Part shown: piece after piece, positions 1 to 64,000 of the stretch
Layout: each line of letters begins with the position of its first letter
How positions within the stretch are numbered: position 1 is the first letter of the stretch
Origin: Paraburkholderia sp. SOS3
GTDB taxonomy: Bacteria > Pseudomonadota > Gammaproteobacteria > Burkholderiales > Burkholderiaceae
Reading direction: 5' to 3'
DNA: 64,000 bases
Assembly (NCBI RefSeq): GCF_001922345.1
Contig: NZ_CP018811.1
Span: 2,728,001 to 2,792,000 of the forward strand
The notes under the pieces: generated by a model
Databases searched by the model: none
What the model saw: the letters and a program-made list of their open reading frames with translations, nothing else
What the model was told of the DNA's origin: nothing
Program-made: the position numbers and the translations under genes

Positions 1-92
1 GTTGGTACCTGTTGGTACCTTTGGTACCTGGTGATACCGGTGGTACCTGGTTGAACCTGGAGGTTTCCTGCGGGTTCCAGGTCGTTCCAGGT
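1..92. repeat. Degenerate short tandem repeat array with GGTACC cores
   Basis: The palindrome GGTACC occurs at 4-9, 14-19, 23-28 and 42-47, with about 10 bp between the first copies. It is followed by decaying relatives (ACCTGG, AACCTGG, TTCCAGG) to about base 92. The first two units, GTTGGTACCT, are identical. The array runs off the left edge of the window, so its full length is unknown. No reading frame explains it. It could be a decayed minisatellite or a cluster of protein-binding sites. Confidence 0.6.
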
Positions 93-391
93 GCATACGC
101 GGATCGCGCATCCGAGGCGCCCGTCGGGGCGAAGAGAAGTCCGAGATTATAACCCGGAAGCGCGCCTGAACCGGGCCTTCGCCGCAACCGGCCGGCTCGC
201 CCGCCTACCCGTCATGCATCGCCGCGCTGCGCTGCTCGTGCGACCGCCCCGCATTGGCTGCTATCATGCGGCCTTTCATCAGACGGGCGCGGTACTGCAC
301 ACCACTGCGGCAAACCAATGCGGCAAGCCACTGCGCAAGCCGCCGCGCCGCATCGGCCATCGGGGCTCCCGCCGGCAATACGAAACACAAT
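93..391. other. Gene-free stretch upstream of the DadA-like gene
   Basis: I see no convincing gene here. Frames open through it on both strands, but they are shadows without a ribosome site. A TATAAC element at 148-153 could be a -10 box, but no -35 hexamer sits 16-18 bp upstream of it, so no promoter is called. Confidence 0.4.
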
Positions 392-1693
392 ATGGATGTC
401 ATTGTCATCGGCGGCGGGATCGTGGGCGTCGCCACCGCCTATCAGTTGCGCGCGGCCGGTCACCGGGTCTGCGTGGTCGAGCGGCACGCGACCGTCGCGC
501 AAGGCGCCACGTACGGCCACGGCGGCACCGTGCTGCCCACTTCGCTCGACGTCTGGTTCGGCCCCACCTTCATGCCGCACCGGCAGGCCGCGAAGAACGG
601 GATCATCCGCAAAACCGGCTTTAACGGCGCGGCTCGCGACTTCGTCAAGCGCCTTGCCGCCTTGCAGACGCCCGACGCTTTCTCGCAGCAATACGCGCGG
701 CTGCGGCCGCTGATCGAATCGGCCCGCGATGCGCTGGCCGATATCGAAGCGCGCTTCGGCCTCGATTTCGAGCAGTCGAACGGCCAGTTGTATCTCGTGC
801 GCGCGCAGCAGGAGTGGGAGCAGATCAAGCCGGCGCTCGAATTGCTGCGCCAGTTCGAAGTGCCGCATCATGTGCTGACGCCGGGCGAATGCGTCGCGCT
901 CGAGCATTCGGTGCCGGCCGATCCGCCGTTCGCGGGCGGCGTGCTGTTTCGCGACGAACGCACGGCGAACTGCCCGCTCTTCGCGAAGCTCGTCAAGCAG
1001 ACGCTCGATACGCAAGGCGGCGTGCAGTTCCAGTTCGGCCGCGAAGTCACCGCGATTCGTCTCGACAGCCAGCGCGCGGCGGTCGAACTGGCGCCGCGGC
1101 CGGGCGACCCCGTCAGTTCGCGCGAAGTCGACGTGATCGGCGCCGATGCGATCGTCGTCGCGGCCGGTGTCGGCAGCTTGCCGCTGCTCGATCGCGTGGG
1201 CCTGCAGTTGCCGCTGCACCCGTTGCGGCTGCACAACCTCGTCGCGCCGATCGCGCGCGAAGAATTCGCGCCCCATATGACGGTCATCGATGCGGTCAAG
1301 CGCATCACGATCACGCGCAGCAATCACCGGTTGCGCATTGCGGGCGGCGCGGTGCTGCAAAGCGCGCGCGACACCGACAAGCCGCTTGGCGAACCGCTGA
1401 CCAAAGAAGCACTCGCGCTGCTCGGCCAGGCGACCCACGACTGGGTGCCCGGCGCCGCGCGCATCTCGCAGGCGCTGCCGTGGGAAGGCATCAAGCTGCT
1501 GTCGCCCGACGGCTTGCCGGTGACCGGCAACGCGCTGCATCCGCGGCTTTTCGTCAATCTCGGCCATGGTCCGGTTGGCTGGGGGCTCGCGTGCGGGTCG
1601 GGCAAGCTGCTCGCGGACCTGATCTCGGGCCGTGCGTCCGATTTGCCGCAGGAGACCGTGGCAGCGCTCGCGCCGGAGCGGTTCAGGCACTGA
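392..1693 (+). CDS. FAD-dependent D-amino-acid dehydrogenase family protein (DadA-like)
   Basis: 433 aa. The start at 392 puts the FAD-binding motif (VIVIGGGIVGVATAYQL) at the extreme N-terminus, as is normal for the DAO/DadA family; a frame open further upstream adds only Arg-rich sequence with no match to the fold. Near the C-terminus the NLGHGPVGWGLACGSG segment is the second FAD-contacting motif of the family. Known DadA proteins deaminate D-amino acids oxidatively and pass electrons to the respiratory chain from the inner face of the membrane. The gene stands alone, without a racemase (dadX) beside it, so it may be a paralogue with another substrate rather than the catabolic D-alanine enzyme. 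Substrate unknown. Confidence 0.8.
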   Translation: MDVIVIGGGIVGVATAYQLRAAGHRVCVVERHATVAQGATYGHGGTVLPTSLDVWFGPTFMPHRQAAKNGIIRKTGFNGAARDFVKRLAALQTPDAFSQQYARLRPLIESARDALADIEARFGLDFEQSNGQLYLVRAQQEWEQIKPALELLRQFEVPHHVLTPGECVALEHSVPADPPFAGGVLFRDERTANCPLFAKLVKQTLDTQGGVQFQFGREVTAIRLDSQRAAVELAPRPGDPVSSREVDVIGADAIVVAAGVGSLPLLDRVGLQLPLHPLRLHNLVAPIAREEFAPHMTVIDAVKRITITRSNHRLRIAGGAVLQSARDTDKPLGEPLTKEALALLGQATHDWVPGAARISQALPWEGIKLLSPDGLPVTGNALHPRLFVNLGHGPVGWGLACGSGKLLADLISGRASDLPQETVAALAPERFRH

Positions 1694-1894
1694 GCCGCGC
1701 TGGCCGCTGGTCGCTCGTCCCTGGTCGCCCGTCGGCGGTGGACGCCAGCGGGCTTCGCCGGTTGGACTCGCCCGCGCTGGTGGCACGGTTACGCACATTG
1801 CCACTAACATCGAGGTAATCGCGCCCGCGGCGCGGGTCTTTCGGCGTGCCGCGGTCTGCGCCTCCTCCACCCGTACGCGCTTCCGAACGCCGCC

Positions 1895-3610
1895 ATGACC
1901 GCTGCCAAGTCCTCCGCGTCCTCGTCTGCCGCTTCTGCGTCGTCATCCGCGCAGTCCGCCGCGGCCGCGCCGATGCTCGTCAATCCGCATGACCGGCCGC
2001 TACCGCTTTACACCGTCGCCGAACTGCGCGCACTCGAAACGCAGGCCGCCGCGGCATTGCCGCCGCATACGCTGATGGCGCGTGCCGGCGCCGCGGCCGC
2101 GCGCTTTCTGATCGAACAGATCGCGCACGACGGCTCCGTCGACGGTGCGCATCCCGTGCTGCTGATCGCGGGGCCGGGCAACAACGGCGGCGATGCGCTC
2201 GTCGTCGCGGCCGAATTGCAGCGCGCGGGCGTCGCCGTCGAGGTCTGCATGCCGGTGGAAGTGAAACCCGACGATGCGCGCTGGGCGCTCGGCGAAGCGC
2301 GTGCCGCAGGCGTGACGATCACGGCGACGGCGCCCGCGTCGCTCGACGGCTTCGGCTGGATCGTCGACGGCATGTTCGGCATCGGCCTTGCGCGGCCGCT
2401 CGAAGGCGTGTTCGCCGAGCTGGCGCAGCGGCTCGCGGCGCGCGCGTCGAGTACGCCGGCCGATGCGGCGCAGTGGCCGCATGCCGCCTCGCCTGCCTCG
2501 CCTGCCTCGCCTGTCATGCCGGCATCGCCCGCGGCGCATGGACGCGTGCTCGCGCTCGATGTGCCAAGCGGTCTCGATAGCGATACCGGCAACGTCGTCG
2601 ACGGCGGCGTCGCGGTCCGCGCGACATGCACGGTCACGTTCATCGGCGCGAAGCCGGGCCTCTTCATGGGCGCGGGGCGCGATCTCGCGGGCGCGGTAAG
2701 CGTGGCGCCGCTCGAACTCGACTCAAACCGCGCGCATCACCGGGCCGGCGCGCAACTGAACGCGCCGGCACTGTTCGCCGCGCATTTTCCGCCGCGCGAT
2801 TTTGCCACCCACAAAGGCACGTTCGGCAGCCTCGCGGTGGTCGGCGGCGATACGGGCATGTGCGGTGCGCCGATTCTCGCGGCGCGCGCCGCGCTTTATA
2901 CCGGTGCCGGCAAGGTCCATGTCGCGTTGCTCGGCGCCGGCGGTCCGGCCTACGATCCGCCTCATCCCGAACTGATGCTGCATGCGATCGACGACCTGCC
3001 GCTCGACAGCATGGATGCGCTATCGATCGGCTGCGGCATGGGCCATGGCGAGCGGGCGACGCGCGTGCTGCACGACGTCTTGCCGCTCGATCTGCCGAAG
3101 CTCTTCGATGCCGACGCGCTGAATCTGCTCGCCCGCGATGCGTCGCTCGCGGCGGCGCTCGAGGCGCGCGGCTCGCGCGACAACGACCCGGCGATTCTTA
3201 CACCGCATCCGCTCGAAGCCGCGCGCCTGCTCGGCATCGACGCGCCGGCCGTGCAGCGCGACCGGCTCGCCGCGGCGCGCGCGCTGACGCGCCGCTTTGC
3301 GAGCGTCGTGGTGCTGAAAGGGACCGGCACGGTCGTCGCGGCGCCGGACGGCCGCCTCGCGATCAATCCGACCGGCAATGCGGCGCTCGCGACGGGCGGC
3401 ACCGGCGATGTGCTCGGCGGGATCATCGGCGCGCTGCTCGCGCAGGGCTTGCCGCGATACGAAGCGGCGCTCGCGGGCGTCTATCTGCATGGGCTCGCCG
3501 CGGATGCGCTCACAGCGCGCGGCGACGGTCCCGCCGGATGCACCGCGGGCGAACTCGCGCCGATGGTGCGCAAACTGCTGAACCGCCTGTTCTATCCCGC
3601 GCAGGGTTAG
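1895..3610 (+). CDS. nnr: Bifunctional NAD(P)H-hydrate epimerase / ADP-dependent NAD(P)H-hydrate dehydratase
   Basis: 571 aa, two fused domains. The N-terminal YjeF epimerase domain (about residues 35-265) shows GPGNNGGDAL. The C-terminal ribokinase-like dehydratase domain (about 290-565) shows TPHPLEAARLLG and the nucleotide-binding ATGGTGDVLGG. Together they repair damaged NADHX and NADPHX in the cytosol: the epimerase interconverts R and S forms and the dehydratase restores the S form at the expense of ADP. The first 26 residues are Ser/Ala low complexity, and a second ATG at 1973 would remove them and may be the real start. Another Ala/Ser/Pro-rich insert (about residues 190-215) is encoded by a 9-bp repeat. 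The length exceeds the usual 490-510 because of these two stretches. Confidence 0.93.
   Translation: MTAAKSSASSSAASASSSAQSAAAAPMLVNPHDRPLPLYTVAELRALETQAAAALPPHTLMARAGAAAARFLIEQIAHDGSVDGAHPVLLIAGPGNNGGDALVVAAELQRAGVAVEVCMPVEVKPDDARWALGEARAAGVTITATAPASLDGFGWIVDGMFGIGLARPLEGVFAELAQRLAARASSTPADAAQWPHAASPASPASPVMPASPAAHGRVLALDVPSGLDSDTGNVVDGGVAVRATCTVTFIGAKPGLFMGAGRDLAGAVSVAPLELDSNRAHHRAGAQLNAPALFAAHFPPRDFATHKGTFGSLAVVGGDTGMCGAPILAARAALYTGAGKVHVALLGAGGPAYDPPHPELMLHAIDDLPLDSMDALSIGCGMGHGERATRVLHDVLPLDLPKLFDADALNLLARDASLAAALEARGSRDNDPAILTPHPLEAARLLGIDAPAVQRDRLAAARALTRRFASVVVLKGTGTVVAAPDGRLAINPTGNAALATGGTGDVLGGIIGALLAQGLPRYEAALAGVYLHGLAADALTARGDGPAGCTAGELAPMVRKLLNRLFYPAQG
2486..2512 (+). repeat. Three tandem 9-bp repeats inside nnr
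   Basis: Three identical units GCCTCGCCT lie head to tail and encode SPA-type triplets in the linker of the Nnr epimerase domain. Gain or loss of units keeps the frame. Confidence 0.85.
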
Positions 3611-3638
3611 ACGGCCCTGCCCAACCAGGCATGCAGCA

Positions 3639-4499
3639 TCACACCGCATGCATGCGCGGCTGCAGCATCGGATACGTGAACAGCAGAAAGTGCGTCGCGT
3701 TGAGCGCGAAGTGCGCGAGCACCGCCGCGCGCAGTCCGCCGAAGCGGTAGGCAAGCCCATAGCCTAGCCCCGCGACCGCGCCGAACACGACCCACAGCCA
3801 TCCGCCTCCCGGCAAATGCATGAGGCCGAACAGCACGGATGCGACGACGAGCGCGATCGTCTTGCCGAGCGGACGGCCGTCGAAGAGCCGCATCATGCCG
3901 CCTTGCAGATAGCCGCGAAAGAACGCTTCCTCGACGACCGACACGAGCAGCAGGTTGTTGACGAGAAAAAGCAAGGCATCGGCCGGCCACTTCGGCTCCC
4001 AGACGATGAGCCGCATCGCGAACGCGGTGCCGATGCAGACGAGCGCCGTCAAGAGCCACCCGCCGATGCCTGCGGCGAGCGCAAGCGTCGCATTCTGCGG
4101 CCCGCGTATCCAGCGAAACGTCAGCAGCAGCCAGAACGCCACGAGCGGCTTGTCGAGATTCAGATACATCGTGAACGGCAGCGCGTCGGCGGTAAAGCGC
4201 TCCGCATGAATCACGCGCGGATTATGAAAGCCCGGCACCCAATGCAGGATCAGCGCGACACCGATCACGATGAAAACTGCATGCGCAACGCGGCGCACGG
4301 CCGGCGGACGCGGCGGCAGCACCGCATAGGCAAGCACGAGCAGCACGACAATGGCGGCGAGCGCCGCGGCGCCGAGCATCCCTGATACGAACGCTGCACC
4401 GTAACCGACCACGAGCAGCGCCACGCCGATCGCGCGCCGCTCGATCAGCCACGTCGCGGGCACCGCAAGGAAAATCGCGACCCAGGACAAGACAAACAT
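3639..4499 (-). CDS. CPBP family intramembrane glutamic endopeptidase
   Basis: 286 aa, very hydrophobic, with about eight predicted membrane segments. The start at 4499 begins with a hydrophobic helix (MFVLSWVAIFL); the longer upstream frame is Arg-rich and was discarded. The three signature motifs of the CPBP/Abi family are in order in the C-terminal half: EEAFFRGYLQ (EExxxR), FGLMHLP (FxxxH) and HFALNATHF (HxxxN). Relatives are Rce1 CAAX proteases and bacteriocin-immunity or PrsW-like site proteases. The bacterial target is usually unknown, and nothing around this gene (a metabolite-repair gene and pgi) reveals it. Confidence 0.88.
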   Translation of the reverse strand: MFVLSWVAIFLAVPATWLIERRAIGVALLVVGYGAAFVSGMLGAAALAAIVVLLVLAYAVLPPRPPAVRRVAHAVFIVIGVALILHWVPGFHNPRVIHAERFTADALPFTMYLNLDKPLVAFWLLLTFRWIRGPQNATLALAAGIGGWLLTALVCIGTAFAMRLIVWEPKWPADALLFLVNNLLLVSVVEEAFFRGYLQGGMMRLFDGRPLGKTIALVVASVLFGLMHLPGGGWLWVVFGAVAGLGYGLAYRFGGLRAAVLAHFALNATHFLLFTYPMLQPRMHAV

Positions 4500-4905
4500 C
4501 GAATCCCCGCAAAAAATGCGCTCGCGCGCGGCCGGCAAGCGCCTCGCATCGTTCCGGCGGATGGCCGGTGCATGGCTGACCCGATCGCTGCCAGCTCGTG
4601 GCGCTGAGCGAATGGTATGAATAAAACGGTCAAGCGCGACGATACCGTATCGTTGCGTAACGCGCGCTGAACCCGGCATCCGCGCATCGGTGCGGCTAGG
4701 CCGGGCATTGAGCATTGGGCGTCGCGCTGCGCCTCGGGTCCGTCGATGTCCCGTTATCTGGGGCTCCAGCGCCCACGCTGAACAGCGCGATCGTGCGCCG
4801 CTATACTGAGTGACTGCATGCGTCGACGGCGCGCTGCCGCGATTCCCGGAACGCACCTGCCGGGCGCGCCGTCTCCCTTCGTGCCCCTTCGTTTGACGGA
4901 CGGTT
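4500..4905. other. Intergenic region between the CPBP gene and pgi
   Basis: No gene is seen. It must hold divergent promoters. On the plus strand a TATACT hexamer at 4802-4807 looks like a -10 box for pgi, with a poor -35 (CTGAAC, 4778-4783) 18 bp upstream. That would give a leader of about 90 nt. Confidence 0.4.
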
Positions 4906-6528
4906 ATGACCAAGATCACTTTTCCCGCCTGGACCTCACTGCAAGCGCATTACGAACAGATTCGCGATGCACGGATGCGTGACTGGTTCAAACCCGAGAA
5001 CGACCCTGCCCCGACCCGCGCTGAACGCTTCACGTACTCGGGCGGCGGCATCGCAGCCGACTTTTCGAAGAACCGCATCACGGACGACACGCTGAAGCTG
5101 CTGGTCCAGCTCGCGCGCGAAGCAGGCGTCGAGAAGCGCCGCGACGCGATGTTCGCGGGCGAGATCGTCAATCCGACCGAGCACCGCGCGGTGCTGCACA
5201 CGGCCTTGCGCGCAAGCGACCCGAACGCGCCGTTCAACGCGCAGGTCAAGGCCGAGCGCGCGAAGATGGCCGCGTTCGCGACACAGGTGCGCGACGGCAA
5301 TTGGACCGGTTACACCGGCAAGCGCATTCGCCATATCGTCAATATCGGCATCGGCGGCTCCGACCTCGGGCCGAAGATGGTCGTGCATGCGTTGAAGCAC
5401 ATCGCGTCGCCCGATATCTCCGCGCATTTCGTGTCGAACGTCGACGGTGCGGATCTGTACCGCGTGATCGAGAACATCGATCCCGAAGAAACGCTCGCGA
5501 TCGTCGTATCGAAAACGTTTACGACGCTCGAAACGATGACGAATGCGCGCTCCATGCGCGACTGGTTCCTGCAAAATGGCTGCCCGGAAAGCCAGCTCGC
5601 GAAGCATTTCGTCGGGGTGTCCGCGAACCCCGCCGAAGTCGTCAAGTTCGGCATCGCGAAAGAGAACGTGTTCGAGATGTGGGACTGGGTCGGCGGCCGC
5701 TATTCGCTGTGGTCCGCGGTGGGCCTGTCGATCATGATCGCGATCGGACCGAAGCATTTCGACGAACTGCTCGCCGGCGCGAATGAAATGGACCAGCATT
5801 TCCGCACCGCGCCGCTCGATCGCAACCTGCCCGTGCTGCTCGGCATGATCGGCATCTGGTATCGGAACTTCTTCGGTTCGCAGAGCTATCTCGTCGCGCC
5901 GTATTCGGAAGCGCTGCACTTCCTGCCGTCCTATCTGCAGCAGCTCGAGATGGAGAGCAACGGCAAACAGGCGCGCCTCGACGGCACGTTCGTCGACTAT
6001 GCGACGTCGGCGGTGACATGGGGCGAACCCGGCACGAACGGCCAGCATGCGTTCTTCCAGATGCTGCACCAGGGCCCGACGATCGTGCCGATCGATTTCA
6101 TCGCGATCCTGACGCCCGAGCATCCGCTTGCCGACCATCATCCGAAGCTGCTCGCGAACTGCTTTGCGCAAAGCGAGGCCATGATGCTCGGCCGCACCGA
6201 GGAAGAGGCGAAAAAGGTCGCGGGCCCGGACAAACCGCAGCTCGTGCCGCACATCATGTTCCCCGGCAACCGGCCGACCACGACGATCCTCGTCGACGCG
6301 CTGACCGCGCATTCGCTCGGCTCGCTGATCGCACTTTACGAGCACAAGGTGCTGACGCAGGGAACGGTGTGGAACATCAACTCGTTCGATCAGTGGGGCG
6401 TCGAGCTCGGCAAGATTCTCGGCAAGGTGGTCGAAGCCGATCTGACGGCGGCCAGCACCGATGCGGGCAAGCATGATTCGTCGACGTCCGCGTTGATTGC
6501 ACGGGCGCGGGCGGCGTTGAAGAAGTAA
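4906..6528 (+). CDS. pgi: Glucose-6-phosphate isomerase
   Basis: 540 aa, the normal length for bacterial Pgi. It interconverts glucose 6-phosphate and fructose 6-phosphate in the cytosol, at the head of glycolysis and gluconeogenesis and beside the Entner-Doudoroff route. The phosphosugar-binding part contains [11 protein letters not shown] and [11 protein letters not shown], and the first family signature appears as [15 protein letters not shown]. The catalytic Glu lies in [11 protein letters not shown] and the second signature is near [15 protein letters not shown]. It starts on ATG after an upstream region carrying a possible TATACT -10 box. A strong rho-independent terminator follows the stop. 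Confidence 0.97.
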
Positions 6529-6550
6529 TTTGCCGGTTTCGATGGAAGAC

Positions 6551-6581
6551 GCGGGCCTTCGATTCGAATGGCCCGCTTTTT
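6551..6581 (+). terminator. Rho-independent terminator of pgi
   Basis: Stem GCGGGCC (6551-6557) pairs with GGCCCGC (6570-6576). An inner TTCG/CGAA pairing extends the stem, and a run of five T follows. It lies between the convergent pgi and ybbA-like genes. Confidence 0.85.
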
Positions 6582-6611
6582 GTTTTGCGTTCTGCTTTCT
6601 CTGGCGTCTCG

Positions 6612-7298
6612 CTAGACAAGCCGCCCCGCCTCGATCGTCACCGTCGTATCGCAGCGGCGCGCCAGCTCGATGTCATGCGTGACGAGCACGAGCGTCGCGC
6701 CGTTCGCGCGGTTCATCTCGAACATCAGGTCGATGACCGCGTGGCCGGTCGCCGCATCGAGGCTGCCGGTCGGTTCGTCGGCGAAGAGAATGGCCGGATG
6801 CGTGACGAATGCGCGCGCCAGCGCGACGCGCTGCTGTTCGCCGCCCGACAGCAGCTTCGGATAGTGGCGCATGCGCTCGCCGAGCCCGACCTGCGTGAGC
6901 AGCGCTCGCGCCCTCGCGACGATGTCGCGCGCGGCCATGCCGCCTTGCAGTTCGAGCGGCAGTGTGACGTTTTCGAGCGCTGTCAGATGCGGCATCAGCT
7001 GGAACGACTGGAACACGAAACCAACGGAGCCGCTGCGCAAGGCCGCACGCCCGTCTTCGTCGAGTTCGGATAACTCACGGCCAAGCAAACGAACCGACCC
7101 CGAGGTCGCGCTGTCCAATCCCGCGAGCAAGCCGAGCAGCGTGGACTTGCCCGACCCCGATGCACCCACGATCGCCACACGGCTGCTGGCTTCGATCGAC
7201 AGATCGATGCTGTCGAGTATCGTCAGCTCGCCTGTTGCGTCCTTAACCTTCTTCGTCAAACCCCGCACTTCGATGACTGGATCGGATTTGTTTTGCAT
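6612..7298 (-). CDS. ybbA: ABC transporter ATP-binding protein, LolD/YbbA type
   Basis: 228 aa, a complete ABC ATPase: Walker A GASGSGKST (about residue 40), Q-loop FVFQSFQL, signature LSGGEQQRVALARA, Walker B ILFADEPTG and the switch His in VLVTHD. LolD/MacB-type ATPases drive membrane proteins that extract or export envelope substrates. In E. coli ybbA is divergent from tesA and is followed by the large permease gene ybbP. The divergent tesA is present here, but pgi follows convergently, so the permease must be elsewhere or absent. The ATG overlaps that of tesA by two bases, and no clear Shine-Dalgarno precedes it. Confidence 0.88.
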   Translation of the reverse strand: MQNKSDPVIEVRGLTKKVKDATGELTILDSIDLSIEASSRVAIVGASGSGKSTLLGLLAGLDSATSGSVRLLGRELSELDEDGRAALRSGSVGFVFQSFQLMPHLTALENVTLPLELQGGMAARDIVARARALLTQVGLGERMRHYPKLLSGGEQQRVALARAFVTHPAILFADEPTGSLDAATGHAVIDLMFEMNRANGATLVLVTHDIELARRCDTTVTIEAGRLV

Positions 7299-8082
7299 GT
7301 TGAAGCGTAGGTTGAAAGTGCATGCGCTTTGTCAGGCCGCGCTGATCGCCGCTCGTGTGACGCCTGTCGTGCTGGTCGCGAGCTTCGCGGCTCATGCCGA
7401 TGCCGCTTCTGCTGCGACTACCGGTGCGACGACCGGTGCGACTCCCGCTGCATCAGCCACCGCATCTGCCAGATTTACACAGACCAATGCGCCCGCGAAC
7501 AAGCCCACGGTTGCGGCCAGGCCGGTCATCGTCGTGCTCGGCGACAGTCTCTCCGCCGAGTACGGCCTGCCGCGCGATACGGGCTGGGTGCAACTGATGC
7601 GGCAGCGTCTCGCCGACCAGCGGCTCGATTATAGCGTTGCGAACGCAAGCATCAGCGGCGATACCACGAGCGGCGGCCGGGCGCGCTTGCCGGTGCTGCT
7701 CGAGCGGTTGAAGCCCGCTATCGTGATTGTCGAACTGGGCGCCAACGACGCACTGCGCGGTGTACCGCTTTCAACGACCAAAGACAATCTGCGTACGATC
7801 ATCGAACAGTCGCAGCAGGCGCATGCGAAGGTCGTGCTGATCGGCATGTACGTTCCGCCTAATTACGGTCCCGACTACACACAAAAGTTCCACGGCATGT
7901 ACGTCGCGTTGTCGAGCGAGTTTCATGTGCCGCTCGTGCCGTTTCTGCTCGCCGGCATCGAGAGCAAACCCGATATGTTTCAGGCCGATCAGATCCATCC
8001 GACTCAGCAGGCACAGCCCCTGCTACTCGACAACGTGTGGCCGGCCGTGAAACCGCTTCTTCGCACAACTTCGACGCGGTGA
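7297..8082 (+). CDS. tesA: Arylesterase / multifunctional acyl-CoA thioesterase I (GDSL family)
   Basis: 261 aa with an N-terminal export signal: MLKRRLK, a hydrophobic core (VTPVVLVASF) and a likely cleavage after AHA, followed by an Ala/Thr-rich spacer to about residue 65. The SGNH-hydrolase blocks follow: block I VVLGDSLSAEYG with the nucleophile Ser, a Gly block around ISGDTTSGG, the Asn block ELGANDALRG, and the catalytic Asp/His in DQIHPTQQAQ. TesA enzymes are periplasmic thioesterase/lysophospholipase/esterases of broad specificity. The frame stays open far upstream, but only this ATG gives a signal peptide. A weak hairpin followed by six T at 8172-8177 may end the transcript. Confidence 0.9.
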   Translation: MLKRRLKVHALCQAALIAARVTPVVLVASFAAHADAASAATTGATTGATPAASATASARFTQTNAPANKPTVAARPVIVVLGDSLSAEYGLPRDTGWVQLMRQRLADQRLDYSVANASISGDTTSGGRARLPVLLERLKPAIVIVELGANDALRGVPLSTTKDNLRTIIEQSQQAHAKVVLIGMYVPPNYGPDYTQKFHGMYVALSSEFHVPLVPFLLAGIESKPDMFQADQIHPTQQAQPLLLDNVWPAVKPLLRTTSTR

Positions 8083-8199
8083 ACAGCACGCTGACATCTT
8101 GTTTCCTAATATTGGGGAACGTGCCTGGATGAGGTCTATCCGACACTATCGCCGGCTCCGCAAACCGGTTCTTTTTTAAGCGACTATGAAGGAGATGAC

Positions 8200-8541
8200 G
8201 TGAAACACTTACCTCTTATCGCTTTGACAGTGGCGATTTCCGCTTGTGCAGCCCAGCCGCCTGCAGGTGTGCAGTCAGTCGGCACGAGCCAGCAACCTCC
8301 CGCAGCCGTCGGCAAGTGCATTGCGCAGAAATGGGCCGACAAGTCGCAACAACAGGTCGTGACGCAGAACACGCTCGCATGGGATCGGGCCATGGACGTA
8401 TATGCGCCTGGTCAGCAACCGCCCAGCGGCTCGGCCGCACTCGTGCGTCCGTCGTACCAAGGTTCGGGAACGTGGGTAGGTTTCCGCCCGGGTGCAAGCG
8501 GCGGCACGGCAGATACCAGCGATATCAGCGGCTGCCTGTAA
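8200..8541 (+). CDS. Small putative lipoprotein, function unknown
   Basis: 113 aa. The start is GTG at 8200, behind a good ribosome site (AAGGAG, 8189-8194). The N-terminus MKHLPLIALTVAISAC ends in a lipobox (ISAC), predicting lipidation at Cys16 and an envelope location. The mature part is Pro/Gln/Gly-rich with a central segment GKCIAQKWADKSQQQVVTQN and a C-terminal Cys that could pair with Cys39. I do not recognise a named family. It lies between tesA and the convergent ppiD, separated from the latter by a terminator that may serve both. Confidence 0.7.
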   Translation: MKHLPLIALTVAISACAAQPPAGVQSVGTSQQPPAAVGKCIAQKWADKSQQQVVTQNTLAWDRAMDVYAPGQQPPSGSAALVRPSYQGSGTWVGFRPGASGGTADTSDISGCL

Positions 8542-8607
8542 CCGTAACGCGCGTCGCGCGTATCGCCCGACGATTCGAAGAAGTACTAGAAGTACCCGAG
8601 GAAAAGA

Positions 8608-8633
8608 AAAAGCCCCGCAAATGCGGGGCTTTT
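8608..8633. terminator. Bidirectional terminator between the lipoprotein gene and ppiD
   Basis: Stem AAAAGCCCCGCA (8608-8619) pairs with TGCGGGGCTTTT (8622-8633) around a two-base gap. Flanking A-rich and T-rich runs would serve transcription from both sides. Confidence 0.85.
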
Positions 8634-8694
8634 TCTTGGGCGAGGCATGGACTCAGGAGACGCATGTGCGCATGCCTGTGTCCGCCGTCGAGCG

Positions 8695-10632
8695 TTATTC
8701 GCTGCTCGGCGACGTTTGCGCGCTATCGAGCGTGCCGTACAACTTGATCTTCGAACGCGCACGCAGTGCATCGAAATACGCCTGCATTTGCGCTTGCGCA
8801 TCGACCTGCGCGATCTGCTGCTGCGCGGCCGCCAGATGCTGCGGATCCACCGCTGCCGGCGGCACGATCGAATTCACGCGATAGATCGCATAACCATCGC
8901 TGCCGAGATCGACCCCCACGTAGGCCGGCAATTTCTGCGCATCGACTTTGTAAATTGCGCTCAATGCAACCGGCGGCACGCCTTGCGGATCATTGCGCGA
9001 CACCTTCAATGCCGACGAGAAACCCGCCGTCGATTTCGACTTCTGCAGATCGGCGAGCTTCGCTTCGCCGTCCTTCTGTGCGAGCTCAGCCGATTGTTGC
9101 GCAATCACCTTTTGTCGAACCGCATCCTTGATCTTGTCGAGCGACGGCACTTCGGCCGGCTTGAAGTCGGTCACGTGCGCGGAGATCAGCGTGCTGTTGC
9201 CCACGTCGATCGCCTGCGTGTTGTTGCGGTCCTTGACCGAGTCGCTCGCGAACACAGCTGCGAGGAACTTCGGATTGTTGAGCGGGCTGTCGGCCGGCAG
9301 CGCCGGATTCGGATGATCGGTGACGGTGGCCGTCTGAACCTGCAGCTTGTATTTGTCGGCTGCGGGCTTGAGGCTCTTCGCCTGTTCATAGACGATCGAC
9401 GTGAAGCCCTCCGAATCGTCGCTGAACATCTTCGCGGCCTGCTGCGCCTGCACGTCCTTCTGAATGGCCTGCCTGACGTCGTCGAATGGTTTCGTGACGG
9501 CCGGCTTCACGTCGGTCACCTTGATGATGTGATAGCCGAAGTCGGTTTGCACGATGCCGCTGATCTCGTCCTTCTTGAGGCCGAACACCGCATCGTCGAA
9601 GGCCTTGCCGCCCGCGATCATGCCGCGCGTGAAGTAGCCGAGGTCGCCGCCCTTCGATGCCGAGCCCGGATCCTGCGATTCCTTCTGCGCGATCGCGGCG
9701 AACTGGTCGGGATGCGCCTTCACTTCGGCGAGAATCTGTTCGGCCTTCTGCTTCGCCTTGTCCTTGTCGGCTGCGCTCGCGTCCTTCGGCGCCGTGATCA
9801 GGATGTGGCTCGCGCGCACTTCGCCTTCGGTGCGGTAGTGCGCGATGTTGTCTTCGTAGTACTTCTTGAGGTCCGCGTCGGTCGGCTGCGTAGCGGCCGC
9901 GAGCGCAGCCGGCGACATCACGACGTATTCGATCGTCGCTGTGGCGGGCGTCTGGAACTCGCTCTCATGCGCGTCGTAGAACGACTGCAGTTGCGCGTCG
10001 GTCGGCTGCACTTTCGACGCGTAGTCCTGCGCGCGAAACGCGAGACCCTGCACTTCGCGCTGCTGCTCGGCGAGTTCGGTCAGACGCTGCGCGAGCGCCT
10101 TCGGCACGAAGGCCGTGCTCTGGATCGCCGCCGGCAACTGCTGCATGGCCATGCCGTAGCGGACCTGCTCCTGATACTGATCGGGCGTCAAGCCCTGCAT
10201 CGCGAGCAACTGCTTGTAGCGATCGAGATCGATCGTGCCGTCAGGCTTTTTCAGCGATGCGATGACGGGGTCGTTCATCAGCGCACGGCGCAGCGCATCG
10301 TCGGAAACCGTCAAATGCAAGCGCTGCGTTTCATCGGCGAGCACGCGCTGCTGGATCATGCCGTCGAGCATCTCCTTGCGGCGCTCCGGCGTGTCGAACG
10401 CCTTCGAGTCGAACTGGTTGCCGAGCATCTGACGCGCGCGATCGAGTTGCATGCGCATCGAGTTGTCGTATTCGGCGCGGGTGATCTTGTGTCCGTTGAC
10501 GCTTGCGACGTTCGCGCTCTCGTCAAAGAACCCGCGGAAGCCCTGGATGCCAACGAAGCCCAAGCCCGGCAGGATGACCAGCACGAGCATGAACATCATC
10601 AGACGTTGGTGATTGCGGAAAAAATCGAGCAT
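8695..10632 (-). CDS. ppiD: Periplasmic folding chaperone / peptidyl-prolyl isomerase PpiD
   Basis: 645 aa, close to the 620-650 usual for PpiD. The start at 10632 begins directly with the signal anchor (MLDFFRNHQRLMMFMLVLVILPG), which holds the protein in the inner membrane with the bulk in the periplasm. A SurA-N-like chaperone domain follows (about 40-180), then a parvulin domain (about 265-360, ASHILI ... GSASKGGDLGYFTRGM ... FGYHIIKV), then a C-terminal parvulin-like region. PpiD sits at the Sec translocon exit and helps outer-membrane and periplasmic proteins fold. It is the last protein gene of the quality-control block tig-clpPX-lon-hupB, as in other betaproteobacteria and E. coli. 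Confidence 0.95.
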   Translation of the reverse strand: MLDFFRNHQRLMMFMLVLVILPGLGFVGIQGFRGFFDESANVASVNGHKITRAEYDNSMRMQLDRARQMLGNQFDSKAFDTPERRKEMLDGMIQQRVLADETQRLHLTVSDDALRRALMNDPVIASLKKPDGTIDLDRYKQLLAMQGLTPDQYQEQVRYGMAMQQLPAAIQSTAFVPKALAQRLTELAEQQREVQGLAFRAQDYASKVQPTDAQLQSFYDAHESEFQTPATATIEYVVMSPAALAAATQPTDADLKKYYEDNIAHYRTEGEVRASHILITAPKDASAADKDKAKQKAEQILAEVKAHPDQFAAIAQKESQDPGSASKGGDLGYFTRGMIAGGKAFDDAVFGLKKDEISGIVQTDFGYHIIKVTDVKPAVTKPFDDVRQAIQKDVQAQQAAKMFSDDSEGFTSIVYEQAKSLKPAADKYKLQVQTATVTDHPNPALPADSPLNNPKFLAAVFASDSVKDRNNTQAIDVGNSTLISAHVTDFKPAEVPSLDKIKDAVRQKVIAQQSAELAQKDGEAKLADLQKSKSTAGFSSALKVSRNDPQGVPPVALSAIYKVDAQKLPAYVGVDLGSDGYAIYRVNSIVPPAAVDPQHLAAAQQQIAQVDAQAQMQAYFDALRARSKIKLYGTLDSAQTSPSSE

Positions 10633-10781
10633 GCTTTCAAGCGCGGAAACAGTCCAAAGGAAATCCCGTGGACAGGGTTGCAAGAACGGGGTGGCCGAAA
10701 AACGGAACGCCCGATAGTACAACAGCGGACAACAAAAAAGGCGAACCGGAGTTCGCCTCGCAGTTCGCCTTGCTAGGATGC

Positions 10782-10858
10782 TGGCGGAGTGGACGGGACT
10801 CGAACCCGCGACCCCCGGCGTGACAGGCCGGTATTCTAACCGACTGAACTACCACTCC
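10782..10858 (-). tRNA. tRNA-Asp (anticodon GUC)
   Basis: 77 nt including an encoded CCA. The acceptor stem GGAGTGG/CCACTCC is perfect, the anticodon loop is CTGTCAC with GTC, and the T-arm is GGGTTCGAGTCCC. It closely follows the E. coli tRNA-Asp sequence. It lies 54 nt from tRNA-Val and probably shares its transcript. Confidence 0.98.
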
Positions 10859-10912
10859 TTGTTACCGACTGATTGCTCAGTGGGACTGCTCAATGCCTGC
10901 GACGACTGGAAC

Positions 10913-10988
10913 TGGTGGGTGCTGAGAGGCTCGAACTCCCGACCTACGCCTTGTAAGGGCGCCGCTCTACCAACTGAGCTAAGCACCC
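10913..10988 (-). tRNA. tRNA-Val (anticodon UAC)
   Basis: 76 nt including an encoded CCA. Acceptor GGGTGCT/AGCACCC, D-arm GCTCAGTTGGTAGAGC and anticodon loop CTTACAA with TAC. It is upstream of tRNA-Asp in the direction of transcription and downstream of hupB. Confidence 0.98.
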
Positions 10989-11011
10989 GTTCCGTGATAC
11001 GCGACGTGCGA

Positions 11012-11064
11012 CTCATGTGCCATGTCTCATTTGCCATGACTCATTTGCCATGTATGTGCCACGT
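11012..11064. repeat. 14-bp tandem repeat upstream of tRNA-Val
   Basis: Three full units, CTCATGTGCCATGT (11012-11025), CTCATTTGCCATGA (11026-11039) and CTCATTTGCCATGT (11040-11053), are followed by a decayed fourth unit to 11064. They lie in the spacer between hupB and the tRNA pair, 24 bp upstream of the mature tRNA-Val end, so they are in the transcribed leader or the promoter. Confidence 0.85.
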
Positions 11065-11172
11065 ACCGCCGTTCGCTACTGGTTGCTATTGGTTTTCACC
11101 AACCGGTGTTAGCAGGACACGCTTGAAGGATTGCATCCTTCAGCAGCCTTTCACCCTCAACCAGAGAGCCAG

Positions 11173-11445
11173 CTAGTTTAACGCATCCTTCAGAGCTTTA
11201 CCAGGCCTAAATTTCGGCACCTTGGCCGCCTTGATCTTGATGGCCGCGCCCGTACGCGGATTGCGACCCGTGCGCGCGGTGCGTTTGCCGACCGCGAAAG
11301 TGCCGAAGCCGACCAGCGTGACCGAGCCACCCTTTTTCAACGTGCCCTTGACGCCACCGATCATGGCATCGAGCGCGCGTCCTGCCGCCGCTTTCGAAAT
11401 ATCTGCTTGTTCGGCGATGTGGTCGATCAATTCCGTTTTATTCAT
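11173..11445 (-). CDS. hupB: DNA-binding protein HU-beta
   Basis: 90 aa, the exact size of HU. It begins [11 protein letters not shown] and carries the signature [22 protein letters not shown], the beta-arm whose Arg and Pro residues grip and bend DNA. HU is an abundant nucleoid protein acting as a dimer. The start at 11445 was preferred over one nine codons upstream because HU proteins begin this way. It follows lon, as in enterobacteria, but has its own consensus promoter (11535-11563) and a leader of about 80 nt opening with a stem-loop. Confidence 0.97.
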
Positions 11446-11504
11446 TCCAACCCCCGAGAATGTTGTTGGCAATCGTTAATGCGCCTGTAATGCGCTCGCT
11501 TATA

Positions 11505-11534
11505 AAACGGCCCGGCAAATACGCCGGGCCGTTT
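11505..11534 (-). other. Stem-loop at the 5' end of the hupB transcript
   Basis: AAACGGCCCGGC pairs perfectly with GCCGGGCCGTTT (12 bp, 6-nt loop). No T-run follows on either strand, so it is a poor terminator. It lies directly downstream of the hupB -10 box, so the start of the mRNA would fall within the 5' arm, leaving at least the six inner G-C pairs in the message. Confidence 0.6.
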
Positions 11535-11563
11535 ATTAGAATGAGCCGAAACCGCCGTGTCAA
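11535..11563 (-). promoter_or_regulatory. Sigma-70 promoter of hupB
   Basis: On the minus strand, TTGACA (11563-11558), a 17-bp spacer and TCTAAT (11540-11535): a consensus -35 and a five-of-six -10. The bases after the -10 (AAACGGCCC) are G+C rich, a feature known from promoters repressed by ppGpp/DksA. Confidence 0.75.
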
Positions 11564-11728
11564 CCGGGGTTGCGCCCAATTCCTGGCGGTTTTTTACAGG
11601 GTTTTCGTGACAGATTTTTGCGACCCGGTCGATACGATCGCAACTGATCGCATCGGGCCTCGCGGAAGTGCAAACGTTTGACACCGGTGACTATGAAAAC
11701 CAGTGCGCGGCTGTAAGCAGAAAATAAA

Positions 11729-11754
11729 AAACCCGCGGCATGAGCCGCGGGTTT
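11729..11754 (-). terminator. Rho-independent terminator of lon
   Basis: AAACCCGCGGC (11729-11739) pairs with GCCGCGGGTTT (11744-11754) around ATGA. In the direction of lon transcription it runs into TTTTTATTTT. It separates lon from hupB. Confidence 0.88.
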
Positions 11755-11816
11755 GGCTTGAGGCTTTCGCTTACGTCAGCTTACGTCAGCTTCCATCTGC
11801 TCTAGCCAGCTTAGTC

Positions 11817-14240
11817 TTAGTGCTTGACGACCTCGCTGGCCGCGCCGGATTCCGTTGCCGCTTCACCCACAGGCGTAGCCGGCTTCGGTTCTTCCTCGGG
11901 CAGCGGCGCCGGCGTACGCTCGAGCGCGAGTTCGAGCACCTTGTCGATCCAGCGGACCGGCACGATTTCGATCGCGTTCTTCACGTTGTCCGGGATCTCG
12001 GTCAGATCCTTGACGTTCTCTTCCGGAATCAGCACGAGCTTGATGCCACCACGATGCGCCGCGAGCAGCTTTTCCTTGAGCCCGCCGATCGGCAGCACTT
12101 CGCCACGCAGCGTGATTTCACCCGTCATCGCGACATCGGCGCGCACCGGAATGCCGGTCAGCACCGACACGAGCGCCGTCGTCATCGCAATACCGGCGGA
12201 CGGACCGTCCTTCGGCGTCGCGCCTTCGGGCACGTGGATGTGGATGTCCTGCTTGTCGAACGCCTCGTCCTTGATGCCAAGACGACGCGAACGCGAGCGC
12301 ACCACCGAACGTGCCGCTTCGACCGACTCCTTCATCACGTCGCCGAGCGAACCCGTGCGGATCACGTTGCCCTTGCCCGGCATGACCGCCGCTTCGATCG
12401 TCAGCAGATCGCCGCCCACTTCGGTCCATGCAAGACCCGTGACCTGGCCGGTCTGGTTTTCCTTCGCGGCCAGACCGAAGTCGTACTTGCGCACGCCGAG
12501 GAACGTGTCGAGGTTGCCGCTATCGACGACGACCGCCCCGTCCGCTTTCTTCAGCAGCAACATCTTGACGACCTTGCGGCAGATCTTCGACACTTCGCGC
12601 TCGAGCGAACGCACGCCCGCTTCACGCGTGTAGTAGCGAATGATGTCGCGGATCGCGCCTTCGGTCACTTCGATCTCGCCAGTGCGCAGACCGTTGTTCT
12701 TCTTCTGCTTCGGCAACAGGTAACGTTGCGCAATGCTGACCTTCTCGTCTTCCGTGTAACCCGACAGACGGATCACTTCCATCCGGTCGAGCAACGGCGG
12801 CGGGATGTTCAGCGAGTTCGACGTCGCGACGAACATCACGTCCGACAGATCGAAGTCGACTTCGACGTAGTGATCGGCGAACGTGTGGTTCTGCTCGGGA
12901 TCGAGCACTTCGAGCAGCGCCGACGACGGATCGCCGCGGAAATCCATGCCCATCTTGTCGACTTCGTCGAGCAGGAAGAGCGGATTGCGCACGCCGACCT
13001 TCGTCAGGCTCTGCAGGATCTTGCCCGGCATCGAGCCAATATACGTACGACGGTGGCCGCGAATCTCGGCTTCATCGCGCACGCCACCAAGCGCCATACG
13101 CACGAACTTGCGATTCGTTGCGCGCGCAATCGACTGCCCGAGCGATGTCTTGCCAACGCCCGGCGGCCCAACGAGGCACAGGATCGGCGCCTTCACCTTG
13201 TCCACGCGTTGCTGGACCGCGAGGTACTCGAGAATCCGTTCCTTCACCTTCTCGAGACCAAAGTGGTCTTCGTCGAGCACGCGCTCCGCATTCGACAGGT
13301 CATTGTTGACCTTGCTCTTCTTGCGCCACGGCAAGCCGATCAGCGTGTCGATATAGTTGCGCACCACGGTCGCTTCAGCGGACATCGGCGACATCAGCTT
13401 CAGCTTCTTGAGCTCGGCGTCAGCCTTCTTCTTGGCTTCCTTCGGCATGCGCGCGGCGGTGATGCGTTTCTCGAGTTCTTCGAGATCCGCGCCCTCTTCG
13501 CCTTCGCCCAGTTCCTTCTGGATCGCCTTGACCTGCTCGTTCAGGTAGTACTCGCGCTGGCTCTTTTCCATCTGACGCTTGACGCGCCCGCGGATGCGCT
13601 TTTCGACCTGCAAGATGTCGATTTCAGCTTCGAGCTGCGCGAGCAGATGCTCGAGGCGTTCGATGACCGGGAACATCTCGAGGATGTGCTGCTTCTGATC
13701 GAGCTTGAGCGGCAGGTGCGCGGCAATCGTATCGGCGAGACGGCCTGCTTCGTCGATGCCCGACAGCGATGTCAAGATTTCCGGCGGGATCTTCTTGTTC
13801 AGCTTCACGTACTGGTCGAACTGCGAGACGATCGCACGGCGCAGCGCTTCGGTCTCGGCGCTGTCCGCATGATCGGGCTCGAGCGGCATGACTTCGCACG
13901 AGAACTGCGTTTCCTGTTCTTCGATCGACAGCGTCTTGGCGCGCTGCAAACCTTCGACGAGCACCTTCACCGTGCCGTCGGGCAGCTTCAACATTTGCAG
14001 GATGTTCGCGACGCATCCTACTTCGTACATGTCCTTTTCGGTGGGTTCGTCCTTGGCCGCCGTTTTCTGGGCAACAAGCATGATGTGCTTGCCGCCTTCC
14101 ATCGCCGCTTCGAGCGCTTTGATCGACTTAGGCCGCCCGACGAAGAGCGGAATCACCATGTGCGGAAAGACGACTACGTCTCGCAGCGGGAGCAGCGGGA
14201 GCGTGACGCGTTCCGGCGGGAGGAGTTGGGTTCCTGACAT
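11817..14240 (-). CDS. lon: ATP-dependent serine protease Lon
   Basis: 807 aa, normal for LonA. The N-terminal substrate-binding LAN domain (about 1-205, [14 protein letters not shown]) is followed by coiled coil, then the AAA+ module (Walker [11 protein letters not shown] near residue 355, Walker [12 protein letters not shown]). The protease domain carries the catalytic Ser in [11 protein letters not shown] and the catalytic Lys in [12 protein letters not shown]. Lon degrades misfolded and short-lived regulatory proteins in the cytosol. It lies after clpX with a terminator between them and has its own terminator, so it is probably its own transcription unit. I looked for a heat-shock promoter upstream and found no convincing match. 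Confidence 0.98.
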
Positions 14241-14371
14241 TTCATTTCCCCATGAGTGGAATCAGTTTCGTTCGGTAATTAAGGCCGCGAGAAAGGATTG
14301 CAAGCCTACGCGTGTGGAGAAAAGTTCAGTGACACCAAAAAAACAGTCCAGCCTGACCACAAGATAAACGA

Positions 14372-14405
14372 AAAAAGCCGTTCACGTCGCCATGAACGGC
14401 TTTTT
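14372..14405 (-). terminator. Terminator between clpX and lon
   Basis: A 13-bp perfect stem, AAAAAGCCGTTCA (14372-14384) with TGAACGGCTTTTT (14393-14405), and an 8-nt loop. A- and T-runs are built into both ends, so it can act in either direction; it serves clpX. Confidence 0.88.
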
Positions 14406-14427
14406 CTCAAAAATCGGGAAGCGCCGA

Positions 14428-15699
14428 TCAATTCGAACCTGCAACCTTCGGTGCGTCTTCATAGATCAACAGCGGCTTGCCGTCGCCGTCGATCACGTTG
14501 TCGTCGATGATGACCTTGCTGACGCCTTTCATTGTCGGCAATTCGTACATGACGTCGAGCAACGCCTGTTCCAGAATCGAACGCAGGCCGCGAGCGCCCG
14601 TCTTGCGGCGGATCGCCTTGCGGGCAACCGCCTGTAGCGCAGCCGGCCGGATTTCCAGTTCCACGCGTTCCATGTTGAAGAGCTTATGGTATTGCTTGAC
14701 GAGAGCATTCTTCGGTTCAACGAGAATTTTCATCAATGCCGCTTCGTCGAGCTTGCCGAGCGTCGCCACCACCGGCAACCGGCCGATCAATTCAGGAATC
14801 AACCCGAATTTGATCAGATCTTCCGGCTCGACGTCGCGCAGCACTTCGCCCGCGTCTCGATCCTGCTTGCTCTTCACGCTCGCGCCAAAGCCGATGCCAG
14901 TCTTTTCGGTGCGGTCGACGATCACCTTTTCGAGGCCGTCGAACGCGCCACCGCAAATAAACAGGATATTGGTCGTATCGACCTGGATGAAATCCTGGTT
15001 CGGGTGCTTGCGACCGCCTTGCGGCGGCACCGACGCCATCGTGCCTTCGACAAGTTTCAGCAGTGCCTGCTGCACGCCCTCGCCCGACACGTCGCGCGTG
15101 ATGGACGGGTTGTCCGACTTGCGGCTGATCTTGTCGATTTCGTCGATATAGACGATGCCGCGCTGCGCCTTGTCGACTTCGTAGTTGCAGTTTTGCAGCA
15201 GCTTCTGGATGATGTTTTCGACGTCTTCACCGACGTAGCCCGCTTCGGTCAACGTCGTTGCGTCCGCAATCACGAACGGAACGTTGAGCAGGCGAGCAAG
15301 CGTCTGGGCAAGCAGCGTCTTGCCGGAACCGGTCGGGCCGATCAGCAGGATGTTGCTCTTCGACAGCTCGATTTCGTCCTTCTTGTCGAGATGCTTCAGA
15401 CGCTTGTAGTGGTTGTAGACGGCGACCGCGAGAATTTTTTTCGCGCGTTCCTGGCCGATTACGTACTGATCGAGAATTTCGCGGATTTCTTGCGGACTCG
15501 GTAAATCTGACTTCGACATACCGGTTTCGAGTCCCGCGCCCGCTGCTTCGTCACGGATGATCTCGTTGCACAGGTCGATACATTCATCGCAGATGAATAC
15601 CGACGGGCCAGCGATCAGCTTCTTGACCTCATGCTGACTCTTGCCGCAAAACGAGCAATACAACAGCTTCTCGCTGTTCGAACCTTTTTTGTCCGCCAT
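14428..15699 (-). CDS. clpX: ATP-dependent protease specificity subunit ClpX
   Basis: 423 aa, the usual size. The start at 15699 ([13 protein letters not shown]) precedes the zinc-binding domain with CSFCGKS and CDECIDLC. The AAA+ module follows: Walker [13 protein letters not shown] (about residue 123), Walker [11 protein letters not shown], and a sensor-2 region near the C-terminus. The ClpP-docking loop motif IGF lies in [11 protein letters not shown]. ClpX unfolds tagged substrates and feeds them to ClpP. It is 243 bp downstream of clpP on the same strand. That gap contains two copies of a 9-bp palindrome and is long enough for a separate promoter. Confidence 0.98.
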
Positions 15700-15896
15700 A
15701 GATATGTAAGCCTCCGGACACTCCGAATAACATGATACGCCGTTTGCCCCGCCCTCACTCCGAGGCGGACCAATGTGCAAATGCTGACGGCGTTTGCCGC
15801 AGGCGATCAGACGGGTCTTATTATTTCACAACGCTTTTACCGGGCGCTCTTTCCCCTATTTGCGGAAAAAACGCGCCGGATCGGCGACGCCCGTAT

Positions 15897-15918
15897 CTGA
15901 CTCAGTTACCTGACTCAG
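15897..15918. repeat. Twin palindromic 9-mers upstream of clpX
   Basis: CTGACTCAG occurs at 15897-15905 and 15910-15918, separated by TTAC. Each copy is an inverted repeat around a central base. They lie between clpP and clpX and could be an operator, or may be chance. Confidence 0.4.
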
Positions 15919-15942
15919 GGACGCCGCGCCTGAAGACGCCGC

Positions 15943-16614
15943 TCAAGGACGCTTGTGCAGCACCTGGTCAACGAGGCCGTACGCCTGCGCGTCGTCACCG
16001 GACATAAAGTTGTCGCGGTCCGTATCGCGCTGAATACGTTCGACCGGCTGACCCGTGTGATGGGACAGTAGTTGATTCAGCCGTTCCTTCAAATACAGGA
16101 TTTCACGGGCCTGGATTTCGATATCCGATGCCTGGCCACGCGCGCCGCCGAGCGGCTGGTGAATCATCACGCGTGCATTGGGCAGGGCAAAACGCTTGCC
16201 CTTGGCGCCGGCTGCAAGCAGAAACGCACCCATGCTCGCGGCAAGACCCATGCACAACGTCGACACATCGGGCTTGATGAACTGCATCGTGTCGTAGATG
16301 GCCATGCCGGCCGACACCGACCCACCGGGGCTGTTGATGTAGAAGCTGATGTCCTTGTCCGGGTTTTCACTCTCGAGGAACAACAGCTGCGCGATCACGA
16401 GGTTCGCGGTCTGATCGTTCACTTCGCCGACGAGGAACACCACGCGCTCTTTCAGGAGACGCGAGTAGATGTCGTACGAGCGCTCGCCACGGCCGCTCGT
16501 TTCAACGACGATCGGCACGAGACCGAGCGCCTGCGCTTCGAGATCCCGATCCCTCGACTGCGAGGTCAGCGTCTGGGAAGTCAACGTGTCCAGCATTTGA
16601 GCGCGGAAGGTCAT
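15943..16614 (-). CDS. clpP: ATP-dependent Clp protease proteolytic subunit
   Basis: 223 aa. This serine peptidase forms the 14-mer chamber that degrades substrates unfolded by ClpX or ClpA. The catalytic Ser lies in [14 protein letters not shown], the His in [10 protein letters not shown], and the Asp follows in the DRDNFMS segment. The N-terminal 20 residues contain a Thr/Ser/Gln-rich repeat (TSQTLTSQ) before [13 protein letters not shown], the region usually removed as a propeptide. AAGGATCC about ten bases before the ATG at 16614 is the likely ribosome site. A terminator lies between tig and this gene. Confidence 0.97.
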
Positions 16615-16706
16615 GCAATGGATCCTTGTCTGGAAATAAGTACTGGACAGGTGAGTGCTGCGTAAGCGCTATTCAAGTATCAGGCGGACAACAAAAAACC
16701 AGAAAG

Positions 16707-16749
16707 CAAAAACGGCGTGCAGCTGTCGCTCGGACAGCCGGCACGCCGT
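16707..16749 (-). terminator. Rho-independent terminator of tig
   Basis: ACGGCGTGC (16712-16720) pairs with GCACGCCGT (16741-16749), with an inner CTGTC/GACAG stem. In the tig direction the hairpin is followed by a T-run (AAAAA on the plus strand at 16708-16712). Confidence 0.75.
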
Positions 16750-16760
16750 AGCAGCAACGC

Positions 16761-18110
16761 TTAAGCCTGTTGCGCCGTTGCGCTTGCCAGCTCTTCGAAG
16801 CTCACTTCCTTATCCGTCACCTTCGCCTTGCTGAGCACGAAATCGACGACGTTCGATTCGACGACGAACGCTTCCATCTCGGCGAGACGTTGCTGATTCG
16901 AATAATACCAGCGGACGACTTCCTTCGGGTCTTCGTAGCTCTTCGCGAACTCGTCCACTTCGGCGCGAATCTGCTCGGGCTTCGCCTGCAGGTCGTTCGC
17001 CTTCACGAGCTCGGCGAGCACGAGGCCGAGCTTCACGCGACGCTCCGCCTGCTCCTTGAACATTTCACCCGGAATCGGCGCGTTCTGCGCGTTCGGCACG
17101 CCACGTTGCACGAGATCCTGGCGCGCCATTTCGACGAGACGCTGCTGATCCTGTTCGATGAGCGCGTTCGGCACGTCGAGTTCGGAGATCTTGAGCAGCG
17201 CGTCCATGACCTGATTCTTCACGACAGCCTGCGTACGGCGCTTCGCTTCGCGCTCGAGATTATCCTTGATCTCGCCGCGCATCTTCGTGAGATCGCCGTC
17301 TTCGATGCCGAGCGACTTTGCGAACTCGGCGTCGATCTCGGGCAGATGCGGCCACTCGATCTTCTTCATCGTGATCGTGAATTGCGCGGTCTTGCCGGCC
17401 ACTTCCTTGCCGTGATAGTCGTCCGGGAACTTGAGATCGAATTCGCGCGATTCGCCGACTTTCAGACCGAGTGCGGCCTTTTCGAATTCCGGCAGCATCC
17501 GGCCTTCACCGAGCACGAACGCGAAGTCTTCCGCGCTGCCGCCCTCGAATGCAGCGCCATCGAGCTTGCCGACGAAGTCGACCGTTACGCGGTCGCCGTC
17601 TTTGGCCGCCGTGTCCGCGCCGCCGTCGCCATGCGCGCCGGCTTCGCCGCGCGCGTGATAGTGCACGCGCTGCTTGCGCAGGATGTCGAGCGTGCGATCG
17701 ATTTCAGCATCGCTGATCGTGGTCGTGGTGCGCTCGATTTCGGCGGTCGCCACGTCGCCGAGCTGCACTTCCGGATAAACCTCGAAGGTCGCGTCGAACG
17801 CGTACGCGCTCTCGTCCGCATCGGTCTTCGGGGCGAAGCTCGGCTGACCGGCCACGCGCAGATTCTCCGCACGGCTGATGTCGAAGAATTCCTTGCCGAC
17901 CTTGTCGCTCAGCACTTCGGCTTCGACCTGGCCGGCGTACTGCTGAGTGACCATCTTGAGCGGCACCTTGCCCGGACGGAAGCCGGGCATGCGCACATTC
18001 TTCGCCAGTTGACGGATGCGCGAATCCACTTCTTTCTGCACGGCGTCCTTCGGCAGGGAAATCGTCACGCGGCGTTCGAGCTTGCCGAGGTTCTCAACAA
18101 CGTTAGCCAT
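16761..18110 (-). CDS. tig: Trigger factor, ribosome-associated chaperone and peptidyl-prolyl isomerase
   Basis: 449 aa. The N-terminal ribosome-docking domain carries GFRPGKVP (the GFRxGxxP signature, near residue 43). The FKBP-like isomerase domain (about 165-250) shows [20 protein letters not shown]. The C-terminal chaperone arms make up the rest. It binds ribosomal protein L23 at the exit tunnel and shelters nascent chains. A Gly/Asp/Ala-rich insert ([18 protein letters not shown]) just before the FKBP domain is longer than in E. coli. It is the first gene of the tig-clpP-clpX-lon series. Confidence 0.98.
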
Positions 18111-18751
18111 GGCTTCAATCGTCCTAAAATTATTCGAGCGAATCAGTTATCTTTTCTGCGCCTTCCGCCGACGTCCGAATTGCCGACACTCTTGAACATC
18201 GAGTACCGCTTCGGCGTCGCTCCTCGTTCTCATCGCTTGCACACCAGCCCGAACCAGCGCGGCGCCGGCCTGGTGCCGATCTGTTGCCGACTGCACGCGT
18301 GTGAGACACCCGGGTGGCGAATCGGTTGCACGCTGCGGACTGCACGCCTCGCGCGGACGCAGTTTGGGTCAGAGAGCCAAATATTTTACCAAACTATTTG
18401 CGCCGCCCACTGCGAATCGACGTCGAGCGGACAACGGCGGCGTTTGCCGGTCATTTTGCGGCCGGCTCGCAGACGGTTTGCGCAACCGGACTGCGACCGC
18501 GCGTGCCCGATGTTCTTCACGTGTTCCTGTGTGGGCCAGAAGAACTTCGCGAACCCATCGCGCAATCCTATGCAGCGTCTTTCATCGCTTCGCGCAACCT
18601 GCGTTCGCGCGGCGATGCGCGCTATGCCGTCCGGCCTATTCAGTCGCGGGCGCCATGCTGCTAAGCTAGCGGACGCGGTCGGGCAAGCCGGCCTGTCAAT
18701 CATCGTCCGTGCTGCGCACTCCGGCCACAACTCAAATCACGAAGAGACATC
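18111..18751. other. Gene-free region between tig and the glycerate kinase gene
   Basis: 641 bp between divergent genes. Several frames stay open but are Arg/Ala-rich, mutually overlapping and lack ribosome sites, so none is called. Promoters for both flanking genes must be here. I could not identify a convincing -35/-10 pair on either strand. Confidence 0.5.
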
Positions 18752-19918
18752 ATGCCTAATCCGTCGTCCGCGCCTCACGCCGCGCCCGTTGTTGTCATCG
18801 CTCCCGATTCGTTCAAAGGCTCGCTGAACGCCGAAGAAGTCGCACAGGCGATCGCCGACGGCATCCGCCGCGCGCGCGCGGACGCGAACATTCGCATTTG
18901 CCCGATGGCCGACGGCGGCGAAGGCACGCTCGACGCGATGCTGTCGCGCGGCGGCGAGCGCCGCATGCTGACCGTGCGCGGCGCGGCCGGCACAGCGCGA
19001 GATGCGGCGACGGGTCTCGTCGGCGACGGCAGCGCGATCATCGAAACGGCGGAAGTGGTGGGCATTACCGATCCGGTCGGCATGGGCGTGCCGGTCGAAG
19101 ACCGCAGCACGCGCGGCATGGGCGAAGCGATACGCGCACTGCTCGACGAAGGCGTGCGCCGCTTCTATGTCGCACTCGGCGGAAGCAGCACCAACGACGG
19201 CGGCGCGGGTCTGCTAGTCGGCCTTGGCCTCAAGATTTTCGATGCACACGGCAACGAACTCGAACCGACGCCGCAGCGGCTCGCGCTCGCCACGCGCGTC
19301 GATGCATCGCAACTCGACGCGCGGCTTGCCGAAGCCGCCTTCATCGGCATGTCCGACGTCGACAACCCGCTCACCGGCGACCATGGCGCAACCGCGGTGT
19401 TCGGCCCGCAAAAAGGCGTGAAGCCCGATCAGGTCATCGCGCTCGACGCCGCCCTCGCCCGCTTTGCCGATCTGCTCGAGCCGGCGCTTGCGCGCAACGC
19501 ACGCAACCTGCCAGGCGCGGGCGCGGCCGGCGGCCTCGGCTTCGCGCTGCATATGCTCGGCGCGCAGTTCGAACCGGGCGCCGAAGTGGTCGCGCGGCAA
19601 ATCGGTCTCGACGATGCCTTGCAGGGCGCGGACTGGCTCATTACCGGCGAAGGCCGCTCGGATGTGCAAACGCTGCACGGCAAGGCGCCTTTCATCGCAT
19701 GCCGCCATGCGCGGGCGGCCGGCGTGCCTGCTACGCTGCTTTCAGGCGCGATCGATCCGGCGGCGCTACCACGACTCACGGAACACTTCAGTGGATGCTT
19801 TTCGCCCGCGCCTGGACCGATCACACTCGAGACCGCGATACGCGACGCGGCGCGTTTGCTCGCGAACGAAGCCGAGCAATTGACGCGTCTGCGATACGAC
19901 ATGCGCGGCATGCGTTGA
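18752..19918 (+). CDS. glxK: Glycerate kinase (GlxK/GarK family)
   Basis: 388 aa, normal for the family. It begins after a short Pro/Ala leader with VVVIAPDSFKGSLNAEEVA, the hallmark N-terminal motif. Further family motifs are CPMADGGEGTLDA, the Gly-rich ALGGSSTNDGGAG, and GEGRSDVQTLHGKAP. The enzyme phosphorylates D-glycerate with ATP, giving 2-phosphoglycerate in the GlxK class, and feeds glyoxylate or sugar-acid catabolism into lower glycolysis. A MarR-type regulator follows 64 bp downstream on the same strand. No tartronate-semialdehyde genes lie beside it, so the upstream pathway is encoded elsewhere. Confidence 0.92.
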   Translation: MPNPSSAPHAAPVVVIAPDSFKGSLNAEEVAQAIADGIRRARADANIRICPMADGGEGTLDAMLSRGGERRMLTVRGAAGTARDAATGLVGDGSAIIETAEVVGITDPVGMGVPVEDRSTRGMGEAIRALLDEGVRRFYVALGGSSTNDGGAGLLVGLGLKIFDAHGNELEPTPQRLALATRVDASQLDARLAEAAFIGMSDVDNPLTGDHGATAVFGPQKGVKPDQVIALDAALARFADLLEPALARNARNLPGAGAAGGLGFALHMLGAQFEPGAEVVARQIGLDDALQGADWLITGEGRSDVQTLHGKAPFIACRHARAAGVPATLLSGAIDPAALPRLTEHFSGCFSPAPGPITLETAIRDAARLLANEAEQLTRLRYDMRGMR

Positions 19919-19982
19919 CCCGCGCAGCGGATGCGGCAACAATCACAGCGCTACGACCGCATTCACTCCCAACAGGAAGACC

Positions 19983-20438
19983 ATGAAGGCCTCCGATAAA
20001 GCCGGACTCGAGCAGTTTCTGACGTATCGTCTGCACATACTCAACAAACTCTCCGAGCGCGGCATCAGTGATCGTTATCTGGAGAAGCTTGGCGTGACGT
20101 TGCCTGAGGCGCGCGTGATTGCATCGGTTGGCTCGTTCGGTCCGTTTTCGATCATGGACCTCGCGCGCCATGCAAATCTCGACAAAAGTCAGGCGAGCCG
20201 GGCCGCTGAAGCGCTGATCAAGCAGGGGCTCGTGCAACGCGAAGCCAGCGACGACGACGGACGGGTCGTGCTCGTTTCGCTGACCACCGAAGGACGCGCG
20301 CTCTATCGCAAGGTGATGCCGATCGCGCGCAAGTGGAACAGCGATCTGTTCGACTGCCTCGACGAACGCGAAAAAGCGATGCTCGGCGCGACACTCGACA
20401 AGGTCATCGATGCAGCGCTCGAGCGCAACGAACCGTAG
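19983..20438 (+). CDS. MarR family winged-helix transcriptional regulator
   Basis: 151 aa. The ATG at 19983 is preceded by AGGAAG at good spacing. The winged helix-turn-helix spans about residues 35-105 (LPEARVIASVG, SIMDLARHANLDKSQASRAAEALIKQGLV) and includes the wing REASDDDGRVVLVSLT. Helices at both ends should form the dimer interface. MarR proteins usually repress their own or neighbouring genes and release DNA on binding a small phenolic or other ligand. It may regulate the glycerate kinase gene upstream or the divergent-ended PanE-like gene; nothing in the sequence decides between them. Confidence 0.88.
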   Translation: MKASDKAGLEQFLTYRLHILNKLSERGISDRYLEKLGVTLPEARVIASVGSFGPFSIMDLARHANLDKSQASRAAEALIKQGLVQREASDDDGRVVLVSLTTEGRALYRKVMPIARKWNSDLFDCLDEREKAMLGATLDKVIDAALERNEP

Positions 20439-20491
20439 AGACGCGGCCAGGCTTTCTGCTTCAGGTCGCGTCGTTCAAACCCCGCTGTCGT

Positions 20492-21532
20492 TCAAAGCCC
20501 ACTATTCGCCGCTCGTTGCCGCAGCAATCCGAGCACCGCATCGCAAAACGGCGTCGGCACATCGAGCTTGCGGCCCAGTTCCGGAAACACCCCGAGAATG
20601 GGCTCGACTTCGAGCGGGCGGCCTGCTTCGAAGTCCTGCAGCATCGACGTCCTGAACGCGCCGAGCTTGCGCGTGATCGCGAGACGTTCGGGCGGACTCA
20701 TGCCCGCCGACAGCCCGAGCCGCGTGCCGATCGACGCGGCCTCTTCCATCATCCGCAGCACGAGCGCGTGCGTCAGCGGATCGTCGAGCAGACGGTCCGC
20801 GGTCGAGCCGGTCAACGCGCTCAGCGGATTCATGTTCATGTTGCCCCACAGCTTCGTCCATATGTCGGTGCGAATCGCTTCGGACAGCACGACATCGAAA
20901 CCGCCGATGCGCATCGCATCCGCGAACATGGTTGCCTGCTCGCTCATCAGGCTATTGGGATTGCCATCCGGCGCGCCGACGATCAACTGGTTGCCACGTC
21001 CGCGGCGCACGACGCCCGGCGCGTCGGTCGATGAAGACAGATGCACGACGCAGCCGATCGAGCGTGTCGGCGGCAAGGCCGCCGACACGCTGCCCCCCGG
21101 ATCGACGGCCTCGATGATCTGGTTATCGAGCGGCCCGGCGAAGCCGTGAGTGAACCACCAGGGCAAGCCGTTCATCGCGGCAACGATCGCGGTGCGCGGC
21201 CCGATCATTGGCTGCAAACTCGCGGCAATGGCAGGCAGCGTCTGCGCCTTGAGCGCAATCACGACGTAGTCCTGCACATCGAACGCATCCGGCGCATCGC
21301 CGGCATTCACGCGCACGACGGATTCGCAGGAGCCGTCGATCACCCTGAGCCCGTCCGTGCGCAACGCATCGAGCGTCTTGCCGCGCGCGAGCACGCTAAC
21401 CGAATGGCCGGCGCGCACCGCCGCCGCTGCGATCAGACCGCCGATCGCGCCCGCGCCGACAACCGCCGTGCGAACGGGCTGTCGGACGGCTCGCTGCGCT
21501 GCCGCGTGGATGGATTGCGACTCGGAACTCAT
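20492..21532 (-). CDS. 2-dehydropantoate 2-reductase family oxidoreductase (PanE/ApbA)
   Basis: 346 aa. The N-terminal Rossmann domain carries AVVGAGAIGGLIAAAAVRAGH (about residues 23-43). The C-terminal helical domain has the family Lys/Asn region DIWTKLWGNMNMNPLSALTG. True PanE reduces ketopantoate to pantoate with NADPH in the pantothenate/CoA pathway. Burkholderiales carry several paralogues, and this one is longer than E. coli PanE (303 aa) and has no pantothenate genes near it, so its substrate is uncertain. The first 20 residues are Gln/Ala/Arg-rich and probably disordered. Confidence 0.85.
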   Translation of the reverse strand: MSSESQSIHAAAQRAVRQPVRTAVVGAGAIGGLIAAAAVRAGHSVSVLARGKTLDALRTDGLRVIDGSCESVVRVNAGDAPDAFDVQDYVVIALKAQTLPAIAASLQPMIGPRTAIVAAMNGLPWWFTHGFAGPLDNQIIEAVDPGGSVSAALPPTRSIGCVVHLSSSTDAPGVVRRGRGNQLIVGAPDGNPNSLMSEQATMFADAMRIGGFDVVLSEAIRTDIWTKLWGNMNMNPLSALTGSTADRLLDDPLTHALVLRMMEEAASIGTRLGLSAGMSPPERLAITRKLGAFRTSMLQDFEAGRPLEVEPILGVFPELGRKLDVPTPFCDAVLGLLRQRAANSGL

Positions 21533-22075
21533 CGCGTATCACTCCTTGTATGACGCATCGATACGATCGATCTGCCTCGCAACGCATGCAAGAGATCGGC
21601 GCCCACGCCCTGGCGCGAATCGGATGCCAGTGCATCGCACGTGTTGCGCGCGGCGATATGGTCGGTGATTGCACGCGCCGTGCCCAGCGTTGCGACACCG
21701 GGTTGCACTTCGCAGGCGCGATTGGAGGGACCGCGGCCGCACGCGATTCTGCGCCCGGTTCTGCAAACGATACTCACGAGATTCCACGCATTCGTTCGGT
21801 GTTCGGCGCAATGCGAGCCGGAAGATTGACCAGAAAATGTCTGCCAGGCCGGGAACGCCCATTCGCCAACGGACCATGTGCATCGCGAGCATCAAGCAGA
21901 CGGCTCGCGCGCGGCTGGCGTTGCGGTCGCCGCAGCATAGGCCAAACTGGTTGCACGCGCAACGAAAATGCGAACTGCACGCGACCTGTTCTTCAACGTA
22001 CTTTCAGCAAATCGTAATACACGCTTGTTAGCATGTTGACCCCCTTCCCGTTATTTGATTTTCAGAGGACTCAGG
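21533..22075. other. Gene-free region upstream of the His-rich peptide gene
   Basis: 543 bp with overlapping open frames on both strands but none with a ribosome site or a recognisable product. The last 60 bp become AT-richer and should hold the promoter of the peptide gene. The candidate boxes I could find (TTCAAC, 17 bp, TAATAC) are weak. Confidence 0.45.
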
Positions 22076-22216
22076 ATGAAGAAGGTTTTACTGGCGCTGG
22101 TTGCCGTCGCGGCCGGAATGGGCAGCATCTCGTCCGCATTCGCTTACGACCACCATCACGAAGTGTGCCACAAGGTGCGCGTCCATCATCATTGGGAGCG
22201 TCGCTGCCATCGCTGA
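22076..22216 (+). CDS. Small exported His-rich peptide (HHHH-motif type)
   Basis: 46 aa. The ATG at 22076 follows AGAGGA at 22063-22068. The first 23 residues are a clean signal peptide (MKKVLLALVAVAAGMGS, cleavage expected after AFA). The mature 23 residues hold seven His, two Cys and five Arg or Lys: YDHHHEVCHKVRVHHHWERR plus CHR. I recall short Burkholderia proteins annotated as HHHH-motif proteins but cannot confirm the match. The His/Cys content suggests periplasmic binding of Cu, Zn or Ni, or a single disulfide; this is inference. A terminator follows 49 bp after the stop, so it is monocistronic. Confidence 0.75.
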   Translation: MKKVLLALVAVAAGMGSISSAFAYDHHHEVCHKVRVHHHWERRCHR

Positions 22217-22264
22217 TCGTCGGTGCAGTTCGCGCGATGTGATTCACGAGATGTGACCGCATTC

Positions 22265-22289
22265 AACCCCGCGTCATGCGGGGTTTTTT
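22265..22289 (+). terminator. Rho-independent terminator of the His-rich peptide gene
   Basis: AACCCCGC (22265-22272) pairs with GCGGGGTT (22278-22285) and is followed by further T. The opposite-strand stop codon of the holin gene (22274-22276) lies in its loop. Confidence 0.85.
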
Positions 22290-22915
22290 GTCGATGCGGA
22301 TTCGGGCTCGGATTCCGTTCCCGGCAATGCCGACAGCCGCGTGACGCTGCCCGGCGAAACGGCAAAATCGCGTACCACCGCATTCGTGTGCGCGCTGTCC
22401 TGGGTCATGCCGAAATAGAAGCCGAGCACCTGTTTCGCTTCGCTGAGCACGTAACCGATTAGCGTGCCGATCGTCAGCGCGGCGGTCGTGTCCTTGATCT
22501 CGTCATAAGCGTGGCCGCCGAGCACCGCCCACACGATGTAAGTGGTCAGCGCCATCAGCACGATGGCAAGCAGCGGCCGCATGAAGTCTTTTGGCTGCTG
22601 CGCGGCAAGCTTGCGCGCGCTGTCGCGGTCGGCCGCTTCGGCCTGATAGGAGTTCAGCGAGAACTGCATGCGGTTCTGCTCCTGCTGCACGAGCAGTTGC
22701 TGCATCTGGGTCTTGTTCGCGAGTTCGGCTTCCTTGAGTTTTTCAAGCGATGCCGGGTCGGCCTCGAGCGCCTTGCTGACCGCATCGGGCGTGTTCTCGG
22801 TGCCAAGCGCGCTTGCAACGAGCGCGCCGGCCAGTCCGCCGATCGGGCCGCCGAGCGCCGTGCCGAGAATCGGCGCCGCCTTGCCGACAGCGTTGGCAAT
22901 GTCTTTCCAGTCCAT
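22274..22915 (-). CDS. Three-TM holin family protein (gene-transfer-agent/phage type), orphan
   Basis: 213 aa. It begins MDWKDIANAVGKAAPILGTALGGPIGGLAGALVASALG (given here only as a family resemblance), which fits the 3-TM holins of phages and gene transfer agents. A Gln/Asn-rich amphipathic middle (about 55-100, QMQQLLVQQEQNRMQFSLN) follows, then two further hydrophobic helices (LLAIVLMALTTYIVWAVLG and LTIGTLIGYVLSEAKQVLGF). Holins form inner-membrane lesions that let lysins reach the wall. No endolysin, spanin or phage structural gene is nearby, so the role is open: domesticated export or a remnant. The Ser/Glu/Pro tail ends inside the terminator of the opposing gene. Confidence 0.72.
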   Translation of the reverse strand: MDWKDIANAVGKAAPILGTALGGPIGGLAGALVASALGTENTPDAVSKALEADPASLEKLKEAELANKTQMQQLLVQQEQNRMQFSLNSYQAEAADRDSARKLAAQQPKDFMRPLLAIVLMALTTYIVWAVLGGHAYDEIKDTTAALTIGTLIGYVLSEAKQVLGFYFGMTQDSAHTNAVVRDFAVSPGSVTRLSALPGTESEPESASTKNPA

Positions 22916-23040
22916 CGAAGTCCCTCGGGTGCGATTGGGTAGCGCGTCGCAGACGAACGCGTCATCCGTTAAGGACGTTGCGCGTGAATTCTGTGAACTG
23001 GATGGAGTCGGTTAGCGGCCCGCACGCGATGCCGGGCAGT

Positions 23041-23079
23041 GCGACCGAACCGCGCGACCGAACCGCGCGACCGAACCGC
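23041..23079. repeat. Three tandem 13-bp repeats
   Basis: GCGACCGAACCGC is repeated exactly three times, starting 12 bp beyond the stop of the squalene/phytoene-synthase-like gene. It lies outside any called gene. Confidence 0.9.
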
Positions 23080-23091
23080 GCGCAGCGCCGC

Positions 23092-23925
23092 TCAGCCGCG
23101 CCGCGCGGCGCGCCACGCGACCCACAGCTTGCGGATCGGCGTCAACGCAATGCGCTGATGCAGCACCTGATACCCGTCGCGCTCGATCTCATCGAGCAGC
23201 GCAAGCGCAAGCGCGGCGAGCGCGCGCAGCGTGCGCTGCGAGCGACGTTCGGCGCCGGGCAGCGCTGCAAGCGCGGTATCGATCGCGTCGCGAGCGCGCG
23301 TGGTCTGAAAGCGCATCAGGTCGGTGAATGCTTCGCTATACCGGCGGTTGATCAGGTCAGCGGCCGTCACATTGAAGCGCTGCATCTCGTCGATCGGGAT
23401 ATAGATGCGGCCATGACGCGCATCGTTGCCCAACTCGACGACAAACTGCGCGAGCATCAATGCCTGCCCGAGCGGCGCCGCCCAGCTTGCCGCCGCCTGC
23501 GGATCTTTCGCGGTCGCGCGCGCGACCACCGACGCAAACGTGCCGCCGACGCTATCGACATAGCGGCGCAGATTCGGGTAGTCGAGGTAGCGGGCCTGAT
23601 CAAGATCCATCTCGAAGCCGGCAAGCAGTGTCTGTAGCGCCGGGTACTCGGTGTGAACGCCCGGCCAGTGCGCGGCCAGCGCCTTCGACACCGGATGCGA
23701 CGGCTCGCCAGCCGCAAGCGCGGCGGCTTCCTTGTGCCACCATGCAAGCTTCGTGCGGCCGACGGTCGGATCGCTCGTTTCCTTTACCGTTTCTTCGAAC
23801 TCGCGACGCAGCGCGAAGAGCGCAGTAAGCAGCGGCTGCCGCGCAACCGGCGCTTGTCTGAGCGCGTAGTAGATGCTCGACCCGGGAGGCGCCGCTTTCT
23901 GCTGGCAATAGTCGTCGAAATTCAC
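23092..23925 (-). CDS. Squalene/phytoene synthase family protein with divergent Asp motifs
   Basis: 277 aa from a GTG start at 23925, which puts NFDDYCQQKAAPPGSSIYYA, the usual opening of bacterial squalene/phytoene-synthase-family proteins, at the N-terminus. The family fold is visible in RTKLAWWHKEAAAL (about residue 60) and GNDARHGRIYIP (about 170). Catalytic members use two Asp-rich motifs to hold Mg2+ and diphosphate. Here the first is replaced by Glu (REFEETVKE) and the second reads VELGND instead of RDxxED. It may make presqualene diphosphate for hopanoids (HpnD-like), or be a non-catalytic relative like the complex-I assembly factor NDUFAF6. No hpn genes lie beside it. Confidence 0.78.
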   Translation of the reverse strand: MNFDDYCQQKAAPPGSSIYYALRQAPVARQPLLTALFALRREFEETVKETSDPTVGRTKLAWWHKEAAALAAGEPSHPVSKALAAHWPGVHTEYPALQTLLAGFEMDLDQARYLDYPNLRRYVDSVGGTFASVVARATAKDPQAAASWAAPLGQALMLAQFVVELGNDARHGRIYIPIDEMQRFNVTAADLINRRYSEAFTDLMRFQTTRARDAIDTALAALPGAERRSQRTLRALAALALALLDEIERDGYQVLHQRIALTPIRKLWVAWRAARRG

Positions 23926-24268
23926 GGGATGGCAGTGTCGGTGCGGTTTGGGCGCGATGTTGCGTAAAGGGTGATGACCGGGCGAAGCGTACCGAAGTGG
24001 ACGCCGGCAAGGCAGGCGCCCCGATGCCGCCGCGTCGCCCCGCTTGGCGAGTCGAAAATTGTAGCATTGCGCGCGATCGCAAGTTGCAGACAAGCGCATG
24101 CCGATCGGGTAGAATCTCGCGCTCACGCTTTCGACCATGCCGTGTCGGTGCACGATGCGGTAGAAGACTGGCAAAAACCCAGCAATCACGACGAGAACAC
24201 GCACTGGCTTTTGCGCCCCGGCATTTTTTGTCGGGGCGACAAAAACATCGGGCGCGATGCGCCCGGCG
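23926..24268. other. Leader region of tRNA-Leu with alternative hairpins
   Basis: No protein gene is called. Close to the tRNA there are three possible stems: CGCCCCG/CGGGGCG (24214-24220 with 24232-24238), TTTTTGTC/GACAAAAA (24225-24232 with 24238-24245) and GGGCGC/GCGCCC (24250-24255 with 24259-24264). The first two share bases and exclude each other. A TAGAAT -10-like hexamer at 24110-24115 has a TTGCAG 20 bp upstream, a poor spacing. Confidence 0.45.
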
Positions 24269-24355
24269 GCGAGGATGGCGAAATTGGTAGACGCACCAGG
24301 TTTAGGTCCTGACGCCCGCAAGGGTGTGCGGGTTCGAGTCCCGCTCCTCGCACCA
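24269..24355 (+). tRNA. tRNA-Leu (anticodon UAG)
   Basis: 87 nt with encoded CCA and the long variable arm of class II tRNAs (CGCCCGCAAGGGTG region). Acceptor GCGAGGA/TCCTCGC; anticodon loop TTTAGGT with TAG. It closely follows E. coli tRNA-Leu(UAG). The outermost anticodon-stem pair is a C-A mismatch. Confidence 0.98.
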
Positions 24356-24445
24356 GAAAGCGCATGAAAACCCGATGGGCTTCGCCCATCGGCTCCCGAC
24401 GTCTTCCATCTCCTTGACGTCTTTAACTTCTCGGACACGCAGGCC

Positions 24446-25501
24446 TCAGACACGCAGTAGAGGCAGCGGCTCGAAGTAGCGTTCGAGCACGACGGCCGCA
24501 TCGCATCCCCAGCACGACCGCAGCACGGTCGCATAAAGACATCTGAAGTCGACCGCCATCGGCAGATTGCCGTTCCCATCCAGTTGCGACAGCGACGGCG
24601 GCGCGCCGTACAGACCGCCGCGCACCCGGCCGCCGAGCACGAAGTGAGGCGCGCTGCTGCCATGCTCCGTGCCGCCGTTATCGTTTTCACGAGGGTGCCG
24701 ACCGAACTCCGAGCTGGTCATGACAAGCGTGTCATCCCAGAGACCCAGTTCGAGCAGCGCCGCATGCAACGCGTCGATGCCTCGAGCGAGCTGCGCGAGC
24801 AGCGCTGCATGCCGCTCGCGCTGATTGAAATGCGTGTCGAAGCCGTTCAATGTGATCCGAATCACCGCGGCATCAGGCTTGCCTTGCGCACCGAGCACCG
24901 CACCGAGCGACGATGGCATTGGCGCCGTTGCGATATGTGAAGCACCGGCAAGCGGCCCGAACTCCGCACTACCGACGACGAGACCCCCGCCGCACATCGC
25001 GTGGTCCGCTCCGGCTTGCGCAAACGCGCGCGCAACCCAGCCCTCGCGCAAATACCGATGCGCGTCGGACGCGGTGTCCCAGATCTCCGTCGCGCGAAAG
25101 TGCGACAGATTGAATTGCGGATAGCCGAGCCCTTGCACGATGGCAAGTTGACCGTTTTGCCAGAGCGGCATCAACGGATCGAGCGCCGGATGCAGTGCCG
25201 CGCGTTCGCTGATTGGCAGTACCGTGTCGCGACTCACTGCGACACGTGGACGCAGTTGATAGTAGAGCGGGTCGGCATAGGGCACGACCGTATTGAGCCC
25301 GTCGTTGCCGCCTTTGAGTTCGACCAGGACAAGCAGTTTGCGACCGCTGGCCGCAGACGTTGAAATAGCGTTCGTCGAGACATCGATGCAGCCCGAACCA
25401 GAATTTCCCGCGCGCATCAGCGCAGCGCCGAACGACATGGGTGGCAACGCAAACGCTGCTGCAGCAGCGGCCGCCGTCGAAAGGAACTCGCGTCGCTTCA
25501 T
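24446..25501 (-). CDS. DUF1501 family secreted protein with twin-arginine-type signal
   Basis: 351 aa. The start at 25501 gives MKRREFLSTAAAAAAAFALP, a twin-arginine-like signal (RREFL), so export in folded form is likely. The body resembles the DUF1501 alkaline-phosphatase-fold family: LLVLVELKGGNDGLNTVVPY near residue 55, a central region ending FDTHFNQRERH, and VMTSSEFGRHPRENDNGGTEHG near residue 275, whose Asp/His residues suit metal binding. DUF1501 genes usually sit beside a DUF1800 gene. Here the only partner is a small exported protein 90 bp upstream in the same direction. The biochemical role of the family is unknown. Confidence 0.85.
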   Translation of the reverse strand: MKRREFLSTAAAAAAAFALPPMSFGAALMRAGNSGSGCIDVSTNAISTSAASGRKLLVLVELKGGNDGLNTVVPYADPLYYQLRPRVAVSRDTVLPISERAALHPALDPLMPLWQNGQLAIVQGLGYPQFNLSHFRATEIWDTASDAHRYLREGWVARAFAQAGADHAMCGGGLVVGSAEFGPLAGASHIATAPMPSSLGAVLGAQGKPDAAVIRITLNGFDTHFNQRERHAALLAQLARGIDALHAALLELGLWDDTLVMTSSEFGRHPRENDNGGTEHGSSAPHFVLGGRVRGGLYGAPPSLSQLDGNGNLPMAVDFRCLYATVLRSCWGCDAAVVLERYFEPLPLLRV

Positions 25502-25591
25502 GCCGTGTCTCGCTCCGTTATCGAAGAGGCATTGCCCGCCAACCGGCAAACAACATACGCCCGGTAGGCAAGCCCCGCTTAAGAAACACAG

Positions 25592-25948
25592 TCAGCGCTT
25601 GTACAGTTCGCGTACCGCGTCTTCGATGTGCTGCCGCAACAGCCGTCGTTCTTCGGGTGTCATATGGCCATCGCGACGGCGTTGATCGAGGTCGGGCGGC
25701 ACTGCCGTGCGCACGATCGGGTCGGAAGCCGGTGTTTCTGCAGGCGGTTTGCGCTGCGAATGGTAGGTCCGTGAACGCGAATGCGGTTCAGGACGTGCGG
25801 GACGTGAAGCGGGATGAGGAGGAGCGGCGCGGTCGGCAACTGGCGGGGGATCGGCAAACACAGGTGGGCTCAAAACGGCCGCGAACGCGCTCGCTGCTGC
25901 CAGCGCAATCATGCTCAGGCGCACGTTCGGCCAAACCCCTCCCTTCAT
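25592..25948 (-). CDS. Small exported protein upstream of the DUF1501 gene
   Basis: 118 aa from the ATG at 25948. Residues 1-32 are a signal peptide (MKGGVWPNVRLSMIALAAAS, cleavage near VFA). The mature part is a Pro/Arg/Ser-rich disordered spacer, then a predicted amphipathic helix starting RRDGHMTPEERRLLRQHIED at the C-terminus. This kind of basic Glu/Arg helix is often found in small proteins coupled to larger periplasmic partners. The 90-bp spacing and shared direction suggest cotranscription with the DUF1501 gene. No family is recognised. Confidence 0.65.
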   Translation of the reverse strand: MKGGVWPNVRLSMIALAAASAFAAVLSPPVFADPPPVADRAAPPHPASRPARPEPHSRSRTYHSQRKPPAETPASDPIVRTAVPPDLDQRRRDGHMTPEERRLLRQHIEDAVRELYKR

Positions 25949-26117
25949 CTTGTTCCCTTCGTGACGCAGCAACCGGCTTCCTCAAATGCGTATGGTGATT
26001 CCGGCAAAAACCGGGCGCGAAAGTTTTGGTCTTGTGAAGTATCTACCGAACAGGCGCAAACAGTAAAGGAGTGTAAGCGCGCCCGCTTTACGCCGTGCCA
26101 CAGGCCGGGTAAATTTT

Positions 26118-26132
26118 GTAACTGACTGTTAC
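26118..26132. promoter_or_regulatory. Inverted repeat upstream of ompR
   Basis: GTAAC-TGACT-GTTAC, a perfect 5-bp dyad 54 bp before the ompR start. OmpR sites in enterobacteria contain GTAAC/GTTAC half-sites, so autoregulation is possible; this is inference from a short match. Confidence 0.35.
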
Positions 26133-26185
26133 TCGATAAATGCCTCAAAGGCGTTCCCCTTTGTAATCGCGCTAAGATGCCGACC

Positions 26186-26911
26186 ATGGAAACCAAAAAC
26201 CCTTCGAAAATCCTCGTCGTCGACGACGACCCGCGCTTGCGCGATCTGCTGCGCCGCTACCTTGGCGAGCAGGGTTTCAACGTATATGTCGCGGAGAACG
26301 CGCCGTCGATGAACAAGCTTTGGGTTCGCGAGCGCTTCGATCTGCTGGTGCTCGACCTGATGCTGCCTGGCGAGGACGGGCTCTCCATCTGCCGCCGGCT
26401 GCGCGGCAGCAACGACCGCACGCCGATCATCATGCTGACGGCGAAGGGCGAGGACGTCGACCGCATCGTCGGCCTCGAGATGGGTGCGGACGATTATCTG
26501 CCCAAACCGTTCAACCCCCGCGAACTCGTCGCGCGCATTCATGCGGTGCTGCGGCGCCAGTCGCCGTCCGAATTGCCGGGCGCGCCGTCCGAGACGTCCG
26601 AAGTATTCGAGTTCGGCGAGTTTGCGCTGAATCTCGCCACGCGAACGCTCACGAAGGCCGGCCAGGAAATCCCGCTCACCACCGGCGAGTTCTCGGTATT
26701 GAAGGTGTTCGCCCGCCATCCGCGCCAGCCGCTGTCGCGCGAAAAACTGATGGAGCTCGCGCGTGGCCGCGAATACGAAGTCTTCGATCGCAGTCTCGAT
26801 GTGCAGATTTCACGTCTGCGCAAGCTGATCGAACCGGATCCGGGCAGTCCCCGCTTTATCCAGACCGTCTGGGGTCTCGGATACGTGTTCATTCCTGACG
26901 GCGCGGCCTGA
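26186..26911 (+). CDS. ompR: Two-component response regulator OmpR
   Basis: 241 aa. The receiver domain (about 8-122) has the acidic pocket VVDDDPR, the phosphoacceptor Asp in LLVLDLMLPGEDG (about residue 57), Thr in MLTAKG and Lys in PKPFNP. A winged-helix DNA-binding domain follows (about 145-238, LMELARGREYEVFDRSLDVQ, RKLIEPDPGSPRFIQTVWGLGY). The ATG at 26186 (METKNPSK) is preferred because AAG lies at ribosome-site distance; 26177 would add three residues. With EnvZ, 43 bp downstream, it forms the osmotic and envelope signalling pair controlling porins. Confidence 0.95.
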   Translation: METKNPSKILVVDDDPRLRDLLRRYLGEQGFNVYVAENAPSMNKLWVRERFDLLVLDLMLPGEDGLSICRRLRGSNDRTPIIMLTAKGEDVDRIVGLEMGADDYLPKPFNPRELVARIHAVLRRQSPSELPGAPSETSEVFEFGEFALNLATRTLTKAGQEIPLTTGEFSVLKVFARHPRQPLSREKLMELARGREYEVFDRSLDVQISRLRKLIEPDPGSPRFIQTVWGLGYVFIPDGAA

Positions 26912-26954
26912 ATTTGCTCGCTGCGTGGAGTCTGTTCTTCGATAAGAAGGCCGC

Positions 26955-28304
26955 ATGCGGATCGACCGGCGCCTCCTGACGCTCGCGTTCGGCGGCCTCT
27001 TCTGGCGGACGTTTCTGCTGATCGCGCTGTTGATCGCGGTCAGTCTCGCCGCATGGTTTCAGAGCTTTCGCGTGATCGAGCGCGAGCCGCGTGCACAGCG
27101 GGTCGCGCTGCAGCTCGTCGCGATCGTGAAGCTCACGCGCACCGCATTGCTCTACTCCGATCCCGATCTTCGTCGCGCGCTTCTGCAAGATCTCGAGAGC
27201 AACGAAGGCGTGCGCGTGTATCCGCGCGAAACCACCGATAAATACAAGCTGCAGCCGGACGAATCGCTAAACCGTCTGATCGAGCACGACATCCGCGGGC
27301 GGCTTGGCGACGATACGATCATCGCGCAGTCGGTAAACGACATCCCCGGCGTCTGGATCAGCTTCAAGATCGACGACGACGATTACTGGGTCGCGCTCGA
27401 TCGCGATCAGCTCGATAACGTAACGGGCCTGCAATGGGCCGGCTGGGGCATATTCGCGCTCGCGCTATCGCTATTCGGCGCGGCGTTCATCACGAGCCTC
27501 GTGAACCGGCCGTTCGCGCGTCTCGCGATGGCGGCACGCAGGGTCGGTTCCGGGCAGGCGCCGGAGCAACTACCCGAACGCGGCCTCGGCGTGGCAGCCG
27601 AAACCAATCGAAGCTTCAACCAGATGGTGCGCGATCTCGATCAGCTCGAAGCCGACCGCGCGCTGATGCTCGCCGGCATCTCGCATGATCTGCGCACGCC
27701 GCTTGCTCGCTTAAGGCTCGAGACGGAGATGAGCCCGTCCGATCAGACGACCAAAGACGCAATGATCGACGACATCGAACAGATGGATATGATCATCGGG
27801 CGCTTCCTCGATTACGCGCGCCCGGTGCAGCGGATGCCCGAGCCCGTCGATCTGTCGGTCATCGCGGGAGAGCTGGCGGCGCGAATGTCGACCGAGGATG
27901 GAATCCGGCTGATTACGCGCCTCGCGCCCTCGGCCGTCATCGAAGCGGACGAAACCGATATCCGGCGCGTGGTCGGCAATCTGATCGAGAACGCGCGCAA
28001 GTACGGGCTGAGCGAAGAGGACGGCATTCCGCACGTCATTCTCGAAACGCGCGTATCGCATTCGCGCGTCGAGCTGTCCGTCGTCGACGAAGGGCCTGGC
28101 ATTCCGGAAGACCAACTCGCGCTTGTCACACGACCGTTCTACCGTGTCAATTCGGCGCGCACGCAGGCGAACGGAACCGGGCTCGGCATGGCGATCGTGC
28201 AGCGGCTCGTCGGCCGGTATCGCGGCGCACTGCGGCTGCGCAACCGGACGCCGGGTCCAGGCCTCGAGGTGACGATCGAATTTCCGCTCGCCAGGAGCAG
28301 CTGA
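26955..28304 (+). CDS. envZ: Osmosensor histidine kinase EnvZ
   Basis: 449 aa. TM1 lies at about 17-38 (FLLIALLIAVSLAAWF), followed by a periplasmic domain of about 120 residues, TM2 near 160-178, HAMP, then the dimerisation/phosphoacceptor helix LAGISHDLRTPLARLRLE (His about 243). The HATPase domain shows the N-box NLIENARKYG, the G1 box VVDEGPGIP and the G2 box GTGLGMAIV. It acts in the inner membrane, phosphorylating and dephosphorylating OmpR. It follows ompR closely and should share its transcript. Confidence 0.94.
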   Translation: MRIDRRLLTLAFGGLFWRTFLLIALLIAVSLAAWFQSFRVIEREPRAQRVALQLVAIVKLTRTALLYSDPDLRRALLQDLESNEGVRVYPRETTDKYKLQPDESLNRLIEHDIRGRLGDDTIIAQSVNDIPGVWISFKIDDDDYWVALDRDQLDNVTGLQWAGWGIFALALSLFGAAFITSLVNRPFARLAMAARRVGSGQAPEQLPERGLGVAAETNRSFNQMVRDLDQLEADRALMLAGISHDLRTPLARLRLETEMSPSDQTTKDAMIDDIEQMDMIIGRFLDYARPVQRMPEPVDLSVIAGELAARMSTEDGIRLITRLAPSAVIEADETDIRRVVGNLIENARKYGLSEEDGIPHVILETRVSHSRVELSVVDEGPGIPEDQLALVTRPFYRVNSARTQANGTGLGMAIVQRLVGRYRGALRLRNRTPGPGLEVTIEFPLARSS

Positions 28305-28707
28305 ACCGGGCCGAAGCGGCAGATCTTTCAGCATTTGGTAGCGTTGGTCGCAGCGTTAATCGGAAGTTTCTGCTTTTTCCGTTTTGCCCCCATATAAAAA
28401 CAAGATTGACTCGGAATGAATCCGAAAACAATCGCTTGGGTGCACACTATCGGTGCGTTGAAGAAAATCTATCCGGTTCGTTAGTGAAAAACTATTGACC
28501 ACAAATAGCAATAGAGTTATAGTTTTGTCTGTGGGACGCAGCGCATGGCTAGAGCGCCCAGCGGTGAGCCCAGCGCGCGGCGCTACCCGATCCGTTTCGT
28601 CTGGGCGGTTACGGCTTTCCGGCAATCGCCATTTTTGAATCACCTCGCTTTTTACTGGCTTTTGGCCCGCTTTTTACCGTTTGCCACTTTCACATAGGAG
28701 TGTCTGC
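28305..28707. other. Region between envZ and ahpC, including the ahpC leader
   Basis: 402 bp without a gene. It contains an AT-rich tract around 28480-28525 with the ahpC promoter, then about 180 nt of leader before the ahpC start. No clear envZ terminator was found. Confidence 0.55.
28495..28523 (+). promoter_or_regulatory. Sigma-70 promoter of ahpC
   Basis: TTGACC (28495-28500), 17 bp, TATAGT (28518-28523). CTAT and ATAG tetranucleotides cluster over it (28492, 28505, 28511, 28519), which resembles OxyR half-sites, but the spacing does not match the full OxyR consensus. Confidence 0.65.
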
Positions 28708-29256
28708 ATGAAAACCATCGGCGATAAACTCGAAGCTTTCACCGTCACCGCTGCCAAGCCTGGCTTTAACCACCACGAAGAGAACGGCGTGTCGGCGTTC
28801 GAAGAAATCACCGAACAGTCGTTCCCGGGCAAGTGGAAGATCATCTATTTCTATCCGAAGGACTTCACGTTCGTCTGCCCGACGGAAATCGTCGAATTCG
28901 CCAAGCTCTCGAAAGATTTTGAAGAGCGTGACGCCGTTCTGCTCGGCGGCAGCACCGACAACGAATTCGTGAAGCTCGCATGGCGCCAGGCGCATAAGGA
29001 CCTCGACAAGCTGAACCACTACTCGTTCGGCGACGTCAAGGGCGAACTGGTCGACCAGCTCGGCGTGCGCGACCGCGAAGCTGGCGTGGCACTGCGTGCT
29101 ACGTTCATCGTCGATCCGGACAACACGATCCAGCACGTTTCGGTCAATAACCTGAACGTTGGTCGTAGCCCGGCGGAAATCCTGCGTATTCTGGACGGCC
29201 TGCAAACGGACGAACTGTGCCCGTGCAACCGCGCAGTCGGCGGCGCCACGCTGTAA
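28708..29256 (+). CDS. ahpC: Alkyl hydroperoxide reductase, peroxiredoxin AhpC
   Basis: 182 aa. The start at 28708 follows AGGAG (28697-28701). The peroxidatic Cys lies in DFTFVCPTEIVEFAK (about residue 47) and the resolving region contains DELCPCNRAVGG near the C-terminus, with two further Cys. It reduces organic peroxides and H2O2 in the cytosol. Like the actinobacterial type it is paired with ahpD downstream rather than with AhpF, so electrons probably arrive through AhpD. A hairpin with a T-run separates the two genes and should lower ahpD expression relative to ahpC. Confidence 0.96.
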   Translation: MKTIGDKLEAFTVTAAKPGFNHHEENGVSAFEEITEQSFPGKWKIIYFYPKDFTFVCPTEIVEFAKLSKDFEERDAVLLGGSTDNEFVKLAWRQAHKDLDKLNHYSFGDVKGELVDQLGVRDREAGVALRATFIVDPDNTIQHVSVNNLNVGRSPAEILRILDGLQTDELCPCNRAVGGATL

Positions 29257-29269
29257 GCCATTGCAGCTG

Positions 29270-29307
29270 AAAGCCCGCTAAGCTTGAAAAAGCCGGCGGG
29301 CTTTTTT
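29270..29307 (+). terminator. Intercistronic terminator/attenuator between ahpC and ahpD
   Basis: AAAGCCCGC (29270-29278) pairs with GCGGGCTTT (29296-29304), and the T-run continues to 29307. It lies 25 bp before the ahpD start. Confidence 0.8.
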
Positions 29308-29332
29308 ATCGGCAACTCGATAGGAGATATCT

Positions 29333-29857
29333 ATGGAATTCTTGTCCGCGATCAAAGAACTTGTCCCCGACTACGCGAAGGACATCCGTCTGAACCTCGA
29401 CGGCACGATTGCGCGCTCGTCGCTCGAAGGCAATGACGCAGTCGGCGTCGCGCTTGCTGCAGCGTTCGCATCGAAGAGCCCGGCGCTCATCTCTGCGATC
29501 CGCAACGCGGGCGTGCTGTCGCCCGAAGAAACCAACGGTGCGCTGACGGCGGCCGCGTTGATGGGCATGAACAACGTCTGGTATCCGTACGTCGAGATGA
29601 CGGATAACGCGGACCTGAAGGGGCAGCCGGCAGGTCTGCGGATGAACGCCTACGCGTCGCATGGCGGTGTCGACAAGCGCCGCTTCGAAATGTACGCGCT
29701 GGCTGCGTCGATCATCGGCAAGTGCCACTTCTGTGTGAAGTCGCACTTCGACACGCTGCTCAAGGAAGGCATGAGCTCGACGCAGCTGCGCGACGTCGGC
29801 CGGATTGCGGCCGTGGTCAATGCGGCGGCGCTCGTGATTGCTGCTGAAGACAAATAA
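29333..29857 (+). CDS. ahpD: Alkyl hydroperoxide reductase AhpD
   Basis: 174 aa, the usual length. The CxxC active site is visible in IGKCHFCVKSHFDTLL (about residues 130-145), with the conserved His downstream. AhpD is a thioredoxin-like disulfide reductase of the carboxymuconolactone-decarboxylase fold that passes electrons to AhpC. TAGGAGA lies a few bases before the ATG. It ends in a stretch where the stop region is echoed twice (AAATAAGGGC, AATTAAGGGC, AAATAAGCG), a small local duplication. Confidence 0.95.
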   Translation: MEFLSAIKELVPDYAKDIRLNLDGTIARSSLEGNDAVGVALAAAFASKSPALISAIRNAGVLSPEETNGALTAAALMGMNNVWYPYVEMTDNADLKGQPAGLRMNAYASHGGVDKRRFEMYALAASIIGKCHFCVKSHFDTLLKEGMSSTQLRDVGRIAAVVNAAALVIAAEDK

Positions 29858-29955
29858 GGGCAATTAAGGGCAAATAAGCGACCCGGATACGCCGCACAAG
29901 CGAGCGACGCAAACCGGCAACGCGAGCTCACTGCGGCAACAACGTGCACTCTCGC

Positions 29956-30027
29956 GCGCGGCGGTACACGATACCGCCGCGCCTGAAGCGAAAACGCCAC
30001 GCATGATCTGCGTGGCGTTCTCCTTTT
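29956..30027 (+). terminator. Two consecutive 11-bp hairpins ending the ahpCD unit
   Basis: The first stem is GCGCGGCGGTA (29956-29966) with TACCGCCGCGC (29972-29982). The second is AACGCCACGCA (29993-30003) with TGCGTGGCGTT (30009-30019), followed by CTCCTTTT. The second is a plausible terminator for ahpCD; the first has no T-run. Confidence 0.7.
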
Positions 30028-30102
30028 CATGGACGCGTTCGAGGCAGCGGCGCGCCGCGCGCGCCCGGGCCGGCGCGCGGATTCAGGCGGCACATCGCCG
30101 CA

Positions 30103-30579
30103 TCAACGCGTCAACAACACCGCGGCCTGCGCCTCGATCCCGTCGCCCCGCCCGAGGTAACCGAGTTTCTCGTTGGTCTTCGCCTTCACGTTGACGCGCT
30201 CGAGCGGCAGTTGCAGATCCGCCGCGATATTCGCGCGCATCGCGTCGATATGCGGCGCGAGCTTAGGCGCCTGCGCGATCACCGTGCTGTCGACATTCGC
30301 GATCGAGAAGCCCGCGCGCGCGATGCGCGCCGCGCATTCGCGCAGCAGCACGCGGCTGTCGGCGCCGGCAAATTCCTTGTCGGTGTCGGGAAAATGACGG
30401 CCGATGTCGCCAAGCGACGCGGCGCCGAACAGCGCATCGGTAATCGCATGCAGCAGCACGTCGGCGTCCGAATGGCCGAGCAGACCGCGCTCGTAAGGCA
30501 CGGTCACGCCGCCGATGATGAGCGGCCGGCCCGGCACGAGCGCGTGCACGTCGTAGCCTTGTCCGATTCTGAAATCCAT
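30103..30579 (-). CDS. ispF: 2-C-methyl-D-erythritol 2,4-cyclodiphosphate synthase
   Basis: 158 aa, typical. It begins [22 protein letters not shown] with the metal-binding DxH, followed by [23 protein letters not shown], the family signature. It acts in the cytosolic MEP pathway for isoprenoid precursors, cyclising the CDP-methylerythritol phosphate intermediate as a zinc-dependent trimer. It starts 30 bp after the end of ispD on the same strand, so the two MEP genes form an operon. Confidence 0.97.
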
Positions 30580-30609
30580 AGTGGGTCCGTTGTAGCGAGT
30601 ACGTCGTTT

Positions 30610-31338
30610 TTATGAAGAAGCCGCGTTGAGCGTGGCCGCCGGGCGGCTCAGGATCGCGTCCGCGAGATCGAAGTCTTCCGGGTAGGTGACCTTGAAGTTA
30701 CGCAGGCTCCCTTGCACGAGCCGCGGCGCGTGGCCGATCCATTCGATTGCGCTCGCCTCGTCGGTCAGATCGTGGCCGTCCTGCTGCGCACGCAGGATCG
30801 CCTCGCGCAGCATGCCGATGCGGAACATCTGCGGCGTCTGCGCCTGCCAGAGCCCGTCGCGGCCCTCGGTGCGCGAGATGCGCGTATCGGTGTCGGGCGC
30901 GATGCGCTTGAGCGTATCGGCGACCGGCAACGCCATGATGCCGCCGATCGCATCGTCCTTCAGCGCATCGACGAGCGAGCGGATCAGCGCGGGCGTGATG
31001 CCGGGACGCGCGGCGTCGTGCACGAGCACCCAGTCGCTGTCGTGCGCGCCGAACTCGGCGAGCGCATGCAGCCCGTTCAGCACCGACGCCTGACGCGACG
31101 CGCCGCCGCAACGCCGCACCGCGAAGCGCAAACCGCTGAAGCGGCGCGCGTCGAAATGCTCGTCGTTCGGCGCGAGCACGACGAGCGTCTGCGAAAACTC
31201 GCTGCACGCATCGAATGCAGCCAGCGAGTAATGCAGCATGTCGCGTCCGGCGACGCTTCGATATTGCTTGGGCATCGGCGCGCCGGAGCGGCTGCCGGTG
31301 CCCGCACCGGGAATCAGGGCAAACAGGCGGGGAGTCAC
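30610..31338 (-). CDS. ispD: 2-C-methyl-D-erythritol 4-phosphate cytidylyltransferase
   Basis: 242 aa from a GTG start at 31338. The N-terminal nucleotide-binding loop reads [19 protein letters not shown], with further motifs [19 protein letters not shown] and [12 protein letters not shown]. The enzyme transfers CMP from CTP to methylerythritol phosphate, the third step of the MEP pathway. The loop normally reads PAAGxGxRM, and the Gly-Ala change is a mild variant. It is first in the ispD-ispF operon and divergent from mfd, with 197 bp between them. Confidence 0.95.
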
Positions 31339-31376
31339 AGAACGGACGGTGCAAAGTCAAAGTGAAGGTCGGATTT

Positions 31377-31382
31377 TATAAT
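31377..31382 (+). promoter_or_regulatory. Possible -10 box for mfd
   Basis: A perfect TATAAT in the ispD-mfd divergent region, 154 bp before mfd. No recognisable -35 sits 16-18 bp upstream, so it would need an extended -10 or an activator. Confidence 0.35.
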
Positions 31383-31535
31383 AGGTCTTTCGTCCGCACG
31401 TCCCGACACGCGTAAACTTGCCGTTTCTGTCGCGCTGCAGTCGATGCCTGCTCCGAAGTCTGCTCAAAGTCCGCACGAAGCGAGCCCTGACGCTACCCCG
31501 ACGTTACTTCATAAAACGGCCGTTCTTCCTTATTT

Positions 31536-34500
31536 ATGTCCGACACCGCCGCATCCCCGTCGAATCCGCCGCAAGCCGCTTCTCCGCAGGAGAATGGCCC
31601 CGGGCGGCCCGCCGCCCAATGGAATCCCCCCGTCGCGCTCGTCAAAGCCGGCCAGCGTTTCGCGTTCGACGGCTCGCAAGGCTCCGCCGACGCGCTGCTG
31701 ATCGCCCGCTATCACCTCGCGTACCACTCGCAGTTGCCGCTCCTCGCGGTGGTCTGCGCGAGCGCGGTCGACGCGCAGCGTCTGTCGCAGGAAATCCCGT
31801 ACTTCGCGCCGAATGCCCGTGTGCGGCTGCTGCCCGACTGGGAAACGCTTCCGTACGACACGTTTTCACCGCACCAGGATCTGGTCTCGGAGCGGCTCGC
31901 GACGCTGCACGACCTCGGCGAAGGCCGCTGCGACATCCTGCTCGTACCGGCTACCACGGCGCTCTACCGCATGCCGCCCGCGTCCTTCATGGCCGCCTAC
32001 ACGTTCGCGTTCGCGCAGGGCGAGCGCCTCGACGAAGCGAAACTGAAAGCGCAGCTCACGCTGGCCGGCTACGAGCACGTCAGCCAGGTCATGCGCCCCG
32101 GCGAATACTGCGTGCGCGGGTCGCTGATCGACCTGTTTCCGATGGGCTCGCCGCTGCCATACCGGCTCGACCTGTTCGACGATCAGGTCGACTCGATCCG
32201 CGCGTTCGATCCCGACACGCAGCGCAGCCTGTACCCCGTGCGCGACGTGCGTCTGCTGCCGGGCCGCGAGTTTCCGTTCGACGAAGCGTCGCGCACGGCA
32301 TTTCGCAGCCGCTGGCGCGAAGTGTTCGAGGGCGATCCGAGCCGGGCGTCGATCTACAAGGACATCGGCAATGGCGTACCGTCGGCCGGTATCGAGTATT
32401 ACCTGCCGCTCTTTTTCGAAGACACCGCCACCCTCTTCCACTATCTCCCCGACGGCTCGCATCTGGTGTTCACGGGCGACCTCGACGCCGCCATCAAACG
32501 CTTCACCGCCGACACCCGGCAACGCTTCAACTTCCTGTCGCACGATCGCGACCGGCCGATTCTCGAGCCGCAGCGGCTCTTTCTGTCCGATGAAGATTTC
32601 TTCACGCTCGCGAAGCCGTTCGCGCGCCTGACACTGCCCGCGAAAGCCGAGGGCGGCTGGGCCGCGCCGCTGCCGAACCTCGCGATCGACCGTCACGCGG
32701 AAAATCCCATCACGGCATTGCGCGCGTATCTCGACACGACGCCGAATCGCGTGCTGTTCGCAGTGGAGTCGGCGGGGCGCCGCGAAACGATCGCGCAGTT
32801 GCTCGCGGAAAACGATCTGCGCGGTGGCTCAGTCGACAGCTTCGAAGCGTGGCTCGCCGCCGATGTGCGGTTCGCGCTCGGCGTCGCCCCCCTCGCGAGC
32901 GGCTTTGCGTTGCCGGGCGAAGGCATCGCGATCATCACCGAAACCGAGCTTTACGGGCCGCTCGCGCGCCGTGTGGGACGCCGCCGCCAGGAACAGGCGA
33001 GCAACGTCGATTCGATGGTGCGCGACCTGTCCGAACTGAAGGTCGGCGATCCGGTCGTGCATGCGCAGCACGGCATCGGCCGCTATATGGGCCTCGTGAC
33101 GATGGATCTCGGCGAAGGCGAAACCGAGTTTCTGCACCTCGAATACGCGGGCGAAAGCAAGCTATACGTGCCGGTCTCCCAGCTGCACGTGATCTCGCGC
33201 TATAGCGGCGCGGACCCGGAAAGCGCACCGCTGCACGCGTTGGGCTCGGGCCAGTGGGAGAAGGCAAAGCGCAAGGCCGCGCAGCAGATTCGCGATACGG
33301 CCGCCGAATTGCTGAATCTGTACGCACGCCGCGCGGCACGCGAAGGCCACGCGTTCAAGCTCGATCCGCGCGACTATGTGAAGTTCGCCGAAAGCTTCGG
33401 CTTCGAGGAAACGCCGGACCAGGCCGCGGCGATCGCCGCCGTGATCGGCGATATGACGAGCGGCAAGCCGATGGACCGGCTTGTCTGCGGCGACGTCGGT
33501 TTCGGCAAGACCGAAGTCGCGCTGCGCGCCGCATTCATTGCGGTGATGGGCGGCAAACAGGTCGCGCTGCTGTCGCCGACCACGCTGCTCGCCGAGCAGC
33601 ACACGCAGACATTCAGCGACCGCTTCTCCGACTGGCCCGTGCGCATCGCCGAACTGTCCCGCTTCAAGACCACGAAGGAAGTCAACGCGGCGATCCAGCA
33701 GATCAACGAAGGCAGCGTCGACATCGTGATCGGCACGCACAAGCTGCTTTCGTCGGAAGTGCAGTTCAAGCGGCTCGGGCTCGTGATCATCGATGAAGAG
33801 CATCGTTTCGGCGTACGTCAGAAGGAGGCGCTCAAAGCGCTGCGTGCCGAAGTGGACGTGCTCACGCTGACCGCGACGCCGATTCCGCGCACGCTCGGCA
33901 TGGCGCTCGAAGGCTTGCGCGACTTCTCCGTAATCGCCACGGCGCCGCAAAAGCGGCTCGCGATCAAAACCTTCGTGCGCCGCGAGGAAGACAGCGTGAT
34001 TCGCGAGGCGATGCTGCGCGAGCTCAAGCGCGGCGGCCAGGTTTACTTTTTGCATAACGAAGTGGAGACGATCGAGAATCGCCGCGCGATGCTCGAGGCG
34101 CTCGTGCCCGAAGCGCGCATCGCCGTCGCACACGGACAGATGCACGAACGCGAACTCGAACGCGTGATGCGCGATTTCGTCGCGCAGCGCGCCAACGTGC
34201 TGCTGTGTACGACGATCATCGAGACCGGCATCGACGTGCCGAGCGCGAACACCATTCTGATTCACCGCGCCGACAAGTTCGGCCTCGCGCAATTGCACCA
34301 GTTGCGCGGCCGTGTCGGCCGTTCGCATCACCAGGCTTACAGCTATCTGCTCGTGCACGATCCGCAGGGACTCACGAAGCAGGCGCAGCGGCGCCTCGAA
34401 GCGATTCAGCAGATGGAAGAGCTCGGCGCAGGCTTCTATCTCGCGATGCACGACCTCGAAATTCGCGGCACCGGCGAAGTGCTCGGCGACAAGCAGTCGG

Positions 34501-35078
34501 GCGAAATTCACGAGATCGGTTTCCAGCTATACACCGACATGCTCAACGATGCCGTCAAGGCGCTGAAGGACGGCAAGGAGCCCGATCTCACCTCGCCGCT
34601 CGCGGCGACGACCGAAATCAATCTGCACGCGCCCGCGATTCTGCCCGCCGATTACTGCGGCGACGTGCAGGAACGCCTGTCGCTCTACAAGCGGCTTGCC
34701 AATTGCGAGCACAACGATTCGATCGACGGCATCCAGGAAGAACTGATCGACCGCTTCGGCAAGATGCCGCCGCAAGCGCATGCGCTCGTCGAAACGCACC
34801 GGCTGCGGCTCGCGGCACGGCCGCTCGGCATTTCGAAGATCGATGCGGGGGAAGCCGTGATCGCGCTGCAATTCATCCCGAACCCGCCGGTCGACGCGAT
34901 GCGCATCATCGACATGGTTCAGAAGCACAAGCACATCAAGCTGGCGGGACAGGACAAGCTGCGCATCGAAACGCGCAGCCCCGATCTCGCGGTGCGCGTC
35001 GCGACCGTCAAGGAGACGTTGCGTGCGCTCGGTGCGCCGGCGCGAGGCGCGGCCGGTCAGCGCGCGACCGCGCAATGA
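31536..35078 (+). CDS. mfd: Transcription-repair coupling factor Mfd
   Basis: 1180 aa, about 30 longer than E. coli Mfd because of a Pro/Ser/Gln-rich N-terminal tail. The UvrB-homology module (about 50-360) recruits UvrA. The RNA-polymerase interaction domain begins about residue 500 (VGDPVVHAQHGIGRY, HLEYAGESKLYVPVSQ). The superfamily-2 motor follows: Walker A CGDVGFGKTEVALRAAF, DEEH box VIIDEEHRFGV, TATPIPRTL, and the RecG-like motif LHQLRGRVGRSHHQAYSYLL. The C-terminal TRCF domain closes the protein. Mfd pushes stalled RNA polymerase off lesions and brings nucleotide excision repair. It is divergent from ispD and followed 7 bp later by an M20-family gene, probably in one transcript. Confidence 0.98.
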   Translation: MSDTAASPSNPPQAASPQENGPGRPAAQWNPPVALVKAGQRFAFDGSQGSADALLIARYHLAYHSQLPLLAVVCASAVDAQRLSQEIPYFAPNARVRLLPDWETLPYDTFSPHQDLVSERLATLHDLGEGRCDILLVPATTALYRMPPASFMAAYTFAFAQGERLDEAKLKAQLTLAGYEHVSQVMRPGEYCVRGSLIDLFPMGSPLPYRLDLFDDQVDSIRAFDPDTQRSLYPVRDVRLLPGREFPFDEASRTAFRSRWREVFEGDPSRASIYKDIGNGVPSAGIEYYLPLFFEDTATLFHYLPDGSHLVFTGDLDAAIKRFTADTRQRFNFLSHDRDRPILEPQRLFLSDEDFFTLAKPFARLTLPAKAEGGWAAPLPNLAIDRHAENPITALRAYLDTTPNRVLFAVESAGRRETIAQLLAENDLRGGSVDSFEAWLAADVRFALGVAPLASGFALPGEGIAIITETELYGPLARRVGRRRQEQASNVDSMVRDLSELKVGDPVVHAQHGIGRYMGLVTMDLGEGETEFLHLEYAGESKLYVPVSQLHVISRYSGADPESAPLHALGSGQWEKAKRKAAQQIRDTAAELLNLYARRAAREGHAFKLDPRDYVKFAESFGFEETPDQAAAIAAVIGDMTSGKPMDRLVCGDVGFGKTEVALRAAFIAVMGGKQVALLSPTTLLAEQHTQTFSDRFSDWPVRIAELSRFKTTKEVNAAIQQINEGSVDIVIGTHKLLSSEVQFKRLGLVIIDEEHRFGVRQKEALKALRAEVDVLTLTATPIPRTLGMALEGLRDFSVIATAPQKRLAIKTFVRREEDSVIREAMLRELKRGGQVYFLHNEVETIENRRAMLEALVPEARIAVAHGQMHERELERVMRDFVAQRANVLLCTTIIETGIDVPSANTILIHRADKFGLAQLHQLRGRVGRSHHQAYSYLLVHDPQGLTKQAQRRLEAIQQMEELGAGFYLAMHDLEIRGTGEVLGDKQSGEIHEIGFQLYTDMLNDAVKALKDGKEPDLTSPLAATTEINLHAPAILPADYCGDVQERLSLYKRLANCEHNDSIDGIQEELIDRFGKMPPQAHALVETHRLRLAARPLGISKIDAGEAVIALQFIPNPPVDAMRIIDMVQKHKHIKLAGQDKLRIETRSPDLAVRVATVKETLRALGAPARGAAGQRATAQ

Positions 35079-35085
35079 GGCTGCG

Positions 35086-36498
35086 ATGAAGGACGCAGCG
35101 GGGAGCGGCCACGGCGAAACGCGCGCAAACGACGCGGATCGAGCCGCGCTTGCGCGAGACGCGCCCCGCGTGCTCGACACACTCGACGCCCGCACGGCCT
35201 CGATCGTCGCTCTGCTCGCGCAGCTCGTGTGCATTCCGAGCCGCGGTGGAATCGATCCCACAACACCGATACTCGAGTGCATCGAGCAGTGGTTCGCGCA
35301 ACATGCGCCGAACCTGCCGCGCACACGCCTCGTGTCGCAAGGCGGCGAGCCGCTCGGGTTGTACACGGAAGTTCGTGGAAGCGCTGCCACGCCGGCCCAT
35401 GCTTCGTCCCATTCATCGGACGAAGCTTGCGGCCATGCGCCCTACTACGTGCTCAACGCGACGCTCGACACCGCCGGCTTCGGCGACGAAGCGCTCTGGA
35501 CCCAGCCGCCGCTTGGCGCGCGGATCGTCGACGGCTGGCTATACGGCCGCGGGGCGGCCGACAGCAAGGCCGGCGCAGCGCTGTTTGCGCATCTGCTCGT
35601 CGCGCTTTCGCAACGCACCTCGGAGTTCACCGGCCGTATCGGCCTGCTGCTCGACCTCGACGAACACACGGGCCGTTTCGGCGGTGCACGTGCCTTCTTC
35701 GACGAGTTCGTCGACCACCAGGTCGACCGTCTCGCCGACACGACCGTCAAATTTGACAGCGTTGCCAATCGAACCACGGGCGACGCTGACGCATCGCGCC
35801 CCGATGGCGTATTGATCGGCTACCCGGGACACAAGCGCATCATGGTCGGCGCACGCGGCTTTCTGCGCGCGAAGCTCGTCGTGCATGGCGTTGCCGCGCA
35901 TTCAGGCAGCGGCAGCTCGCGAGGCCTCAACGCGGCGGTACGCGGCGGCGCGCTGGCCAACGCGCTGCACGACGTGCCGCTGCCCGATATCGACGACACG
36001 ACTTTTGACCGCCAGGCACAATTGAGCGTGACCGGCATCGAGGCAGGCGACGGCGGCTTCGCTGCCGTACCCGATCGTTGCGAACTGAAGATCGATATCC
36101 GGCTCACGCCCCGCTTCGATGCAAAGCTCGCGCGCAGCCTGATTGCGGACGCAATTCGCGCGCACGACATCGCCTATACCTCCAGTCCTGCAAATAAACT
36201 ATTGACGGACATCGAATGGATCGAAGGCTGGCCCGCTTATCGGGTGGCCGATACGCACCCCATGTTGGGCGCATTGTGCAAAGCCGCACAGCGCACATTC
36301 GGTGCAGTGCCGCGGTGTGAAGTGGCCGGGCCTTCGAATATCGGCAACTACCTCGCGTCGCTGGCCATTCCCGCGCTGTGCGGTTTCGGTCCGCGCGGCG
36401 AACGGCTGCACGCCAGCGATGAACGCGTCGAACTGGCGAGCATCGCTCCCGTCTATCGAATCTACGAAGACGCGATGCTCGAGTTATTGCGCCGGTAG
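35086..36498 (+). CDS. M20-family metallohydrolase with altered metal ligands
   Basis: 470 aa from the ATG at 35086, 7 bp after mfd. It has the M20 layout: catalytic domain, lid/dimerisation domain (AHSGSGSSRGLNAAVRGG) and C-terminal catalytic half ending in LHASDERVELASI. Compared with the intact ArgE downstream, several ligand positions differ. HxD reads TLD (NATLDTAGFGDE), the Asp in YGRGAADSKAG is kept, Glu-Glu reads Glu-His (DEHTGRFGG), GEPT reads GYPG, and the final His is kept. The DEHTG and GYPG variants may mark a subfamily, but loss of the first His is harder to explain. The substrate is unknown; family members cleave N-acyl or peptide bonds. Confidence 0.75.
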   Translation: MKDAAGSGHGETRANDADRAALARDAPRVLDTLDARTASIVALLAQLVCIPSRGGIDPTTPILECIEQWFAQHAPNLPRTRLVSQGGEPLGLYTEVRGSAATPAHASSHSSDEACGHAPYYVLNATLDTAGFGDEALWTQPPLGARIVDGWLYGRGAADSKAGAALFAHLLVALSQRTSEFTGRIGLLLDLDEHTGRFGGARAFFDEFVDHQVDRLADTTVKFDSVANRTTGDADASRPDGVLIGYPGHKRIMVGARGFLRAKLVVHGVAAHSGSGSSRGLNAAVRGGALANALHDVPLPDIDDTTFDRQAQLSVTGIEAGDGGFAAVPDRCELKIDIRLTPRFDAKLARSLIADAIRAHDIAYTSSPANKLLTDIEWIEGWPAYRVADTHPMLGALCKAAQRTFGAVPRCEVAGPSNIGNYLASLAIPALCGFGPRGERLHASDERVELASIAPVYRIYEDAMLELLRR

Positions 36499-36611
36499 CC
36501 GCTGCTAATGCGAGCCGAACGCAATTGCAAGCGCGCGTATTAGCGATTTATGCTGCATCGCGCAAACGATTTAATTGCCCTTTATCAGCGCTTTATCTGA
36601 CCTTTAGCGCT

Positions 36612-36640
36612 TTGGCTTATTAAGGGTTTTTCGGTATGAT
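36612..36640 (+). promoter_or_regulatory. Sigma-70 promoter of argE
   Basis: TTGGCT (36612-36617), 17 bp, TATGAT (36635-36640). The expected start of transcription near 36647 lies upstream of the ribosome site GTGGAG (36656-36661) and ATG 36669. An ATG at 36636 is inside the -10 box and so cannot be the start. Confidence 0.6.
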
Positions 36641-36668
36641 CGGGCAGACAATCAAGTGGAGTCCCGTC

Positions 36669-37955
36669 ATGTCCCAGGTCGCTGAATCAGCAGCTCAGCC
36701 CTCACGAACGTCTTCTCCATCCGCATCCGCTGTGTCAAACGTTTCCGTCAACGCTTCTTCCAACGCCTTTTCCAGCACTGCTCCGGTCTCGCTACCGTGG
36801 ATCGAGCGCCTCGTGTCGTTCGACACCGTCAGCCGCAATCCGAATCTCGGACTCATCGAAACGGTGCGCGACGCATTGCGCACCCAGGGCATCGACGCCA
36901 CGCTCACGCACGGCGAAGGCGGCACGTGGGCCAATCTCTTTGCGACGATTCCCGCGCACGACGGCGAAACGAATGGCGGCGTCGTATTGTCCGGACATAC
37001 CGACGTCGTGCCCGTCGATGGCCAGAAGTGGGATAGCGATCCATTCAGGCCCGAAGTGCGCGACGGCAAACTGTATGGCCGCGGCACCTGCGATATGAAG
37101 GGTTTTATCGGCGCGGCGCTCACGCTCGTGCCCGACATGCAAAATACGAAACTCGCGCGGCCGATTCATCTTGCGCTGTCGTTCGGCGAAGAAGTCGGTT
37201 GTGTCGGCGCACCGTTGATGATCGAAGATCTGATCAGGCGCGGCATCAAACCCGACGGCTGCATCGTCGGCGAACCGACCAGCATGCGGCCCGTCATCGC
37301 GCACAAAGGCATCAATGTTTACCGGTGCTGCGTGCGCGGTCAGGCCGCGCATTCGTCGCTCACGCCCAAGGGCGTCAACGCGATCGAATATGCGGCACGG
37401 CTTATCTGCTACATCCGCGACATGGCCGATCGGTTCCGCGAGCAAGGGCCGTTCGACGAACTCTACGACGTACCGTTCACCACTGCGCAAACGAGCACGA
37501 TCGAAGGCGGCAATGCGGTCAACACAGTACCGGCCGAATGCCGTTTCGCATTCGAGTTCCGCAATCTGCCGACGCTCGAGCCCGAACCGATCTTCGCGCG
37601 CATCGAGCAGTACGCGCGCGAAACGCTGCTGCCGAAAATGAAGCGCGAGCACGAGGCAGCCGCGATCGAATTCACGAAGGTCGCCGCGGCGCCGGGTCTC
37701 GACGCGGCGGAACAAACGGCGATCACGCAACTCGTGCGCGCGCTCACCGCGAATCAGGACAAGCGCAAGGTCGCCTATGGCACCGAGGCGGGACTTTTCT
37801 CGCGTGCCGGCATTCCGAGCATCGTCTGCGGACCCGGCGATATCCAGCAGGCGCACAAGGCGAACGAATTCGTCGCGCTCGAACAACTCGTGCAATGCGA
37901 ACGCTTTCTCGGCAAGTTCATTCACAGCATGTCGGTCGACGCACGTACAGCCTGA
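36669..37955 (+). CDS. argE: Acetylornithine deacetylase (ArgE, M20 family)
   Basis: 428 aa. The start at 36669 is chosen from the promoter and ribosome site. The first 40 residues are a Ser/Ala/Val-rich tail not usual in ArgE, then SLPWIERLVSFDTVSRNPN. All M20 motifs are intact: VLSGHTDVVPVDG, YGRGTCDMKGF, SFGEEVGCVGA, IVGEPTSM and the final AHKANEFV. It releases ornithine from N-acetylornithine in the linear arginine pathway, or acts on a related acyl-amino acid. It lies between an M20 paralogue and a threonine dehydratase, the latter 56 bp downstream. Confidence 0.9.
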   Translation: MSQVAESAAQPSRTSSPSASAVSNVSVNASSNAFSSTAPVSLPWIERLVSFDTVSRNPNLGLIETVRDALRTQGIDATLTHGEGGTWANLFATIPAHDGETNGGVVLSGHTDVVPVDGQKWDSDPFRPEVRDGKLYGRGTCDMKGFIGAALTLVPDMQNTKLARPIHLALSFGEEVGCVGAPLMIEDLIRRGIKPDGCIVGEPTSMRPVIAHKGINVYRCCVRGQAAHSSLTPKGVNAIEYAARLICYIRDMADRFREQGPFDELYDVPFTTAQTSTIEGGNAVNTVPAECRFAFEFRNLPTLEPEPIFARIEQYARETLLPKMKREHEAAAIEFTKVAAAPGLDAAEQTAITQLVRALTANQDKRKVAYGTEAGLFSRAGIPSIVCGPGDIQQAHKANEFVALEQLVQCERFLGKFIHSMSVDARTA

Positions 37956-38011
37956 GTCTTCAGACCCGGCGCAAGCATCCCCCACAAACGCAATCCACGT
38001 ACGATCACGCC

Positions 38012-39034
38012 ATGTCCACCGCCATCCAGCAGCACACCGACCACACGATCGACGGCGAGCCGATTCCGACGCTCGATGCGATCGCCTCGCAGCATTTTGC
38101 GTTGACGCCGTGGGTCGTGCGAACGCCGGTGTTCGACCGGATGGACTTCCCGACGCTCGAAGGCACGCTCGTCAACTTCAAGTTCGAACTGCTGCAAGCG
38201 GGCGGCAGCTTCAAGGCGCGCGGCGCGTTTACCAATCTGCTCGCGCTCGACGAGCCGCAGCGCAGTGCGGGAGTGACATGCGTATCGGGCGGCAATCATG
38301 CCATCGCGGTCGCGTATGCGGCGATGCGGCTTGGCATCAGCGCGAAGGTCGTCGTGTTCCGTTCGGCCAACCCGGCGCGCATCGCGCTATGCCGTCAGTT
38401 CCGCGCGGAAGTCGTGATCGCGGAAAACGCGGTTGAAGCATTCGAGATCGTGCGCCGGATCGAAGCGGAAGAAGGCCGCTATTTCGTGCACCCGTTCAAC
38501 GGTTATCGCACCGTGCTCGGCAGTGCGACGCTCGGTTACGAATGGGCGACGCAAACGCCCGATCTCGACGCGGTGATCGTGCCGGTCGGCGGCGGCGGCC
38601 TCGCGGCCGGCGTCTCCACTGCGCTGCGCCTCGCGAATCCGCGCGTGCATGTGTTCGGCGTCGAGCCCGAAGGCGCCGACGTCATGAGCCGCAGCTTCGC
38701 CGCGAACCATACGGTGAAGATGGGCCATATGCATTCGATCGCCGATTCGCTGATGTCGCCGCATAGCGAGCAATACAGCTACGAGTTGTGCCGCCGGCAT
38801 ATCGACCGGCTCGTAACGGTCTCCGACGACCAGTTGCGCGCCGCGATGCTCACGTTGTTCTCGCAACTCAAACTCGCGGTCGAGCCTGCTTGCGCGGCAG
38901 CGACCGCAGCGCTGCTCGGCCCCTTGCGCGAAACGCTGCAGGGCAAACGCGTCGGCGTGCTGCTATGCGGAACCAATACCGATACGCTCACGTTCGCGAC
39001 TCATATCGAGCGCGCGCGTTCGGCACAGACGTAA
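38012..39034 (+). CDS. PLP-dependent threonine/serine dehydratase
   Basis: 340 aa. The start at 38012 begins a Gln/His/Thr-rich leader. The PLP-binding Lys is in [19 protein letters not shown] (about residue 65), the substrate loop is [13 protein letters not shown], and the Gly-rich phosphate loop is [12 protein letters not shown] (about 195). It lacks the C-terminal ACT-like regulatory domain of IlvA, so it belongs to the catabolic or single-domain type that deaminates threonine or serine to the 2-oxo acid without isoleucine feedback. Related members include serine racemases and ectoine-pathway dehydratases. It probably shares a transcript with argE. Confidence 0.85.
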
Positions 39035-39161
39035 CGGACGCAGCCGGAGGCGCACTCGGAGGCGCAATCAGGCGTGCAGCAAGCCGCGCAGAAAAGACGT
39101 CCTACCCGCCTGTCCGATCGTTCGCTATCATGCGTGCATTGACCACCAGGAGATATGCCTC

Positions 39162-39602
39162 ATGAGCATGATCAAGGAATTCAAGGAATTTGCCCTCAAG
39201 GGCAACGTGATGGATCTGGCAGTCGGCGTGATTATCGGCGGTGCATTTTCCACCATCGTCAATTCAGTCGTGAAAGACCTGATCATGCCGATCGTCGGCA
39301 CCGCAACCGGCGGCCTCGATTTCTCGAACCTGTTCATCCTGCTCGGGCACATCCCCGACAACTTCAAAGGCAACCCGGGTTCATACAAAGACCTGCAAAC
39401 CGCAGGCGTCGCCGTGTTCGGCTATGGCGCATTCATAACGGCCGTGATCAACTTCGCGATTCTCGCGTTCATCATCTTTTTGATGGTCAAGTTCATCAAC
39501 AATCTGCGCAAGCCCGCTGAAGCGGCGGCGCCGGCCGCACCGCCCGAAGATACGTTGCTGCTGCGCGAGATTCGCGATTCGCTGAAGAATTCACCGCGCT
39601 AG
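39162..39602 (+). CDS. mscL: Large-conductance mechanosensitive channel MscL
   Basis: 146 aa, typical. The N-terminal amphipathic helix [20 protein letters not shown] leads into TM1 ([20 protein letters not shown]), with the pore-lining Gly and small residues. The periplasmic loop ([17 protein letters not shown]) is followed by TM2 ([20 protein letters not shown]) and an Ala/Pro-rich linker to the charged C-terminal bundle. It forms a pentameric inner-membrane safety valve opened by membrane tension in hypo-osmotic shock. It stands alone between the dehydratase and a convergent signalling cluster. Confidence 0.97.
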
Positions 39603-39661
39603 CCGACTTCGGCGCGCACGCTACGCCCCGCGCCACAGTGCGGCGCATGCCGAGGCGTCCT

Positions 39662-41656
39662 TCAGAACGCGTTCGCGCCGTCGCCCAAAGCCTTTTGCGC
39701 CTTGGTATTCGCCGCGCTCTCAATGGCTTTTTCGAGTTGCATGAAGTTGACGGGCTTCGTCAGATGCGCGTTGAAACCCGCATCGAGACAGCGCCGGATA
39801 TCCTCGTCGGTGCCGAAACCGGTCAGCGCGACGGCCGGCACGTCGGAGCGCTCTCGAAGCACGCGGATAAAGTCGATGCCCGTGCCGTCGGGCAAACCGA
39901 CGTCGCTGACGATCAGGTCGAACGACGCGCTCGAGGTTGCCGCAAGCGCATCCGCCACACGCCCTACCACGGTCACTTCGTGGCCGAGCATGCGAATCAG
40001 CTGCGCCATGACCTCGGCGGTGTCTTCGTGGTCTTCGACCATCAGAATCGAAAGCGCACCGGCCGGATGACGCGTCGATGCGTCCGCCACGACCGGCTTT
40101 TTTGCCGGCGCTTCGGCAGTCGGCAAGGTGATCGTAAAGGTGGCGCCGCAATGCGCACCGGGGCTATACGCGGTAACCGTGCCGCCATGCGCATCGGTCA
40201 GCGCCTTTGTAATTGCCAGCCCGAGCCCGAGGCCGCCGAATTGCCGCGACATGTTCTGGCTGCCCTGCTCGAATGCATTGAAGAGCTTGCCGATCTGCTC
40301 GGGCTCGATGCCAACGCCCGTATCTTCCACCGAGATCTGCACATGCATGCGCTCGTCGCGCGTGCGTACATAAATATGCCCGCCATCGGGCGTGAACTTC
40401 GCCGCATTGCGAATCAGATTCCATAGCATCTGCTGCAGCCGCGCGCGGTCGCCCAGCACATAGTGATGGTGAGCCGCCTTGTCGACATGCACGTCCTGCT
40501 GCTTGACCTGGATCTCGCTGCGAAAAAGCTCGAGCACGCTGTCTATCACTTCGTGCACATCGACCGTTTCATGCGACAGACGCAGCTTGCCGTTCGCCAC
40601 GCGCGTGAGATCGAGCAGATCGTCGATGAGCCGCGCTTCGAGTTCGACGTTGCGGCGAATCATCGCGATGCCCGAGCGCGCCGCTTCGGGCAGTCCCGGA
40701 ATCATCTCGACCATGCGCGCGCCGGCCAGCACCGGCGTAAGCGGCGTGCGCAGCTCGTGCGACAGCATCGCAAGAAAACGATCCTTGGCGCGGTTCGCTT
40801 CTTCGGCTGCCTGGCGCGCGGTCTGCTCCGACTCGAGCAGCCGCTCGCGCTCCTCGATCGCCTCGCGCTGAGAATGGATGTCGGTGCAGCTGCCGAACCA
40901 TTTGCTGACGGTGCCGTCGGCGTCGCGCATCGCGACGATGCGCGTGTCGAACCAGTGATAGATGCCATCGTTGCGGCAAATGCGCAGTTCGTGCCGATAC
41001 TCGGACGTGCCGCTGCGCACGGTCTTCAACCACGTGCGGCGCACTTCCTCGCGATCGTCGGGATGCACGGCGTCGAGCCACGCGAGGCCGAGCGAAGCCG
41101 CACTTTCGAGCCCCGTGTAATCGACCCATTGCTTCGACACGAAATCGCACGCGCCGCTCGCGTTGCACGTGAGCACGAGGTGCGGCAGCGCTTCGGAAAG
41201 CGTGCGGTAATGCTGTTCGCGATCGCGCAGCATCAGCGCTTCGGCCGATGCGCGCTGCAGCCGCACCTGCGACAGCACGCGTTCGACCGCTTCGGGCAAA
41301 TAGTCGAGATAGTCGCCGGCCTTCGGCACGACGTCGGATACGCCCGAGCGCAGCGCCTCGATCACGCGCGATTCGTCGGTGAAGCCGGTCACGAGAATGG
41401 CCGGCACGCGCACGCCTTCGCTGCGCAAGCGCCGGAAGAAATCGAGCCCCGTCTCCGCGCCGGTCAGCTGATAGTCGAGCACGAGCAGGTCCGGCTCGCT
41501 CTCGGCAATCCGCGCGCGCGCCGCGCCGACGCCCGCGCACAGCGCGACCTTGCAGCCCGCGCGTTCGAGCGATTTGCGCGCGAGCCGCAGGATGCCCTCG
41601 TCGTCGTCGACGACGAGCACATGAGCCGCGGGCAACGTGGATCCTTCTGGTGTCAT
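39662..41656 (-). CDS. Hybrid sensor histidine kinase, REC-PAS-HisKA-HATPase-REC
   Basis: 664 aa with no membrane segment, so cytosolic. Receiver 1 (about 12-130) has the phosphoacceptor Asp61 in LLVLDYQ. The PAS/PAC domain (about 145-265) includes VHPDDREEVRRTWLK and KWFGSCTDIHSQREA, and a short coiled coil follows. HisKA has His300 in LAMLSHELRTPL. The HATPase shows WNLIRNAAKFTPDGG, VEDTGVGIEPEQ and GGLGLGLAITKAL. Receiver 2 (about 535-650) has VSDVGLPDGTG and LTKPVNF. It is the last gene of a three-gene cluster with a stand-alone receiver and a CHASE3 kinase. Receiver 1 probably accepts phosphate from the partner kinase. Confidence 0.92.
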   Translation of the reverse strand: MTPEGSTLPAAHVLVVDDDEGILRLARKSLERAGCKVALCAGVGAARARIAESEPDLLVLDYQLTGAETGLDFFRRLRSEGVRVPAILVTGFTDESRVIEALRSGVSDVVPKAGDYLDYLPEAVERVLSQVRLQRASAEALMLRDREQHYRTLSEALPHLVLTCNASGACDFVSKQWVDYTGLESAASLGLAWLDAVHPDDREEVRRTWLKTVRSGTSEYRHELRICRNDGIYHWFDTRIVAMRDADGTVSKWFGSCTDIHSQREAIEERERLLESEQTARQAAEEANRAKDRFLAMLSHELRTPLTPVLAGARMVEMIPGLPEAARSGIAMIRRNVELEARLIDDLLDLTRVANGKLRLSHETVDVHEVIDSVLELFRSEIQVKQQDVHVDKAAHHHYVLGDRARLQQMLWNLIRNAAKFTPDGGHIYVRTRDERMHVQISVEDTGVGIEPEQIGKLFNAFEQGSQNMSRQFGGLGLGLAITKALTDAHGGTVTAYSPGAHCGATFTITLPTAEAPAKKPVVADASTRHPAGALSILMVEDHEDTAEVMAQLIRMLGHEVTVVGRVADALAATSSASFDLIVSDVGLPDGTGIDFIRVLRERSDVPAVALTGFGTDEDIRRCLDAGFNAHLTKPVNFMQLEKAIESAANTKAQKALGDGANAF

Positions 41657-41765
41657 GCTGTTTCTTCGTTGTCTCTGCTGTCAATGACCAACGACCGCGC
41701 CCTCGCACATCGCGCGCGCATAAGCACGCATATGCACGCATCGCCGCGCTGCGGCGCGCGTGCCG

Positions 41766-42257
41766 TCACGCGACGATCATCCGGTGGCCGGGAGGCAGTT
41801 TAACCACTTGCAGGAAGAACCCGAGCCGGCGCACCGCCTCGATAAACGCGTCGTACTCGACCGGCTTCGTGATGTACACGTTACAGCCGAGTTCATAGCA
41901 CCGTTCGATTTCGCGCGGATCGTCGGTCGTCGTCAGCACGATGACCGGCATCGCTGCCGTCGTGGGCGACTCCTTCAGCCGCCGCAGCACCTCGAAGCCG
42001 TCGACGCGCGGCATCTTGAGATCGAGCAGCACGACGTAGTTCGCGAGATCGTCGCGCGGCGGATACTTGCCCGCATGCTCGCCAGGCGGCCGATCGCCAA
42101 AGAAGTAATCGAGCGCCTGCTGGCCGTCCGCGAATCTTACGAAACCATTCGATATGCCCGCCCGGCGCAGGTTGCGCTCGACGAGCGTAGCGTGCCCATC
42201 GTCATCCTCGACGAGCACGATGCCCACGGCCCTGCCCATTGCTGCCGAACCCGTCAT
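41766..42257 (-). CDS. Stand-alone response regulator (Rcp1/CheY-like receiver)
   Basis: 163 aa, receiver domain only. The start at 42257 (MTGSAAMGRA) has GGAG at ribosome-site distance; a Met six codons later is possible. The acidic pocket is VLVEDDDGHA, the phosphoacceptor Asp lies in VVLLDLKMPRVDG, the Thr in VLTTTDD and the Lys in YITKPVEYDAF. The insert GDRPPGEHAGKYPPRDDLANY before the Asp is the mark of Rcp1-type regulators that accept phosphate from phytochrome-like or CHASE kinases. With no output domain it acts by protein contact. It lies between a CHASE3 kinase and a hybrid kinase. Confidence 0.92.
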   Translation of the reverse strand: MTGSAAMGRAVGIVLVEDDDGHATLVERNLRRAGISNGFVRFADGQQALDYFFGDRPPGEHAGKYPPRDDLANYVVLLDLKMPRVDGFEVLRRLKESPTTAAMPVIVLTTTDDPREIERCYELGCNVYITKPVEYDAFIEAVRRLGFFLQVVKLPPGHRMIVA

Positions 42258-42363
42258 GTTTTCTCCGTCCGCTGCGTGCATTGACTGCTGCCCCCGTCGC
42301 TGTAATTGATTGTCCCGTTGCCGGCCGGGCCCGCGATCGCCGTTCAGACACTGCAGCCGATTG

Positions 42364-42399
42364 CACCGACCGCACCGACCGCACCGGCCGCACCGGCTG
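42364..42399. repeat. Four tandem 9-bp repeats between kinase and receiver genes
   Basis: CACCGACCG, CACCGACCG, CACCGGCCG, CACCGGCTG. They lie in the 192-bp spacer between the CHASE3 kinase stop and the receiver start, in the transcribed region. Confidence 0.88.
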
Positions 42400-42449
42400 C
42401 CTGATCCTGGCAGGCTTCGCCAACCGGCCGGTCGCTTCGCCCGCGAGGC

Positions 42450-44063
42450 TCACGCCGTGCGCACCGGCTGATCCGGCAGCACGACGAAGAACGTCGACCC
42501 CGCGCCTTCCGCCGATTCGACCCAGACCCGGCCGCCGTGCCGTTCCACCGTGCGACGCACGAGCGCGAGACCGATGCCGTCGCCCTTCGATACATCGCCA
42601 TGCAGCCGCTGGAACGCGCGAAACATCTTCGGCATGTAGGCCGCCGGAATTCCGAGGCCATTGTCGCGCACATAGAAGGTTCGCGTCGTCGGCGCTTGCG
42701 GGTCTGCTTCGTCCTCGGGTTCGGCGGGAAGCGCGCCCACTTCGATCCGGCCTGGGCGTCCCGGATCGAGGAAGTTCAATGCGTTGCTGATCAGGTTGCT
42801 GAACACCTGCTCGATCGCGGCCGGGTCGCCCCACGCGGTCGGCAGGTCGCGCACGGTGACGATCGCGAACCGTTCGCGAATCTGCGCTTCCAGCGAATCG
42901 ACCGCGCGCGCGACCACGCGGCCGACGCTGACGCGCTGCCACTGATACTCGAGGCGCCCGGCGCGCGAAATGCGCAACAGCGCATCGATGATCGCCGCCG
43001 CGCGCGTGACCGACGAGCGCAGGAACTGCAGCGACTCGCGCATATCGCCATCGAGCACGCGATCGAGGCGCCTTCCTTCGACGTCGGGCAGGTTCGCTGC
43101 ATCGATCGTGGCGCGCACATCGTCGCACGACACCTGCAGCTCCTTCGAAAAGCCCTGCAGGTTCACGAGCGGCGAACGCAGGTCGTGCGACACGCTGTAG
43201 ATAAACATCTCATTGTCCTGCGTCTCCTGGCGCAGGGCCTCGTTGACGCCGGCGAGTTCCGCCGCGCGCGCCTCGAGCCGCTTTTGCAGCGTGACCTGCT
43301 CCTGCTCCGCCACGCGCAGACGGGCACTCGTCTGGTGCAGCGCGCGATCGAGCGCCGCGATTTCGTCGTTGCCGGCAAGCGGTGCGGAAAGCGGCTGACC
43401 GTTGCCGAGGCGTTCGGCGTTATCGGTCAGCACTTCGAGACGGCGGCCGATGTTGCGCGCGAACACGAGCGCCGTGACCGCCCAGATCAGCATCGAGCCG
43501 ACCACGGCGGCGATCAGCGCATACTGCTGGCGCGCACGCGTTCGCATCACCGATGCGCTGTGCTTTGCGTCGAGACGCGAAGCTTCGGCGACAAACGCAT
43601 CGAGCTCGTTGCGCACGATGCCGATCTGCGTGGGCATCGTGTTCGCTTCGAGCGAAATATAGGCTTTCGTGCTGCGGCCATCGCGCAGCGCATCGGCGGC
43701 ATCGACGGCCTGCGCGTGATACCGGTCGATCGCATCGCGCATCGTGCGCACGCGCGCGGCCTGCTGCGGCGTATCGGCCACGAGCTGATCGAGATGCATG
43801 AGCCGGTCCGACAGGTCGACCCAGGCCGCATGACGCTCGATAAACGCCGGATCGCCGACGATCAGCCCCGTGCGCACGCGCGCCGCCTGGCGCAATAGCG
43901 GGTCTTCGAGCGCGGACGCCTGATAGAGAATCTGCTTGCTGTTCGCGGCCGACTGCACGGCAAGCGCGGTCTGCTCCTGCGTATCGAACACCAGCGCAAG
44001 CAGTGCGAGCTCGACGACGCTCGGCAATGCGATCAGCAACAAACCCTTCGTGAATAGTTTCAT
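42450..44063 (-). CDS. CHASE3-domain membrane sensor histidine kinase
   Basis: 537 aa. The start at 44063 gives MKLFTKGLLLIALPSVVELALL, an immediate TM1. A helical periplasmic CHASE3-type domain (about 30-175) follows, then TM2 (LIAAVVGSMLIWAVTALVFA) and HAMP, then a coiled coil (LRVAEQEQVTLQKRLEARAA). HisKA has SVSHDLRSPLVNLQGFSKEL. The HATPase shows NLISNALNFLD, VRDNGLGIP and GDGIGLALVRRTVERHGG. The helical sensor domain senses an unknown periplasmic or membrane signal. It is the first gene of the cluster with the Rcp1-like receiver and the hybrid kinase, and its likely phosphate acceptor is the receiver next door. Confidence 0.92.
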   Translation of the reverse strand: MKLFTKGLLLIALPSVVELALLALVFDTQEQTALAVQSAANSKQILYQASALEDPLLRQAARVRTGLIVGDPAFIERHAAWVDLSDRLMHLDQLVADTPQQAARVRTMRDAIDRYHAQAVDAADALRDGRSTKAYISLEANTMPTQIGIVRNELDAFVAEASRLDAKHSASVMRTRARQQYALIAAVVGSMLIWAVTALVFARNIGRRLEVLTDNAERLGNGQPLSAPLAGNDEIAALDRALHQTSARLRVAEQEQVTLQKRLEARAAELAGVNEALRQETQDNEMFIYSVSHDLRSPLVNLQGFSKELQVSCDDVRATIDAANLPDVEGRRLDRVLDGDMRESLQFLRSSVTRAAAIIDALLRISRAGRLEYQWQRVSVGRVVARAVDSLEAQIRERFAIVTVRDLPTAWGDPAAIEQVFSNLISNALNFLDPGRPGRIEVGALPAEPEDEADPQAPTTRTFYVRDNGLGIPAAYMPKMFRAFQRLHGDVSKGDGIGLALVRRTVERHGGRVWVESAEGAGSTFFVVLPDQPVRTA

Positions 44064-44679
44064 ATTCGGCTGGCAAACGTTCCGACCGCAAACAGTCGTT
44101 CCGGCCGCAAGGACAGACAGCGCGATCGATGCACCGTAACGTGCGCGAGGCAAGCGGACAGGACGACAGGCGGCACAATGAGCAGCGAACTGAGTAGCAA
44201 ACCAGGCAATATCCAGGCAACCGCCAGACAGCGAACAACGCGCGAAGGCGAGGCATCAGGACATGCACGGGTAGGCAACCACGACGACCTCAGGTAGCCT
44301 GAAAACCGGGCAGCTCCGGCGCGCCGCGCGCTGCGCGGCTGGAACCGAGCCATTATCGACGTGAATGGTCGACATTTCAACGCGGCGAGAAGGTGCGGCA
44401 TGGCGCATGCGAAGCGATGCGCAATACCGCGCGGCAAATTATGTTGGAGAAGTGCTGGCGCACACAAAAATGCCTTTTTTATCGGTGACGGAATCCATCG
44501 CGCAGCCCCTGCGTCTATGATGGAGACAGATGCACAGAACGCGAAAGCGCACGGCGACACGATTGGGCATGTTCCGCACGGGCCGGTGTGAGACGGAACA
44601 ATGTCGAATCACCGTGAATCCGGCATTTTCGTATGCTATAAAAGATCGACGTGCGGCGCGCGAAGCCGGGAGTGGTCGC
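44064..44679. other. Intergenic region between the CHASE3 kinase and a hypothetical gene
   Basis: 616 bp between divergent genes. One 166-codon frame on the minus strand (44060-44560) overlaps the kinase start and lacks a ribosome site, so it is not called. Near the right end there is an inverted repeat TGTTCCG (44570-44576) / CGGAACA (44594-44600) and a TATAAA -10-like element (44637-44642). Confidence 0.45.
44637..44642 (+). promoter_or_regulatory. Possible -10 box with upstream dyad
   Basis: TATAAA lies 38 bp before the start of the hypothetical gene. The -35 region (GTGAAT, 17-bp spacing) matches only half the consensus. The dyad TGTTCCG-N17-CGGAACA upstream could bind a regulator. Confidence 0.35.
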
Positions 44680-45171
44680 ATGAGGACGCTGCGTTTCTTG
44701 CAATTCTTTTTCAGGCGAATTTTTATGTCCTTCCCGAAAAAGCGTAGACGCGCGAAGGTGGACGGCGATGAGTCGTTCCTCGCGGTACTACGTCATTTCA
44801 AGGCGTTCGGCCAGCTCGATACCAAAATCGCGCGCGCCCGTGCGCAGGACGAACCGGTGCTCTATGCCCACGTGCTGCCGGGTCTCGACGTGCTCCTATG
44901 CTGCGTGCGCGGTGCTCAGCCGCCGTATCCGGCCACGGCCGAATTGCGCCGCCGCTGCATCGAATCGATCGCAAACGCGCTCGAGCAGCCGCTCGATGGA
45001 CTCGAGAACGGCGGCTACTGGTACGAGGCCGACGGCTTTGGCTTCCTCGTGTTCGCAAGCCGCGCGCGTGCGCGGATTCTCCCCGAGTTCGGCGCGACAC
45101 GCGCAGCCGCCGGTGCACGGCGCATGCGGCGTCAGGATGCCGGCGACGCAACGCCGCGTTCGCTGCGCTAG
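44680..45171 (+). CDS. Hypothetical basic protein
   Basis: 163 aa from the ATG at 44680, which has GGGAG at ribosome-site distance. A later ATG at 44725 (MSFPKKRRRAKVDG) gives 148 aa and cannot be excluded. The N-terminus has a short aromatic stretch (RFLQFFFRRIF), followed by a KKRRRAK cluster. The core (about 30-135) looks folded, with LAVLRHFKAFGQLDTKIARA, VLPGLDVLLCCVRGA and GGYWYEADGFGFLVFAS; the tail is Arg/Ala-rich. I do not recognise a family. It stands alone, with a hairpin after the stop. Confidence 0.65.
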   Translation: MRTLRFLQFFFRRIFMSFPKKRRRAKVDGDESFLAVLRHFKAFGQLDTKIARARAQDEPVLYAHVLPGLDVLLCCVRGAQPPYPATAELRRRCIESIANALEQPLDGLENGGYWYEADGFGFLVFASRARARILPEFGATRAAAGARRMRRQDAGDATPRSLR

Positions 45172-45266
45172 GGTTTGTCGATATCGTCAGGTTTCGCGCG
45201 TAGCGAAACAATCGTTCTCACGCCCGCCGCCGCGTTTAACCCGTCGTCATTCGTTCAGGTACAGAA

Positions 45267-45294
45267 AGAAGGCTGCGCACATGCGCGGCCTTCT
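45267..45294 (+). terminator. Hairpin downstream of the hypothetical gene
   Basis: AGAAGGCTGCGC (45267-45278) pairs with GCGCGGCCTTCT (45283-45294), with one G-T wobble and an ACAT loop. The following CCGTCTTT is only weakly T-rich. Confidence 0.55.
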
Positions 45295-45453
45295 CCGTCT
45301 TTGCTGCGGGAACGCACTGCACGCGATGGCACCGTCACTGCATCGCAGTGTCGACCAACCGGATATTTCGCGGCCCGTATCATCGACGCCGGGCACCGGG
45401 TCGAATACTCATCGATATTTGATCTTTGTGCGTGACCGAAACGCGACAACAGG

Positions 45454-47964
45454 TCAGCTTCCCTTGTATTCGGCCGCCTTGTCCGGCGTAGCCGTCTTCG
45501 GAGTCTGTCTTGCAGGTCCGTTCGCCGGCGCATGAGCAGGGGTGTCTCGACGCGTCGGCTGCGCGCCCGACGCCGCCGTATTGTCCGGCGTCAGCAACGG
45601 CGCCTTCGGCTTTTCCTTCTGGCCCGGCGGCGGCGCGACCGGCTTCGTGCCTACCTTTGAAAGCAGCTCCTGGCAGGGCAACGGCTTGTTGTTGCTCGGT
45701 GCGATCAACGGGATCAGCGCGGCGAACGGATTGATGAGACCGAGTCCGACGGCCGCGCCGCCGCGCAGCGCGAGCGCCGCCGCATTCACGCCGACATGCG
45801 GATTCTTGAACGTCCCCTTCGCATAGAGCGGCGAGCGCAGCGAAAAAATGCGGAAGCCCTTCGTGTGCGGGTGGACGCCGAGATCGAGCGTCTCGTCGCG
45901 CAGATTGATGTTGCCGTCGATGTTGATCACGGCGTCGGTCGTGTCGAGTGCGAAAACGCGCGAATCGAGCACGCCGTCGGTCACGACGAAGTCCGCCGCC
46001 GCGCAGTTGATTTTCACATCGTTTTTGCCGAAGAGCTTTTCGTAGATCACGTTCGCGACATTAAGGCCAGCCGCTTCCATCAGCAGGCGGCTCACGGTGC
46101 CGTCCGTCACGAGCAGCTTCACTTCGCCGTTCGACGTCGCGGCAAGCGCGGCCGGCGAATTGCCGGTTGCCGACAGGGCCGCGTCGCCATTGATCTCGCC
46201 CAGCGCGCTTTGCATCGTCCCGACTTTCGGAAACAGCTGTTTGAGCTTGATATGACGCGCCGATGTCGAGAAACGTCCCTTGAGCGGCGCGCCGCTGCCG
46301 TCCAGATCGATATTCGACGCGAGCGATCCGCCGGCGACGCCGAACTTCAGCGGCTCGAGCGTCAGCACGCCGTCCTTCATGACGACATGCGTGTAAAGGT
46401 CTGTGATCGGCAGGCTCGGATCCTTGACGATGCGCCGGCCCGTGAACTTGACGTCCGCATCGATCGCTTTCCAGCGGTCCGTCTTGAACGGCTCGACCGG
46501 CAGCACCTTGTCCGATGGTTGCCGGGCCGTATCGCCGCGTTTGGCTTTGCTCGCATTGCTGTCAGCGCCGATGATCGGCGCGAGGTCCGCAAAGCGCAAC
46601 TCGTGCGAAACGAGCTCGCCCTGCAGCAACGGACGCGGCTTGCGGCCCACATAGGTCAACGTGCCGTTCAGGTCGCTGCCGCCGACGCGACCTGTAAAAT
46701 TTTCATATCTGAATACGTTTCCGCTGTCCTTGAACTGGCCGATCAGATGGCCTTCGGTCGCATACGGCGGCGTCTCCGGCAAGGTGATGCCGGTGAATCC
46801 GTAGAGACGGTCGAGGCTCGTGCCGCGCAGCCACAGGCGCAAATCGACCGCGGCCAGATGCATCGGATCGGTGATCGTGCCGACCAGTGCGACGTGCAGA
46901 TCGCCGGCGTGCACATCGGCCTGGATCGGAAACGGACGATCGGCGTCCTGCAGCGCAAGCACGCCGCCGACCTTGCCGCTGCCCGATACCGGCTGACGGT
47001 TATACGTGCCTTTGACGGTCCAGCCGATCGCGTATGGCGCGATGATCTGGCGTCGCGGCCCTGCAACCGCAGGTATGCTCACGCCGCTCGCCGGCACGGC
47101 CGCGAGATCCGATGCGCCGGACGCACTCGCCGTCGCCCCCGCACCCGGCGCGGCAACGACGGTCGAGGCGCCCGACGCGACGGCGTCCGACGCCCCATGG
47201 GCGGGCGGCTCGATCGCGGCCGTCGTGCCGGAAGCGGTCGACGCCGCCGACGCCTCTGCCGCTTTCGCCTGCTTCTCGAGCCGATTCGCGCCGGCCCGTC
47301 CAACTTGCTGCGCCGATTCGGCGCGCGACTTCTCCTGCTGCTGCTCGAGCGCCTCGCCGATCGGAATCGGCTTGCCCAAGGTATCGACGACCACCTGCAT
47401 GTCGAGCTTCTTCTGCTGGTCGCTGACGGCGATATGACCTTTGTCGAACTCGATGTCGTGCAGATCGAGCTTCCATTCCGATGGGCTGGCCGACTGCTTG
47501 AACTTGAAGGTCCAGTTGTTGCGTCCATCGATGAGCCGTTCGACATCGACCGACGGGTTCACGAGACGGATCGCCGGAATTACGATGTCATGCGCAATCA
47601 GCGGCAGCACCTTCACCTCGAAGTCGATTTCATCGAGCGTCGCGAAGTGCGGCTGCTTCGTCCAGTCGGGATTGGCAATCGTAATGTTGGCCGCCGAGAA
47701 ACGCGGCCAGGGCACCCAGCCGCGCCACCCGGTCTCGCCGACCGGATGGCGCCATCCGACCTTCAGGTCGCCCTCGATCGCAAACGGTCGCCCGATGGCT
47801 TCGCTCACTTTTTCATTGACCCATGGGCGTGCACGATTCCAGTCGAACGTCAGAATGAAGACGACTAGCACTGCGATCAGTATCGCGAGCACGGCGATAC
47901 ACCATGCGACGATCTTGCCGATGCGGCGTGCGAGCGACGGGTGGCTCTTCTGCGAAACATTCAT
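45454..47964 (-). CDS. AsmA-family envelope protein
   Basis: 836 aa. A single N-terminal membrane helix (IVAWCIAVLAILIAVLVVFILTF, about 14-36) anchors a large periplasmic body. The AsmA N-terminal repeat region follows (VNEKVSEAIGRPFAIEGDLKV). The C-terminal AsmA domain (about 560-740) includes GRFSTSARHIKLKQLFPKV and LNLRDETLDLGVHPHTKGFRIF. A long Ala/Ser/Gly-rich linker (about 215-295) and an Ala/Pro-rich tail are low complexity. AsmA/TamB-like proteins bridge inner and outer membranes and carry phospholipid or affect outer-membrane assembly. The gene is monocistronic, divergent from fetAB. Confidence 0.9.
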   Translation of the reverse strand: MNVSQKSHPSLARRIGKIVAWCIAVLAILIAVLVVFILTFDWNRARPWVNEKVSEAIGRPFAIEGDLKVGWRHPVGETGWRGWVPWPRFSAANITIANPDWTKQPHFATLDEIDFEVKVLPLIAHDIVIPAIRLVNPSVDVERLIDGRNNWTFKFKQSASPSEWKLDLHDIEFDKGHIAVSDQQKKLDMQVVVDTLGKPIPIGEALEQQQEKSRAESAQQVGRAGANRLEKQAKAAEASAASTASGTTAAIEPPAHGASDAVASGASTVVAAPGAGATASASGASDLAAVPASGVSIPAVAGPRRQIIAPYAIGWTVKGTYNRQPVSGSGKVGGVLALQDADRPFPIQADVHAGDLHVALVGTITDPMHLAAVDLRLWLRGTSLDRLYGFTGITLPETPPYATEGHLIGQFKDSGNVFRYENFTGRVGGSDLNGTLTYVGRKPRPLLQGELVSHELRFADLAPIIGADSNASKAKRGDTARQPSDKVLPVEPFKTDRWKAIDADVKFTGRRIVKDPSLPITDLYTHVVMKDGVLTLEPLKFGVAGGSLASNIDLDGSGAPLKGRFSTSARHIKLKQLFPKVGTMQSALGEINGDAALSATGNSPAALAATSNGEVKLLVTDGTVSRLLMEAAGLNVANVIYEKLFGKNDVKINCAAADFVVTDGVLDSRVFALDTTDAVINIDGNINLRDETLDLGVHPHTKGFRIFSLRSPLYAKGTFKNPHVGVNAAALALRGGAAVGLGLINPFAALIPLIAPSNNKPLPCQELLSKVGTKPVAPPPGQKEKPKAPLLTPDNTAASGAQPTRRDTPAHAPANGPARQTPKTATPDKAAEYKGS

Positions 47965-48142
47965 GAGGCCTTGGCTCCGGTCTTATCCGTGCGCCGATTC
48001 GTCAGCAGATCGCGTGCCCGGTTTGCCCGAAGGCGCGCCGCGGCTTAACATGACAGCCGCGCCAGCCTCCCGTTGTGCAATGCGTCGCATCGCGACGCGT
48101 CGCGCAGCAAGCAAAGCTGGCGCGATCTCCCCACATACGAAC

Positions 48143-48946
48143 ATGATGACGGCTACTCCCCTCGTACAGGCCGACGGCATCGTGCGCCGCGACGCCGTGC
48201 ACGGCACGATCCTGTTGCAGCCGACCGATTTCGCGCTCGCCGGCGGCGATCGCGTCGCGGTCACCGGTCCTTCGGGCTCGGGCAAGAGCGTGCTGCTGCG
48301 TGCGCTCGCGCTGCTCGACCCGCTTTCGGCCGGGCACGTGCGCTGGCGCGGCAAGGCCGTGTCTCGCGCCGCGATTCCGCGCTACCGCCGCGCGGTCGCT
48401 TATATCCGGCAGCGCCCCGCGCTGCTCGACGGCAGCGTCGAAGACAATCTGCGCTATCCGTTCTCGCTCTCCGTCTATCGCGATGCGCGCTTCGAGCGCG
48501 GCTACGCCGAAGCACTCGCGACGCGCGCGGGCCGCGGCGCGGGCTTTCTCGAACGTCAGGCAAGCGAACTATCGGGCGGCGAAGCGCAGATCGTCGCGTT
48601 GATCCGCGTGTTGCAACTCGTGCCCGATGTGCTGCTGCTCGACGAGCCGACCGCGTCGCTCGATCCCGAATCGACGGTCGCGTGCGAGGCGCTGATCAAT
48701 GCATGGTTCGACGATGCCGCGACGCCGCGCGCATGGATCTGGGTTTCGCACGACGCGGCTCAGGCGGCGCGCGTCGGCAAGCGGCAATTGATCATGCGCG
48801 CAGGCGTGCTGAGCGAAAAAGCGGAACAAGCGGAACAAGCAGAACAAGCGGATAGCAGGCTTTACGCGCATCGCGACAGCGCCGAAAACACCGCACAACA
48901 CAGCGCAAAACCCGACATCGCAGCCGGCAAGGAATCGACACGATGA
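48143..48946 (+). CDS. fetA: Iron-efflux-type ABC transporter ATP-binding protein FetA (YbbL)
   Basis: 267 aa; the start is 48143 or the next codon. Walker A GPSGSGKSVLLRAL (about residue 43), Q-loop YIRQRPALLDGS, signature ELSGGEAQIVALIRVL, Walker B VLLLDEPTASLDPES and the switch His in WVSHDAAQ. The QRPALLDG loop and short size match FetA, which with FetB exports iron and protects against oxidative stress in E. coli. The C-terminus carries a low-complexity tail (EQAEQAEQAD) from a 9-bp repeat. Its stop overlaps the fetB start (ATGA). Confidence 0.88.
   Translation: MMTATPLVQADGIVRRDAVHGTILLQPTDFALAGGDRVAVTGPSGSGKSVLLRALALLDPLSAGHVRWRGKAVSRAAIPRYRRAVAYIRQRPALLDGSVEDNLRYPFSLSVYRDARFERGYAEALATRAGRGAGFLERQASELSGGEAQIVALIRVLQLVPDVLLLDEPTASLDPESTVACEALINAWFDDAATPRAWIWVSHDAAQAARVGKRQLIMRAGVLSEKAEQAEQAEQADSRLYAHRDSAENTAQHSAKPDIAAGKESTR
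48821..48847 (+). repeat. Three tandem 9-bp repeats inside fetA
   Basis: GCGGAACAA twice and GCAGAACAA once, encoding AEQ triplets in the FetA tail. Confidence 0.85.
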
Positions 48947-49740
48947 CATTGCAAGACTTAAGCCTGTGGCAAGTCGGCATCGCCGCGCTGCTGATCGTCG
49001 TCAACGGCGCGCTGTCGCTGCTGCTCAAGCTCGATCTCGAACGCAAGCTCGCGTGGGCGGCAGCGCGCACGATCGTCCAGTTGCTTGCGGTCGGATATGT
49101 GCTCGGCTGGGTGTTCAGCCACGCGCGCTGGTATTTCGTGCTACCGCTCATGATCGCGATGACGCTGATCGCCGGCTTTGCGGGCGCGGGACGCAGCAAA
49201 CGGACCTACGCCGGTCAGCGTGCGGACAGCATTGTGTCGATCTGGGCCGGTTCGTGGCTCGTCGCGGCGGTCGGGCTGTTCGTCGTGATCGGCATCCACC
49301 CGTGGTACGAGCCGCAGTATGCGATTCCGATTCTCGGCATGATCCTCGGCAATGCGCTAACGGGCGTCTCGCTCGGCATCGAGCGGATGACCGAGGAACT
49401 GACGGCGCGGCGCGACCGCGTCGAAATGGCGCTCGCGCTCGGCGCGACGCGTTGGGAAGCCGCGCAGGGACCGGCACGCGACGCGGTGCGCGCCGGCATG
49501 ATCCCGACGCTCAATCAGATGACGGTAGTCGGCGTGGTCAGCCTGCCCGGCATGATGACGGGTCAGGTGCTGGCGGGCCAGTCGCCGCTGCAGGCCGTGC
49601 GCTATCAGATCGTCATCATGTTCCTGATCGCGGCCGCGTCGGCGCTTGCCACGGTCGGCGCGGTGCTGCTCACGTATCGCAAGCTGTTCTCGGCCGAGCA
49701 CCGGTTTCTCGCGTCGCGGCTCGTCGAGCGCGCCCGCTAG
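48943..49740 (+). CDS. fetB: Iron-efflux-type ABC transporter permease FetB (YbbM)
   Basis: 265 aa, with about six or seven membrane helices. The start overlaps the fetA stop by four bases, so translation is coupled. The family core is visible in ILGMILGNALTGVSLGIERM and ALALGATRWEAAQGPARDAV (the coupling helix contacting the ATPase), followed by GVVSLPGMMTGQVLAGQSPLQAV. In E. coli the FetAB pair exports iron. The gene ends 11 bp before the convergent secreted-protein gene, with no obvious terminator. Confidence 0.9.
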   Translation: MTLQDLSLWQVGIAALLIVVNGALSLLLKLDLERKLAWAAARTIVQLLAVGYVLGWVFSHARWYFVLPLMIAMTLIAGFAGAGRSKRTYAGQRADSIVSIWAGSWLVAAVGLFVVIGIHPWYEPQYAIPILGMILGNALTGVSLGIERMTEELTARRDRVEMALALGATRWEAAQGPARDAVRAGMIPTLNQMTVVGVVSLPGMMTGQVLAGQSPLQAVRYQIVIMFLIAAASALATVGAVLLTYRKLFSAEHRFLASRLVERAR

Positions 49741-49751
49741 CGGCGTCTCGC

Positions 49752-50321
49752 TTACCGCTTCGCCGTCACCGCGATCTGCGACCCATCGCTGAGCGTCAAG
49801 GTCTTCGTGCTGCCGTTGGTCGGCATCGTAAAGCGGAGCACCTGGCTCACCGCCGTGTAGTCGGGACACTTGAGCGTCTTGCCATGGCTCGTGACGTCCT
49901 TCGTGCCATGCGGCGTTTGCGCCTGGAAGTTCAGTTGCACCGTTGCCGTGCCGTCCTTCGCGACGACCGGTGCAAAACGGATCTGCGTCTGGCGGATCAT
50001 CGCGCCGTTCGAATCGAGCGCTAACGACGCGTAGTTCGGGCATTCGTCCGGCGCGGGCACCGGGCCCCCGGGCGGCACGGTCTTCCATGTGAAGTCGTCG
50101 GATTCGCCCGAGCGGATCGTGCGGGTTTCCTGCGAATTGCCGAACTGCTTCGACGTGACCTTCACCGTGTAGCGGATCGGTCCATCGGTGGACGCTTTCG
50201 ACGTGACGGTGATCGGCGTCGCGGCAAGACTGCTCGCAGGCAACACGGCCAGCATGCAGGCGAAGAAGGCAGCAACAGAAACGGCGGAGAAGCTCGAGCC
50301 GATACGCATGCTTTTGCTCAT
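49752..50321 (-). CDS. Secreted hypothetical protein
   Basis: 189 aa with a signal peptide: MSKSMRIGSSFSAVSVAAFF, a continued hydrophobic core, cleavage expected near SSLAA at about residue 34. The mature protein is Thr/Ser/Val-rich and likely beta-sheet, with two Cys (DECPNY and LKCPDY) that may pair. I do not recognise a family. Its first 27 codons and upstream region are repeated exactly at 50621-51001 by the 381-bp tandem duplication; this copy is the intact one. Confidence 0.75.
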   Translation of the reverse strand: MSKSMRIGSSFSAVSVAAFFACMLAVLPASSLAATPITVTSKASTDGPIRYTVKVTSKQFGNSQETRTIRSGESDDFTWKTVPPGGPVPAPDECPNYASLALDSNGAMIRQTQIRFAPVVAKDGTATVQLNFQAQTPHGTKDVTSHGKTLKCPDYTAVSQVLRFTMPTNGSTKTLTLSDGSQIAVTAKR

Positions 50322-50620
50322 ATGTCACCTCGTTGTTGTGCTGGCGGGCGGTCTCCCATGCAAACGCCCTGCCAGCCAGTCTAACGCGGTGCGCCGCGCG
50401 TGCGTGCATCGATCGGATCGGGTATTACCCCGCTTGCCGTACGCGATGAACGCGCGCGCCTTCGTTCAAAAGCCTGTCAGCACGAGCTTGCCGATCGCGC
50501 GCCCCTCCTCGAGCATCCGGTGCGCGCGGCGCAGATTCCCGGCGTTGATGCGCCCGAGATCCTCGCCGACCGTCGTGCGCAACGTGCCCGCGTCGACGAG
50601 CCGCGCGACCTCGGTCAGCA
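50240..50620. repeat. 381-bp tandem duplication, copy 1
   Basis: Identical base for base to 50621-51001. The unit spans the first 27 codons of the secreted-protein gene, its upstream region, and the C-terminal coding part of the alcohol dehydrogenase gene. Identity extends two bases past each unit (GC), a microhomology at the junction. 381 is a multiple of three. Confidence 0.97.
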
Positions 50621-50702
50621 GCAACACGGCCAGCATGCAGGCGAAGAAGGCAGCAACAGAAACGGCGGAGAAGCTCGAGCCGATACGCATGCTTTTGCTC
50701 AT
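50466..50702 (-). CDS. Chimeric ORF: signal segment fused to an alcohol dehydrogenase tail
   Basis: 78 aa created at the duplication junction. Residues 1-27 are the signal segment of the secreted protein (ends FFACMLAVL). Residues 28-78 are the last 51 residues of the alcohol dehydrogenase (LLTEVARLVDAGTLRTTVGE and onward to LVLTGF). The signal-peptidase region of the donor is lost, so the product would be anchored by an uncleaved N-terminal helix with the tail outside. The upstream 144 bp to the neighbouring stop codon are identical to those of the donor gene, so promoter and ribosome site were copied too if they lie there. Whether it is expressed is unknown; it could also be a silent by-product. 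Confidence 0.55.
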   Translation of the reverse strand: MSKSMRIGSSFSAVSVAAFFACMLAVLLLTEVARLVDAGTLRTTVGEDLGRINAGNLRRAHRMLEEGRAIGKLVLTGF

Positions 50703-51001
50703 ATGTCACCTCGTTGTTGTGCTGGCGGGCGGTCTCCCATGCAAACGCCCTGCCAGCCAGTCTAACGCGGTGCGCCGCGCGTGCGTGCATCGATCGGATC
50801 GGGTATTACCCCGCTTGCCGTACGCGATGAACGCGCGCGCCTTCGTTCAAAAGCCTGTCAGCACGAGCTTGCCGATCGCGCGCCCCTCCTCGAGCATCCG
50901 GTGCGCGCGGCGCAGATTCCCGGCGTTGATGCGCCCGAGATCCTCGCCGACCGTCGTGCGCAACGTGCCCGCGTCGACGAGCCGCGCGACCTCGGTCAGC
51001 A
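50621..51001. repeat. 381-bp tandem duplication, copy 2
   Basis: The second copy, contiguous with the first. It contains the 3' end of the intact alcohol dehydrogenase gene and, at its left side, the start of the chimeric ORF. Confidence 0.97.
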
Positions 51002-51863
51002 GCTTGTGCTGCTCGATCATGTCGGACGTGCCGAACATCGCGCGCGTGAACATGAACTCCCAGTGAAACGCGCCGCTCTTCGCTTTCAACAGCTCGACGG
51101 GCACCGGCCGTTCGTTCTCGACGATCGTGCAGATCGCACCTTGCGGTTTGATCATTTCGGCGGCGGCCGGAAAATGCCGATCGGTATCGTTGAACATCAG
51201 CACATAGTCGACTTGCGGGATGCCAAGCGCTTTCAATTGCGCCGGCATATCGCCGAAATGATCGACGATATGATCGGCGCCGAGTTCTTTCGCCCACTTC
51301 GCCGACGCCGGCCGCGACGCGGTCGCAATGACCGTGAGCTTCGCGAGCTGCTTCGCGAGCTGGATGCCGATCGAACCGACCCCGCCCGCCCCGCCGATGA
51401 TCAGTACCGTGCGGCCTGCATCGGCGCCTTGCGGCGACACATGCAGGCGCGCAAACAGGGCTTCCCACGCGGTAATCGCCGTGAGCGGCAATGCGGCCGC
51501 CTGCGTGAAGTCGAGCGAGGCCGGCTTGCGTCCGACGATCCGCTCGTCGACAAGATGAAATTCGCTGTTCGCGCCCGGACGCGTAATGCTGCCCGCATAG
51601 AACACCGGATCGCCGACCTTGAACAGCGTGACCTCCGGGCCAACCGCGGCGACCGTGCCCGCGGCATCCCAGCCGAGCACGCGCGGCGTCGTCTCGACGG
51701 TATCCTTCGGCGCGCGCACCTTGTAGTCGACAGGGTTCACCGAAATCGCCTCGACCTTCACGAGCAGATCGCGGCCGGTCGGCGTGGGCTTGTCGATGTC
51801 GAGATCGAGCAGCGCTTCGGGCTCGCTGATCGGCAGGTAGCGATAAAGTCCTACGGCTTTCAT
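50847..51863 (-). CDS. Zinc-type alcohol dehydrogenase-like / quinone oxidoreductase family protein
   Basis: 338 aa, MDR superfamily. The N-terminal GroES-like domain (about 1-125) shows EAISVNPVDYKVRAPK and VLGWDAAGTVAAVGPEV. The NADPH-binding Rossmann domain carries VLIIGGAGGVGSIGIQLAKQ (about 150-170). The Cys and His zinc ligands of true alcohol dehydrogenases are absent, which points to the zinc-free quinone-oxidoreductase branch acting on enones or quinones with NADPH. It is divergent from a LysR gene, the classic layout of a regulator and its target. Its last 51 codons are duplicated at 50466-50620. Confidence 0.9.
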   Translation of the reverse strand: MKAVGLYRYLPISEPEALLDLDIDKPTPTGRDLLVKVEAISVNPVDYKVRAPKDTVETTPRVLGWDAAGTVAAVGPEVTLFKVGDPVFYAGSITRPGANSEFHLVDERIVGRKPASLDFTQAAALPLTAITAWEALFARLHVSPQGADAGRTVLIIGGAGGVGSIGIQLAKQLAKLTVIATASRPASAKWAKELGADHIVDHFGDMPAQLKALGIPQVDYVLMFNDTDRHFPAAAEMIKPQGAICTIVENERPVPVELLKAKSGAFHWEFMFTRAMFGTSDMIEQHKLLTEVARLVDAGTLRTTVGEDLGRINAGNLRRAHRMLEEGRAIGKLVLTGF

Positions 51864-51957
51864 GACGGTTCCTTTTCAGAGATCTTCGTTGATGGGTTGT
51901 CCGCTGCATGAAACACATCGTAGTGGCCCGCTGCTTCGCCGAAAACAGCCATAATTA

Positions 51958-51980
51958 CTGAAACATTTTCAGGAATTTCC
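51958..51980. promoter_or_regulatory. Probable LysR operator in the adh-lysR divergent region
   Basis: CTGAAA-CAT-TTTCAG (51958-51972), immediately followed by GGAA-T-TTCC (51972-51980). Both are inverted repeats 5-28 bp before the LysR start, where LysR proteins bind to control themselves and the divergent gene. Confidence 0.5.
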
Positions 51981-51985
51981 GAAAA

Positions 51986-52924
51986 ATGGCTTTCGTCGCT
52001 CCACTCCCCGATCCGCGCGACAGGCTCGATCTGCTCGACGTCGCGCTGTTCGTGCGTGCGGCACTGCTCGCGAACGTGTCGGCCGCCGGCCGCGAGTTCG
52101 GGCTCTCGCCGGCAGTGGCGAGCGCCCGTATTGCGAACCTCGAACACGAACTGGGCGCACGCCTGCTGCATCGAACCACGCGCCGCATCAGCCTTACACA
52201 GGAAGGCGAAGTGTTTATGGGCCGCGCGCAGACGCTGCTCGAAGCGGCCGCCGCCGCGCGCGCGTCGGTCGGACGCGCGCAGGCCGAACCGCAAGGGCGG
52301 TTGCGCGTATCGATGCCGTCGTCGTTCGGCAGGCAGCATGTCTCCCCCGCGATCGCGGCGTTCCTGCGGCGCTTTCCCGGCGTCAGCGTCGATCTGAGGT
52401 TGACCGATCACGTCGTCGATCTCGTCGACGGCGGCGTCGATGTCGCGATCCGGGTCGGTGCGCTCAAAGATTCGTCGCTCGTCGCGCGGCGGCTCGCAGC
52501 GAACCGGCGCATGCTGTGCTGCGCGCCCGCCTACCTCGCCGCGCGCGGCACGCCGCATCATCCGTCGGACCTCGCCGCACACGAGTGCATCGTGCTGTCG
52601 AACCAGCGCGACTGGTCGTTCATCACGCCGGCCGGTCCGGTCAGCGTGCGCGTCGAAGGACGGCTTGCCACCGACAACGGCGAGGTGATTCGCGACGCGC
52701 TGCTCGACGGCTTCGGCATCGCACTGAAATCGACGTGGGACGTCGCGCCGTATCTGAAAAGCGGCGCGCTCGTCACGGTGCTCGACAGTTACCCGCTTGC
52801 CGAGACCGTCGCGATCTGGGCCGTCTACCCGAGCCGCGCATTCGTGCCGCCGAAGACGCTCGCTTTTATCGATTTTCTCGCCGAGCGCTTCGGCGACCCG
52901 CCGTATTGGGACGACCCGTCATAG
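51986..52924 (+). CDS. LysR family transcriptional regulator
   Basis: 312 aa. The N-terminal winged helix-turn-helix (about 15-75) reads LLDVALFVRAALLANVSAAG and continues to ANLEHELGARLLHRTTRRISLTQ; a linker helix follows. The effector-binding domain (about 100-300) includes GRLRVSMPSSFGRQHVSPAI and DVAIRVGALKDSSLVARRL, typical of the DsdC/AaeR-like group that regulates dehydrogenases. It is divergent from the alcohol dehydrogenase gene with a 122-bp shared region containing palindromes, so it probably controls that gene. The inducer is unknown. Confidence 0.93.
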   Translation: MAFVAPLPDPRDRLDLLDVALFVRAALLANVSAAGREFGLSPAVASARIANLEHELGARLLHRTTRRISLTQEGEVFMGRAQTLLEAAAAARASVGRAQAEPQGRLRVSMPSSFGRQHVSPAIAAFLRRFPGVSVDLRLTDHVVDLVDGGVDVAIRVGALKDSSLVARRLAANRRMLCCAPAYLAARGTPHHPSDLAAHECIVLSNQRDWSFITPAGPVSVRVEGRLATDNGEVIRDALLDGFGIALKSTWDVAPYLKSGALVTVLDSYPLAETVAIWAVYPSRAFVPPKTLAFIDFLAERFGDPPYWDDPS

Positions 52925-52959
52925 CACGGCCTGCGTCGGGACGGCCCGGACCGGGACGG

Positions 52960-53262
52960 CTAGTGTCTGCCCGTCCCCTTTCCTTGCGAATTGCGGTTCG
53001 TATGCGCGTCGTTCTGCGTGCGCTCCTGATAATCGCCGCCGCCGCGCCGGTCCGTGTCTTCGAGCCCCTGCTCGACATCGCGATGTGCCTGCTTGCCGAT
53101 GCCGCGTGCCGCATCTTCATGTTGCGATTCGCTATTTTGATCGGTCTCGTGCGGTAGCGGCGCCGACGCTTCATGCGACGCGTGCTGTTGCCCTGCGTTC
53201 TGCTTGTCGCGCTCGGTGGACGACTTCTGGTCGCCGGTCGCGCGTTGAGTCGATGTTTTCAT
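52960..53262 (-). CDS. Small hydrophilic, probably disordered protein downstream of ligD
   Basis: 100 aa. The start at 53262 has a strong ribosome site (GGAGGA, spacing 8). The composition is almost entirely polar (Gln, Asp, Glu, Thr, Ser, His, Arg) with no hydrophobic core: KTSTQRATGDQKSSTERDKQ and QGLEDTDRRGGGDYQERTQND. It resembles stress-associated hydrophilic proteins in character only; no family is recognised. It lies 67 bp after ligD in the same direction, so it may belong to the NHEJ operon. Confidence 0.6.
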   Translation of the reverse strand: MKTSTQRATGDQKSSTERDKQNAGQQHASHEASAPLPHETDQNSESQHEDAARGIGKQAHRDVEQGLEDTDRRGGGDYQERTQNDAHTNRNSQGKGTGRH

Positions 53263-53329
53263 CGTTGATTCCTCCGTCTGGTTTGGGGGTGCAGCCGATA
53301 ACGGATAGCGGCTCGCGCAACGCACGCCG

Positions 53330-56230
53330 CTACCCGCGTTCGCCCGCGAGGCGTTTTCTCATCGCCGCCGTGATGCGCTGCCGCGTCTTCGCATAGTCGG
53401 CCCACGGATCCTCGCGCAGCGACTGCAGGCGCTCGTGCAGATTCGCGATGTTCCACTGGTCGCCGGCCGTGGTGTCCGGCACTTCGTCCCAACTGAGCGG
53501 CACCGAGACGCCGAGACCCGGCCGCGCGCGCGCCGAATAGGCTGCGACCGTGCTCGAGCCGCGGTTGTTGCGCAGGTAGTCGACGAATATCTTGCCCTTG
53601 CGGTTTTGCGCGCCCATCTTCGCGGCGAAGTTCTTCGGCAGCGTGCTCGCCATGTGCTGCGCGACGGCCTGAGAAAACGCCTTTACGTCGTCCCAGCCCT
53701 CGTGTTTCGTCAGCGGCACCACGACATGCAGGCCCTTGCCGCCGCTCGTCTTGCAGAACGATACGAGTCCGAGTTCGGCGAGCAGCGTATGCGTCAGTTG
53801 CGCCGCTTCGATCATCCGCTCCCAGCCGAGCGCAGGATCGGGGTCGAGATCGAACACGACGCGGTCGGGTTTCTCGATGTTCGAGGCCACCGCATTCCAC
53901 GTGTGCAACTCGATCGTGCCCATCTGCGCCGCGCCGACGAGCGCTTTCGCGCTGTCGATCGTGATCAGCGACGGATGGCCGGGATCGAGCCCCGGATGCT
54001 GCGTGATGTTCGGGATCGACAGCTTTTCGGCATGCTTCTGGAAAAACAGCTCGCCGCCGATATCCTCGGGCGCGCGTACGAGCGACACCGGGCGATCGCG
54101 CAGATGCGGCAGCATCCAGTCGGCCACTGACTCGTAATAGCGCACGAGATCGATCTTGCGTGTGTCCGTGTGCTTGTCGATCACGCGGTCCGGATGCGAG
54201 ATCCGCACGCCCGCGACCGTCTGCGTCGCGGCGCCCCGCGCTTTCGATGTGCCGCGCGACGCAGCCGTTGCCGCGCGCGTGTCGCCGCCTTCGGCTTGCG
54301 CCGTCTTGCGCGACGAAGACGCCTTACCTGCGCGTTTGGTTGCCGCCGTGCCGTCGCCGTCATGCGTCGCGGTCCGCGCTTTCGCCGCGCGTGCCTTCGT
54401 ACGCGGCGCGGCCCGCGAGGCTGCGCTTTCGTCTTCACTCGTCTGTTGCACGTCAGCTCCTTGGCGCGGCGCTTCGATGACGATCTGCCGCGCGGGTTTA
54501 TCGCTGCGCAGGCTGACAAACGACGCCTGGCGGACGATGCCTTCATCGGTCAATTCGGCGAAATTGCATTCGGCGACGAGCTCGGGCTTGACCCAGTGCA
54601 CGGGTGTGCGACTGCGTTCGCTGGGTACGCTCGCGAAAGGCATCTTCGTCGTTTCGCGCGCGTCGAGCTCTTTTTTTACGGCACGCAGCCGCTTCGCATC
54701 GAAGCCCGTGCCGACGCGGCCTGCATAGCGCAGCTTGCCCCCTTCGTCGTAGACGCCAAGCAGCAGCGCGCCGAAGTCCGACCGGCTGCCGCCCGGTTCC
54801 GTATAACCGCCGATCACGAATTCCTGGCGCCGCCGGCATTTGAGCTTGATCCATGCCGACGAACGGCCCGACGTATAACGGCTGTCGCGCCGCTTGCCGA
54901 TGATGCCTTCGAGCGACATCTCGCACGCGCTTCTGATCAAGGCCTCAGCGTCAGTGCCGAAGTCGGCCGAATAGCGCAACGCGTCGTCGTCGAGCGATTC
55001 GAGCAGCGCGCGTAGCAATGCGCGGCGCTGTTCGAGCGGTACGTTGCGCAGGTCGTAGCCGTTCAGATACGGCAGGTCGAACAGATACAGCGTGATGTCG
55101 CGTTCGCGATGCGTATCGAACGCGTTTTGCAGCGCCTGAAAGCTCGGTACGCCATGCTCGTCGAGCACCACGGCTTCGCCGTCCAGCCATGCGGTCTCGA
55201 CTCCGATCTTCGCGAGCGCTTGCGCCTGTTTGCCGAACCTTTCGGTCCAGTCGTTGCCCGCGCGCGTGAAAATGCGCACCGGATCTTTCTCGTTGCGCTG
55301 ATCGATGCGCGCGAGCACGCGGTAGCCGTCGAACTTGATCTCGTAGGTCCATGTGTCGCCGGCGGGCGGGGTTTCGACGAGCGTAGCGAGCTCCGGCTTC
55401 ATCGCGGCAGGCAGCGCGGCCTTTTTCGCTCCTTCGATCGCAGGCGTTTGCGCGAGCTCGCGCAGCGACTCGCTGTTGCGCGTCGCGACGATGTCGGGGT
55501 GCTCGCTGCGCCTGGCCGCGCTGGTGCCAGTGCTGGTACGAGCCGTGCGAGCGGGCGCGCGGCCAGTCGATTGCGGCTTGGTCTGCGGCCTGGCGGCGCG
55601 CTCGCCCTTGCTCGCACCGTGCCCGCCCTGCGCGCCCGGCGCATCGGACAACACACTGCCAGGATACGCGCCGAGCACATCGAATTCGCTCTCGCTATGG
55701 GCTTCGCGGTCGCGCTCCTTGATCAGCAGCCACTGCTCCTTGTCGCCGCTGCCGCGCATATGGCTGCGCACGAGCGTCCAGCCGCCGTGCAGCTTCTCGC
55801 CGTGCAACTGGAACTTGAGCTTGCCGGCCGCGTATGCGGCGAGCGCCTCGCGCTCGCCGCCGACCGGTTCCCACGTGCCACGGTCCCAAACGATAACGTC
55901 GCCTGCGCCATAGTGGCCTTCCGGAATCGTGCCCTCGAACGACCCATAGTCGAGCGGATGGTCTTCGACGTGCACGGCGAGCCGCTTCACCGACGGGTCG
56001 AGGCTCGGCCCTTTCGGTATCGCCCACGATTTCAGGGTGCCGTCGAGCTCGAGCCGGAAGTCGTAGTGCAGACGCCGTGCATCGTGCTCCTGAATGACGA
56101 AGGCGAGCGCATGCGTCGCTTTGCGCGCTGCGCCTCGGCCGGCGGCCTTGCGCGGCGCATCCGCCCCGGACGGCTCGGGCGTTTCATCGAAGCGTCGTTT
56201 GCGGTGATAGGTTTCCAGTTTGTCGGCCAT
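53330..56230 (-). CDS. ligD: ATP-dependent DNA ligase D (NHEJ)
   Basis: 966 aa, longer than the approximately 840 of Pseudomonas LigD because of two low-complexity linkers. The order is phosphoesterase, ligase, polymerase. The 3'-phosphoesterase domain (about 45-185) has EHDARRLHYDFRLELDG and VHVEDHPLDYGSFEG. The ligase (about 285-590) has the adenylation Lys in YEIKFDGYR and the motif ELDEEAVVL-like WLDGEAVVLDEHG. The primase-polymerase (about 685-955) has the catalytic VVFDLDPDP. It processes and seals double-strand breaks held by Ku. The ATG lies 36 bp after ku on the same strand. Confidence 0.95.
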   Translation of the reverse strand: MADKLETYHRKRRFDETPEPSGADAPRKAAGRGAARKATHALAFVIQEHDARRLHYDFRLELDGTLKSWAIPKGPSLDPSVKRLAVHVEDHPLDYGSFEGTIPEGHYGAGDVIVWDRGTWEPVGGEREALAAYAAGKLKFQLHGEKLHGGWTLVRSHMRGSGDKEQWLLIKERDREAHSESEFDVLGAYPGSVLSDAPGAQGGHGASKGERAARPQTKPQSTGRAPARTARTSTGTSAARRSEHPDIVATRNSESLRELAQTPAIEGAKKAALPAAMKPELATLVETPPAGDTWTYEIKFDGYRVLARIDQRNEKDPVRIFTRAGNDWTERFGKQAQALAKIGVETAWLDGEAVVLDEHGVPSFQALQNAFDTHRERDITLYLFDLPYLNGYDLRNVPLEQRRALLRALLESLDDDALRYSADFGTDAEALIRSACEMSLEGIIGKRRDSRYTSGRSSAWIKLKCRRRQEFVIGGYTEPGGSRSDFGALLLGVYDEGGKLRYAGRVGTGFDAKRLRAVKKELDARETTKMPFASVPSERSRTPVHWVKPELVAECNFAELTDEGIVRQASFVSLRSDKPARQIVIEAPRQGADVQQTSEDESAASRAAPRTKARAAKARTATHDGDGTAATKRAGKASSSRKTAQAEGGDTRAATAASRGTSKARGAATQTVAGVRISHPDRVIDKHTDTRKIDLVRYYESVADWMLPHLRDRPVSLVRAPEDIGGELFFQKHAEKLSIPNITQHPGLDPGHPSLITIDSAKALVGAAQMGTIELHTWNAVASNIEKPDRVVFDLDPDPALGWERMIEAAQLTHTLLAELGLVSFCKTSGGKGLHVVVPLTKHEGWDDVKAFSQAVAQHMASTLPKNFAAKMGAQNRKGKIFVDYLRNNRGSSTVAAYSARARPGLGVSVPLSWDEVPDTTAGDQWNIANLHERLQSLREDPWADYAKTRQRITAAMRKRLAGERG

Positions 56231-56266
56231 GATTCATCGTGACGGTCGGCTTCGCTATCTGTACGC

Positions 56267-57277
56267 CTAGGCGGCGCGGCGTTTGCGCACGGCCGTGCTG
56301 CTCGCGCCGCCTGAGCTTCGCCGCGTCGTTGCCTTGCTCTTTGCGGCGCGGCGCGGTGCGCGCCGCGTGTTGGCGCCGGTTTCCTGTTCGGCGTCCTCGT
56401 CACGGCTGGCGCGCGCACGCGCCGGCTTCGCCGTGGCTTTCCCATCTGCTTTCGCCGCCGACTTGCGCGCGCCCGCGGCTTTGCCCTTGCCGAGGCTGCG
56501 CTTGAGCAGTTCCGACAGATCGAGAATATCGGCGCTCGGCCGCGTGTCGGCCGGCTCGTCGACCTCGCCGATTTCCTCGGTCCTGCCTTCGCTGACCTTG
56601 CGGTCGACCAGGGCCATGATGTCGTCGTGGAACGTGTCGTGATACGCGGATGGATCCCACGCGTCGCTCATATCGTCGATGAGCTTCTTCGCCATCTCGA
56701 GCTCGCGCGGCGTGACGCCGGCCTTCTTGCGGTTTTCGTCCGGCAGCTTCAGTTCGTCGTACGATCGAACTTCGCCGGCCCAGCGCAGCGTGTTCAGCGC
56801 GAGCACCGGGCCGATCGGTATCAGCGCCGCGAGATGCTGCTTGTTGTGCATCACGACGTTCGCAATACCGATCTTGCCGCTTTCCTTGAGCGCCTCGCGC
56901 AACAGCGCGTAGACCTTTTCACCCTTGCGATCGGGCGTCAGATAGTAGGGCGTATCGAGATACAGGAACGAGATGTCCGGCGCTTCGACGAACGCGAGAA
57001 TATCGACGGTCTGCGTCGATTCGGGGTTTGCCGAGCGAATCTCCGCATCGGACATCACGACATATTTACCCTTCTCGTACTCGAAGCCGCGCACGATATT
57101 CTCGCGCGTGACTTCCTTGCCCGTGCGCTTGTTGATCTGCTTGTATCCGATCGGATCGATCGACCGCTTGTCGAGCAGATTGAAGCCCACTTTCTCCGAC
57201 TGCGTCGCCGGATACAACTGCACCGGCACATGCACGAGACCGAAGCTGATTGCGCCTTTCCAGATCATATGTGCCAT
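56267..57277 (-). CDS. ku: Ku protein, bacterial NHEJ end-binding homodimer
   Basis: 336 aa. The start at 57277 gives MAHMIWKGAISFGLVHVPVQL, the standard Ku opening, and has GGGGAG before it. The Ku core ring (about 1-255) includes GYKQINKRTGKEVTRENIVRG, VYALLREALKESGKIGIANV and LEMAKKLIDDMS. A long Lys/Arg/Ala-rich tail (about 275-336) follows, which in other bacteria increases DNA binding and recruits LigD. Ku threads onto broken ends and stabilises them for ligation. It is the first gene of the ku-ligD pair, divergent from serB. Confidence 0.96.
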   Translation of the reverse strand: MAHMIWKGAISFGLVHVPVQLYPATQSEKVGFNLLDKRSIDPIGYKQINKRTGKEVTRENIVRGFEYEKGKYVVMSDAEIRSANPESTQTVDILAFVEAPDISFLYLDTPYYLTPDRKGEKVYALLREALKESGKIGIANVVMHNKQHLAALIPIGPVLALNTLRWAGEVRSYDELKLPDENRKKAGVTPRELEMAKKLIDDMSDAWDPSAYHDTFHDDIMALVDRKVSEGRTEEIGEVDEPADTRPSADILDLSELLKRSLGKGKAAGARKSAAKADGKATAKPARARASRDEDAEQETGANTRRAPRRAAKSKATTRRSSGGASSTAVRKRRAA

Positions 57278-57573
57278 CGCGCACTCCCCGAGGTTCAGAC
57301 TTCGATGGAAGCAGCAAGCATGCCACGCGGCTTTCCACGTTGTGCCCACGGTAGATGGCTCGAGCACGCGCATTCATATGCGTATCGTGCCGCGAGCAGG
57401 CTGTAAGAGTTGCGTGCCGGGCGGCAAAAGATGCGGGCGGGCGAGCGCGTAGATCGGACCCGTTACAATAGCCGGATTTTCGGCGGCCGCCCTGCAGTGA
57501 ACTGCAGTGAACCTCGCGGCCCACCTTTGCGCGCCTGTTTCCCTCTATTGCTTCCAGCCATTTTCGCGTCGAC

Positions 57574-58419
57574 ATGAACCTCGTCATTCAAAGCCCTGTG
57601 CCGCTTTCCGCCGATCATCGCAAACCGCTCGCCGCGCTCGCGCACGGCTCTCAAGCGATCGTCATCGACGAGCACGCGATTCGCCTCGAAAACGTGAACC
57701 CGGCGCAGCGCGCGGATCTCGACGTGTATTGCGGCACGCATCGGCTCGATTACGCGTTCGTCGAGCCGGGCCTGCGCCTCACGCATTTCGGCCTCGTCGC
57801 GATGGATATGGATTCGACGCTGATCACGATCGAATGCATCGACGAAATCGCCGATTTTTGCGGCCTCAAGGCCGAAGTGGCGGCGATTACCGAAGCGTCG
57901 ATGCGCGGCGAGATCAAGGACTTCAACGAAAGCCTCACACGGCGTGTCGCATTGCTCGAAGGGCTCGACGCAAGTGCGCTCGAACGCGTCTACGAAGAGC
58001 GGCTGCAGCTGTCTCCGGGCGCGGAACGGATGCTTGCGGGCGCGAAGGCCGCAGGACTCAGAACGTTGCTCGTGTCGGGCGGTTTCACGTTCTTCACCGA
58101 AAAGCTGCAGGCGCGCCTGAATCTCGATTTCACGCGCGCAAACACGCTGGAAATCATCGACGGCAAGCTGACCGGGCGCGTGCTTGGAGAGATCGTCAAT
58201 GCGGATGTGAAAGCGCGCACGCTGCGCGAGACGTGCGCGACGCTCGGTATCGAACCGGGCCGCGCGATCGCGCTCGGCGACGGTTCGAACGATCTGAAGA
58301 TGATGGCCGAGGCCGGGCTCTCGGTCGCGTTTCGCGCGAAGCCCGTGGTGCGCGAAGCAGCGAGCGTCGCGTTCAATTACGTCGGGCTCGACGGGTTGCT
58401 GCGGCTTTTTCCGGGTTAG
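57574..58419 (+). CDS. serB: Phosphoserine phosphatase
   Basis: 281 aa. A short N-terminal domain (about 1-75) precedes the HAD core: motif I GLVAMDMDSTLITIECIDEI with the nucleophile Asp, motif II VSGGFTFF, and motif III/IV GDGSNDLKMMAEAG. It hydrolyses phosphoserine to serine, the last step of serine biosynthesis. A TACAAT -10-like hexamer lies at 57464-57469, about 110 bp upstream, without a good -35. It ends 6 bp before the stop of the convergent cystathionine beta-lyase gene. Confidence 0.96.
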   Translation: MNLVIQSPVPLSADHRKPLAALAHGSQAIVIDEHAIRLENVNPAQRADLDVYCGTHRLDYAFVEPGLRLTHFGLVAMDMDSTLITIECIDEIADFCGLKAEVAAITEASMRGEIKDFNESLTRRVALLEGLDASALERVYEERLQLSPGAERMLAGAKAAGLRTLLVSGGFTFFTEKLQARLNLDFTRANTLEIIDGKLTGRVLGEIVNADVKARTLRETCATLGIEPGRAIALGDGSNDLKMMAEAGLSVAFRAKPVVREAASVAFNYVGLDGLLRLFPG

Positions 58420-58425
58420 GCCCGC

Positions 58426-59622
58426 TCAGCGCGCAGGCACGGCGAGCGCATCGAGGCAGCGCTCGAGATCGGCGCGCAAGTCCGCCTCTTCCTCGAGCCC
58501 CATGAAAAAACGTACCAGCGTGCCGCGATACGGCCATGCGGACGCGCTGCGCATCGACGCGACGTCGTATGGCATCACGAGGCTCGCCACGCCGCCCCAG
58601 CTCCAGCCGATCGCGAACAGTTCGAGCGACTCGCAGAACGTATCGATTTGCGCGGCGCTGTAGCGGTCGTCGAATACGACTGAGAACAGGCCGCCCGCAC
58701 CGGTGAAATCGCGCCGATAGTGCTCATGGCCCGGGCAATCGGACAGCGCGGGATGCAGCACCGCGGCGATCTCGGGCCGCGTCTTCAGCCATTTCGCGAG
58801 CGAGAGCGCGGTGCGATCGTGCTGCTGGAAGCGCACCTGCATCGTCGGCAGGCTGCGCAGGATCAGCGAGCAGTCGTCCGACGAAACGCCAAGGCCCATG
58901 TGCATGCGCGCGAGCTTGAGCTTGTGATGCAGCGCCTTGTCTGCCGTGATGGTCGCACCCATCAGCACGTCGGCGCCGCCCGACTGGTACTTCGTCAACG
59001 CCTGCACCGAGATATCGACACCGTGGTCGAACGGACGGAAAGCGATGCCCGCGGACCATGTGTTGTCGATGGCGGTTACGATGCCGTGCGCGCGTGCCAC
59101 CGCGGTGATCGCGGGAATATCGGGCACTTCCATCGTGACCGAGCCCGGCGCTTCGAGCCAGATCAGCCGCGTATTCGGCCGGATCAGGTCGGCGATGCGC
59201 GCGCCGATCATCGGGTCGTAATAGCGCACGCTCACGCCGAAGTCACGCGCGAGCCATTCGCCATGATCGCGGTTCGGCGAATACACATTATCGGGAACGA
59301 GCACGTCATCGCCGGACTTGACGAACGCGAAGTACACATTCGAAATCGACGACAGCCCCGACGGCTGCAACAGCGTGTGCTGGCCGCCTTCGAGCGCCGC
59401 AAGCCGCTGCGCGAGCACGATCGAGGTCGGCGTCGCGTGCAGGCCGTAGCGCCACTGCGCATCGTTGCGCCAATCGAGCGCGCGCATCGTCGCGAGATCG
59501 GGAAAAATCACCGTCGACGCACGCGCGACCGGCACCGATAACGATTCGAAACCCGGTGTCAGGTCATCCTTCGGGTGGACGATGCGCGTCTGCAAACCAT
59601 GTTTCGGAGGAGATGAGTTCAT
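58426..59622 (-). CDS. metC: Cystathionine beta-lyase (Cys/Met metabolism PLP enzyme)
   Basis: 398 aa. The start at 59622 gives MNSSPPKHGLQTRIVHPKDD. PLP-enzyme fold type I: FESLSVPVARASTVIFPDLA near the N-terminus, QPSGLSSISNVYFAFVKSGD, IDNTWSAGIAFRPFDHGVD, and the PLP Lys in SVQALTKYQSGGADVLMGA (about residue 213). GWSWGGVASLVMPYD near the C-terminus is typical of the MetC branch. It cleaves cystathionine to homocysteine, ammonia and pyruvate in methionine synthesis. No other met gene is adjacent; serB ends nearby convergently. Confidence 0.93.
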   Translation of the reverse strand: MNSSPPKHGLQTRIVHPKDDLTPGFESLSVPVARASTVIFPDLATMRALDWRNDAQWRYGLHATPTSIVLAQRLAALEGGQHTLLQPSGLSSISNVYFAFVKSGDDVLVPDNVYSPNRDHGEWLARDFGVSVRYYDPMIGARIADLIRPNTRLIWLEAPGSVTMEVPDIPAITAVARAHGIVTAIDNTWSAGIAFRPFDHGVDISVQALTKYQSGGADVLMGATITADKALHHKLKLARMHMGLGVSSDDCSLILRSLPTMQVRFQQHDRTALSLAKWLKTRPEIAAVLHPALSDCPGHEHYRRDFTGAGGLFSVVFDDRYSAAQIDTFCESLELFAIGWSWGGVASLVMPYDVASMRSASAWPYRGTLVRFFMGLEEEADLRADLERCLDALAVPAR

Positions 59623-59702
59623 GTTCGTTGTCCGCTGGGGTTTTGCCGATCGGGCATAGCCGATCAAACTCGACGGGTTTGATTTTGTCGGTCTTGTTGA
59701 AG

Positions 59703-60347
59703 CTATTCGGCGGTGCGCAGGTTACTCACGCCGTTGACGGCCTGGCCGCCGGACTGCGCCCCGCCGCGCTGGTCCGACGGCGTCGGCGCAGTGGGCGTAG
59801 CGGGCGCGGCGGCAGCAGGTGCGCTCGCCGCGGCAGGCGCAGCGGGCGGCGGTATTGCCGCCCCCGCGGCCAGCGGGCGCAAATCGAATTCCTGCGGATT
59901 CGAATCGTCGACGTTCATCCGCTCGCCCGTCAATGTGCCGTCGGCGGCGAACTTGCCGACCCAGTTGCCGGTGATGTGCGTGCCGTCGTTCGATTCTTCG
60001 ACCTCGAGCGTGTCGTCCGTGCGATCGCCCGCGATCAGGATCACTTCGCCGTTGTCGGTGAACTGATATTCGCCGTGCACGCCGGACGGATCGTCGGTTT
60101 TCGGCCCGAGCCGCAGCACGATCTGCCGCGAGCCGAGCATGCCCGCGTAACGCGGAAACTTCGCATACCCGGCGCTCGGCTTCAGCGGCAGCTGAATCGG
60201 CGGCGGCGCGGCCAGTTCCTTCACCGCATTGCCTTGTGCATGCGCCGTGGGCGCTATCGTTGCGCCCGCAACGACCAGCGCAACGGCGATCATCCTGAGC
60301 GTGCCGCGCATCGTTGCGCGCGTCTCGATCGGCTTCGTATGCTGCAT
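59703..60347 (-). CDS. Exported hypothetical protein with Ala/Pro-rich tail
   Basis: 214 aa. The start at 60347 follows AGGA. The signal peptide (about 1-38) is MQHTKPIETRATMRGTLRMI followed by a hydrophobic core, with cleavage after AHA. A folded middle (about 60-150) includes AGMLGSRQIVLRLGPKT, EYQFTDNGEVILIAGD and GTHITGNWVGKFAADGTLTG, which looks like a small lipocalin- or beta-barrel-like domain. The last 55 residues are Ala/Pro/Thr low complexity. I do not recognise a family. Confidence 0.7.
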   Translation of the reverse strand: MQHTKPIETRATMRGTLRMIAVALVVAGATIAPTAHAQGNAVKELAAPPPIQLPLKPSAGYAKFPRYAGMLGSRQIVLRLGPKTDDPSGVHGEYQFTDNGEVILIAGDRTDDTLEVEESNDGTHITGNWVGKFAADGTLTGERMNVDDSNPQEFDLRPLAAGAAIPPPAAPAAASAPAAAAPATPTAPTPSDQRGGAQSGGQAVNGVSNLRTAE

Positions 60348-60496
60348 TCGTGGTTCCTGTCGTTCGTTCTTTCGTCGTGCTTGCGTATTCCCGCGACTGC
60401 GTTGCAAACGCGGTACCCGCAGGTCGAGCGTTGCTCCGCAGTGCCGCGCGTGATGCGGCGACGCCGCGCAAACGCGCGGCGCGCCCGCTCAGTGCT

Positions 60497-61681
60497 CTAG
60501 ACGCGCTCGAAGATCGCAGCGATGCCCTGCCCGCCGCCGATGCACATCGTGACGAGCGCATAGCGACCGCCGGTGCGCCGCAATTCATATAGCGCCTTGA
60601 CCGTCAGCAACGCGCCCGTCGCGCCGATTGGATGGCCGAGCGAAATGCCCGAGCCATTGGGATTGACCTTCGCGGGGTCGAGCGCGAGCTCGTTGCTGAC
60701 CGCGCATGCCTGCGCCGCGAACGCTTCGTTCGCTTCGACCACATCGAGGTCCGCCACCGTGAGGCCCGCGCGTTCGAGCACCTTGCGCGTGGCCGGCACC
60801 GGACCAATACCCATATACGCAGGATCGACGCCCGCATGCGCATAGGCGACGAGACGCCCGAGCGGCTCGATGCCGCGCGCATCGGCAACGCCACGCTCCA
60901 TCAGCACGAGCGCGGCGGCCGCATCGTTGAGTCCCGATGCGTTGCCGGCCGTAACTGTGCCGTTCTCCTTCGCGAATACGGGTTTGAGCTTAGCGAAATC
61001 TTCCGCTTTTGCGTCGGCACGCACATGTTCGTCGGTATCGAACACGGTCTCGCCTTTCTTCGATGCGATCGTAAGCGGCAGGATCTGGTCCCTGAAGTAG
61101 CCGGCCGCGATCGCATGCGCCGCGCGCCGATGCGATTCGAGCGCGAGCGCGTCCTGCGCGGCGCGCGTGATGCCGTACTTTTGCGCGACGTTCTCCGCGG
61201 TGATGCCCATGTGGACGGCCTGGAACGGATCGTTGAGCGCACCGAGCATCATGTCGACGACGCGCGCGTCGCCCATGCGCTGGCCGAACCGCGCCGACGG
61301 CATGACGTAGGGCGCACGGCTCATGCTTTCGGCCCCGCCCGCAATCGCGATGTCCGCATCGCCGAGCAGCACGCTTTGCGCGGCTGACACCACCGCCTGC
61401 AGCCCCGAACCGCACAGGCGGTTCACCGTCAGCGCGGGTGCATGTTGCGCGACGCCGCCGTCGAGCGCCGCGACGCGCGCGAGATACATGTCCTTCGGCT
61501 CGGTGTGGATCACGTTGCCGAATACGACGTGCCCGACTTCGTCGCCGGCTACGCTCGCACGCGACATTGCCTCGCGCACGACGCGCGCCGCGAGGTCGGT
61601 CGGCGCAAAATCCTTGAGGCCGCCGCCGAAGTCGCCGATCGCGGTACGCACGCCGCTTGCCACGATTACTTCACGTTGCAT
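60497..61681 (-). CDS. bktB: Beta-ketothiolase / acetyl-CoA acetyltransferase (BktB-like)
   Basis: 394 aa, exactly the size of Cupriavidus BktB, which it closely resembles by memory of the sequence. It begins MQREVIVASGVRTAIGDFGG behind GGAGGA. The acylated Cys lies in LTVNRLCGSGLQAVVSA (about residue 90). The catalytic His is in NPNGSGISLGHPIGATGA and the second Cys in LVTMCIGGGQG. It condenses acyl-CoA with acetyl-CoA reversibly. BktB supplies C4 and C5 monomers for polyhydroxyalkanoates and takes part in beta-oxidation. No pha genes are adjacent; a KdgK-type kinase lies upstream on the same strand. Confidence 0.93.
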   Translation of the reverse strand: MQREVIVASGVRTAIGDFGGGLKDFAPTDLAARVVREAMSRASVAGDEVGHVVFGNVIHTEPKDMYLARVAALDGGVAQHAPALTVNRLCGSGLQAVVSAAQSVLLGDADIAIAGGAESMSRAPYVMPSARFGQRMGDARVVDMMLGALNDPFQAVHMGITAENVAQKYGITRAAQDALALESHRRAAHAIAAGYFRDQILPLTIASKKGETVFDTDEHVRADAKAEDFAKLKPVFAKENGTVTAGNASGLNDAAAALVLMERGVADARGIEPLGRLVAYAHAGVDPAYMGIGPVPATRKVLERAGLTVADLDVVEANEAFAAQACAVSNELALDPAKVNPNGSGISLGHPIGATGALLTVKALYELRRTGGRYALVTMCIGGGQGIAAIFERV

Positions 61682-61882
61682 CGCTCGCTCCTCCTGATAT
61701 CGCTCGTGTATGTGCGGGCCGGCATGGCGAGCCGGCAAGGGATCGCTTCGCCGCCCCGACCGGTTGCATGGCTGCGTTGCGCGAATCAGCCGCATCGCTG
61801 CCGTGCAGCATCGCGCTGCGCCGCATGGCTGCACGAATTGTCGCGCAGATTGCGCCGCGCAACGTCCGGCAATGTCACGCGC

Positions 61883-62821
61883 CTACGCCGCCAGCAACCG
61901 CTCGACGGTCGCGCGATCGGGAATCGGCGCGACCGCGCCATAGCCTTGCGTCGACAGCGCGGCCGCCACGTTTGCATAGCGCGCGGCAGCAAATGCGTCA
62001 TCGCCGGCGACGAGGCGCGCGACGAACGCACCGCCGAAGCAATCGCCCGCGCCCGTCGCATCGACTGCGTCGACGAGCAGTGCGGGCACCACGCGGCGTT
62101 CGTCGCGCGTCGCGATGTAAGCGCCGTCTCGGCCGAGCTTCATCGCGACGATACGCGGCCCCTGCGCGAGAAGAAAGTCGACGATCTCGTCGCGGTCTGT
62201 GAGGCCCGTGAGCACGGTGACATCATCCCAGCTCGGCAGACAGATGTCGCACTGCCGTATCGCTTCGAGCATCACCGCGCGCGCCCGCGCGAGCGGCCAC
62301 AGTTTCAGCCGCAGGTTCGTATCGAAGCTGATGCGCACGCCGTGTGCGCGCGCATGTGCGATCGCGGCGAATGCGGCATCGCAGGCGCTCGCGCCGATCG
62401 CGAGACTGATACCCGACAGATGCACGGCTTTCGCCGCGGCAATCGCATCGAGCGGCAGATCGTGCGGCGCATAGCGGCTCGCGGCGGACCCCGCGCGCAG
62501 ATAGTCGAACTGATGACCGGCCGAACCGTGCGAAACGAAATAGACGCCGGTCGGCGCGCTTTCGTCGACGCGCACGCACGACGTATCGACGCGTTCGTTG
62601 CGCCACAGCTCGAGCAGCAGCTCGCCGAACCGGTCGCGCCCCACCGCCGAGACGAAACCCGCCGACGCATCCTGGCGCGCGGCCGCAATGCAGAAATTCG
62701 ACGTGTCGCCGCCGAACCCTTGAAGCCACGTCGGCAGGCCCGGCTGCGCCTGGTTGAATTCGATCATCGCTTCGCCGAAGGCGAGAATGTCGGGCGCCGC
62801 GGCTCGTGCGTCATCGCTCAT
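61883..62821 (-). CDS. kdgK: PfkB-family sugar kinase, probable 2-dehydro-3-deoxygluconokinase
   Basis: 312 aa, ribokinase fold. The N-terminal substrate part is ILAFGEAMIEFNQAQPG and GFGGDTSNFCIAAARQ. The sugar-binding loop FDTNLRLKLWPL is typical of KDG kinases. The ATP/anion-hole signature with the catalytic Asp is VDATGAGDCFGGAFVARL (about residue 250). It would phosphorylate 2-keto-3-deoxygluconate to KDPG, feeding the Entner-Doudoroff pathway. Its ATG lies only 3 bp after the stop of rimO, so the two are cotranscribed, although their functions are unrelated. Confidence 0.88.
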   Translation of the reverse strand: MSDDARAAAPDILAFGEAMIEFNQAQPGLPTWLQGFGGDTSNFCIAAARQDASAGFVSAVGRDRFGELLLELWRNERVDTSCVRVDESAPTGVYFVSHGSAGHQFDYLRAGSAASRYAPHDLPLDAIAAAKAVHLSGISLAIGASACDAAFAAIAHARAHGVRISFDTNLRLKLWPLARARAVMLEAIRQCDICLPSWDDVTVLTGLTDRDEIVDFLLAQGPRIVAMKLGRDGAYIATRDERRVVPALLVDAVDATGAGDCFGGAFVARLVAGDDAFAAARYANVAAALSTQGYGAVAPIPDRATVERLLAA

Positions 62822-62824
62822 CGT

Positions 62825-64000
62825 TCAGACTTCACCCCACAGGTCGTGGCCGTCCGCGCCTGTTATTTTCACCGCGACGAAATCGCCGACCTTGTAGCGC
62901 TTAGACGCCTTTGCCGACGGCGCTATGTAGACGACGCCATCGATTTCCGGCGCATCCGCCGCAGTGCGGCCGATGCCGCCGTCGGCATTGATTTCGTCGA
63001 CGAGCACCTTCAGCGTCTTGCCGACCTTGCGCGCAATGCGCTTCGCCGACACCTGCTCGGCCACTTCCATAAAGCGCGCGCGGCGTTCCTCGCGCACGTC
63101 GTCAGGCAGTGCCCCGTCGAGTTCGTTCGCGCTCGCCCCTTCGACCGGCGAGTACGCGAAGCAGCCGACGCGGTCGAGTTCAGCCTCGCGGATAAAGTCG
63201 AGCAGCGCGTCGAACTGCGCTTCGGTTTCGCCCGGAAAGCCCGCGATAAACGTGCTGCGGATCGTCAGATCGGGGCAGATCTCGCGCCATGCGCGCACGC
63301 GCTCGAGCACCTTTTCCGCGTTGGCCGGCCGCTTCATGCGCTTGAGCACCTCGGGATGCGCGTGCTGGAACGGCACGTCGAGATACGGAAGTACATGGCC
63401 CTTGAATGGCCCCTCGGCCATCATCGGAATCACTTCGTCGACGCTCGGATACGGGTACACGTAGTGCAGCCGTACCCATGCGCCGTATTGCGCGGCGAGT
63501 TCGCCGAGCGCGGCAACGAGGTCCGTCATGCGTGTCTTGATCGGCTTGCCGTTCCAGAAGCCCGTGCGATATTTGACGTCGACGCCGTAAGCGCTCGTGT
63601 CCTGCGAGATGACGAGCAGTTCCTTGACGCCGGACTTGAACAGATTCTCCGCTTCGAGCATCACCTCGGCGACCGGCCGCGACACGAGATCGCCGCGCAT
63701 CGACGGGATGATGCAGAAGGTGCAGCGATGGTTGCACCCTTCGGAGATCTTCAGATACGCATAATGACGCGGCGTCAGCTTCACGCCAGCCGCGGGCACG
63801 AGATCGACGAACGGGTCGTGCGGTTTCGGCAAGTGGCTGTGCACCGCCTGCATGACTTCGCCAACCGCATGCGGACCGGTTACCGCAAGCACCTTCGGGT
63901 GCACTTCCTCGATAAGGCCCGTACCGCTCGCGCTCTTCTTTGCGCCGAGACAGCCGGTAACGATCACCTTGCCGTTCTCGGTCAGCGCTTCGCCGATCGC
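62825..64000 (-). CDS. rimO: Ribosomal protein S12 methylthiotransferase RimO (5' end outside window)
   Basis: About 391 codons are visible; the N-terminal 50-70 residues lie beyond the right edge and the frame is open to base 64000. The visible part begins in the MTTase domain, with [20 protein letters not shown] including one cluster Cys. The radical-SAM domain follows with [15 protein letters not shown] (CxxxCxxC) and [20 protein letters not shown], and the TRAM domain closes the C-terminus. It methylthiolates Asp88 (E. coli numbering) of S12 using two iron-sulfur clusters. It is upstream of kdgK in one operon. Confidence 0.95.

Follow-up and report, generated by a model that had tools for sequence, protein, structure and literature searches.

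A perfect 381-bp tandem duplication spanning two gene ends in Paraburkholderia sp. SOS3

A 381-bp segment that spans the ends of two neighboring genes is present as two identical, head-to-tail copies in the chromosome of Paraburkholderia sp. SOS3, and it leaves both genes whole while creating an open, in-frame chimeric reading frame at the junction. The best explanation, to which we give a probability of about 0.82, is that the segment was duplicated in tandem by a recent spontaneous event that involved no extended homology; the duplication is probably neutral and unstable. The window analyzed here is a 64,000-nucleotide stretch (positions 2728001 to 2792000 of contig C1) of an assembly of 7,502,907 bases in three contigs.

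The repeat and the genes it copies

A sequence-only reading of the window had noted that positions 50240-50620 and 50621-51001 are the same, and this is borne out both by script comparison of the two 381-mers, which are identical over all 381 bp, and by Tandem Repeats Finder, which reports 50240-51003 with a period of 381, 2.0 copies, 100% matches, no indels, and a score of 1528. A separate repeat search, with a reference copy of 300 nt, also returned a pair at a spacing of 381. A chance match cannot account for a perfect tandem of this length. When the whole genome was searched with the 381-bp unit, two places were found, corresponding to the two copies, with no third place at an E-value of 0.001. 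The features of the region are as follows:

49752..50321, minus strand: intact DUF6013 gene, 189 aa (ORF; PF19476, E-value 3.1e-89), its first 27 codons inside copy 1
50240..50620, no strand assigned: copy 1 of the 381-bp tandem unit, identical to 50621-51001
50322..50465, minus strand: 144-bp spacer in copy 1; the stretch GAGGTGA, resembling a ribosome-binding site, precedes the DUF6013 start
50466..50702, minus strand: in-frame chimeric ORF, 78 aa, DUF6013 residues 1-27 plus the last 51 dehydrogenase residues
50621..51001, no strand assigned: copy 2 of the tandem unit, followed at 51002-51003 by a repeat of the unit's first two bases, GC
50703..50846, minus strand: 144-bp spacer in copy 2, which now precedes the chimeric ORF
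50847..51863, minus strand: intact gene of the zinc-binding alcohol dehydrogenase family, 338 aa (ORF; TIGR02817, 488.5 bits against a cut-off of 284.05), its last 51 codons inside copy 2

Read along the minus strand, the unit thus consists of the last 51 dehydrogenase codons, the 144-bp spacer, and the first 27 DUF6013 codons, and the gene order after duplication is the whole dehydrogenase gene, spacer, chimera, spacer, and the whole DUF6013 gene. The ORFs and domain matches therefore agree with the earlier proposal that two gene ends are joined in the unit and each gene keeps an intact copy. The DUF6013 N-terminus looks like a signal peptide, as judged by eye, with hydropathy being the only computed value. 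A protein search with DUF6013 returned records from Paraburkholderia, Burkholderia sp., and Trinickia, and the literature collection searched holds no publication on DUF6013.

The spacer before the DUF6013 gene (50319-50470) has a predicted fold of -68.6 kcal/mol, with a z-score of -3.23 relative to 200 shuffles. There are no known-RNA matches in Rfam across 49600-52100 at E-values up to 1, and a terminator scan of the region gave none. Among relatives, the spacers differ widely in length and in the stems they hold, with 61 distinct spacer sequences among 88 loci plus the window; the other 28 of the 116 loci gave no spacer, the DUF6013 start not being resolved. Since the unit length of 381 is divisible by three, a plus-strand ORF of 292 aa (50188-51066) can run through both copies; Pfam gives no match for it, and it is taken as a chance ORF.

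The single-copy form in relatives

Comparison with other members of the genus supports a single-copy ancestry at the species level. The genus search covered 144 genomes including that of SOS3 (130 with a match and 14 without), and the full 764-bp query was matched only in SOS3 itself; the next best match, in genome G079, covers 367 bp at 89% identity. None of the 143 other genomes has a match extending beyond about one copy, as judged from the best E-value listed for each, with weaker matches seen only in part. When the window is reduced to a one-unit form, it aligns with G079 in one piece of 3,141 columns, with 2,792 identical (89%) and 27 gap columns, and the two genomes share a spacer length of 144 bp. 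In contrast, the window as given is split into two alignment pieces, which overlap each other on one stretch of G079. Twelve gap columns lie in the signal-peptide part beside the left end point, to which we give no weight because the length of the DUF6013 protein varies among relatives.

The same pattern is seen among individual loci. We examined 147, with 40 from the SOS3 genome left out and some places fetched repeatedly, and 116 of these carry both genes on one strand. In none of the 116 is there a second dehydrogenase end (tblastn, E-value 1e-3). Second tblastn hits in locus L001 are among the evidence for the chimeric ORF. A scan for exact tandems across the loci gathered at that stage showed the 381-bp period only in loci of the SOS3 genome. 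On these comparisons, the ancestral form appears to be the single-copy one. The search turned up no sister strain, and the 100% DUF6013 protein match is a cluster of two sequences on one contig. The complete identity of the copies, set against divergence from G079 at about 11% of sites, also supports the earlier suggestion of a very recent event.

Two other features of these loci are of note. In L033, L034, and L038 (from P. humisilvae, P. rhizosphaerae, and P. solisilvae; DUF6013 protein 82-85%), no full dehydrogenase gene is present within the 3 kb of flanking sequence fetched to either side, unlike at most loci, and L033 has one weak partial dehydrogenase match. Loci L012 (from 3369) and L081 (from 3654), which may be of the same species, have 32- and 40-bp-period tandem repeats downstream of the DUF6013 gene.

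Origin of the duplication

Slippage of the polymerase, a switch of template between sister strands, or the joining of the ends of a staggered break could each have produced the duplication, in which the spacer and two gene ends were copied and both genes stayed whole. The two end points have the dinucleotide GC in common, and these are also the last two bases of 50240-51003. The shared bases, earlier described as microhomology, are real, but they provide no evidence for microhomology-driven formation, because a random join shares at least 2 bases with a probability of about 0.18 at the base composition of the window. Besides the unit itself, there are no direct repeats of at least 20 bp flanking it within 49000-52500, and the end points thus have 2 bp in common rather than the long direct repeats of a homology-mediated duplication. 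Together, the chance-like junction and the lack of end repeats of at least 20 bp point to a duplication that arose with no extended homology. A single junction does not distinguish between slippage, template switching, and end joining.

In a special case of this explanation, Ku and LigD would have carried out the end joining, on staggered breaks between sister chromosomes. Two Ku matches are present in the genome, one on contig C2 near position 1248122 and the other beside a full-length ligD gene, as follows:

53330-56230, minus strand: ligD, 966 aa, with phosphoesterase, ligase, and polymerase domains
56267-57373, minus strand: Ku ORF, 368 aa, paired with ligD (ku-ligD, 53330-57373)

With these genes, end joining is available in this genome, and short junction homology fits it. 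The near end of ligD is 2.3 kb from the repeat, but the nearness of genes says nothing about where their enzymes act, and slippage or template switching fit the same junction. We regard specific involvement of Ku and LigD as unlikely.

An assembly artefact, which the sequence-only reading had raised, has to be weighed against a spontaneous duplication. Overlapping ends of contigs or reads could have been abutted unmerged, or the untrimmed overlap of a circular contig could have been left inside after rotation; a circular contig rotated with such an overlap still in it would show just this kind of repeat. The perfect identity of the copies, the position of the boundaries at arbitrary places within two genes, and the chance-like 2-bp junction homology are all as expected for such an error. 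However, the untrimmed-circle version is not supported, as none of the three contigs has a terminal overlap, and a dnaA domain lies at C1:189235, showing that C1 is not rotated to start at dnaA (although it could have been rotated to another point). More generally, 37 pieces of the genome (the window and 36 other stretches; 771,577 of 7,502,907 bases, about 10%) contain no other perfect tandem with a unit of at least 30 and a length of at least 60, apart from one call inside a 9-bp array; the third contig and the terminal 12 kb at the ends of C1 and C2 have none either. Three contigs for 7.5 Mb also suggest long reads, which would be able to span 764 bp. In a literature search on bacterial assembly duplications, no bacterial assembly is named in the 10 titles listed of 26 papers. 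The artefact explanation is weakened by the dnaA position, the absence of end overlaps, and the lack of a comparable tandem in the sampled tenth of the genome, and we consider it improbable. The 9-bp array is at positions 15612-15736 of stretch L152, on the same chromosome as the window, and has its unit about 14 times with 89% matches. The small third contig (C3; 27,577 bases), in which neither a terminal overlap nor a tandem was seen, has some ORFs that appear phage-like by eye only.

The duplication is known from one assembly and may be absent from the culture or not fixed in it. Its mode of formation, neutrality, and instability are inferred, the last in part by analogy. In Deinococcus (PMC4627823), the median recombination frequency of 438-bp direct repeats at least 1.5 kb apart was 6.5e-4 in the wild type and 8e-4 without RecA; although this is another bacterium and the repeats there do not abut, a 381-bp perfect tandem would likewise be expected to be unstable, and one of such length would probably collapse by recombination unless selected.

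The chimeric reading frame and known systems

The chimera has the same GAGGTGA upstream as the DUF6013 gene and could be translated behind this copied ribosome-binding site. It has a PF13602 match on residues 27-75. With only 51 of the 338 dehydrogenase residues present, the chimera is most likely a passenger with no function. Its 46 protein relatives cover 56-68% of it and match the dehydrogenase part, the best of them being a 68-aa dehydrogenase fragment. None of the 46 covers the whole chimera, a result of little weight since the window's own chimera is also missing from the matches.

A different view is that selection keeps the duplication, either because the chimera is a useful exported or membrane peptide or because DUF6013 expression is altered by the new sequence upstream of its spacer. 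The chimera is in frame and open, the DUF6013 start and the ribosome-binding-site-like stretch are kept, and the hydrophobic N-terminal stretch persists, with a 19-residue maximum of 2.53 compared with 2.14 in the parent; by a crude rule, there is also one new cleavage-like site, after residue 38. The in-frame junction and the copied ribosome-binding site leave room for selection on the chimera and count to that extent against a neutral duplication. Nonetheless, one join in three would be in frame by chance, the same crude rule no longer finds the cleavage-like sites that the parent has after residues 29-34, the chimera lacks the dehydrogenase's ADH_N and ADH_zinc_N parts, and no relative spans the entire chimera. 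Moreover, a scan of the region found no sigma-70-like promoters, though promoters of other types could be present. Selection is thus a very improbable explanation. Marginally less probable still is a gene-birth intermediate, in which the DUF6013 signal region, fused in frame to the dehydrogenase tail with both parents kept, would be translated from the copied ribosome-binding site and be reversible by repeat recombination, such that a population might switch a chimeric peptide on and off.

The locus looks like an ordinary recent tandem duplication with no sign of function, and the general picture of such events is unchanged by it. As a clean case of very young tandem duplication whose end points are known exactly, it could serve as a marker for measuring rates of collapse and expansion, and it illustrates how a fused reading frame can arise by duplication while the parents stay unharmed.

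The head-to-tail copy, the intact parental genes, and the one novel junction are as in spontaneous bacterial tandem duplications, and no mobile elements were recognized among the genes scanned around the repeat. It differs from the experimentally verified spontaneous duplications in Salmonella (PMC3411829), which had junction homologies of at least 11 bp; the duplication here is small (381 bp) and has 2 bp. This difference would count against its being of the same type, although the sensitivity of the Salmonella study to such small duplications may matter. There is also a resemblance to deletion-born fusion genes (PMC12803068), in which a rearrangement fuses the beginning of one ORF with the end of a second, generating a novel frame. 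Unlike those fusions, this one is formed by a duplication, with both parents surviving and no gene being lost.
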